Source of the DNA: Candidatus Aegiribacteria sp.
GTDB taxonomy: Bacteria > Fermentibacterota > Fermentibacteria > Fermentibacterales > JCC-6
Reading direction: 5' to 3'
Assembly (NCBI GenBank): GCA_030594645.1
Contig: JAUVEU010000027.1
Location: forward strand, 1-33,418
DNA: 33,418 bases
The notes beneath the pieces were generated by a model. It was not told where the DNA came from. It ran no database searches and saw only the letters and a list, made by a program, of their open reading frames with translations. Positions 1 through 33,418 of this stretch are shown piece by piece (positions within the stretch are counted from its first letter, which is position 1; each line of letters starts with the position of its first letter). The translations under genes and the position numbers were made by a program.

Positions 1-201
1 AACAGCATAGATACCATTATTATCCTCGTCGCTGGCAGCTGCATACACAGAATATTCAGTCCCGGTAATCCGGACGAGTCCTGCGGGCGCATCCAGACAG
101 GAAGCTGCATCATCAGAATATGCGTATGGAAAACATGCGCATCCGGATACTCCTGGTCCGGGCGCAAAGGAAATTACAGATGCGATAATTAATAGGATCA
201 G
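1..201 (-). CDS. Secreted protein, N-terminal part (runs off the window)
   Basis: An uninterrupted minus-strand frame runs from about 201 to the window edge. It opens with a hydrophobic stretch (LILLIIASVISFAPG) typical of a signal peptide, followed by a Cys-containing mature start (CACFPYAYSDD) and then a segment that could be a first beta-propeller blade or similar repeat. No ATG, GTG or TTG is available in frame near the start. The best candidate is CTG at 201-199, which overlaps the TGA of the sugar transferase as CTGA, matching the 4-bp ATGA overlaps used elsewhere in this operon, with the purine-rich GGAAGGGGAG just upstream. The product is probably exported and translated in coupling with the glycan genes. 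I do not recognise a family from 67 residues, and the start is uncertain. Confidence 0.5.
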   Translation of the reverse strand, partial: MILLIIASVISFAPGPGVSGCACFPYAYSDDAASCLDAPAGLVRITGTEYSVYAAASDEDNNGIYAV

Positions 202-1589
202 TATGCTCCCCTTCCCTTGAAAATCGTGACCAGCGTTTTCATTAGAATAGTAAAATCAAGCATCAATGACTGATTTCTAATGTAGTAGTAATCATATTCC
301 AGGTTGTCGTGCAGGGGAAGCTCTTTTCTTCCCATTATCTGCCACATTCCGGTCAAACCCGGTTTAACATCCAGCCTGTGACGCTGCCAGGCGGTGTATT
401 CCTTCACGATAAAAGTCATCTCGGGTCTTGGTCCCACAAGACTCATTTCACCCCGAATGACGTTGAACAGCTGCGGGAGTTCGTCCAGACTCGTTCTTCT
501 GAGGAATTTCCCTGTCCGGGTAACTCTTGTATCATTCATGGATACCGGAGCAACCTCGTACTCGTGCGAGTCAGGTTTCATGGTTCTGAATTTAAGAAGA
601 GTGAATTCCTTCCCCTTCAATCCAACCCTTCTCTGTTTGAAGATCGGGGATCCCTTGCTGGAAGCCAGCAGAATCAGATACAGAACAGACATCAATGGGA
701 ATAGAAGAACTGCCATAAAAATGGAAATAAGAATATCTACAGTTCTCTTTGTTATTTTGTGCAAGGTTCCAGGTTCACCATACCCGATTTCAATTATTGG
801 CAGTTTTACCAGATCATCCAGATCGGTTCCACCCATCGCTATTTCAAACAGGTCGGTTACGAGTCGAAAATGAACCTCAGTGTCGGTAACATTAGAAATT
901 ATCGATAGCATTTCGGGGCGCTCGAGTTCAGGCGCTGCGAAAAATACTTCATCTACCTTCATAATTCTTATCTTTTCAACCATGTCTGCCAGTGATGCCA
1001 CTATTGGGATACCCTCAAATTCATCAGCTGTGTTATCTCCGGGAGATACAATACCAATTATCTCCGGGGCCTTACCGGGTAATTTTAAAAGAGCTGATAT
1101 AACCCTTGAAGCTACTTCACCTGTACCAACAACCAGAATCTTCGGAACTTCTCTCAAAGGTGCTATGAACTGCGCAATTCTTCTCCCTACAAATCGAGTG
1201 ACAGTAGCAACCGGGATTGAAATTCCTATAAACATGAAAAGCATTATTCTTGAATAATCCATGCGTACGAGATAACTGAAAGCCATCAGCGCAACAGCAA
1301 GATAGAAAAGTGCTTTCATGAGCTTCTGCAGTTCACCAAGGCTTCCCAGATAACGCTTTGGTTTGTAAAGCCCGGCTCCGGCAAAGGAAATCAGCCACAG
1401 CAGAGCGATGACCGGCAGAACCATGATGTAAGTATGAAAAGAATGGTGAAATTCCGGCAGCACGGTTCTGAAGACAGAAGTTCTCAGAAACCACGTCAGA
1501 ATGAATGCCGCGGGTATTGCAATCGCATCTGCAAAAACCAGCAACATGCTGAGAACACGATCTGCTTTCCTGACCGGTACTAATTTCAT
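198..1589 (-). CDS. Undecaprenyl-phosphate sugar phosphotransferase (bacterial sugar transferase family)
   Basis: About 463 residues. The N-terminal third is membrane-embedded with several hydrophobic helices. A central Rossmann-like CoA-binding-type domain follows (ILVVGTGEVASRV). The C-terminal 190 residues are the bacterial sugar transferase catalytic domain (PF02397): a helix starting KRTVDILIS, then FKQRRVG, LLKFRTM, RRTSLDELPQLFNV, GEMSLVGPRPE and KPGLTGMWQ. Such enzymes move a sugar-1-phosphate onto undecaprenyl phosphate at the inner membrane and so start repeat-unit synthesis. The family is known to act with Wzx/Wzy or Wzm/Wzt export; Wzm/Wzt genes are upstream here. I chose ATG 1589 because it overlaps the preceding stop as ATGA; the frame is open 19 codons further upstream, but that part lies inside the GT2 gene. 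The sugar substrate cannot be read from the sequence. Confidence 0.9.
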   Translation of the reverse strand: MKLVPVRKADRVLSMLLVFADAIAIPAAFILTWFLRTSVFRTVLPEFHHSFHTYIMVLPVIALLWLISFAGAGLYKPKRYLGSLGELQKLMKALFYLAVALMAFSYLVRMDYSRIMLFMFIGISIPVATVTRFVGRRIAQFIAPLREVPKILVVGTGEVASRVISALLKLPGKAPEIIGIVSPGDNTADEFEGIPIVASLADMVEKIRIMKVDEVFFAAPELERPEMLSIISNVTDTEVHFRLVTDLFEIAMGGTDLDDLVKLPIIEIGYGEPGTLHKITKRTVDILISIFMAVLLFPLMSVLYLILLASSKGSPIFKQRRVGLKGKEFTLLKFRTMKPDSHEYEVAPVSMNDTRVTRTGKFLRRTSLDELPQLFNVIRGEMSLVGPRPEMTFIVKEYTAWQRHRLDVKPGLTGMWQIMGRKELPLHDNLEYDYYYIRNQSLMLDFTILMKTLVTIFKGRGAY

Positions 1590-2578
1590 TTTACCGCCTT
1601 TCCGGCGGTAAATATACCCAACAGCATCCCAGAAAAAAGCGCACACCCGCGCCAGGTTACAAATAGAGGAAGAATTGGAACCAGAAACGGTTCATTCCGA
1701 GCCCCTATCATCATAAGAGGAACTGAAGATATGATGATGCATATGGCCCACATTCCCACGAGTGTGAACGCAAATGAATAATATCCCATTAACAGCGGCA
1801 TAAAGACGAAAGGGAGAAGCATGCAAAGGATGATCTGCAGTTTCAGTGAAAATGGAGTATAAGAGCCTCCTCCAGCCTTATCCGGAAACTTCCTGAGAAC
1901 TTTCATTCTCCATTTCCCCCTGGATACTTTCATCCGGAAGTACGATTTCCAGCTGTCTCTGTGTGTATGTGTAACCAGAGCGTCCGGCTCAAACATAAGT
2001 TTCATATTCATGGATTTCATTCGATACGAAAGATCAACGTCCTCGTGATCAGGCATTGGAAACGACTCATCAAATCCTTCTGTCCGCTCCAGAGCTTCCC
2101 TTCTGAAAGCTGCTGAATAGGTATCAACAAGATCTATATCTTCCTGTTTTGATAAAAGACGATATCTTTCCTCAAATTCAATCTGCGCAAGTCTCTGAAT
2201 AATCAGTGATCCTCCGCTCGAGTAAGCTCCTTTTACACCGTCGGCTCCTTCGTCCAGCACTCTGAGCAATTTTTCAGCCCAGTCCGCCGCAGGTACGCAA
2301 TCCGAGTCTGTGAAAAGTATATAGTCACCACTCGAAGCTCTCCACCCTCTATTCCTTGCTGAAGCGGGACCGGAGTGCGATCCCTCCACTATCATGTCAG
2401 CTTTTTCCTGTATTCGTGGGGGAAGCGGGTTCCCGCCGTCAAGAGAAACAATTATTTCAAGGCTGCTTCTGATTGTCTGGCAGTCGAGGGCTTCAATACA
2501 TCTGATAAGTTTATCCGAATCATTATAACTGGGGATAATGACACTTGCCCGAACAGGCGAATTCATAAAATCGTTCAT
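1586..2578 (-). CDS. Family 2 glycosyltransferase with C-terminal membrane segments
   Basis: About 330 residues. The GT-A fold of family 2 opens at once with ASVIIPSYND, then the nucleotide-binding strand IIVSLDGG. The DxD-type metal site is FTDSDC, and the acceptor-side acid is in PMPDHEDVDLSYRMK, close to the ED motif of GT2 enzymes. The last 90 residues contain two hydrophobic stretches (LQIILCMLLPFVFMPLLMG and the segment from FTLVGMWAI), so the enzyme is anchored to the inner membrane. It probably adds one sugar to the lipid-linked glycan. ATG 2578 overlaps the upstream stop as ATGA; a longer open frame reaches 2665 but would overlap the radical SAM gene by about 90 bp with no homology in that part. 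The donor sugar is unknown. Confidence 0.88.
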   Translation of the reverse strand: MNDFMNSPVRASVIIPSYNDSDKLIRCIEALDCQTIRSSLEIIVSLDGGNPLPPRIQEKADMIVEGSHSGPASARNRGWRASSGDYILFTDSDCVPAADWAEKLLRVLDEGADGVKGAYSSGGSLIIQRLAQIEFEERYRLLSKQEDIDLVDTYSAAFRREALERTEGFDESFPMPDHEDVDLSYRMKSMNMKLMFEPDALVTHTHRDSWKSYFRMKVSRGKWRMKVLRKFPDKAGGGSYTPFSLKLQIILCMLLPFVFMPLLMGYYSFAFTLVGMWAICIIISSVPLMMIGARNEPFLVPILPLFVTWRGCALFSGMLLGIFTAGKAVK

Positions 2579-4026
2579 TTTTTTCTCGAACTCCTGAAAA
2601 TGTATTTCCGGAAAGTTGAAAAAGCCCTGAATGTCCTCTTCCGTTCGTCTGCATCCAGCAGACATGCACGCATTTTCCTGAGAATGTAAAGCGGCCTGAG
2701 GTAGAATTTCTTGCGTGCATGGTCACAGAAATCAACGAGCTGCTCTGATGTGAGCTCATCCGTACTGACAACACAGTTATGAAGTCCGTCCTCCGTCAGC
2801 CAGTCTCTCCATACAGTTGCTGTGATATTTCCTGATTCATCCGCCTGACGGTATGCTTCCGTGCCTGGATAAACCATCATGGGATAGAATTGTGCAGTAT
2901 CAGGGTTGATTTCCAGCGCGAACTCAAGGGTCTCCTCCATTGTTTTTCCGGTTTCCCCTCTTGTTCCAACCATGAAGCACCCGTGTACAAGAATACCCGC
3001 GTCAGCAGCGTTCCGCATGAATATCCTGGAAGTTTCTGTTGTTATACCCTTTTTCATATTTCTGAGCATTTCATCGCTGCCGCTTTCAAAACCTACACAT
3101 ACAGATCGAAGTCCTGCTCTCCTGCAGATTTCCAGAGTCTCCCGATCAACATTCGCACGCATGTTGGATGTCCAGGAAATTGATACGTCTGCCCTGATCA
3201 TCGCTTCTGCAAGCCTCTGCAGTCTTTTCTGATCAACGGAAATCGTATCATCCTCGAAGAATACCGCTCTTACATAAGGTAGATTATCCTGAACCCAGAG
3301 CATTTCACCGACTATATTGTCAATCGATCGATATCGAAATTTCCTTCCCTGAAGAATCTGTGGAAAAACGCAGAACGTACATTCATGGGGACATCCTCTG
3401 CCACCCATGATCATTACCTGCGGATAAAGAGCATTGGGGTTATTGTAGTTTCTGATATTAAGATGTTTCGCATACACGGTGCTGACAAATGGGAGAGAAT
3501 CGAGATCGTCCATTCTTTCTGAATGACCTCTGAAACTGCTTTCTCCATTCGGACCCCTCATAAACAGACCCGGTATTTCAGTCGGATCTCCGCTATTCTC
3601 GAGTACTTCCGCGAGTTTGAGAAGAGGTGTCTCGTACTCTCCCACGACTATCCCTTCATATCTGCTTCCCAACTGGAGTGTTTTCTCCGGCAGAGCAGAG
3701 GGATGAGTCCCCACAAGCATAACAGTCCTTCCTGACTTGCAGATACTGTCCGCAAATCTGACATCCGATTCAATGGATGGAGTAGAAGTTTCCACTATTA
3801 CGAGCGAGGGATTGTATTTGTCGATTCTTTCCGCGGTCTGAGATATATCGAGCCCGTCAGCTGGAGCATCAATCAGATCGAGCTCATCCCCTCTCTGTTC
3901 AAGAGCACAGGTTGCGTAAGCAAGCCATATCGGGTAGTAAAGCGTCCCGCTCTTCGTAACCGCAGGGCTTCTCTGTCCTCTGCTGTAGTCCGGAAGAAAT
4001 GGTGGGTTAACCGCTGTAATTCTCAT
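2575..4026 (-). CDS. B12-binding-domain radical SAM protein
   Basis: 483 residues. Residues from about 20 to 160 form a cobalamin-binding-like Rossmann domain (VIVETSTPSIESD, VMLVGTHPSALPE), but no DxHxxG cobalamin-ligand motif is evident, as in other members that bind B12 without it. The radical SAM core follows with the cluster motif CPHECTFC (CxxxCxxC) near residue 217, the GxE-like stretch VCVGFESGSDEMLR, and CFMVGTRGETG. A C-terminal tail of about 90 residues is basic. Family members catalyse B12-dependent methylation or ring rearrangement of lipids, sugars or natural products. In this locus, modification of a sugar or of the lipid carrier is the plausible role. The gene overlaps GT9 by 20 bp and the GT2 gene by 4 bp. 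A second, diverged member lies at 7174-8547. The substrate is unknown. Confidence 0.85.
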   Translation of the reverse strand: MRITAVNPPFLPDYSRGQRSPAVTKSGTLYYPIWLAYATCALEQRGDELDLIDAPADGLDISQTAERIDKYNPSLVIVETSTPSIESDVRFADSICKSGRTVMLVGTHPSALPEKTLQLGSRYEGIVVGEYETPLLKLAEVLENSGDPTEIPGLFMRGPNGESSFRGHSERMDDLDSLPFVSTVYAKHLNIRNYNNPNALYPQVMIMGGRGCPHECTFCVFPQILQGRKFRYRSIDNIVGEMLWVQDNLPYVRAVFFEDDTISVDQKRLQRLAEAMIRADVSISWTSNMRANVDRETLEICRRAGLRSVCVGFESGSDEMLRNMKKGITTETSRIFMRNAADAGILVHGCFMVGTRGETGKTMEETLEFALEINPDTAQFYPMMVYPGTEAYRQADESGNITATVWRDWLTEDGLHNCVVSTDELTSEQLVDFCDHARKKFYLRPLYILRKMRACLLDADERKRTFRAFSTFRKYIFRSSRKK

Positions 4027-5035
4027 GCATCACCTTCTGAATAGAAAACCATGTATCGTCGACTCCGAGTGATTCCATGCAAATCGCTTTTTTCTGCAAA
4101 CAACCTGGAAAAAGGCTGTTTGAATAGCACGGTGAACATGGAACATCCGCAACAACGGGAGTAATAAGTCCCTCAGCGTACAGGGTATGGGGCGAAGTCG
4201 GACCGAAAAGCACAACGGATGGCAGTTTTCTTGCAACAGCCAGGTGTGCAGTCCCGCTGTCAGCACCCAGGAATCCAATACATCTGTCCAGCAGAGCGGC
4301 CGTCTGACCCCATGTTGTTTTTCCGGTCATGTTCAATACATCAGCTGTAACCATCGAAATCATTTTATCTGCCTCGTAGCAGTCTCCGATTCCCCCTACA
4401 ACAACAACCCTGATACCCATCTTTCCAAGTCTGTTCGCGATGGCCGCATATTTCTCCGGCTGCCATCTCTTCTCCAGGACCACATCTCTCGGATTCCTGC
4501 CTCCACCCGGCGCAATTGCGAAATACGGACCGCTTATTCCCAGTTTATCAACCCATTCCTTTTCTGAATGTTTGAGCGAAAAAAGCGGTCTCCAGTCAGA
4601 GGGTTGTACACCTGCAGTTTTCGAATAGGAATATCCGGCGTAATCCGTCTCCTTCATCGGGAAGACCTCTTCCCATTTTCCAAGAGATGAACCTCCTGAG
4701 GACCTCATTGAAGCTCCTGTCAGAAACCTTACCCATCTTCTCACAATGGGAGAACCCTGAAATACGAATGATTCAGCAACATCTCTCAGATGTTTTCTAT
4801 TCCGGATAGTCCATTTAAGGAATCCTGTGTAACCGGATCTGCCCGATGGCGGAACCGGTGCTGTAAATATTCTGTCAACGCCTGGAATACGCTCCCACAC
4901 ATCTGCAGCAGAAGGACCGGTAAGAATCCAGCAGGTTCTCTTTTTCTCCTCTATGAGAGCCTGTACGACAGGTGTACATAGCAACGAGTCACCAAAGGCG
5001 TGTGTCTTTACAAGAAGTACCGGCGCTTCAGGCAT
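4007..5035 (-). CDS. Family 9 glycosyltransferase (ADP-heptose:LPS heptosyltransferase-like)
   Basis: About 342 residues with the two-Rossmann GT-B layout of family 9. The N-terminal strand and loop are LLVKTHAFGDSLLCTPVVQAL. The C-terminal donor site has APGGGRNPRDV, a basic WQPEKYAAIANRL helix, VVVVGGIGD, and the family signature GADSGTAHLAVA followed by VVLFGPTSPHTLYAEG. The C-terminus contains five cysteines (PCSPC then CLQKKAIC), which are common in family members that end in a cysteine-rich tail. The enzyme acts on the cytoplasmic face of the inner membrane and transfers heptose or a related sugar to a lipid-linked acceptor. ATG 5035 was chosen because the upstream gene ends at 5028, giving an 8-bp overlap (ATGCCTGA). 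Residues further upstream read inside the neighbouring gene and lack the family start. Confidence 0.88.
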   Translation of the reverse strand: MPEAPVLLVKTHAFGDSLLCTPVVQALIEEKKRTCWILTGPSAADVWERIPGVDRIFTAPVPPSGRSGYTGFLKWTIRNRKHLRDVAESFVFQGSPIVRRWVRFLTGASMRSSGGSSLGKWEEVFPMKETDYAGYSYSKTAGVQPSDWRPLFSLKHSEKEWVDKLGISGPYFAIAPGGGRNPRDVVLEKRWQPEKYAAIANRLGKMGIRVVVVGGIGDCYEADKMISMVTADVLNMTGKTTWGQTAALLDRCIGFLGADSGTAHLAVARKLPSVVLFGPTSPHTLYAEGLITPVVADVPCSPCYSNSLFPGCLQKKAICMESLGVDDTWFSIQKVMHENYSG

Positions 5036-6482
5036 TCCTGGCTGCCCTCCATGATTGATATCTCTCCAGTGAATACTGCACCCCGACCAGCGCCAGTATT
5101 GCCATGGGATAATCAATCGCTACCCTGTGAGGAGTTCCTGAGGCGGTGAGCAGGTGCATCAGAGCATACCCGGCTACTCCTGTTGTGATGTAGAATCCGC
5201 CGGCTCCTTTCCTGAAACAGCATCTGACAGCTCCACCCCACAGGAAGAACAGTATCCAGAAGAAGGACAGAAGCCCCGCCAGAGTATATAGAACAGAGAA
5301 GGAATTCAAAGGGAAAGGCTTGAAAAACTCAATGAATCGCAAAGAGATCAATCTAAGTGTCAGTACAGGATTCCGAAGCATGAAAGTTGTGTTCCTTTCG
5401 AACAGAATTCTGTCTCTTTCCCATTCGGATTCATCTCTGAATTCCGGGAATTCCGCAAGCTCAGGCGAATTCAGCTTATTAATGTATTCTCTCCGGATAT
5501 CTCCATACAGCAGTTTCGCCCCTTCAACCTCGTTCACGAAATGCTCCGTGAATATCCTTCCATTGTATTCCCACAGGTTCACTCCGCCCTGTGTGGGCAT
5601 AATTCGGAAAGATCCGCAAATTTCTCTGTTCCTCAGTCCCCATGGAAGCATGAGCAGCATGAAAACCCCTAGAACAACCATGCCATAAGAGAATCCTTTT
5701 AAGGAAAACACTTGAGTTCTGAATGTGGAATTTTCCGCCCTCCTTCTCCCCGATAAGATCTGCCTGATCTTCGGAGCAAATGGGAGGAGAAGAATCATCC
5801 ATATCATCAGAGGGAGAGAAACGGGGCGTACATAGAATGAACATGCCCACGCAAATCCGGTTACCGCAGCAATCAATACCATTGAACGGGGTGAATGAGA
5901 CTCCTCAAGGAGTTTGAGTGAGAGAAGCACTGAAATCAGGAATATCAGTGAAAACAGCGCCTGTGTCGCAGGCACCGCTTCATAATAGAGTTCGAAAGGG
6001 TCAAGAGCCATGAATATCCCCGCTAGCGCAAGGAATTTCCCCGATAGAAATCTTCTGGCAATCCTCATCCCGATCAACACTGTGAAAAGCCCCAGAAACA
6101 GTTGTATCCCACGTACGGCCAGGAAATTTCCCGATCCGAATATCGCATATATGGAGGCCATGAAAACAGCATATCCAGGGACAAGAAACGTCGTAGGCCT
6201 GTCAGGCCTTAATCCCCCGTAGTACGCATCAACTCTCCTGTAGAACTCAAATGTTTTCTGAAACATGGGGTTTGCATGGGCTTCCCTTTCAGGATAAAGC
6301 ATCGATCCTGAAAGCATAAAACCATTTCCGCTGAGAAGGTTTTCGGCCAGATTGGACTGAGTTCTGCCCTCACCTATAAGAAATACTCCCTGTGATGCTG
6401 CTCCAAACACCAGAATTCGAGCAACCAGCGCAAGGAGAAGGATTCTCCTTGTTAACTTCGCTTCAGCCATTCGTTGAACCAT
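5028..6482 (-). CDS. Polytopic membrane glycosyltransferase, GT39/ArnT type
   Basis: 484 residues with around ten hydrophobic helices. The N-terminus LTRRILLLALVARILVFG is followed by a periplasmic-type loop with GEGRTQSNLAENLLSGNGF, the place where this family carries its acidic catalytic residues (D/E near the first loop; here E within GEGR). Further loop residues include RPDRPTTFLVPGYAVFMA and FMALDPFELYYEAVPATQALFS. Proteins of this type (PMT/ArnT-like, family 39) use a polyprenyl-phosphate sugar to glycosylate a lipid or protein acceptor on the periplasmic side. The paralogue at 8531-9844 shares the same plan. Alternative start ATG 6470 is possible; neither start has a strong ribosome site, and both overlap the deacetylase gene. 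Substrate and donor are unknown. Confidence 0.8.
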   Translation of the reverse strand: MVQRMAEAKLTRRILLLALVARILVFGAASQGVFLIGEGRTQSNLAENLLSGNGFMLSGSMLYPEREAHANPMFQKTFEFYRRVDAYYGGLRPDRPTTFLVPGYAVFMASIYAIFGSGNFLAVRGIQLFLGLFTVLIGMRIARRFLSGKFLALAGIFMALDPFELYYEAVPATQALFSLIFLISVLLSLKLLEESHSPRSMVLIAAVTGFAWACSFYVRPVSLPLMIWMILLLPFAPKIRQILSGRRRAENSTFRTQVFSLKGFSYGMVVLGVFMLLMLPWGLRNREICGSFRIMPTQGGVNLWEYNGRIFTEHFVNEVEGAKLLYGDIRREYINKLNSPELAEFPEFRDESEWERDRILFERNTTFMLRNPVLTLRLISLRFIEFFKPFPLNSFSVLYTLAGLLSFFWILFFLWGGAVRCCFRKGAGGFYITTGVAGYALMHLLTASGTPHRVAIDYPMAILALVGVQYSLERYQSWRAARNA

Positions 6483-7177
6483 TCTGATCGCATCAACTCC
6501 AATTCATCAGGTTGTGTTGAAGCCCATACTGGAGAAATAGCCGGATGCGTCACGAGTTCAGCCAGACCTTCACGCTTAAGGCTCCCGGAAAGTCTTTCAA
6601 GGTACTTCCTTGTAACATTCCCGCTTCTGGAGAATCCAAGCATTAAATCAGGTGTTACTACGCCCCTCTTTTTTGCCATTTTCATCAGTTTCCTGCCAAG
6701 ACTGTTAAGTACAATCCCGGATGGACGTCGCAATTTGTCAGGAAGAACAGCTGCTCTGACTTTTCCTATTCCGTATTCCTTTGCCAGATCAAGTATCACT
6801 TCTCTTAATCCGGACAGATTATGCAGGTGATGATGGCTGTCCAGTCCGGTTATCATAACACCAGCTGAGAGAACTCTTTCAATCTGGACTCTCCATTCAT
6901 CTTTGACTTGCCCGGCCAGAACAGACCCGCTTCTGAACCACGTATGGAAAGAATCCGGAAACTCGTTCCCCGTTATAAATGGAGGCTCTGAACAATTCAA
7001 ATGAACAGATGTCCTGACATCCGAACTGTTTGCAATTTCCAGCGCCTCATCGAGAGCTTTGCCTGTTGCAAATATGCTCAGACAGTCAACCCGGTTTGCG
7101 TTAAGCAGTATTTTAGCTGCTTTGTTCACAGATGTGGAAAGACCCATATCATCGATTGTCACTTGTATTTTCATCAT
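6452..7177 (-). CDS. YdjC/ChbG-family carbohydrate deacetylase
   Basis: 241 residues, the usual length for the YdjC/ChbG/HpnK family. The metal-binding acidic pair is in VTIDDMGLS near the N-terminus, the first His is in SVHLNCSEPP, and the second histidine cluster is in GLDSHHHLHN. The C-terminal catalytic His lies in LVTHPAISP. These enzymes have a TIM-barrel-like fold, bind a divalent metal and remove N-acetyl groups from amino sugars. Position inside the glycan operon suggests deacetylation of a GlcNAc-type sugar in the lipid-linked or exported polysaccharide. Start ATG 7177 overlaps the previous stop (ATGA). The gene overlaps the downstream GT39 gene by up to 31 bp. Family assignment is firm; the substrate is inferred. 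Confidence 0.85.
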   Translation of the reverse strand: MMKIQVTIDDMGLSTSVNKAAKILLNANRVDCLSIFATGKALDEALEIANSSDVRTSVHLNCSEPPFITGNEFPDSFHTWFRSGSVLAGQVKDEWRVQIERVLSAGVMITGLDSHHHLHNLSGLREVILDLAKEYGIGKVRAAVLPDKLRRPSGIVLNSLGRKLMKMAKKRGVVTPDLMLGFSRSGNVTRKYLERLSGSLKREGLAELVTHPAISPVWASTQPDELELMRSEWFNEWLKRS

Positions 7178-8547
7178 ACCCTTCTCGCTTTCAGAAGAGT
7201 TCTTTTGAGGTTTCGCGGTCCCAGAACCGTCCTGATGGTTCTGAATATTCTACTCGGTTGAAGGTAGAATTTCAGGAACGCCTTTTTCTTCATCTTTTCT
7301 ATCGAACCCGATGCAATTCCGTCAAGCGAATAGACAGATGTCTGAAAACAGTCAAATTCGCTGTAATCTTTGTTAATGAGTTCTTTAGTCATATCCCATA
7401 ACATGGTATGAGGAAAAGGAGTAGTGATGTCAAACACAGCATCGTCAAAAGGTTGTTTCGCAGCAAAATCAATTGTTCTTCTCATCTCTTCGATAGTCTC
7501 CCCCGGAGCACCAAGCATGAAATAGCCCTGCACGAATATTCCCCTGTCATTCGCCAGGCGCAAAGCCTTCTGTACACCCTCCACCGTTATACCCTTGTTG
7601 TAGATATCATCCAGAACTCTCTGCGAGGCAGATTCCACACCCATGTTGATTTTAGCAAGTCCGGCTTCTTTCATATGATCAAGCAGTTCTCCGCTCAGCA
7701 GATCCGCCCGCACATTACAGCACCATTTCAATTCAACACCCCGCGAAAGCATCTCATCGCATATTTCGTGGACCCATTCATGATCCAGTATGAAAGTGGA
7801 GTCCTCAAACATGAAAGCATTAATTCCGAATTTCTCTTTGAGATACTCAAGTTCATCAACAATATTGAACGGGGATCTCTTCCGTATTTTCTTTCCGAAT
7901 ATTTCGGAAAGGGTCGGCTGACAGAATGTGCATTTGAACGGACATCCCCTTGTCGCCATAACAGAGGTCCCGCGCAGAGATGAATCAACCCGATCCATCG
8001 AATACCAGCTTGAGAAGTACTTCTCCATATCAAAGATTGACCTGTCCGGAAATGGAAGAGAATCCAGATTCTCAGTGAGAAGCATGCCTGGATTTCTTCT
8101 TGTTTCATCACCCGACATCCAGCAGGCTCCGGGAATATCATCCCACCGTCCGGTTTCAAGAATTCGTGAAAATGCTATCTCTCCCTCACCGGAATAGACA
8201 AAATCTGATTTCATCCTCCTGAGTGTATCCTTAGGAAGTACGGTCGCATGTGGCCCCCCCACTGCAAGAACCGCACTTATTTCTGAACTCCGGACAATTT
8301 CCGCTACTCTTTCTGCGGCCTTCAATTGTGGAGTAACAAGAGATATTGCAATAAGATCAGGTTTGTAATTCAGCATCCTGCTTCTGAAAGATTTGAACGG
8401 ATCCTTCAGAAAGGACATGTCACACAGTTCTACTTCACATCCGGCTAATTTCGCCAGGGCGGACAGGCTCGCTATTCCAAGAGGCGGCTGACCGGAAGGG
8501 TACCGCGTTTCAGGGAAAACAAACAGAATTCTATTGAATGCAGGCAT
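7174..8547 (-). CDS. B12-binding-domain radical SAM protein (second copy)
   Basis: 457 residues. The N-terminal domain begins ILFVFPETRYPSGQPPLGIA and contains the cobalamin-domain-like strands DLIAISLVTPQ and AVLAVGGPHATVLP. The radical SAM motif is RGCPFKCTFCQP, CxxxCxxC, at about residue 200. The SAM-binding GxE region is INMGVESASQRVL, and YFMLGAPGETIEEM follows. It resembles the copy at 2575-4026 in order and motifs but is clearly diverged, so the two probably act on different substrates or steps. A good ribosome site (GGAGGAG, 4 nt before ATG) supports start 8547. It overlaps the upstream GT39 gene by 17 bp and the deacetylase by 4 bp. The reaction is not predictable beyond B12-dependent radical chemistry. 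Confidence 0.85.
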   Translation of the reverse strand: MPAFNRILFVFPETRYPSGQPPLGIASLSALAKLAGCEVELCDMSFLKDPFKSFRSRMLNYKPDLIAISLVTPQLKAAERVAEIVRSSEISAVLAVGGPHATVLPKDTLRRMKSDFVYSGEGEIAFSRILETGRWDDIPGACWMSGDETRRNPGMLLTENLDSLPFPDRSIFDMEKYFSSWYSMDRVDSSLRGTSVMATRGCPFKCTFCQPTLSEIFGKKIRKRSPFNIVDELEYLKEKFGINAFMFEDSTFILDHEWVHEICDEMLSRGVELKWCCNVRADLLSGELLDHMKEAGLAKINMGVESASQRVLDDIYNKGITVEGVQKALRLANDRGIFVQGYFMLGAPGETIEEMRRTIDFAAKQPFDDAVFDITTPFPHTMLWDMTKELINKDYSEFDCFQTSVYSLDGIASGSIEKMKKKAFLKFYLQPSRIFRTIRTVLGPRNLKRTLLKARRV

Positions 8548-9844
8548 TATTCTCCTCCACCCATTTGAGTTTTCTCGATATGAACAGAACAGAAGCTATG
8601 ATCAGAACGGTTTCTACCGGAAGCCTGTATCGGACTCCGCCATGCGCGAGCGAATGCATAAGAAGATAAACCAGAAAAAATGACCCCAGGAATATAATTC
8701 TGCTGTCCCGGAGGCGATGGATTATCTCAATTGCACCTAATACCAGTAAAGGTAAGTATAAAAGGAATCCGACAAGAATAAATATCGGATTGTCAAGCGT
8801 TCCTCCAGCCGGAGAAATGAACAGACTGAATCTGATAACGGACAGGTAAAGAAAAAGTACCGGATTCGCGAATATGAACTGATTCGCTCTTTCAGATAGA
8901 ATGCTGCTTCTCTCCAGTTCGCTGCTCAGTCCTTCCATTGACGGATACGAAAGGAGATCCCTCCTGTTTATCCCATTCTCAACCCAATCCGGCAATACTA
9001 TCCCTTCCATCGCTATGATCTCAGGGTTGTTTCGCATCCACAGGTTAAGGGATCCTTTAGTCGGCAGTAATACGGGACTGCCCAGTTCAATCTGATTCCT
9101 CACAACCCAGGGAACACAGCATACAATAAATCCAGCAAGAAGAAACAGAGATGTTTTCCATTTTTTCTTGAGTAACAGATAGATCATCTGGAGCGGAATG
9201 AGCAAAACAGCTGTGCTTCGTATAAGGAAAAGAAATCCTGAGGCAACTCCTGCGGGAAAACCGGACTTCATTGTTTTCACTGAACGCATGGTCAGCCACA
9301 TAATCAGAGGAAGCATTGAGATATGGATTGAATCCGTCATGGCATACGCGCTGTAATAAACGTAATAAGGGTAAACAGACCAGATAAGCGCAGCAAATAG
9401 CGCCTGTTTCTTCCCCCAGTTCTCCTCCACCATTCTCCATAAAGCCCATGCGCCAAGCAACACGAAAATACAGTTCAGCAGGAATACTGCTCCTGTGGCA
9501 GGACCCGCCGCAATGAACATCATCGCAAGAATCACTGGATATCCCGGTTCAAGTGAAGCTGTCGGGGTTTCAACCGGTACCATTCCAAACACATAACCAG
9601 GATCACCGCTCCAGGCGGTTTCAAGGCTTGTTTCCCCTGTTCTGAAATTCTTCAGCCATCCAAGATCTTCACTGAACGACATTCCCTCCCCGGATGCGAT
9701 TCTTCCTGCCAGCCTGAGATAAATGCCCTGATCGCGCTCCGGTTCCGGGAAGTAACCTCCGAGATATATGAACCACGCGATTCTCGGCAGCAGAACAGCC
9801 AGCACGACAACGATGCTTTTATGCTTCAGCAGGCAGTTCAGCAT
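8531..9844 (-). CDS. Polytopic membrane glycosyltransferase, GT39/ArnT type (second copy)
   Basis: 437 residues with about ten membrane helices. The N-terminus IVVVLAVLLPRIAWFIYLGG leads to a long first periplasmic loop that contains the acidic PEPERDQGIYLRLAGRIASG, matching the position of the catalytic acid in family 39. Further family-like segments are TASLEPGYPVILAMMF and ALIWSVYPYYVYYSAYAMTDS, an aromatic- and Asp-containing loop. Expected activity is transfer of a sugar from a polyprenyl-phosphate donor on the periplasmic face. Start ATG 9844 overlaps the end of wzt by 7 bp (ATGCTGA). A paralogue at 5028-6482 suggests two separate transfers. Acceptor and donor are unknown. Confidence 0.8.
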   Translation of the reverse strand: MLNCLLKHKSIVVVLAVLLPRIAWFIYLGGYFPEPERDQGIYLRLAGRIASGEGMSFSEDLGWLKNFRTGETSLETAWSGDPGYVFGMVPVETPTASLEPGYPVILAMMFIAAGPATGAVFLLNCIFVLLGAWALWRMVEENWGKKQALFAALIWSVYPYYVYYSAYAMTDSIHISMLPLIMWLTMRSVKTMKSGFPAGVASGFLFLIRSTAVLLIPLQMIYLLLKKKWKTSLFLLAGFIVCCVPWVVRNQIELGSPVLLPTKGSLNLWMRNNPEIIAMEGIVLPDWVENGINRRDLLSYPSMEGLSSELERSSILSERANQFIFANPVLFLYLSVIRFSLFISPAGGTLDNPIFILVGFLLYLPLLVLGAIEIIHRLRDSRIIFLGSFFLVYLLMHSLAHGGVRYRLPVETVLIIASVLFISRKLKWVEENNACIQ

Positions 9845-11034
9845 TGTTTCCAGGTAACATTGGAAAGCCGGAGCGGAGGATCGATCCTTGCGTCAAGAAG
9901 AGTAATGGGATAGAAGAATTCCTGCCAGTGATAATCCTTTCGGGCTTGCGGGTCTGTAAGCGCGAGCCCCAGAATGTAGGAGCCCGGCTCCTCAACATCG
10001 AGCGTTATCTCTATACCTGCTTCTGTCGATTCACTGAACGAAAGCAGAGGTTCATTCATTTCCAGATTGTTTGTTCCAATAATAATTTCACCATCAGGTC
10101 TGTGGAGCGAGAATCCGAACACCACATCATTAACAGTCCCGGGAAGGCGGGTTTTAATAACAGCATCTACTACGATTTTTTCTCCATTTTTGAATATTCC
10201 TGCGGGTGTGCCTGACACGTCTCTAATAGTAACGGAATCGAACCACACCTCGCGGGTGCCCCATTCTTTCGGTGAGACCGCAGCTGCATCGTGTTTCGAA
10301 CGTACACCTTCCAGATATTCTGAAAGAACAGCCTCAACTTCCCCATCCTTCTTTATCCTGCCGTCATTCAGCCAGACTGCTCTGGTACACAGTTTGCTGA
10401 CCGCGTTCATATCATGTGAAACGAAGATTATTGTTTTTCCCTTCTTCCTGAAATTCCAGATGCGCTCGTAGCATTTCTCCTGAAAACGCGCATCTCCAAC
10501 AGCAAGAACCTCATCGATCAGAAGAATATCCGGGTCTACCGCTGTTGCCAGGCTGAAACCAAGACGCATGAACATCCCGCCGGAATAGTATTTGACCGGA
10601 GTATCCATGAAACGGGTCAGTTCAGCGAAGTCCGCTATCTCGGGAATCAGATCTTTCATGTTATTTCTATTAAGACCAATGAGTGAACCGTTCAGCATCA
10701 GGTTCTCCTCGCCGGTGAGATCAGGATGGAAACCAACACCAAGATCCAGCAGGGAGGCTATCCTCCCCCCTGTTTCCGCAATTCCAGACGTAGGTTCATA
10801 TATCCCTGCCAGTAGCTTCAGTGTAGTTGATTTTCCCGCGCCGTTTGCACCTATTACTGCCAGTGCCTCGCCCGGTTCAACACCGAATGTCACATCATCC
10901 AGCGCTGTGAACAATTCCGTTTTCGTGCTTCTATTGAAAACATTCAGCATCGTCTCCCGCAATGTTACCGCCCTGTCATGATACAGCCTGTATTCAAGGG
11001 AAACATTCTCCATGAGAATTGCGCCTGGTTTCAT
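9838..11034 (-). CDS. wzt: Polysaccharide ABC exporter ATP-binding protein with Wzt-type C-terminal domain
   Basis: 398 residues. The nucleotide-binding domain carries Walker A GANGAGKST (about 62-70), signature YSGGMFMRLGFSLA (about 150-163), Walker B DILLIDEVLAVGD (about 169-181) and H-loop FVSHD. This is the Wzt/TagH/KpsT subgroup that powers export of undecaprenyl-linked polysaccharide. Residues from about 255 to 398 are an extra beta-sandwich (DSVTIRDVSG, GEKIVVDAVI, FGFSLHRPDG) like the carbohydrate-binding C-terminal domain of O9a Wzt, which reads a terminal modification of the finished chain. That implies a chain capped before export. The permease lies 4 bp upstream. Gene symbol is by family; serotype-level identity is not implied. 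Confidence 0.92.
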   Translation of the reverse strand: MKPGAILMENVSLEYRLYHDRAVTLRETMLNVFNRSTKTELFTALDDVTFGVEPGEALAVIGANGAGKSTTLKLLAGIYEPTSGIAETGGRIASLLDLGVGFHPDLTGEENLMLNGSLIGLNRNNMKDLIPEIADFAELTRFMDTPVKYYSGGMFMRLGFSLATAVDPDILLIDEVLAVGDARFQEKCYERIWNFRKKGKTIIFVSHDMNAVSKLCTRAVWLNDGRIKKDGEVEAVLSEYLEGVRSKHDAAAVSPKEWGTREVWFDSVTIRDVSGTPAGIFKNGEKIVVDAVIKTRLPGTVNDVVFGFSLHRPDGEIIIGTNNLEMNEPLLSFSESTEAGIEITLDVEEPGSYILGLALTDPQARKDYHWQEFFYPITLLDARIDPPLRLSNVTWKQC

Positions 11035-11038
11035 TTAC

Positions 11039-11833
11039 CTACAACTCCTTGACGACGACAGGTTCGGCTTTTCTGAAGACAGCTGAACCCACTATCAGAA
11101 ACACTGCTGACCAGGCACTCAGTGAAACCCAGCACCATGCGGCCGGCCAGGTTCCAGCGTAGAGTATTGAGTGCATGATCTCCATGAATCCCGCAACCGG
11201 ATTGAATCTCAGAACCTGAAGCAGTCTGGGAGATTCAATAATGTTAACTCCGATCGAATCAAGAGGGTAGATTATTGGAGAAGCGTAGAACCATGCAAGA
11301 AGCAGAACTTCCACAAATTGTTTTACATCACGGTAAAAAACGTTCCCTATGGACAGAATCATTCCCGCGCCTGCTGCCATCACCGTAAAAAGAAGTACAG
11401 CGGGAATTAGAAGAACAATGGATAATCCGGGAGTGTGTCCAAAAATGATCAGGACAGCTTCCAGGACTATCAAAGCCAGAACAAGGTGAATCAGATTAGC
11501 AAGAACCTCTGCGACAGGAAGAGACATTCTCGGAAAATATATACTGCGGATCAGCCTGTGATTATCAAGAAGACTGGATGTTGAAGCTGAAAGAGAAGAT
11601 GAGAAAAAATTCCATGGGAGCAGTCCTGTAAGGAGAAAAAGAGAAAAATGGGGAATAGCACCACCGAATCTGAGAATTCTCGTGAATACGAAGTAATAAA
11701 CTATCATGCTGAAAAGGGGTTTTAGAAGAAACCATCCAAAGCCAAGAGCAGAACGCTTATATCGTACTTTCAAATCCTTGGATACAAGACTCTCCATAAG
11801 AAGTCTCAGTCTGCTGATATCCCAGTTACTCAA
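11039..11833 (-). CDS. wzm: Polysaccharide ABC exporter permease, ABC-2 type
   Basis: 264 residues with six membrane helices, the normal size for Wzm. The N-terminal cytoplasmic interface helix LVSKDLKVRYKRSALGFGW and the following PLFSMIVYYFVFTRI are characteristic of ABC-2 permeases of polysaccharide exporters. The conserved end of the membrane domain is FNPVAGFMEIMHSILYAG. With Wzt it forms the channel that moves lipid-linked polysaccharide to the periplasm. The start is TTG 11833, which overlaps the plsY stop as TTGA; the next in-frame ATG is 12 codons on and would cut the interface helix region. Pairing with wzt and the glycosyltransferases below makes the role firm. Confidence 0.9.
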   Translation of the reverse strand: MSNWDISRLRLLMESLVSKDLKVRYKRSALGFGWFLLKPLFSMIVYYFVFTRILRFGGAIPHFSLFLLTGLLPWNFFSSSLSASTSSLLDNHRLIRSIYFPRMSLPVAEVLANLIHLVLALIVLEAVLIIFGHTPGLSIVLLIPAVLLFTVMAAGAGMILSIGNVFYRDVKQFVEVLLLAWFYASPIIYPLDSIGVNIIESPRLLQVLRFNPVAGFMEIMHSILYAGTWPAAWCWVSLSAWSAVFLIVGSAVFRKAEPVVVKEL

Positions 11834-12459
11834 TCTGACACCTGTTTCCTGTGGAAACTGAATCTGCTCTCTTCTCCCCGCAGAAGTCTCCTGATGTTTG
11901 GTCTGTGCTTTAAAACTATCAGAACCGCAACTATACTCATGACCACCTGAACAGGTATTTTCCCCGGATCTAACAGAAATACCGCCGGGATCATGCAGAC
12001 AGCAGCACAGATAGAACCCAGTGAGACGTATCTGGTTAAGAGCATTGTCAGCACGAATACACCAACACCTGTTGCCACAGACAGTGGTGATAGTACAAGC
12101 AGGACTCCAAGAGTTGTTGCTACCCCCTTACCTCCCCGAAAACCAAGCCAGGGAGTGAATACATGCCCTAGAACAGCGGATATCGCCACCAGCGCAACTA
12201 CCGGATCTCCCGCTGGCGGGATATTCAGTAATCCATTTGCTGCGACAAGTACCGGAACCGCCCCTTTCACAGCATCAAGGAAAAGGCCGGCTATACCGTA
12301 TCCGTTACCGCAAACCCGCATGAGGTTCGTTGCCCCGGCATTACCCGAGCCCTCTCTCTGGATATCAACGCCCTTCAGTCTTCCAAGCAGCCAGGACCAT
12401 GGCACGGAACCGGATAAGAACCCCAGAAGCAGATAGAATAAAACAGACCATAGTGTCAT
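11830..12459 (-). CDS. plsY: Acyl-phosphate:glycerol-3-phosphate acyltransferase PlsY
   Basis: 209 residues, a usual PlsY length, with five to seven membrane helices. The three family loops are present: SGNAGATNLMRV (motif 1), the glycine/lysine site in FLDAVKGAVPVL (motif 2) and GFRGGKGVATTLGVLL (motif 3). The enzyme acylates glycerol-3-phosphate at position 1 using acyl-phosphate made by PlsX, the first step of phospholipid synthesis, in the inner membrane. It starts one base after the der stop, so it is co-transcribed with der, a gene order seen in many bacteria. Housekeeping lipid synthesis is thus linked to the polysaccharide exporter genes that follow. Confidence 0.95.
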   Translation of the reverse strand: MTLWSVLFYLLLGFLSGSVPWSWLLGRLKGVDIQREGSGNAGATNLMRVCGNGYGIAGLFLDAVKGAVPVLVAANGLLNIPPAGDPVVALVAISAVLGHVFTPWLGFRGGKGVATTLGVLLVLSPLSVATGVGVFVLTMLLTRYVSLGSICAAVCMIPAVFLLDPGKIPVQVVMSIVAVLIVLKHRPNIRRLLRGEESRFSFHRKQVSD

Positions 12460-12460
12460 A

Positions 12461-13762
12461 TCAGTGTTTTCTCTTCCTGTATATGATCTTCATCTGGACC
12501 CCTCTCATACCAAGACATTCCCTGAGATTGTTCTCAATATAACGACGGTAATTCTCAGGAATATCCTCGGGACGATTCGAGAATATCAATATTTTTGGAG
12601 GGCGCTGACCAATCTGTGTGGCGTAAAACAGCCTGACAGGTTTTCCTCTTGGTGTGGGCGGCTGCACTTTCTCGACAGCCTGCATGAGTTTCTTGTTTAT
12701 CTCGGAAGTCGGGAGGTCCTTCTCCCTTATTACCGCAACTTCAACTACAGTGGGGAGTATTCTGCCGACGCCCTCACCGGTGAGCGCTGAGAAGAAAATG
12801 ATCGGGATCCATCTTGCGGGATGAAATCTCTGAATAATACTCGCGATCCAAAGATCTTTGTCTATTCCCAGATCGATCTTGTTCACGCCGATAACAACAC
12901 CTTTGCCCATCTCCCAGGCTTTACCCGCAATCCTGATATCCTGTTGAACCGGATACTCGGCAGCATCCATAAGAACCAGGACTACATCACCTCTGGATAT
13001 GGATTTCCATGCCCTGACAGTGCTGTAGAACTCAACATCATCCATTTTTCTTGTTCTTCTGCGGAGCCCGGCCGTATCAATGATTCTGATATCGTTGTCA
13101 TTCCAGGACACCAGTGTATCGATGGAATCCCTTGTAGTTCCCGGAACATCCGTAACTATATTTCTGTCTTCTCTGCAGATCCTGTTGACTATTGAACTTT
13201 TTCCAACGTTCGGTCTGCCGACTACAGCAAGAGACACCTCAGATTCTTCATTCTGTTCAACTGCCGGAAGAACCTCTACGACAGCATCAAGCAGGTCACC
13301 GGAGCCAAGTCCGTGCTGAGCGCTGACAGGCCACGGCTCTCCCAGGCCCAGTTTGAAGAACTCAGGCACAAGTAGAATGCGCTGGTCGTTATCGACCTTG
13401 TTCACGGCAAGAAATGCAGGTAAGCCTGTTTTCCTGACAAGCTCGGCAGCTTCGATATCGAACGGATGAATACCCGATGTAACATCAACAACAAGTATTA
13501 CCGCATCCGCCTCATTCAGCGCCAGCTGCACCTGCTCCCTTATGCTCTCCTGAAAAGCATCCTCGCTTCCAGGAGCAAGACCGCCGGTATCGATCACGAA
13601 GAAATCGTGTCCCGTCCAGTTAGCCAGAGTCATGTTTCTATCTCTGGTAACTCCGGGAAGATCATCCACTATAGCGATTCTACCACCGGCAATTCTGTTG
13701 AAAAGGGTGGATTTGCCTACGTTGATTCTCCCCACGATAGCTACCGCTGGTATACTGGACAA
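12461..13762 (-). CDS. der: Ribosome-assembly GTPase Der (EngA)
   Basis: 433 residues with the double GTPase domain that defines Der. The first G domain has GRINVGKSTLFN (an Ile replaces the usual Pro of GRPNVGKS), DTGG and NKVD. The second has GRPNVGKSSIVN, DTAGLRRR and NKID. The C-terminal 110 residues are the KH-like domain with PTPRGKPVRLFYATQ and the closing PENYRRYIENNLRE. Der binds the 50S subunit and is essential for its maturation. It is the first gene of the long minus-strand operon, and its promoter must lie in 13763-13834 or inside the adjacent MITE-like element. The P-to-I change is outside the nucleotide-contacting Gly, Lys and Ser residues. Confidence 0.97.
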   Translation of the reverse strand: MSSIPAVAIVGRINVGKSTLFNRIAGGRIAIVDDLPGVTRDRNMTLANWTGHDFFVIDTGGLAPGSEDAFQESIREQVQLALNEADAVILVVDVTSGIHPFDIEAAELVRKTGLPAFLAVNKVDNDQRILLVPEFFKLGLGEPWPVSAQHGLGSGDLLDAVVEVLPAVEQNEESEVSLAVVGRPNVGKSSIVNRICREDRNIVTDVPGTTRDSIDTLVSWNDNDIRIIDTAGLRRRTRKMDDVEFYSTVRAWKSISRGDVVLVLMDAAEYPVQQDIRIAGKAWEMGKGVVIGVNKIDLGIDKDLWIASIIQRFHPARWIPIIFFSALTGEGVGRILPTVVEVAVIREKDLPTSEINKKLMQAVEKVQPPTPRGKPVRLFYATQIGQRPPKILIFSNRPEDIPENYRRYIENNLRECLGMRGVQMKIIYRKRKH

Positions 13763-13834
13763 GCTTCACACCCTTTCTCTAGATTAACCATGATTATACG
13801 TTATTGAAGGCTTAATGAGGGAGTCAGACCCTAT

Positions 13835-14058
13835 GTCCGCAAATTTCACCAGCATTCTGTGGATTCCCCCAGGAACCACAGGTTTCTGGCTGTGCTGGTT
13901 TCTACTACAGCGACACATATAGCAGCGTCTACTTCGTTATGCTCGTACATCCGTCCTCGACGTACTGTTCAAGTACGACTGCGGAGTCTGTACTCGCAAG
14001 CCTTGTATCCACAACTCTCTGCGACGCTTCGTGACAAAAGCTGATGAGATTTGCGGAC
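13835..14058. repeat. MITE-like element with 25-bp inverted ends
   Basis: The interval is bounded by imperfect inverted repeats. Left end 13835-13860 begins GTCCGCAAATTTCACCAGC; the right end 14034-14058, read in reverse, begins GTCCGCAAATCTCATCAGC. About 21 of 25 positions agree, with one single-base gap. The interior (about 170 bp) has a short open frame with no recognisable protein character, so it is non-coding. TA follows the right end and occurs next to the left end, but a clear target duplication is not visible. The size and inverted ends fit a non-autonomous transposable element. It fills most of the divergent intergenic space between der (minus) and the gene at 14082 (plus), so it may carry or displace promoters. 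Confidence 0.5.
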
Positions 14059-14081
14059 TAAAACTGAAGTTTGGAGAATAT

Positions 14082-14552
14082 ATGTTTTATTTCTCGCTGC
14101 TAACCATGGTTCTTTTTTCATCATCCCCGAATATAGACGATATCCTGCCTGCTTTCAGAGACTCCATCATCCAGGGTAACGGGTCAGCTGCTGCTGAAAT
14201 GATATCTGAACACGCAATTTATGTTGTAGATTCTGTGCTTGTACATGATCCGGGGCAGATTGCAAGGATAGTATCCTATTTTGGAATCGAACTTACTCTC
14301 CCTGATGAGGGAATCACAGATGCGAGAGAAATACTGACCGATATTCTCTCAGATTCATCAGTTGCAGGAATGGTAATGATTATGGGGGTATCCTCCGGAG
14401 ATCCAATCACCATGGGGGGAAGAACATTCGTCCCAGTTGAATGGGGCTTCCCAGGTTCAAGAAACACCTTATTCATTGAAATCGTGATCGAAAATGAACA
14501 GTGGAAAATTGATGACTATTTCGAGACCATCCCCTCTATGAGGAGTTCATAG
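14082..14552 (+). CDS. Small secreted protein of unknown function
   Basis: About 156 residues from ATG 14082, preceded by GGAG at a good distance. The frame is open further upstream but that part lies in the right end of the MITE-like element. The N-terminus FYFSLLTMVLFSSS is a short signal peptide. The body contains an AFRDSIIQGNGSAAAEMIS helix and C-terminal strands (FIEIVIENEQWKIDDYF), a pattern like the NTF2/SnoaL-type small alpha+beta folds found in lipoproteins of the DUF4878 kind. That comparison rests on pattern only. It lies 85 bp before the signalling pair and may share its transcript. No catalytic residues are evident. Confidence 0.6.
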   Translation: MFYFSLLTMVLFSSSPNIDDILPAFRDSIIQGNGSAAAEMISEHAIYVVDSVLVHDPGQIARIVSYFGIELTLPDEGITDAREILTDILSDSSVAGMVMIMGVSSGDPITMGGRTFVPVEWGFPGSRNTLFIEIVIENEQWKIDDYFETIPSMRSS

Positions 14553-14637
14553 AAAACTCTTTGAACTGGTGGTATCTTTGAATAACAGGTATTGTACAAC
14601 CGAGTATAAATGATATTACCCTACAGAAGATTGGATT

Positions 14638-15777
14638 ATGATTTTCAGCGGTAAAAACAGGGATACGACCCGGCTTCAATCAATTATCAGAATTACACGA
14701 GCTGTCAGTACAGTACACGATCTTCACACGCTGATAACTCTACTGGCGTCTGAAACCAGCGAAGTCCTCAATGTGGAGCGTTCCACTGTTTTCCTCCATA
14801 ACAGAAAAGCGGATGAACTTTGGTCCTATGTGGCTGAAGGCGAGTCGAACGAAATTCGCTTCAGCGCCGATCAGGGTATCGCCGGTTCTGTTTTTCAAAC
14901 AAAAATAACAAGTATCCTGAACAATGTCTCAGATGATGAAAGATTCAATAAAAATATAGATGACACCACCGGATTTATCACCAGAAATATGATTACAGCG
15001 CCGATTATCAATCCTTCAGGTCACTGTATCGGTGTTTTTCAGGTCATTAACAAAGAAGGCGGAAACTTCAGGGATGACGATGCCGCATTCCTGCAGATCG
15101 TCGCAGCGGAAGCAGCTGTAACCATTGAGAATGTAAGACTTCTGGAAAGTAGAAAACGGATGTTCGACAGCCTGATCAAGGCTCTCGTAATCTCAATAGA
15201 AGCGCGCGATCCGCTTACAGCCGGTCACAGCTTTGATGTTACATTTCTCGCGGGTAAGATAGCAGAGTACATGAAACTGGACAGTGACACAAGCGAGGCA
15301 ATCTACTACGCTGCGCTTCTCCATGACTATGGAAAAATCGCTGTTCCTGACAGCATTCTGAAGAAACCAGGTACACTCTCCATGGAGGAATTCTCCATAC
15401 TCAGAAAACATGCTCTGCATACTCGTATAATACTCTCCCCTATTGAATTTGAAGAGAGGCTTGAACAGGTTCCGGTATTCGCGTCGCAGCACCATGAAAG
15501 AATCGATGGAGAAGGATATCCTGATGGGCTTAAGGGTGATGAAATCTCAATAGGTGGAAAAATCATAGCCGTCGCTGATGTATTCGAGGCGCTTACAGCT
15601 AAAAGACATTATCGTGAACCTTTCTCCCTCGAGAAAACACTCAATATTCTTATTGAAAGTATTGGCACTCAATTTGACAAAGACGCCGTTCTCGCCCTTA
15701 GACAATATTTCATTGACATAGGCAAGATCGAACCGGAGAAAGTACCATTGCCGGAACCAGCTAAAAATGTTCTCTAA
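14638..15777 (+). CDS. GAF-domain HD-GYP phosphodiesterase (predicted c-di-GMP hydrolase)
   Basis: 379 residues. A GAF sensor domain spans about 23-165 (ERSTVFLHNRKADELW, GIAGSVFQ, APIINPSGHCIGVFQVIN). The HD-GYP domain spans about 175-360 with H197 in the AGHSFD motif, the metal pair H229-D230 in LLHDYGKI, HHERIDGEGYPDGL (285-298), and the Asp of VADVFEALT. All residues expected for a binuclear or trinuclear metal HD-GYP site are present, so it should be active and convert c-di-GMP to pGpG or GMP. It has no membrane segments and is cytoplasmic. The stop overlaps the start of the cyclase gene by 11 bp, indicating translational coupling of two second-messenger enzymes. Confidence 0.92.
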   Translation: MIFSGKNRDTTRLQSIIRITRAVSTVHDLHTLITLLASETSEVLNVERSTVFLHNRKADELWSYVAEGESNEIRFSADQGIAGSVFQTKITSILNNVSDDERFNKNIDDTTGFITRNMITAPIINPSGHCIGVFQVINKEGGNFRDDDAAFLQIVAAEAAVTIENVRLLESRKRMFDSLIKALVISIEARDPLTAGHSFDVTFLAGKIAEYMKLDSDTSEAIYYAALLHDYGKIAVPDSILKKPGTLSMEEFSILRKHALHTRIILSPIEFEERLEQVPVFASQHHERIDGEGYPDGLKGDEISIGGKIIAVADVFEALTAKRHYREPFSLEKTLNILIESIGTQFDKDAVLALRQYFIDIGKIEPEKVPLPEPAKNVL

Positions 15778-17878
15778 CCCTTTTATGCCCGGCAGCAGGA
15801 TCAGAAGGATCTTTCAGGTTCTTCTGATAGCTCTGTTATCAACAGTTATCTCATGGAGTTTCTCGAACCTCGAATTCGCAGACAGTCTTGAAAGAAGTAC
15901 TCTTGACCTGCGCTTCCGGCTCTCCCCGACCCCGGCAGAAGCAGACAGCAGCATTGTACTTATTCTGCTCGACGGCGGTTCCATGGATCAGCTTCCGTTT
16001 CCCGTTCCACGCCAGCTTTATTCTGATGTTCTAAAACTTCTTCAGGACTGGGGAGCAAATGCAGTCGGTTTTGATATTCTCTTTGATCTTCCATCAATCT
16101 ATTCTGTAACGGAGGACAGTATTTTTGGTTCTGTCGCGTCTGATGGAAGAACCGTATTTGTCATGTCTCTGCTGCAGCGTGAAGACGGCAGTCCTGTTCC
16201 GGAAAACGCGATCATCGACATTTCCGGTGATTATTCCGAACTGGATTCCGCTTTTTCCTGTATCCCACCCTGCCGGATGATAGCACAGGGTGTTCCTCTC
16301 CTTGGAAGCAGCAACGACAGACAGGATCCGGACGGAGTATTTCGAAACATCCGACTTCTTTCAGCAACACCGGACGGTATTGCAGCATCGCTGCCTGTAG
16401 CACTTGCATGGCTTGCTCTCGAAAAACCTGAGATGTCAGTAGATAATGATCTATTCACCCTTGGAGAAAACAGTTTCCCGATTGAAGACGGCTGCAGAAT
16501 GCAGTTGAAATATCATGGCCCTGCAGGAACCTACAGAAGTCTTCCTCTTGTCGATCTTGTCGCTGCTCTGAACGCAAGAGCGACAGGTTCGCCCTGCCCT
16601 GTCGATTCATCTCTCTTCAACGGAGCGTTCGTCCTGATCGGTTACGCCGCTCCGGCTCTTTACGATCTTAAACCTACACCCTATTCTGCCATGTGTCCGG
16701 GTGTTGAGGTGCTCGCTACCGCACTTGATAATCTTCTTAACGGAGACTGCCTGTATCATGTCGGGGGATGGCTGCCGATAATCACCGCTTTGCTTGTATC
16801 CATGTCTGCGGCTCTCTTCCTGTCAGCTGTCAGAAAGATCCCTCTTGGAGCATCTTTAGCAGTACTCCCACCCCTTCTTCTTCTGCTTATATCACTTCTC
16901 CTGTTCCGCAGTGGAATCTGGATCGACACGGTCTGGCCTGTTTCTTCGGGAGTCCTGACCATTCTCTCAGGGGGAATTTTCCTGTTCAGCTCGGAAAACC
17001 GGAGAAAACAGGAGATCAGAACGGCTTTCTCCCAGTACCTCTCACCGGATGTTGTCGCCCGGGTGACCGAACATCCGGAAACCCTGGTGCTCGGTGGGGA
17101 CAGACGAGTGATGACAACCTTCTTTTCGGACATAAGAGGATTTACGGGTATTTCAGAAAAACTCTCTCCGGAAGAACTGGTTTCCCTTCTGAACCGCTAC
17201 CTCACCACAATGACCGATATCATCCTTGAAACGGGCGGAACTGTCGACAAATTCGAAGGTGACGCAATAGTAGCTTTCTGGGGCGCTCCCATAGAACTTG
17301 ATGATCATGCTGAAAGAGCGTGTTCCGCTGCCCTTCAGTGCCAGAAAGAGCATATTGAGATGAATCTGCAGTTAAAAGAAGAAGGATATCCGGAACTGAT
17401 AACAAGAATCGGCCTGAGTACAGGGGAAATGGTTGTTGGAAATATGGGCTCCTCAAAGCGCTTTGATTACACTGTAATGGGAAGCACTGTCAACCTTGGT
17501 TCAAGGCTTGAGGGCGCGAACAAGGTCTACGGAACATCCATCATGGTTCCGGAGGAAACTTTCATAAAAACATCAGATGATTTCGCCTTCAGGGAACTCG
17601 ATACAATTCGTGTTGTAGGCCAGAAGATACCGGTAAATGTATTTGAACTGATCTGCGCAAAAGATGATCTGACCGATTCGCAGAAGAGAATTATCGAATA
17701 CTATTCAGAAGCTCTGAAACTCTACAGAACAGGCAGATTCGAAGATGCGGAAAAGAAGTTCTTAAAGATAGACGATGCGCCTTCCATCGTAATGTCTGAA
17801 AGGTGCAGGCATCTGAACGAAGAGTACAGAAACAGTGATAAAGACTGGGACGGAATCTTCAATCTGTCATCCAAATAG
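15767..17878 (+). CDS. CHASE2-domain class III adenylate cyclase
   Basis: 703 residues. A signal-anchor helix (about 15-33) is followed by an extracytoplasmic CHASE2 domain (about 38-325: STLDLRFRL, GFDILFD, DPDGVFRN, GAFVLIGY), three membrane helices (about 333-410), and a cytoplasmic class III cyclase domain (about 445-625). Catalytic residues are complete: metal Asp455 (FFSDIRGFT) and Asp499 (FEGDAIVAFWG), purine-selecting Lys495 and Thr569 (DYTVMG), and transition-state Asn576 and Arg580 (VNLGSRLEG). The Lys/Thr pair indicates class IIIb adenylate cyclase, so cAMP is the predicted product. The last 70 residues resemble a TPR-like helical hairpin (EALKLYRTGRFEDAEKKF). It is coupled by overlap to the HD-GYP gene. 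Confidence 0.93.
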   Translation: MFSNPFMPGSRIRRIFQVLLIALLSTVISWSFSNLEFADSLERSTLDLRFRLSPTPAEADSSIVLILLDGGSMDQLPFPVPRQLYSDVLKLLQDWGANAVGFDILFDLPSIYSVTEDSIFGSVASDGRTVFVMSLLQREDGSPVPENAIIDISGDYSELDSAFSCIPPCRMIAQGVPLLGSSNDRQDPDGVFRNIRLLSATPDGIAASLPVALAWLALEKPEMSVDNDLFTLGENSFPIEDGCRMQLKYHGPAGTYRSLPLVDLVAALNARATGSPCPVDSSLFNGAFVLIGYAAPALYDLKPTPYSAMCPGVEVLATALDNLLNGDCLYHVGGWLPIITALLVSMSAALFLSAVRKIPLGASLAVLPPLLLLLISLLLFRSGIWIDTVWPVSSGVLTILSGGIFLFSSENRRKQEIRTAFSQYLSPDVVARVTEHPETLVLGGDRRVMTTFFSDIRGFTGISEKLSPEELVSLLNRYLTTMTDIILETGGTVDKFEGDAIVAFWGAPIELDDHAERACSAALQCQKEHIEMNLQLKEEGYPELITRIGLSTGEMVVGNMGSSKRFDYTVMGSTVNLGSRLEGANKVYGTSIMVPEETFIKTSDDFAFRELDTIRVVGQKIPVNVFELICAKDDLTDSQKRIIEYYSEALKLYRTGRFEDAEKKFLKIDDAPSIVMSERCRHLNEEYRNSDKDWDGIFNLSSK

Positions 17879-17883
17879 AACCC

Positions 17884-17939
17884 GGGACATGCAGGCTCAA
17901 AAACCACATGGGGACATGCAGGCTCTGCTGCGTGTCCCC
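17884..17939 (+). terminator. Hairpin with 15-bp direct repeat after the cyclase gene
   Basis: GGGGACA at 17910-17916 pairs with TGTCCCC at 17933-17939, with further pairing inside, and ATTTACTT follows. The 5' arm lies within a 15-bp direct repeat, GGGACATGCAGGCTC, present at 17884-17898 and 17911-17925. It sits just after the cyclase stop and fits a factor-independent terminator with a poor U tract. The rest of 17940-18019 shows only a ribosome site for the next gene. Confidence 0.5.
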
Positions 17940-18019
17940 ATTTACTTAACCGATAAAAACACAGGTATGGACAAACGCAGACATGGTGTTTAAAATCCTA
18001 TGAGAAATGGAGGCCTTTT

Positions 18020-18511
18020 ATGAAATACCTGGTACTATTACTTGTTTCAGTTTTCTTTTCTGCTCTTTCAGCGGAAGATGTTGAACCTGCAATTGGTGAT
18101 GAAGTCATAATTTCTGTTCAGAATCAATTCATCTACCCCAGACCGGCGTTTTACGCTTCCCCCGTCCAGCCGGTTGACTACGGCACACTTGCCATGATAG
18201 ATGACATCAGCGGAGAGTGGTTCAATGTTTCGATTGCAGGGGGTCTGGAAGGCTGGATTCACAGCACAGCAGTCAGCGGTGCTATACAATCTTCCGGAGA
18301 TGTAAGCGCATCAGGTGAAGTTACCTCTGATGAGATCATGCTTGCCGGTCGTGGTTTCAGTCAGGAAATAGAAAACGCTTACTCATCGGAACACCCTGAG
18401 CTCGACTTCACAAAGGTTGATTACGTGGAAGCAATGTGTCCTGTTTCACCAGAAGAGCTGCTTCACTTCCTGCTGACCGGCAATTTGATTGAAGAGGAGG
18501 CGGTAAGATGA
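18020..18511 (+). CDS. Secreted SH3-like domain protein
   Basis: 163 residues. The N-terminus MKYLVLLLVSVFFSALSA is a clear signal peptide. Residues about 30-95 look like a bacterial SH3 domain (variable-length SH3b): VYPRPAFYASPV-type start, a central DISGEWFNVSI strand and EGWIHSTAV, the typical W-hinge at the end. SH3b domains bind cell-wall peptides or serve as protein contacts in periplasmic proteins. The rest is acidic and unrecognised. A strong ribosome site (AAATGGAGG) precedes ATG 18020. The stop overlaps the protease start (ATGA), so the two proteins are probably made together and may act together in the envelope. Confidence 0.75.
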   Translation: MKYLVLLLVSVFFSALSAEDVEPAIGDEVIISVQNQFIYPRPAFYASPVQPVDYGTLAMIDDISGEWFNVSIAGGLEGWIHSTAVSGAIQSSGDVSASGEVTSDEIMLAGRGFSQEIENAYSSEHPELDFTKVDYVEAMCPVSPEELLHFLLTGNLIEEEAVR

Positions 18512-19497
18512 TTTCCATTGGAAACATACTCCTCTCAGTTCTCATGGCATTCGGTCTTGGAGATATTGTTGATACTATCACCAGTGATGAAGCACAGAGC
18601 GCCTTTAACGTCATTGAAACGTTCAGCGCGGCAAGCCATGAGATTACTGAGGTAGAGGAATACTTCCTTGGCCGATCCGTTGCCGCAACCATACTCACGA
18701 TGTATCAGCCTCTTGATAATCCTGCCCTTCAGCAGTATGTGAATCTCATTGGACAGACAGTCGCATGTTCTTCCCCTCAACCTACTCTTTTCGGCGGATA
18801 TCATTTCATGGTGCTTGACAGTGATCAGATCAACGCTCTTGCTTGCCCTGGAGGCTGCATTTTTATCTTCAGCGGTCTGATTGATAAAGCAGCGAATGAA
18901 GACGAACTCGCAGCCATCATTGCCCACGAGGTTTCTCATGTGGCTCTGAGTCACGGCATATCATCCATAGACCAGGCCAGATGGACGGAATTCGGTGTAA
19001 CAGTCGCTCAAGAATCATCAGAGCAATGGGGCAGCGGCGAAGTACAGTCCGCAGTGAATGATTATGGTGATCTGGTTGAGGATGTCGTTTCAAACCTGAT
19101 CACGAAGGGTTACAGCAGGGATACCGAATATCAGGCAGACAGTCTTGCCGTGGAAATTTGTTCAGCAGCCGGATACGATCCGGAAGCATTGACTGAGGTC
19201 CTTGTAAAACTCAGTGAAACGGATAATAGATCCGGTCCAGGATTCTGGGAAACCCATCCCTCACCTGAGGATCGCCTTGAAGCGGTAAGCGAAGTACTCT
19301 CCACTCTTCCACACGCAGAGGTTGACCCTGTCCGTACTGACAGATTTCTGGAATACATTTCCGGAATGGTGTCGACCACAGTGAGTGAACCCGCCACCAC
19401 GGGAACCAGACCTCAGAGATCATCTTCTGAAGATCAGGAAAACACCGAATCTTCAGGTTCGAGAGGTGAGTCAGGCAGTTCAAGAAGCAGAGACTAG
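18508..19497 (+). CDS. M48-family zinc metalloprotease, periplasmic
   Basis: 329 residues. The zinc site is HEVSH (140-144, AAIIAHEVSHVALSHG), with the third ligand in TEYQADSLAVE (E207, with D211). WETHPSPEDRLEAV is the usual M48 C-terminal motif. The N-terminus (ISIGNILLSVLMAFGLGDIVDTI) is a signal sequence or anchor, so the enzyme is likely periplasmic, like BepA and LoiP, which act on misfolded outer-membrane proteins. The C-terminus is a low-complexity Ser/Glu/Arg/Gly tail (about 300-329) without homology to the family. Its start is fixed by the ATGA overlap with the SH3 gene and a GAGGAGG ribosome site. Confidence 0.9.
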   Translation: MISIGNILLSVLMAFGLGDIVDTITSDEAQSAFNVIETFSAASHEITEVEEYFLGRSVAATILTMYQPLDNPALQQYVNLIGQTVACSSPQPTLFGGYHFMVLDSDQINALACPGGCIFIFSGLIDKAANEDELAAIIAHEVSHVALSHGISSIDQARWTEFGVTVAQESSEQWGSGEVQSAVNDYGDLVEDVVSNLITKGYSRDTEYQADSLAVEICSAAGYDPEALTEVLVKLSETDNRSGPGFWETHPSPEDRLEAVSEVLSTLPHAEVDPVRTDRFLEYISGMVSTTVSEPATTGTRPQRSSSEDQENTESSGSRGESGSSRSRD

Positions 19498-19504
19498 AGA
19501 GATT

Positions 19505-20314
19505 TTGCGTATTTCTCACCGGTTCCATCTGCTGCTGACAGCATGCCCTGCATGGATAGCCATCTCATGTGGTGGAACCGGTGATTCCTCCATGACCGAA
19601 TACTCGAATCCTATTCCCGAGACCCTTCAGGTGGTTGTTCTGGATACACTCTTTCATGATACAACTGCCTTCACTCAGGGTTTTGAGATTCATGAAGGCA
19701 TTCTCTGGGAATCTACAGGACTCTATGGCTTATCCAGCCTGCGCAAACTAGATCCATCAACAGGAGAACTTCTGGAGGAATGGCCCCTGCCGGTTTCTCT
19801 CTTCGGTGAGGGTATTACAATTGTAAAGGATCAGATATTCCAGCTCACCTGGAAATCAGGACTTGTGCTTTCATGGAATCTGGAAGACCCTGAGCCGGTT
19901 GTTACCGGCACAATTGAAACACAGGGATGGGGAATCTGCGCGATAGACAGTAGTACGGTCGTCACCAGCGATGGCAGCTTCCTTCTCAGATTCAGAAACG
20001 TCTCCGATTTCAATTCTATCAGAAGTATCTCTGTTACTCTTGATGATGTCCCTCAGATATATCTGAATGAACTTGAATATGCAGACGGATGGATTTACGC
20101 GAATCAATGGAATTCAAACAGAATACTGAGAATTGATCCGGTATCAGGGTGCGTAGAAGCTCTGATTGACGCATCTGATCTTTTATCGCCGGATGACACA
20201 TTAAACGCTGGACCACTGAACGGAATCGCATGGGATGCTGAGAGACAGGCTTTTCTAATCACAGGCAAGTACTGGCCCTGGATCTTTGTAGCCAGGTTTG
20301 ATAAAACACTCTAA
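19505..20314 (+). CDS. Lipoprotein glutaminyl-peptide cyclotransferase (glutamine cyclotransferase family)
   Basis: The beta-propeller body matches the plant-type glutaminyl cyclase family (PF05096): DTAFTQGFEIHEGILWEST, GLYGLSSLRKLD, the conserved FGEGIT and FQLTWKSG, NELEYADGWIYANQW, and the closing LNGIAWDAE with ITGKYWP. The reaction is cyclisation of an N-terminal Gln to pyroglutamate, which caps secreted proteins. The upstream residues, from TTG 19505, give RISHRFHLLLTACPAWIAISC-GG, a lipoprotein signal with a Cys at the expected place. The start is TTG, 7 bp after the M48 stop, with AGAGAG upstream; ATG 19592 would lose the signal. It shares the operon with the protease. Start confidence is moderate; family confidence is high. 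Confidence 0.82.
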   Translation: MRISHRFHLLLTACPAWIAISCGGTGDSSMTEYSNPIPETLQVVVLDTLFHDTTAFTQGFEIHEGILWESTGLYGLSSLRKLDPSTGELLEEWPLPVSLFGEGITIVKDQIFQLTWKSGLVLSWNLEDPEPVVTGTIETQGWGICAIDSSTVVTSDGSFLLRFRNVSDFNSIRSISVTLDDVPQIYLNELEYADGWIYANQWNSNRILRIDPVSGCVEALIDASDLLSPDDTLNAGPLNGIAWDAERQAFLITGKYWPWIFVARFDKTL

Positions 20315-20324
20315 AACAATCAAA

Positions 20325-20348
20325 GGGGAGCAGTTGTTGCTGCCCCCC
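20325..20348. terminator. Convergent-gene terminator hairpin
   Basis: GGGG-AGCA at 20325-20332 pairs with TGCT-(G)-CCCC at 20338-20347 around a short loop, in the 65-bp gap between the end of the glutaminyl cyclase (plus) and the end of the RRM gene (minus). It is flanked by A-rich DNA on the left and TTCTTC on the right, so it can serve both directions. Confidence 0.55.
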
Positions 20349-20379
20349 TTCTTCAAAAAAGCACAATTGTCAGATCAGT

Positions 20380-20652
20380 TTAGAAATCGTTTCTGCCCTG
20401 TCTGGCTTTGCTGTGCGCAAAGTCAACTCTGACTGGACGACCGTCGATCTCCTGACCGTGCATGCCTTCCTGACCTGCCTTAGCCCCATCTTCCGAATCG
20501 AAAGTTACGAAGCCAAAGCCTCTTGATCTTCCTGTATCGCGCTCGCGGACAACGTTGGCTTCTTCGATTTCACCAAACTCTTCGAATGCCTTTCTGAGGC
20601 CTTCGTCCGTTGTTGCCCAGGGTAATCCACCAACAAATAGCTTTCTGCTCAT
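20380..20652 (-). CDS. Single-RRM RNA-binding protein
   Basis: 90 residues, all one RNA recognition motif plus a short charged tail. RNP2 is KLFVGGLP (4-11) and RNP1 is RGFGFVTF (44-51), both with the aromatic residues that stack on RNA. These small proteins (Rbp family) are common in cyanobacteria and FCB-group bacteria and bind single-stranded RNA; in cyanobacteria several are cold-induced. The tail SKARQGRNDF is short. ATG 20652 has AGGAG upstream, but that site lies in the loop of a hairpin (see leader). A second member is at the right edge of the window. Convergent terminator hairpin follows. Confidence 0.93.
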   Translation of the reverse strand: MSRKLFVGGLPWATTDEGLRKAFEEFGEIEEANVVRERDTGRSRGFGFVTFDSEDGAKAGQEGMHGQEIDGRPVRVDFAHSKARQGRNDF

Positions 20653-20653
20653 T

Positions 20654-20795
20654 AGAACTCCTGTTCTCGGGACATCTGTCCCACAGTACCATGCGGCTTA
20701 TGCCGCTGTTTGCGGCTTATGCCGCTGATTTTCCCCCTGAATGGGGGTATTGCACAACCGGGATCCGGCCCGGAACCGTGCTGCTAAATAGCAGC
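20654..20795 (-). promoter_or_regulatory. RRM gene leader made of consecutive hairpins
   Basis: Between the RRM start and about 20795 there are seven hairpins in a row: 20654-20667 (AGAAC/GTTCT, loop holds the ribosome-binding AGGA), 20669-20682 (GGGAC/GTCCC), 20693-20706 and 20712-20725 (two copies of GCGGC-TTAT-GCCGC), 20733-20747 (CCCCC/GGGGG), 20752-20781 (GCAC...CCGGG/CCCGG...GTGC) and 20780-20795 (GCTGCT/AGCAGC). AT-rich DNA follows upstream, where the promoter is expected. A structured leader with a hidden ribosome site fits temperature control or autoregulation by the RRM protein; this is inference. Confidence 0.55.
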
Positions 20796-21138
20796 ATACC
20801 ATAAATATATAAATTATTCAACCAGCTATGATAATAGCGAACTGGCAATGTGATTTTTGAATTCGAATCTGGAATGTCGTAACCTCTTCAGTACACTGTT
20901 CACAAAATAATAGATAATTGCTTCTTTTAAATCCTTACTGACTATACGATAATGCAATCGCATTGGCAAGTACTTCAATATACACCATGCTTTTGCATAA
21001 ACAACTCACTATGAATTCAGGGAATTTCAGAACTGTTTCACACGAATAAAGAAGTACTGAATTTCCAATTATCAAATCAGGATATGAAGGTGATAATATA
21101 TTTTCTGCCTGCACACTTCCAGAATAAAGAAGTCGCAA
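20796..21138. other. Intergenic AT-rich stretch, no gene
   Basis: The stretch between the RRM leader and the next promoter contains a 67-codon open frame on the minus strand (20935-21138), but its product has no family-like features and no ribosome site, and I do not take it as a gene. The left end is AT-rich and probably holds the RRM promoter. I see no RNA gene or repeat. Confidence 0.5.
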
Positions 21139-21166
21139 TTGACGTTGAATCTTACTGGAATAATAT
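21139..21166 (+). promoter_or_regulatory. Sigma-70-type promoter for the beta-propeller gene
   Basis: TTGACG at 21139-21144 and TAATAT at 21161-21166 are separated by 16 bp, followed by a 5' leader of about 30 nt and the strong ribosome site AAGGAGG before ATG 21204. Only sequence match supports this. Confidence 0.45.
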
Positions 21167-21203
21167 TTGACTCGGGTATTTCCAACTAATTAAGGAGGTT
21201 TTT

Positions 21204-22199
21204 ATGAGGACAGTACTCCTTTGTCTTTTCCTCATCTTGTCGGCTGTCACTGCTAACAGCGTCGTGCTTACGCTTGATGCGCCTGATACCAACATCAGCG
21301 GTCTTGCCTGGGGTGACGGTAAACTATGGGCTGTCGACGAGGTAACGGATTACGTTTACAGTATTGATCCCGTTTCAGGATCAGTGCAGAGCAGCTTCTA
21401 CGTGGCACATTCATCAACCTACTTCCCCACAGGTCTCGCATACAGTGAGTATTCCAATCTTGTATGTGTAGGACTATGGAACAATTCAACAACCGGATAT
21501 GTCTACAAGTATACACCTGAAGGAGTATTCTCGGGTTCTGTAGCCATGTGCGGTGGTTGAGGCAACCCTGTCTCGTCGGTGACGGGACTTTCAGCACAGG
21601 ACAATTATCTATATCTTGGTTCAAGATCACAGAACAGAGCATATCGTTACACTATGCCAGGTATCACCAGCAGGGCTCAGCATATCTATTTCAACGGATA
21701 CTCCCAAACCCGGGATATTGCCATCACGCCTGACACCATAATGTGGGTCGCTTCTGACAATGCAAGTATTCCTGCGAGGGCATACAACCGATCAGGAGTA
21801 GTGGTTGATCACATTGATCCCATTCTTGTTTCTGCTGCCAGAGGAGTAGCCTTTGATACTGATGGATACCTCTGGTTAAGCAACATGGATACGGACAAGA
21901 TATACAAGATCGACCTTACAGAGGGAATCGAAACTAACGATCCGGATAACTCCTTGAATATCACAGTCTCATCGAATCCATTCCTCTCTTCTGTCATTAT
22001 CACAGGAGAAGGATTTTCAGGAAACAGCGAGATTACTATTTTCGACATTCAGGGTCATCTGATACTGCAGGATTCCTTTGATGGTTCATACTCATGGGAT
22101 GGTTCCTCTAATACAACACCTGTTCCCAGTGGAACCTATTTCGCCGTTGTAATTGACAACAACGGTAATTGCGATACGGTTAAACTCCTCCGACTTTAA
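21204..22199 (+). CDS. Secreted beta-propeller protein with FlgD/type IX-like tail, interrupted by an in-frame TGA
   Basis: Reading through the TGA at 21558-21560 gives about 331 residues; both halves are in the same frame and both are clearly coding. The N-terminus MRTVLLCLFLILSAVTANS is a signal peptide. The body has propeller-like strands (ISGLAWGDGKLWAVDE, ARGVAFDTDGYLWLSN). The C-terminus starts at VSSNPFLSSVI and ends GTYFAVVIDNNG...LLRL, a sorting-type tail. The TGA follows Cys-Gly-Gly, so it would be Sec in a CxxU motif. Starting 9 nt after it, GTCTCGTC (21570-21577) and GACGGGAC (21581-21588) form an 8-bp stem with loop GGT. Alternatives are a simple nonsense mutation (TGG or GGA to TGA) or a sequencing error. 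Promoter and terminator are both intact. Confidence 0.7.
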
Positions 22200-22226
22200 A
22201 CAAGGAGCAGGCCTGAACAACTGAAG

Positions 22227-22258
22227 CCCCGGGGTTGCGAAATTCCGGGGTTTTCTTC
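22227..22258 (+). terminator. Factor-independent terminator
   Basis: CCCCGG (22227-22232) pairs with CCGGGG (22245-22250), extended inward by G-U and A-U pairs around loop GCGA, and TTTTCTTC follows. It closes the beta-propeller gene, 28 bp after its stop. Confidence 0.8.
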
Positions 22259-22317
22259 AGCATCGCTCGCTTGACGATTCAAACATCTAAGGGTATTTTT
22301 GCCGTCGATCATTGCGC

Positions 22318-22394
22318 GCCTCGATAGCTCAGTTGGCCAGAGCGGGTGGCTGTTAACCACTAGGTCCGAGGTTCGAGTCCTCGTCGAGGCGCCA
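22318..22394 (+). tRNA. tRNA-Asn (anticodon GTT)
   Basis: A full cloverleaf: acceptor GCCTCGA / TCGAGGC, D arm GCTC/GAGC, anticodon stem GGTGG/CCACT with loop CTGTTAA (anticodon GTT), T arm CGAGG/CCTCG with loop TTCGAGT, discriminator G and encoded CCA. The last 11 bases (22384-22394) are the attachment core of the element to the right and are repeated at 30715-30725, so integration leaves the tRNA intact. The end of the recombinase gene overlaps it on the other strand. Confidence 0.95.
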
Positions 22395-23801
22395 CTTCCC
22401 GATCTGCTCGAACCCCCCATTTCTGGTTGACATTCGGTAAATATATCTGAGCGCATCGACATGCAGATCGAAGACCATTTTATCATTACTCATCTCAACA
22501 TTACTGAATAAGTATCTGACTAAATCCCTCCTCTGGCTCCTGGGTCCATACTCAGCCAATCTTCGCATGTTGGTTAGCAGAGAGCTGATCTTAGGCTTTG
22601 TGATCTTCTGAGCATTCTTATCTTCAAGGATGCTTTTAACTTCCCGCATTCTTTCCTCAATCTTGGAATGCACCTCCGTCTGTTTCTCAATACGCTCAAA
22701 GTTCAGGATATACTCTTTGGATCCCTTGTCAAATTCAGGCAACGACCTTGATAATTCATATACCTCAGCTTTTATCTCTCTTGATCTCCTCGTTAACGCC
22801 ATAAGCTCACCCTTCAATTTCGGGATATCATCCAGAATGGACTTATTAACCATGTCTCTAAGCTTTGTGAGATAATCTTCGGAGGATATTACACGCTCTA
22901 TCACGCTATACGTAGCCTTATCAACATCTTCTGCGTCTATATGAAATCTATTTCTTCTACCTGGGTACATTTCCTCTGATTCGGAGCAACAGTCATTTAA
23001 GCAGGTGTAATAATAGTACGTTCGACCGTGCTGTTTGCCACTTCGGCTTCTCATCATCTCTCCGCAATATGCACAGACAGCAACATCCAACAGAAGGTAA
23101 AAGTGCCACTTGCCTTCCTTCTTCGTTGCAATGTTGCCTTTCTTCCGCAGAGCTTGTTTCCGTGCGTCCTGGACTTCATAGAAAAGTTCATTGTTAATGA
23201 TAGGTTCCCACGCTGCGTTTGTAACACGGAGAACTTTCTCTCCAGTTTTTTCATCGATAGCTGAATATTCCCTCAAGGCAATGTACTTTATATTCGTAAG
23301 CAGGGTTCTAACGACATTCTCTGTAATAGGTCCTCCTCCCATTCTCTTGCCTGTAGATCTTTGTATCCAATTCTTGTTTGTGTAACCCTTTCCAGAAATG
23401 TGCTTTGCTACTGCTGAATCCGATCCAAGCTCAAGATACTTCTTGAAGCCCTCTTCCACGATAAGGGCTTCCTTCTTGTTCACAATCAACGTTCCCGCAC
23501 TTAAAGGGTTTTTATTAAGATCATATCCTAGAATCGGTCTACCGCCGTTATACAAACCTTCCTGGGCACGGAATTGAGTGTTCTTTCTGTTTCTCTCACT
23601 CTTAATATCAAGCTCTAGTTTTGCGAGTGCCATTAATATGATAACCATCGCCTCACCTGTTGGCGTGCTTGTATCCAGACTCATCCTTGTGCAAATCAAT
23701 TCTGTATTGTTTTCTTTTAGATACTTGAAAAACTCTATGAATCCGGCAACATCACGTCCTAGACGGTCCCGATCTGTACACAACCGCCAAGTTTCACACA
23801 C
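22353..23801 (-). pseudogene. Large serine recombinase, major part (N-terminally truncated, C-terminus replaced by integration)
   Basis: 482 codons from GTG 23801. What remains of the catalytic domain is DRLGRDVAGF, then the family's DTSTPTGEAM and the helix ALAKLELDIKSERNR. The recombinase domain (YNGGRPILGYD, VRTLLTNIKYIA), a zinc ribbon (CAYCGEMMRS then CLNDCC) and a coiled-coil (about 330-410) follow. The first 60-80 residues with the nucleophilic Ser (YxRVS motif) are missing: an in-frame TGA directly precedes the GTG, and no such motif is readable upstream in any frame. At the other end the frame crosses the att core (coding WRLD) and gains nine residues from the antisense of tRNA-Asn. 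In the excised circle it would continue into the 30408-30743 frame. Integration target and att arms agree with it being the element's own integrase. Confidence 0.85.
22384..22414 (+). repeat. Left attachment site (core plus inner inverted arm)
   Basis: Core TCGAGGCGCCA (22384-22394) is the 3' end of tRNA-Asn. After one extra C comes the arm TTCCCGATCTGCTCGAACC (22396-22414), the inverse of 30696-30714 with one mismatch. The recombinase frame (minus) runs through both. Confidence 0.85.
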
Positions 23802-24205
23802 TCACTACATCGGGAATTCCTAACCTAGAGCGGTATCCATGCTACTCCCATCTACTTGTGTAGAGAGATCGTGTGGATAGTGTAGAGTAGTACGGCCCTG
23901 TATTACGCTACCAGGATTACAGTTACGGCGCATGAATGAGGACACGTTTAGGAATAGTGTAGACAAAGAGAGAACTCCTACTAGTTCTTGACAAATATTC
24001 CGAACTAATAGACAGTGATATACAGAGGTGGGGTACGTCTCAGCCAATCACTGCTTGTTTCTATCCTGTTGATTTCATAGATCATGTTACTTATTAATCG
24101 GATATTAAAGCAAGAACGCTTCTTCTGGAGTTTTGATGCGAGTGATATTTACGGTATGGAATAGGCTTCGATAGCATGATTACTCCACAGAAAGGATGTG
24201 GTGTA
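23802..24205. other. Non-coding stretch upstream of the truncated recombinase
   Basis: About 400 bp without a convincing gene. The missing recombinase N-terminus should lie here on the minus strand, but all three frames have stops and no YxRVS-type motif. A 75-codon minus-strand frame (23820-24047) looks non-coding. The deletion or rearrangement that removed the catalytic Ser therefore ends at about 23801. The right end carries the ribosome site of the next gene (AAAGGA). Confidence 0.5.
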
Positions 24206-24574
24206 ATGGAGTTATGGATACTTTCACTGATTGTCTTCGGTGCTGGGTTCATCGGTGGATCAATCAATGCAAGCGTGAGCGGGAACCTTCACCCATTTCC
24301 AAAAAGGATGTATGGAGTTCTCACCCCGGGATTCATCGTAACGGCAATCACAAGTGGGATTGCCGCATTCGTTTCCTGGGGATTATACGGGCCCTTTTCG
24401 ACAGCATATATAGTTGGAGGACCTTCGGGAACTGTGGCTTCGCAGAATGCAGGTCTAACGTTGTCAGCATTGGTTTCTGCAGTTCTTATTGGTGTTGGTG
24501 GTTCACGTTGGCTTACCAATGAAGCTGAGAAGCGGATGCTTAAAAGGAAGGTAGATGGTCAAGGCAGTAGTTAA
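24206..24574 (+). CDS. Small multi-pass membrane protein of unknown function
   Basis: About 122 residues from ATG 24206, which has AAAGGA nine bases upstream; the frame is open ten codons earlier. Three hydrophobic helices are visible: LWILSLIVFGAGFIGGSI, GFIVTAITSGIAAFVSWGL and LTLSALVSAVLIGVG, with a Gly-rich loop (IVGGPSGTVASQNAG) and a basic end (RMLKRKVDGQ). I do not recognise the family. It reads toward the patatin-like gene, which is on the other strand. Being island cargo next to a lipase with membrane helices, it could be a partner or an immunity-type protein, but nothing in the sequence shows that. Confidence 0.55.
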   Translation: MELWILSLIVFGAGFIGGSINASVSGNLHPFPKRMYGVLTPGFIVTAITSGIAAFVSWGLYGPFSTAYIVGGPSGTVASQNAGLTLSALVSAVLIGVGGSRWLTNEAEKRMLKRKVDGQGSS

Positions 24575-24659
24575 TTTGAATCACCTTCCTGTGATCACTA
24601 AGTATAGAACTTCGGAGGATTTCAAAGACAGAATCTAGATTTACATACAAGAATACCTA

Positions 24660-26258
24660 TCAGAGCTCCCTTCTCGAAGTGAGTCTATGCAATCGAGATA
24701 CGCTCAGTTTAGAAAATACATCTGTATTCTGACCGATTACTCGAAATACATACAGAGATGCGAGTGTCTGAGCATAAGCTCTGGCTATCAGACTTTTTGC
24801 AGTTTCCTGTGATATCTTGTCAAGAGATGTAGGAACTTCCTCTAAGTCTTTTGACATTTCGCATAACCTCTGGTAAGCAGGTAGGGTCTCCAAGGACTCC
24901 ATGTGTTTGATTTCGACTTTAACTGAGTAAGTATCAGGCATTTGATTCGATAATCCTATGAGTTTCCGAACGAATTCCGTATCATTTGTCTCAATACTCC
25001 CGCACTCGCGATCGTAAGTGTACTTTGCCACATAATCAGCGAGATCTGAAGCCCAAATACGGTACTTAGAGGGATCTCGAACTGAATTCAGTAATGCAAT
25101 TGAGGTTCTTCGGTAGAATTCACCTATATCCGCATTGCGGTTAATATCAACAATGATAGGCAAGCGAATAGAAGAACTATGTGTAGTAACCGTCTCATGT
25201 TGTATCCACTGCCTAAAGCTAGTTCGAAGATTTTCAAGTCGAGGCGATACAGTATTCTCATTCACGATTCTTACAATCCTGAGAAGTGTCGCTAACTCTG
25301 CGTAACCAGGTACGATAAATTTCCAAGAAGGTGAAGACGATAGCTGAGCAGAAGCGTTAACAACAATGCCTATTTCAGGTTTAACGGATCGACAATCATC
25401 TCCTTCTTTGAATACTCTATCCTCAATCAATGCTTGAGTCCCTAGGTTATTCCAAACGCCTCCATCAGAAAGGTATAAGGTGTCCTTAAGTGGTTTCATC
25501 ACTTCCATTATAGAGCCACCAAAGCTGAATCTCACCTCTTCCTTCTGTCTGAATTTCCTTAAAGAAACTCGCCTAGGAGGTATGCCTGGAAAAGCTGCTG
25601 AGGCTCTTACTATACCCGCTAGTAACATGTTGGGAGTTGAGATTCTCCTTCCAGATATGTGCTCATCAGTCGTGCTTAGTCTGATGTGAAGATAGCCACC
25701 GTTCCAGGTTGAGAAATAACAAGGTACTCCCATTGCTAGATCCGTGCTGCAGAAAACATGCTCAACGTTTCCGCTGTTCAATTCTCCAAGGCTATGTAGA
25801 GATCTGAATTTACCAAAGTAGCATTTTGACAGAAGTGCTTCGATTAGCATACCTCGACAGAGAATGAGTGCTATCCAGACACCAACAAGTGTAATCGTAA
25901 TAAGTGGCGAAGGTAGAGCACCAAGTATCGCAAGCACGACGAAGGCTACAGGCGGACAAAGAATTGTGATCAGAATGGTAAGTAATCGGGATTTTGTAAG
26001 AACACCTTTATATATGACTGCTTCGATGAGTTCCCTGGCAATTTCGTCAAATGAGTCGCTTGTCTCAGCCTCGAACTTGCATCGTGAGGCGATAAACGCA
26101 TTAGTGATTGAACCTCCAGATACTGAACTAATTTGTTCAACTCGAACATTCGCTCCTGAATCCACGATAGCGAGTAATGCACCTAACCCGAATAGGGTGG
26201 CTCGATGACCTCCACCGGACAATGTTATCCCTATTCTCTTCTTGTTAAGTTTGGTCAT
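24660..26258 (-). CDS. Patatin-like phospholipase with inserted membrane hairpin
   Basis: About 532 residues from ATG 26258 (TTG 26273 and GTG 26270 are alternatives). The oxyanion motif is ITLSGGGHRATLF. The nucleophile Ser47 lies in ISSVSGGSIT, where the first G of GxSxG is Ser. ASAAFPGIPPRR is typical of the family, and the catalytic Asp264 is in YLSDGGVWNN (DGG). Residues about 90-133 form two membrane helices (LLTILITILCPPVAFVVLAI, LITITLVGVWIALIL) inserted in the patatin fold. The 250-residue C-terminal part is unrecognised. Predicted activity is acyl hydrolysis of membrane phospholipids. An IS3-type copy ends 19 bp upstream, so the native promoter has been displaced. Patatin effectors occur in anti-phage systems, but no sensor gene is next to it here. 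Confidence 0.85.
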   Translation of the reverse strand: MTKLNKKRIGITLSGGGHRATLFGLGALLAIVDSGANVRVEQISSVSGGSITNAFIASRCKFEAETSDSFDEIARELIEAVIYKGVLTKSRLLTILITILCPPVAFVVLAILGALPSPLITITLVGVWIALILCRGMLIEALLSKCYFGKFRSLHSLGELNSGNVEHVFCSTDLAMGVPCYFSTWNGGYLHIRLSTTDEHISGRRISTPNMLLAGIVRASAAFPGIPPRRVSLRKFRQKEEVRFSFGGSIMEVMKPLKDTLYLSDGGVWNNLGTQALIEDRVFKEGDDCRSVKPEIGIVVNASAQLSSSPSWKFIVPGYAELATLLRIVRIVNENTVSPRLENLRTSFRQWIQHETVTTHSSSIRLPIIVDINRNADIGEFYRRTSIALLNSVRDPSKYRIWASDLADYVAKYTYDRECGSIETNDTEFVRKLIGLSNQMPDTYSVKVEIKHMESLETLPAYQRLCEMSKDLEEVPTSLDKISQETAKSLIARAYAQTLASLYVFRVIGQNTDVFSKLSVSRLHRLTSRREL

Positions 26259-26303
26259 ATCCAAACGCACCAATCTTGTGACCAGCCCCCATGTTTCCCT
26301 CCA

Positions 26304-27162
26304 CTATTTAAGATAGTTTCGGGAGCGAATTGACTGTGTATATTGTACTTCTCCATACCTTGGGTCAAGATCAGTTTTTGCTTCAGGTGCAGGTGGTTTG
26401 TAGCCCAACGAACTGTGCGGCCTGAAGCGGTTGTATTCCTGCCTCCATCTCTCAATCAGTACCTTGGCTTCGATAAGCGTGTCGAAGATCTCTCCATTCA
26501 ATAACTCGTCTCTGAACTTCCCATTGAACGATTCGATGTAACCGTTTTCCCACGGAGAACCCGGTTCAATGAAGAGCGTTCTCACTCCAACAGCCTTCAA
26601 CCACTCTCTAACAGCATGGGCAGTGAACTCCTATCCGTTATCCGACCTGATATGATCAGGTAATCCCCTCTCGATGAAGAGCTGCTCAAGCCTGTAGAGA
26701 ACATCGTCCGATCTCAGGCTCCTTGCTACATCTATAGTATGGCACTCCCTGGTGTACTCGTCTACCATCGTGAGCATCTTCAGCTTCTTTCCATCATGTG
26801 TTCTGTCCGCAACGAAGTCATAACTCCACACATGATTCCTGTGGGTGGGTCTCAGACGCACACAGGAACCGTCGTTCAGCCAGTAGTCGTCTACGCTTCG
26901 GTTGTCTCCTGGGTACCTTAAGACCCTCTTCACACCAGATCCTCTCAACACGCTTGTGATTGACCTTCCAACCTTCCCTTCTCAGTAGTATTGTAATCCT
27001 CCTGTAGCCGTACCTGCCGTACTGTGTGGCAAGATCGATCACTCTCTTCCGAACAGCCATGTCAAAGAAGATCATCTTAACACCGTATCTTTGTGTGGAT
27101 TTGTCCTGTCCGAGAACTCGGCAGGCTCTTCGCTGCGATACTCCAACCCGATCAACAACCAT
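26304..27162 (-). pseudogene. IS3-family transposase orfB, broken
   Basis: The reading frame is a DDE integrase-type OrfB: MVVDRVGVSQRRACRVLGQ, YGRYGYRRITILLRREGW and NHKRVERIW at the start, then VWSYDFVADRTHDG, the first Asp of the catalytic triad, HIRSDNG (second Asp), and PGSPWENGYIESFNGKFRDE (catalytic Glu), ending EYNRFRPHSSLGYKPPAPE. A frameshift separates residues up to PKRRRL from the rest (near 26918), and a TAG (26631-26633) replaces the codon after DNG where the family has Pro or Ser. Both catalytic halves are present but cannot be joined. OrfB would normally be reached from orfA by a -1 slip near CCCAAAG. Confidence 0.85.
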
Positions 27163-27191
27163 CTCTACTGCCCGGCGACGCTTCGCCGGGC

Positions 27192-27467
27192 TCAGAACTT
27201 TGGGTCGGCTATTTCCTTGAGGATAGCTATGTCCAGAGCCTGATTAGCCACAATATTCTTAAGTCGTGTCTCACGCTCAAGCTCCTTCAGACGTTTCGCC
27301 TGGTCAAGCCTGAGACCTCCGTACTCTTTTCTCCAGCGGTAGTAAGTCTGTTCGGTAACGCCCAGCTTGCGAACCGCCTGAGCAACGGTAGATCCATTGG
27401 AGATCTCAACCTCTGCTTCTCTCAGCTTGCGGATGATCTGCTCTGTGGTGTAACGCTTCCTGCCCAT
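27192..27467 (-). CDS. IS3-family transposase orfA
   Basis: 91 residues with an N-terminal helix-turn-helix: RYTTEQIIRKLREAEVEI, VAQAVRKLGVTEQTYYRWRKEYGG, then the leucine-zipper part RLKELERETRLKNIVANQALDIAILKE that mediates OrfA-OrfB contact. It is the DNA-binding partner of the transposase and is intact, with GAGG upstream of ATG 27467. On its own it cannot transpose because orfB is broken. Confidence 0.9.
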   Translation of the reverse strand: MGRKRYTTEQIIRKLREAEVEISNGSTVAQAVRKLGVTEQTYYRWRKEYGGLRLDQAKRLKELERETRLKNIVANQALDIAILKEIADPKF

Positions 27468-27536
27468 TTATTGCCCTCCTCAAGTCGTAGCCACACTAAC
27501 ATAACGTGTGGACTAGTTTCCGGGGGGCAGGTCACA

Positions 27537-27836
27537 TATAGTTTACATGCCAGATTGTCTTAGAGATATGAGATTCACGTGATCAAAGGGATGAATTTTG
27601 AATGTACCCATATCAAAGAGTAACATGTAGAAGTCGGATATGTGCTGTACTCCAGAGAAAAGTACTAGAGTGATGATTCTCGGAGAATGCGAGTAGGACT
27701 CCATACAAGATACTAATCCATGCGGAGAATTTGGTGTTTTGCATGTGCTGGTGAGGGGGGAGGTTAGTACAAGTATAGAATATTGCAGATAGACCACAGA
27801 AGGTATCTTGTATAACGCTTATGAAAGGAGAAGGTT
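27537..27836. other. Intergenic stretch between IS and unknown gene
   Basis: 300 bp, AT-rich. An 84-codon minus frame here (27543-27797) has no coding character. The last part has AAGGAG before ATG 27837 and a TATAAC-like element at about 27811 that may be a -10 box. No RNA gene or repeat is seen. Confidence 0.4.
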
Positions 27837-28649
27837 ATGGGCAGTGATTGTCCGACAACTAGCCATGTGAATGACTCGATGAACAATACCGTAGCTGAAC
27901 AAGAGTCGCTGGCAACACAGGAAGAGCTTGAGAATGCATTCAAACTGAGCGATGGATTGCGCTATATCAAGAATGATACATTTGTTGCAGATCCATCCCT
28001 ACTACTTGGCTTTGTCTACTATGAGATGACCAATTCGGAGGAGCTCAGTGCATTTCTCACAGCGGTTGAAGTAGATGTTGCCGAATCATCGGTTCTTACT
28101 GCCCCGCAGACTGTATCAGAGCTGATTATCGACTCAAGAATCAGTGGATCAACCAATATCTTTTCACTTATTTCTCTTTCTGCAGGTCAAGACGAGGTGG
28201 TTGAGCTAAGGGTAATCAATAACGTAACTGCTCGTGCAATCACGAGAGGGAAAGAATGGAATAACGCGCTTTCAGAATGGATGGACAATAGTATGTCCAT
28301 AAGACTAATTGAGAATCCTAATGTCAGTTCAATCACCATCGTTACGGGTGTAGTCCAGAAGTACATAACGAGCAAGAAATTTAGTAAATTCGAAGCTGGA
28401 ACGAAGGGCGGTGCATTTGGCATTAATGTAGCAGGGAAGCTCTACACAAGTTCATCAGACTTCAAATTGGATATCATCTATGGGATTGACCTAGCGACAA
28501 TTGATGTCAGAGGTGTTGATGTCCAGGAGATTTCTAGACGCGTTGCAGAGGGTAAGGTAATAAGGCAGGTTGAAGAGTTAAAACTCCGTGATCAACTCTT
28601 CGATAAAATGGCTATGAGAAGTAAGTCGGTCTTCCCTCTAACATGTTAG
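27837..28649 (+). CDS. Unknown island protein, 270 residues
   Basis: Clear coding frame with the ribosome site AAGGAG. I do not recognise a family. The first 35 residues are polar and have one Cys (MGSDCPTTS), without a signal peptide. The middle is beta-rich with alternating hydrophobic residues: SSITIVTGVVQKYITSKKF, a Gly-rich turn GTKGGAFGINVAGK, then FKLDIIYGIDLATIDVRG. The end is a charged helix (VQEISRRVAEGKVIRQVEEL). That strand-turn-strand layout is loosely like the pore-forming N-domains of gasdermins, which bacteria use in anti-phage defence, but the likeness is visual, no protease gene is adjacent, and I do not rely on it. It lies between the IS and the TAC module. Confidence 0.65.
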   Translation: MGSDCPTTSHVNDSMNNTVAEQESLATQEELENAFKLSDGLRYIKNDTFVADPSLLLGFVYYEMTNSEELSAFLTAVEVDVAESSVLTAPQTVSELIIDSRISGSTNIFSLISLSAGQDEVVELRVINNVTARAITRGKEWNNALSEWMDNSMSIRLIENPNVSSITIVTGVVQKYITSKKFSKFEAGTKGGAFGINVAGKLYTSSSDFKLDIIYGIDLATIDVRGVDVQEISRRVAEGKVIRQVEELKLRDQLFDKMAMRSKSVFPLTC

Positions 28650-28918
28650 GGAGTATCCTGGTGTACAAACTACCTTTGCATCTAAGATATGACTTTTTTA
28701 GCGTACAATTCCGCTCAGTTTTACACGGCAAACCATTTCATCGACGGAATAAGCTATACCATTCTCCATTCCTCATTATACTCTCCATCATGTGTATAAC
28801 CAATTTTGAGATGCCGACTAAATCTAGGTTGGTTAGTATGTGTGGGGTTGTGTATACTCACCCTTAGTAGTAATTTATTTAGCACTAAGTGACTGACTAG
28901 ATTCATTGTATATTAACC
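28650..28918. other. Intergenic stretch before the TAC module
   Basis: About 270 bp of AT-rich DNA. Short frames here have no family-like features. It ends at the -35 box of the TAC promoter. No terminator hairpin for the upstream gene is obvious. Confidence 0.4.
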
Positions 28919-28947
28919 TTGACAATATAGCCACTTGGCTATATGAT
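28919..28947 (+). promoter_or_regulatory. TAC promoter with operator palindrome
   Basis: TTGACA (28919-28924) and TATGAT (28942-28947) are 17 bp apart, close to the sigma-70 consensus. The spacer is filled by a perfect palindrome ATATAGCC-ACTT-GGCTATAT (28925-28944) that runs into the -10 box, the expected place for the HigA-type antitoxin to bind and repress. Transcription should begin at about 28954, only some 4 nt before the toxin ATG. Confidence 0.75.
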
Positions 28948-28957
28948 GGGGAACTAA

Positions 28958-29371
28958 ATGCCTGGATATGATGTTCTACTATGGTCAAGGGATTCATATG
29001 ATCCGCATAACTGGCCTGATACTGAAGTTGGAAGAAAAATGAAACGCTTAACCAGGGATCACTCAATCAATATGCAAAACTTCGATATAAAGATTAGACT
29101 TATTCAAGATGAGATAATTGGTAAGAATGCATTCCAAGATTTACAGAATACTCGGAATATTAAGAGTCTAGGTTCAGCTTGTGGAACTCAGCATACTTCT
29201 CTTTGGGAAGTGAAATGCCCTAAAACAAGCAAGGAAGGAGTTCTACGGGTGTATTTCTCTATCTCAAGTAAGTATAGAGATACGATAGTTATTCTAGATG
29301 GAGAATTTAAGACAGAGAAAGAAGCAGATTACTCCATGGCATGTACTCGCTTAAGAGAGGGACCAGTTTAA
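28958..29371 (+). CDS. RelE/HigB-like toxin of a TAC module
   Basis: 137 residues from ATG 28958; ATG 29039, with a better ribosome site (GGAAGAAAA), would give 110. The C-terminal half has the RelE/HigB pattern: NIKSLGS, SLWEVKCP, VLRVYFSIS, TIVILDGEFKTEKEAD and a final A..RL helix. Toxins of this fold cut mRNA on the ribosome. The next genes are a Xre antitoxin and a SecB-like chaperone, the order of the Mycobacterium tuberculosis HigB1-HigA1-Rv1957 TAC. The promoter predicts a near-leaderless toxin start, which would favour weak toxin synthesis or the internal start. The stop shares one base with the antitoxin start (TAATG). Confidence 0.72.
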   Translation: MPGYDVLLWSRDSYDPHNWPDTEVGRKMKRLTRDHSINMQNFDIKIRLIQDEIIGKNAFQDLQNTRNIKSLGSACGTQHTSLWEVKCPKTSKEGVLRVYFSISSKYRDTIVILDGEFKTEKEADYSMACTRLREGPV

Positions 29372-29937
29372 TGCAAGATCTGAAATACGATACAAGCTGG
29401 GAAGAAGCATTGGAATCAGAAGAATTCATGAGAAGCCTTACAGGAGATTTAGTCTTCGAAGCTGTGCGAAGGAGAATAGAGTTAGGCTTATCTCAAAAAG
29501 ACTTAGCTGATAAGATCAATACAACCCAGTCAGTAATATCCCGTTTTGAAAATCTTGGGCGACAGCCAAGCATCAGTTTCCTCGAGAGGATAGCTAAGGC
29601 TCTCGACATGAAGTTCAGTGCAACACTGAATGGGGAGTATATGTATGTAGTTCCCTATCGTCTACAGTCATTTGTGAAGTCAAATTCCGAAGTACAAGAA
29701 GTGCCTGTCAAAAATTTCCTCACAAGTACATTATCTGATTATTTGGATGCCTGTGCTCGTAACACTTGGAAAGTGATTCATACTCAACAATTAGAAGTAA
29801 GAGAAGAACAGGGACTGTATCATATACAGAATGGTGCTTTAGATTCTCCAGAATGGCTTCCATCGAAAATTCCAGGTAGAGATATTCTTGAAGACACCTC
29901 TATTTCAGATGATCTTCAGAGTCTTGCGGAGATGTGA
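29371..29937 (+). CDS. Xre-family antitoxin with C-terminal chaperone-addiction extension (HigA type)
   Basis: 188 residues from ATG 29371. A HTH_3 domain at about 28-80 (VRRRIELGLSQKDLADKI, TTQSVISRFENLGRQPSI, LERIAKALDMKF) is the DNA-binding part. The remaining 100 residues are an extension of unusual length for HigA (EYMYVVPYRLQSFV, VPVKNFLTSTLSDYLDA, TWKVIHTQQLEVREEQ). In TAC systems such a tail (chaperone addiction, ChAD) makes the antitoxin unstable until SecB binds it. The palindrome in the promoter is the likely operator. The stop overlaps the chaperone reading frame. The frame could start at 29341, but AGAGGGA lies 8 bases before 29371. Confidence 0.82.
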   Translation: MQDLKYDTSWEEALESEEFMRSLTGDLVFEAVRRRIELGLSQKDLADKINTTQSVISRFENLGRQPSISFLERIAKALDMKFSATLNGEYMYVVPYRLQSFVKSNSEVQEVPVKNFLTSTLSDYLDACARNTWKVIHTQQLEVREEQGLYHIQNGALDSPEWLPSKIPGRDILEDTSISDDLQSLAEM

Positions 29938-29942
29938 GAAAT

Positions 29943-30386
29943 ATGAAATCACTGAATACTGAAGCATATAAGAAGTTTATCGAAGAAGTAGAACTAAAGA
30001 GAATCACAAATGTTCTTGGTCGTTATAGACGCACTGGAGATTTCTCGGAAAGCAAGAAGAAAACTGAACTCACCGTAGAAACTGCTCGAGCATCCTTCGA
30101 TCCTCCTTATATTCATTCTGAGAACAATCTTGCTATACCCGTTGGATATAGAATTGAAGTGAAACTTGAGGATGATCTTCTTGCTGAATTTGAATATCAT
30201 TACGAGGTTGTATTCGTTGTTGATGACAATACAGTAGTCGAGAATGCATTAGAAGATACTGATCTCGTTGAGTTTTTAACTGGTTATCAGATGGATAAGC
30301 TAATTTGGTCTTACCTTAGAAGTAATCTCTCGGAGACATGCTCTCGTATGGGGATCAGACAAATTGTTCTTCCACTACTGCGATAA
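29943..30386 (+). CDS. SecB-like chaperone of the TAC module
   Basis: 147 residues from ATG 29943 (GTG 29934, overlapping the antitoxin stop as GTGA, is an alternative). Its C-terminal half matches the SecB pattern: IEVKLEDDLLAEFEYHYEVV, the strand FVVDDNT, then the helix LIWSYLRSNLSETCSRMG and RQIVLPLL, comparable to the YAREC...SRG.FP.L.L stretch of SecB. In TAC systems the chaperone keeps the antitoxin folded, and in Mtb Rv1957 it can also replace SecB in export. Third position after toxin and antitoxin supports the call. It ends 21 bp from the convergent recombinase fragment. Confidence 0.75.
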   Translation: MKSLNTEAYKKFIEEVELKRITNVLGRYRRTGDFSESKKKTELTVETARASFDPPYIHSENNLAIPVGYRIEVKLEDDLLAEFEYHYEVVFVVDDNTVVENALEDTDLVEFLTGYQMDKLIWSYLRSNLSETCSRMGIRQIVLPLLR

Positions 30387-30407
30387 CTCATACACTTTCA
30401 TCTTGAG

Positions 30408-30743
30408 TCAACGAAGTGTTCTCTCCGTGATTATCTGCCTATTCCAGTAGTCTCCCATCGCTAGGATACTCCTTTTCTTGCCTTCAGGCATCTTCAGTAG
30501 TACCATCCATTGGTTAACTCTTGCCCTTGAAATCCCATGTTTTCTGGCGAGTTCTGCCTGGTTCAACCCCTCCCTCCTCATTTCATCTGCAAGCTCCATG
30601 GCGTAAATGAGCGGATTCCGATAAGTCTTATGGGGCTTTGAGTTAGTAATCCTTAAAGGGAGTTGATATTCCAGTTCCAAGATCGGTCCACCAAAGGTTC
30701 GAGTAGATCGGGAATCGAGGCGCCAAACAGTGCCACCCACCAT
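30408..30743 (-). pseudogene. Serine recombinase C-terminal fragment with helix-turn-helix
   Basis: 111 codons. Residues 39-110 are a helix-turn-helix like that at the C-terminus of many recombinase-family proteins: NPLIYAMELADEMRREGLNQ, ELARKHGISRARVNQWMVLLKM, then GDYWNRQIITERTLR. Residues 7-10 are WRLD, coded by the att core, in the same frame as WRLD of the truncated recombinase at 22353-23801. Residues 11-16 (SRSTRT) come from the inverted arm, and 1-6 from DNA outside the element. The frame alone has no ribosome site, so it is probably silent when integrated and forms the last 101 residues of the recombinase when the circle is closed. A related, frameshifted fragment is at 32606-32910. 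Confidence 0.8.
30696..30725 (+). repeat. Right attachment site (inner inverted arm plus core)
   Basis: Arm GGTTCGAGTAGATCGGGAA (30696-30714) is the inverse of 22396-22414 with one mismatch. The core TCGAGGCGCCA (30715-30725) repeats the last 11 bases of tRNA-Asn in direct orientation. The same layout, GGTTCG then 13 bases then the core, recurs at 32881-32910. Confidence 0.85.
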
Positions 30744-30783
30744 TAAAGCGACATGGGACTCTACACCATTAACAGGGGTACTT

Positions 30784-32478
30784 CTATCTCAATAGACACA
30801 GACCAGTGGTTTCAGAAATCCCATCGGATTGAATTCTGCATAAGTAAAGTCCTGCCGAAACAAGCTCACTGTTCTCTTTCCTTCCATCCCAGACGATGGT
30901 GTGCTGACCAGTTCCGAGTTCTGAATTCTCAAGTGTTCTGACGATCCTTCCAGACAGATCGTATACTGTAACTGACGTCCATCCCGGATCGGAAAGCTCG
31001 AAAGATATCGATGCCGTAGAGTAGAATGGATTCGGACTGGCGCAAAGAGCAAGCCTGCTGGAAGGTTCCAGATTGATACCAGTTTGAGTAACTGTGAAGT
31101 TGATAGTATCTGCTGCAACAGCAGTTCCGCCATCGAAGGAAGTTACTATCAGTTCATTAGGGCCTACATCAGCATAGAAATAATCTTCACGGTAGGTGTA
31201 CTTCAGACCGGTCCCGAAGGCGTATAGTTTCCAATCTTGACCGGCTATGTAGACAACCCCGTCGGTAATGCCGGGGCTGCCAGCAAACCAAGATCCACCA
31301 GTCTTGTAAGACCAGACTTCAGCTCCGGTATCACAATCAAGAGCGATTACTCGTGCACTGTCGTCTGGAGCAAATAGTTCTCCATAAAAAACAAGGCCAT
31401 CAGCTATACCTGAAGAGCCGTGTTGCATGCCCGGAACCGACCAGACGATTCCGCCATCTGATGTGTCGAGACAGTAGTACGTATCTAGCTGATCTGCAAA
31501 ATACAACCTGCTATCGTGATAGGCTGGTGTAGCAGTTATTGAATAAAACTCGGGAGAAACCGGAGATTCCCATACCGTTATGCCGGTCATGGCGTCGATG
31601 GCAAAGGTAGATCCATAGACACCGTTTATGTATATAATGCCGTCATGGACCACCGGAGATGAATCCCAGTAGCCCTCGAAGGCATCCGTATTCTCCCAGA
31701 TAATCGCTCCAGTAAGAGCGTCCAGGGCATACAAAGGAGTCTGCTGATTAGTCGCATTTGTTGGAATAAAGACCATATCGTCCCGGACTGCCATGCAGCT
31801 TAATATATAACCTGAGAGCGTATCCCTCCATATTTCTGTACCTGCGTATGCGTCAAGACAGGAGATGTAAGAACCATTTGAATGGTGTGTCCCACAGTAT
31901 ACTCTTCCATCAGCTACCACAGGAGTACTTCCCCAACCATTTGCACCACCGAAAGCCCACATCCTTTCGCCTGTCAGGGCATCAAGGCACCAAATCGAAT
32001 CGCTGGCTGTGTAAAGGAAACCATCTTTCACTGTTACTGCATCGTCAGTGCAACCAGTATTGTATTTCCATATCAGTTCACCTGTAGCGGCATCCAGAGC
32101 ATAAAGCGAATCAGTACCCATGTTGGAAGAGTAGTAAACTATCCCATCGACCACCACAGGTGTGGGAAATTCATGCATATCTCCAGTTACTGATGCAGTC
32201 CAGAGGACAGTGTTGTCCATAGGGGCAGGAGACTCGGAGTAACCTGTGTGACAGTCGTTTGCCATATAGGTATACCAGTCGGTATTCAGCCTTGGAACCA
32301 AAACAACTGCTGCACCATTCAACGAATAATGAACTGAATCAGGAAGTTCATTCTCATTTTCTACAATGGCTCGGAGAGGGAGCCAGTCACCGTCGTAGGT
32401 CTCACCGTCAACTGGTTCTGTTATTGTGAGACTGGTGATGAATATCAAGATTGATGTAAGGAGTACTGCAAAATGCAT
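30784..32478 (-). CDS. Secreted PQQ-type beta-propeller protein with FlgD/type IX-like tail
   Basis: 564 residues. Signal peptide MHFAVLLTSILIFITSLTIT. At least seven repeats of the PQQ-propeller kind: LYALDAATGELIWKYNTG, WCLDALTGERMWAFGG, SCLDAYAGTEIWRDTLSG, LYALDALTGAIIWEN, FAIDAMTGITVWES, YCLDTSDGGIVWSVPG and IALDCDTGAEVWSYKTGG. These propellers bind proteins (BamB) or PQQ in dehydrogenases; dehydrogenase active-site residues are not apparent. The C-terminal 80 residues (CASPNPFYSTASISFEL to GLYLCRIQSDG...LLR) form a FlgD-like sorting domain, so the protein is exported and possibly cell-surface bound. GGAGGGCATT before ATG 32478 is a strong ribosome site. It sits between two att-like sites and could be cargo of an older element. 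Confidence 0.88.
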   Translation of the reverse strand: MHFAVLLTSILIFITSLTITEPVDGETYDGDWLPLRAIVENENELPDSVHYSLNGAAVVLVPRLNTDWYTYMANDCHTGYSESPAPMDNTVLWTASVTGDMHEFPTPVVVDGIVYYSSNMGTDSLYALDAATGELIWKYNTGCTDDAVTVKDGFLYTASDSIWCLDALTGERMWAFGGANGWGSTPVVADGRVYCGTHHSNGSYISCLDAYAGTEIWRDTLSGYILSCMAVRDDMVFIPTNATNQQTPLYALDALTGAIIWENTDAFEGYWDSSPVVHDGIIYINGVYGSTFAIDAMTGITVWESPVSPEFYSITATPAYHDSRLYFADQLDTYYCLDTSDGGIVWSVPGMQHGSSGIADGLVFYGELFAPDDSARVIALDCDTGAEVWSYKTGGSWFAGSPGITDGVVYIAGQDWKLYAFGTGLKYTYREDYFYADVGPNELIVTSFDGGTAVAADTINFTVTQTGINLEPSSRLALCASPNPFYSTASISFELSDPGWTSVTVYDLSGRIVRTLENSELGTGQHTIVWDGRKENSELVSAGLYLCRIQSDGISETTGLCLLR

Positions 32479-32605
32479 AATGCCCTCCTATCTCATATTC
32501 ATAACAATGACAATATAAATACTCCATATGCTTATATTTCAATACCTTAATTAGTATGCATCTTCACCCGAAGTTAAGTCAAGGATAGTAATCAGACGTG
32601 GACAA

Positions 32606-32910
32606 TCACCTCCGCAATTGTCTTTCAGTAACTAATTGTCTGCTCCAGTAATCTCCCATCTCCTCTATTTCAGAGATAAGGCTGTCAGGCAGTTTCAACA
32701 GATTGAGCATCTGGGTCACTCTTGCTCTCGATAAACCAAGTTTTCTGGCAAGATCAGCTCGACTCAATTCTTCCATCTCCATCATCAAGGACATTTCTCT
32801 GGCAAGTATGATTGGATTCCGGAAAGTCTTCTCGGTTTGCGTTTTATTTGATTAGTACTAGTTGTATCAAACCATAATATGGTTCGCTGAGAGACACTGT
32901 CGAGGTGCCA
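32606..32910 (-). pseudogene. Fossil recombinase C-terminal fragment with att-like core
   Basis: The minus strand from 32910 reads WHLDSVSQRT, matching WRLDSRSTRT of the 30408-30743 fragment, with the att core coded by TGGCACCTCGA (one change). About 16 nt are missing before the helix-turn-helix, so the rest lies in another frame: KTFRNPIILAREM, ELSRADLARKLGLSRARVTQ and MGDYWSRQLVTERQLRR. An internal ATG at 32794 could start a 62-residue protein, but the longer alignment shows a broken gene. The arm position is also kept: GGTTCG lies 19 bp from the core (32881 to 32900), as in the intact right att site. I read this as the remnant of an earlier integration of a related element. Confidence 0.75.
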
Positions 32911-33206
32911 TTATTTCTTACCAGTTAAGTATTTACGGCTCTACCCCACCGATGGAGGCACTTTCCAGTATCAGGCACATAAGGCTCTGACCCTAAATCT
33001 ATAATTTGCGAAGCGAGGAAGTCTCACTCTGTGAGGTGTACTGATTAAGGGAAGCTAACGTTATGAACTGTCCTCTTAACAGGGGGGCTTACGGCTTACC
33101 TACAAGTGCAGAGCAGATCTCCTCAAGTAGAGAATCTCTTATCTCTTCCGATATACAAGAGTGTGGATTATGAATAATAATCCATTCCTCTGTTTTTTTG
33201 AAAGAA
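32911..33206. other. Intergenic stretch, no gene
   Basis: About 300 bp between the fossil recombinase fragment and the second RRM gene. No coding frame is supported. A short hairpin CTCAC-TCT-GTGAG occurs at about 33025. The words GCTCTGACCCTAAAT near 32972 are slightly like GAGTCAGACCCTATG beside the MITE-like element at 13821, too little to call a copy. Confidence 0.35.
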
Positions 33207-33228
33207 GGGGAGGTACGAAGACCTCCCC
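33207..33228 (-). terminator. Terminator of the second RRM gene
   Basis: GGGGAGGT (33207-33214) pairs perfectly with ACCTCCCC (33221-33228) around a 6-nt loop, about 30 bp after the RRM stop. On the minus strand TTCTTTC follows, a weak U tract. Confidence 0.7.
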
Positions 33229-33256
33229 ATATATCACTCAAAAAGAATAGCGCTAG

Positions 33257-33418
33257 TTACGATCTTTGCTTGTCGTTGGCAAAATCCACTTTTAGCGAAC
33301 GACCGTCCATTTCCTGTCCGTCCATTGCCTTCTGAGCTGCAACTGCGTTTTCTTCAGTATCAAAGGTCACAAAACCGAACCCTCTTGACCTTCCTGAGTC
33401 TCTTTCGGTGATGACTTT
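33257..33418 (-). CDS. Single-RRM RNA-binding protein, C-terminal part (runs off the window)
   Basis: 53 codons in frame to the window edge, ending at TAA 33257-33259. The RNP1 motif SRGFGFVTFDTEE, MDGQEMDGRSLKVDFAND and the end DKQRS match the 20380-20652 protein (RGFGFVTF, GQEIDGRPVRVDFAHSK) closely, so they are paralogues. The N-terminal half with RNP2 is outside. The shorter tail (about six residues after VDFA) is a difference. A hairpin terminator follows. Confidence 0.92.
   Translation of the reverse strand, partial: KVITERDSGRSRGFGFVTFDTEENAVAAQKAMDGQEMDGRSLKVDFANDKQRS

Follow-up and report, generated by a model that had tools for sequence, protein, structure and literature searches.

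A serine recombinase family in Candidatus Fermentibacterota with a probable attachment site inside its own reading frame

The window analysed here is a stretch of 33,418 nucleotides from Candidatus Aegiribacteria sp. (GCA_030594645.1, contig JAUVEU010000027.1, positions 1 to 33,418, forward strand). It contains an element integrated at a tRNA-Asn gene, with a serine recombinase at the tRNA end and a short frame coding for a helix-turn-helix (HTH) domain at the opposite end (Table 1). The transposase frames lying between them are presumably of IS3 type. Beyond the element follow a beta-propeller gene, with a sorting-domain match under the Pfam cut-off at its end, and a second HTH unit, in which a one-base frame shift separates linker and HTH.

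Table 1. Coordinates of the element, its candidate recombination sites and neighbouring genes in the window
Feature	Position	Strand	Remarks
tRNA-Asn (GTT)	22318..22394	+	ARAGORN, Rfam
Integrated element	22384..30725	.	8.3 kb, attL to attR; from cores and inverted-repeat arms
Serine recombinase	22353..23801	-	N-terminally truncated; 9-residue tail from tRNA antisense
attL core TGGCGCCTCGA	22384..22394	-	W-R-L-D in recombinase frame
P' arm of attP	22396..22414	-	last recombinase codons (GFEQIGK); inverted copy of the 30696-30714 arm
Patatin-like phospholipase gene	24660..26273	-	cargo; Pfam
Transposase frames (HTH_Tnp_1, rve_3)	26304..27467	-	inserted in element; Pfam
C-terminal exon: linker and ParB/Noc-like HTH	30408..30725	-	ends in TERTLR and a stop
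P arm of attP	30696..30714	-	CGAAC at +24 from TGG, 5 bp beyond its tRNA position
attR core TGGCGCCTCGA	30715..30725	-	W-R-L-D in HTH frame
PQQ/BamB-like beta-propeller gene	30784..32478	-	cargo of neighbouring recombinase-less unit
Second HTH unit, decayed	32609..32910	-	core changed to TGGCACCTCG

The 11-nt core TGGCGCCTCGA is present in exactly two copies in the window, both on the minus strand, and none of 100 shuffled controls contained two copies. The left copy coincides with the 3' end of tRNA-Asn, which is the integration site and provides its B' half, the terminal CCA being TGG on the minus strand. Both cores are read in one common phase. According to the original prediction, the recombinase frame runs through the core as WRLD into nine residues of tRNA antisense, and the frame at the other end enters an HTH through an identical core in the same phase. 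Both readings were borne out: the former frame (22353-23801) ends in GKWRLDEDSNLGPSG and a stop, and the latter (30408-30743) reads VWRLDSRSTRTFGG across the right core and continues into the HTH. The ATG opening this second frame belongs to the neighbouring unit, beyond the element's end, and is not a conserved start. The HTH itself is ParB-like, with an HTH_ParB score (21.5 bits) just under the Pfam cut-off of 22.6, which is passed by the second window unit (30.8 bits) and by a relative (32.1 bits). A feature absent from the earlier description is that inverted-repeat arms of 19 nt (95%) flank the cores. Such a dyad is expected of the attP of a serine integrase, and the arms are read as its two halves.

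The window recombinase is incomplete. Its Pfam Resolvase match starts at profile position 68 of 145, and residues 1-86 of a 654-aa relative have no counterpart in it, nor any match elsewhere in the window. These residues include an RVSD motif (RVSD or RVST in relatives), which we take to hold the catalytic serine. This copy is without its catalytic N-terminus; the splitting of the gene by its own integration is predicted from anatomy. Of its other domains, part of Resolvase and Recombinase score above the Pfam cut-offs and Zn_ribbon_recom below. The nearest named relatives in NCBIfam, CcrB, XisF and CcrC, are all far under their cut-offs (against the CcrB cut-off of 900 bits, the window copy scores 65.3 and the recombinase L024 147.5), and the family is not identified as Ccr.

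The same pattern occurs across Candidatus Fermentibacterota, and the window presents one case of it. In a census of recombinases (34 rows), eight genomes contributed 11 family members with E < 1e-50; the other 23 rows are more remote, with E values of 4e-32 or weaker. Nine related recombinases from eight genomes, the window's included, enter tRNA-Asn (five) or tRNA-Arg (four). In all nine the W codon TGG lies on the last bases of the tRNA and the phase is kept, and seven are otherwise intact. No homologue ending at or before WRLD without an HTH, the kind that the original prediction named as evidence against itself, was found among the 11 close members: in nine the frame terminates within a tRNA, and in the other two a core and an HTH come next. 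Four of the more distant recombinases were looked at (L021, L023, L027 and L028), and these end without HTH. On three viral contigs (L200-L202), the frames of relatives likewise continue into a tRNA or a tRNA-like end; one tRNA was recognised, with the W codon at its terminal base. No HTH was found in these three records, which may be fragments, and a search of all four recombinase-bearing viral records gave none either.

An uninterrupted relative with both parts, as foreseen, is encoded by Aegiribacteria MLS_C (genome G007, locus L130). Its 654-aa protein joins recombinase and HTH at EQIGKWR; Resolvase, Recombinase and HTH_ParB all exceed the Pfam cut-offs, with no zinc-ribbon match among the Pfam matches listed. 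By their domains, both this protein and the window copy are large serine integrases. The structural model has long helices at 388-477, a low-confidence segment at 544-574 containing the joint, and a confident HTH fold after it, so that the catalytic, zinc-ribbon and coiled-coil part is predicted to be connected to the HTH by a flexible linker. Together with the kept phase and the mirror-image arms, this protein supports the continuous frame predicted on joining the element ends. It is the only natural full-length fusion whose frame is intact. The recombinase of G032 crosses the core out of phase, which we read from the sequence as a probable shift about seven codons upstream of the core, and G030 is a pseudogene.

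The arms recur in the same arrangement. Left arms of the recombinases mirror right arms of HTH units in 9/9 cases, with 1-3 mismatches of 14 against about seven for shuffled arms; two of the three viral arms have no match among them. The arm of G026 has no matching right arm in the loci examined and is best matched by units carrying the core of another tRNA. A CGAAC motif stands at +24 on the HTH side in 68/81 units and at +19 on the tRNA side in 10/10 (first base C or T), there on the tRNA half only, the left half being mostly without motif. The same 5-bp offset between attP and attB is published for a serine integrase (PMC3783163); the loci here combine an attP dyad of 19-nt arms with a zinc-domain motif that in attB stands closer to the centre by 5 bp. 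When 42 genomes were searched for the complete dyad, three matches were obtained (none in the control); each lies at an HTH unit, and two adjoin recombinase sequence. As a DNA pattern, the whole attP had no match in IMG/VR, and no excised circle, read pair or empty site of the same species was observed.

HTH units are far more numerous than recombinases. An HTH profile gave 227 matches, a total that counts fragments and some longer ORFs as well; of the 42 genomes, 40 were matched (E < 1e-30 in 30 of these), and a restriction of the units to the window element was rejected. Where a core is detectable, 82/89 units are in phase with it, 79 of these open; the linkers between core and HTH vary from 87 to 111 nt, several lengths keeping the phase. 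Chance phase was rejected on this count. Five of the 89 are truly out of phase and three have a stop; in 22 further units no core was found by pattern. The HTH tails are under purifying selection: dN/dS is 0.05-0.40 in all 29 independent pairs (median 0.23).

Most HTH units lack a recombinase and form cassette-like arrays beside tRNA genes, in several genomes ending at one site. As cargo they carry one or two genes of varied kinds (Fic, AbiEii, AAA_14, histidine kinase, secreted-type proteins). Outside Fermentibacterota, one HTH remnant was found in Uabimicrobium; records of Sphaerochaetaceae and of Dehalococcoidia each have a single contig, suspected to be misbinned. The HTH profile gave three pattern stretches in IMG/VR, none of which was confirmed. 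The query matched 272 phage and 42 plasmid records, none with coverage of at least 80%, and none of the best 30 phage or best 20 plasmid matches reaches the HTH.

We propose, with a probability of roughly 0.8, that these are large serine recombinases whose attP lies within their own reading frame, between the core part of the enzyme and a C-terminal ParB-like HTH, and the original interpretation is in this sense supported. In the circle, a single gene would run through P', core and P into the HTH. Upon integration at the 3' CCA end of a tRNA gene, which the anatomy shows, the recombinase stays at attL with a short tRNA-antisense tail, and a startless HTH exon is stranded at attR. A later element using the same tRNA would bring in an HTH exon that comes to lie behind the recombinase already present; the G007 protein looks like the outcome of such an event. 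As for function, we infer that the full-length protein is most likely the integrating form and that loss of the HTH may lock or alter the integrated one, which would make the arrangement a one-time switch encoded in DNA, removing an accessory and not a catalytic domain.

Several alternatives were weighed against the self-splitting recombinase. The HTH frame might be an independent small cassette gene overlapping the att site by its 5' end, with phase due to coincidence or simple descent. Recombinase-less units are indeed common, which seems to go halfway towards the second kind of counter-evidence named in the original prediction; HTH matches far outnumber family members, and 40/81 linkers have some in-frame start codon. 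Against this, 24/81 units have no ATG, GTG or TTG from the preceding stop to the domain, 50/81 have no ATG, and a Shine-Dalgarno-like motif is present at only two linker starts; linkers of several lengths are in phase and one natural ORF is a fusion. As the whole story a free HTH gene was rejected on the missing starts and scarce Shine-Dalgarno-like motifs, and we judge it very improbable. Slightly less so, yet still unlikely, is that att and the 3' end of the integrase gene simply coincide and the exchange of a dispensable tail has no regulatory meaning. The seven otherwise intact tRNA-tailed recombinases and the viral relatives without a visible HTH would fit this, but a useless tail is not expected to be under purifying selection and matched in 40/42 genomes. 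An assembly or binning artefact would be the least probable cause: the loci come from metagenome assemblies (Uabimicrobium being the sole exception among titles seen) and 4/63 stand in records named for other phyla, but the architecture recurs across numerous assemblies, and both tRNA-Asn and tRNA-Arg genes show it.

The arrays permit two readings. Tentatively, they may be a counterpart of integrons based on a serine recombinase, where each cassette would start with a startless recombinase C-terminal exon and the newest one, inserted at the tRNA, would complete the resident recombinase in frame and set its C-terminal domain and activity; we hold this possible, though doubtful. The chances are about even that the arrays are scars, each HTH being what is left at attR after a former integration has lost its recombinase end, with no cassette moving now. 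This reading, compatible with a self-splitting recombinase, competes with the integron-like one. It agrees with the 74/88 units having neither P'- nor B-like motif left of the core (a P'-like motif is found in only 8/88), with stops or frame shifts in some units, and with hairpins ending at the core in 10/95 left flanks against 1.7% in the control, which resemble those beside tRNA-Asn in one genus. On the other hand, purifying selection also acts between units of one array (dN/dS 0.05 in L059 and 0.16 in L058), and independent deletions would not easily leave units so short, holding one or two genes between similar ends.

If the proposal is true, self-splitting integration would not be peculiar to archaeal tyrosine enzymes, and would have arisen independently in bacteria with an unrelated one. 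Since an accessory domain is removed and the enzyme is not killed, large serine integrases, a class widely used in genome engineering, would possess a natural DNA-encoded switch, and a difference in direction or efficiency is predicted between the enzyme with its HTH and the one lacking it. How a whole phylum collects short gene units at tRNA genes would then be explained by the arrays.

A 2021 review describes self-disrupting recombinases as exclusively archaeal, and the literature searched contained no bacterial serine example, in agreement with the original prediction. By anatomy, the present family shares with archaeal suicidal tyrosine integrases (SSV1-type, pTN3, pT26-2) an att site inside the integrase frame and its splitting on integration; chimeric halves between elements are also described for these (PMC8371274). 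In the archaeal enzymes the division separates an N part from the C part, which is the catalytic one, whereas here a bacterial serine recombinase, as its Pfam domains and host indicate, retains its catalytic region along with the core DNA-binding region, and what it loses is an added HTH. In the integration-dependent immunity of mycobacteriophage BPs, attP likewise lies in a coding frame and integration swaps the C-terminus and so changes the protein (PMC4557955). In that case a repressor gene is split and loses a degradation tag; in the present family the split gene codes for a recombinase, and the lost HTH is kept under selection. The arrays resemble integrons in that their units are short and hold one or two genes of varied kinds, but appear to differ in the serine recombinase, the tRNA anchor and putative recombination sites made of core and arm leading into a coding exon. 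Staphylococcal SCC islands, whose CcrB and CcrC are only distant relatives, form tandem composites with and without recombinase at one site. That site is the end of a protein gene, and we know of no HTH exon carried by each SCC unit. Finally, engineered fusions of a serine integrase with a directionality factor at its C-terminus change its direction (PMC5737554); those are man-made, whereas the fusion described here is natural, and recombination itself would both create and undo it.

The core TGGCGCCTCGA is present twice in the window (see table). One copy forms the 3' end of the tRNA-Asn gene, and the recombinase frame crosses it as GKWRLDEDSNLGPSG and then meets a stop; the other leads into an ORF for a helix-turn-helix (HTH) domain, in the phase of the recombinase frame. 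The original prediction that both frames cross an identical core in the same phase is thus confirmed, and it is strengthened by the flanks: the element-side DNA adjoining both cores forms an inverted repeat of 19 nt (95%), which is the dyad expected of a single attP cut at its centre. The recombinase copy of the window is itself not an active gene, since its Resolvase match starts mid-domain and nothing in the window corresponds to residues 1-86 of the closest relative, a stretch that includes the RVSD motif, which we take to hold the catalytic serine. Transposase frames are also found inside the element.

Positions of the features discussed in the text
Feature	Location	Position	Remark
Core copy, tRNA-Asn side	window, minus strand	22384-22394	
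Core copy, HTH side	window, minus strand	30715-30725	
Patatin-like phospholipase gene	window	24660-26273	inside the element; no other named partner
PQQ/BamB-like protein gene	window	30784-32478	paralogues recur as unit cargo (L011, L058, L067, L068, several arrays)
Paralogue of the PQQ/BamB-like gene	L011	6769-8478	
29-kb element (L218)	G007:C4	54-83 kb	Eco57I-type methylase, SNF2 and DEAD/MZB helicases, AAA/ABC-type ATPase
Isolated HTH fragment of this type, 82 residues	L135, Candidatus Uabimicrobium amorphum	7959-8207	outside the phylum

Related loci come from assemblies of Candidatus Aegiribacteria, Sabulitectum and other Fermentibacterota (Hyd24-12); judged by record titles, 4 of 63 loci are named for other groups. 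A recombinase profile (A2) built from nine relatives matched 34 places in 19 of the 42 genomes of the phylum searched. We define the close family as the 11 places with E < 1e-50 (8 genomes); the remaining 23 lie outside the analysis, and four of them end without an HTH. A tRNA gene is located at the end of nine close-family recombinases (tRNA-Asn in five, tRNA-Arg in four), and in all nine the TGG codon, the complement of CCA, starts on the last base of the tRNA, and the reading frame runs on into tRNA antisense. In the other two, from the genomes G007 (Aegiribacteria MLS_C) and G032, the core is followed by an HTH, in phase at the core in G007 and out of phase in G032. As family members align with L024 at 25-56% identity, the shared phase is not due to recent copying. 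Three viral relatives from IMG/VR (L200, L201, L202) are 36-38% identical to the recombinase. The one with a recognised tRNA has its TGG on the last base and its frame in tRNA antisense, as in the nine; the other two contigs end at or soon past the core, where no tRNA is callable. In all three the frame keeps this phase as it enters a contig end that is a tRNA or resembles one.

The HTH is far more widespread. At E <= 1e-3 its profile (A1) matched 40 of the 42 genomes, with E < 1e-30 in 30, and gave 227 matches in total, fragments and a few longer ORFs included; DNA covering part of these yielded 111 distinct HTH units. A DNA-only pattern detected the core in 89 units and none in 22. The HTH is in phase with TGG in 82 of the 89 (79 open, three with a stop) and out of phase in seven, two of which, at locus L059, are misplaced core calls with an in-phase core 16 nt upstream. 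The binomial probability of 82 in 89 is 3e-31, but the units are related to one another, so that the better argument is that phase is kept across linkers of 87, 90, 96, 99, 102, 105 and 111 nt. Among 81 units the core reads TGGCGC in 37, TGGTAC in 29, TGGCAC in 11 and TGGCTC in four. The fragment found outside the phylum adjoins a gene pair that we take to be IS21-like.

Recombinases and units are also paired by their arms. When the 14 nt beside the core of the nine tRNA-tailed recombinases were reverse-complemented and compared with the arms of 81 units, every recombinase had a best match with 1-3 mismatches; shuffled arms averaged about 7 mismatches, and 0.3% of the shuffles or fewer matched as well. 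The best-matching unit has the same core kind for eight of the nine, the exception being a tRNA-Arg recombinase (L017) matched by a unit with a tRNA-Asn core. One of the three viral arms matches, at 3 mismatches; the remaining two, at 6, do not. Within the loci examined of each genome, eight of the nine have a core and HTH partner (2-5 mismatches of 20), lying on the same contig and strand in four (the window, G007, G029 and G027); no such partner was found in the examined loci of G026. Searched against the 42 whole genomes, the dyad gave three matches (G009:C26, G030:C154, G032:C56), all at HTH units, and the reversed control gave none. In 68 of 81 units CGAAC is found 24 nt from TGG (the pattern used for units admitted distances of 23-26 only), and 10 of 10 tRNAs have [CT]GAAC at a distance of 19 nt. 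This is the 5-bp offset by which attP and attB differ in a published serine integrase (PMC3783163).

An uninterrupted relative, which the original prediction had sought, occurs in G007, where a single ORF (L014, L130) runs from the recombinase through EQIGKWR into an HTH that scores above the Pfam HTH_ParB cut-off. The ORF has a left arm of the type seen in the window but a right arm and an HTH of a second type, and the HTH occupies the position expected for the right end of a 29-kb element. The recombinase of that element is at a tRNA-Asn, 54 kb along the same contig, and among four G007 loci its arm best matches the right arm of the fused gene (4 mismatches of 20). On the simplest reading, a second element inserted behind the first recombinase and supplied the HTH. 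The 29-kb element appears defence-island-like, with a gene content that we take to be DISARM-like. In G030 a decayed recombinase end crosses the joint in frame and enters the HTH linker; the frame breaks after that. Upstream of the HTH in G032 the frame reads GFGLIVIW, resembling GFEQIGKW; the recombinase frame there is shifted, by our reading in a G run about seven codons upstream. G009 and G017 retain only a short ..QIGKW before WRLxS.

The tail could instead be an independent gene with its own start, as the original prediction had allowed. Against this, 24 of 81 open units have no ATG, GTG or TTG, hence no possible start codon, from the preceding stop to the domain. Since, moreover, a stop interrupts the frame a median of 12 codons upstream of TGG, the tail is most simply translated as part of the recombinase. 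Among 73 stop-free units (those with stops or below 88 codons were dropped), all 29 independent pairs have dN/dS of 0.05-0.40 (median 0.23), which argues that the tail is, or until recently was, translated. In sequence comparison the HTH profile comes closest to ParB/Spo0J and Noc (E about 1e-3 to 2e-3). AlphaFold2 gave the 105-residue tail a mean pLDDT of 74.6, with block means of 84-93 at residues 41-90. In the modelled 654-residue fusion the HTH forms one confident, separate domain (residues 581-630, block means 92-97), and the joint, at W550, falls in a segment with pLDDT under 50 (544-574). Because pTM is 0.37, the model does not give the relative placement of domains.

In the mapped loci, units often follow one another in tandem with a shared direction, mostly at distances of 1-3 kb, with cargo between them. 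Nine of 10 cargo proteins tested had a Pfam match; the cargo comprises Fic, AbiEii, AAA_14/DUF4143, histidine kinase, Por_Secre_tail and PQQ proteins. Besides the window, four arrays end at tRNA-Asn (L061, L069, L071, L072). Tandem arrays of core, HTH and cargo were also seen in other Fermentibacterota genomes (L058, L059, L060, L066, L065), the largest with up to eight units in 16 kb (L058), and no recombinase of the family lies within these stretches. Neither a P'-like (recombinase-side) nor a B-like motif stands left of the core in 74 of 88 units; eight have a P'-like and six a B-like one, so most units are attR-like. Left flanks form hairpins ending at the core in 10 of 95 cases, against 1.7% of random places, and similar hairpins stand beside tRNA-Asn in one genus, as if tRNA terminators had been displaced with each unit. 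Hairpins ending at or next to the core were noted left of it in L066, L119, L123, L124 and L131 and in the tRNA-Asn flanks L231-L241. Units that lack a recombinase and have hairpin ends may be scars of serial integration; they may also be cassettes mobilised in trans. The arrays look integron-like, but with a serine recombinase.

Anatomy, phase, paired arms and conservation are established by these observations. We infer from them a circle, a direction of the reaction and an effect of losing the HTH: most likely, the HTH-bearing form would be the integrating one and loss of the HTH would stabilise the integrated state. Recombinases that disrupt their own gene are, according to a 2021 review, found exclusively in archaea. 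In the literature searched, with most subscription journals outside it, we found no bacterial example of a self-splitting serine recombinase. The HTH may possibly act as a directionality factor, by analogy with engineered serine integrases, in which a fused factor changes direction (PMC5737554). In those enzymes, however, the fusion favours excision, which would be the wrong sense for the HTH-bearing circle proposed here.
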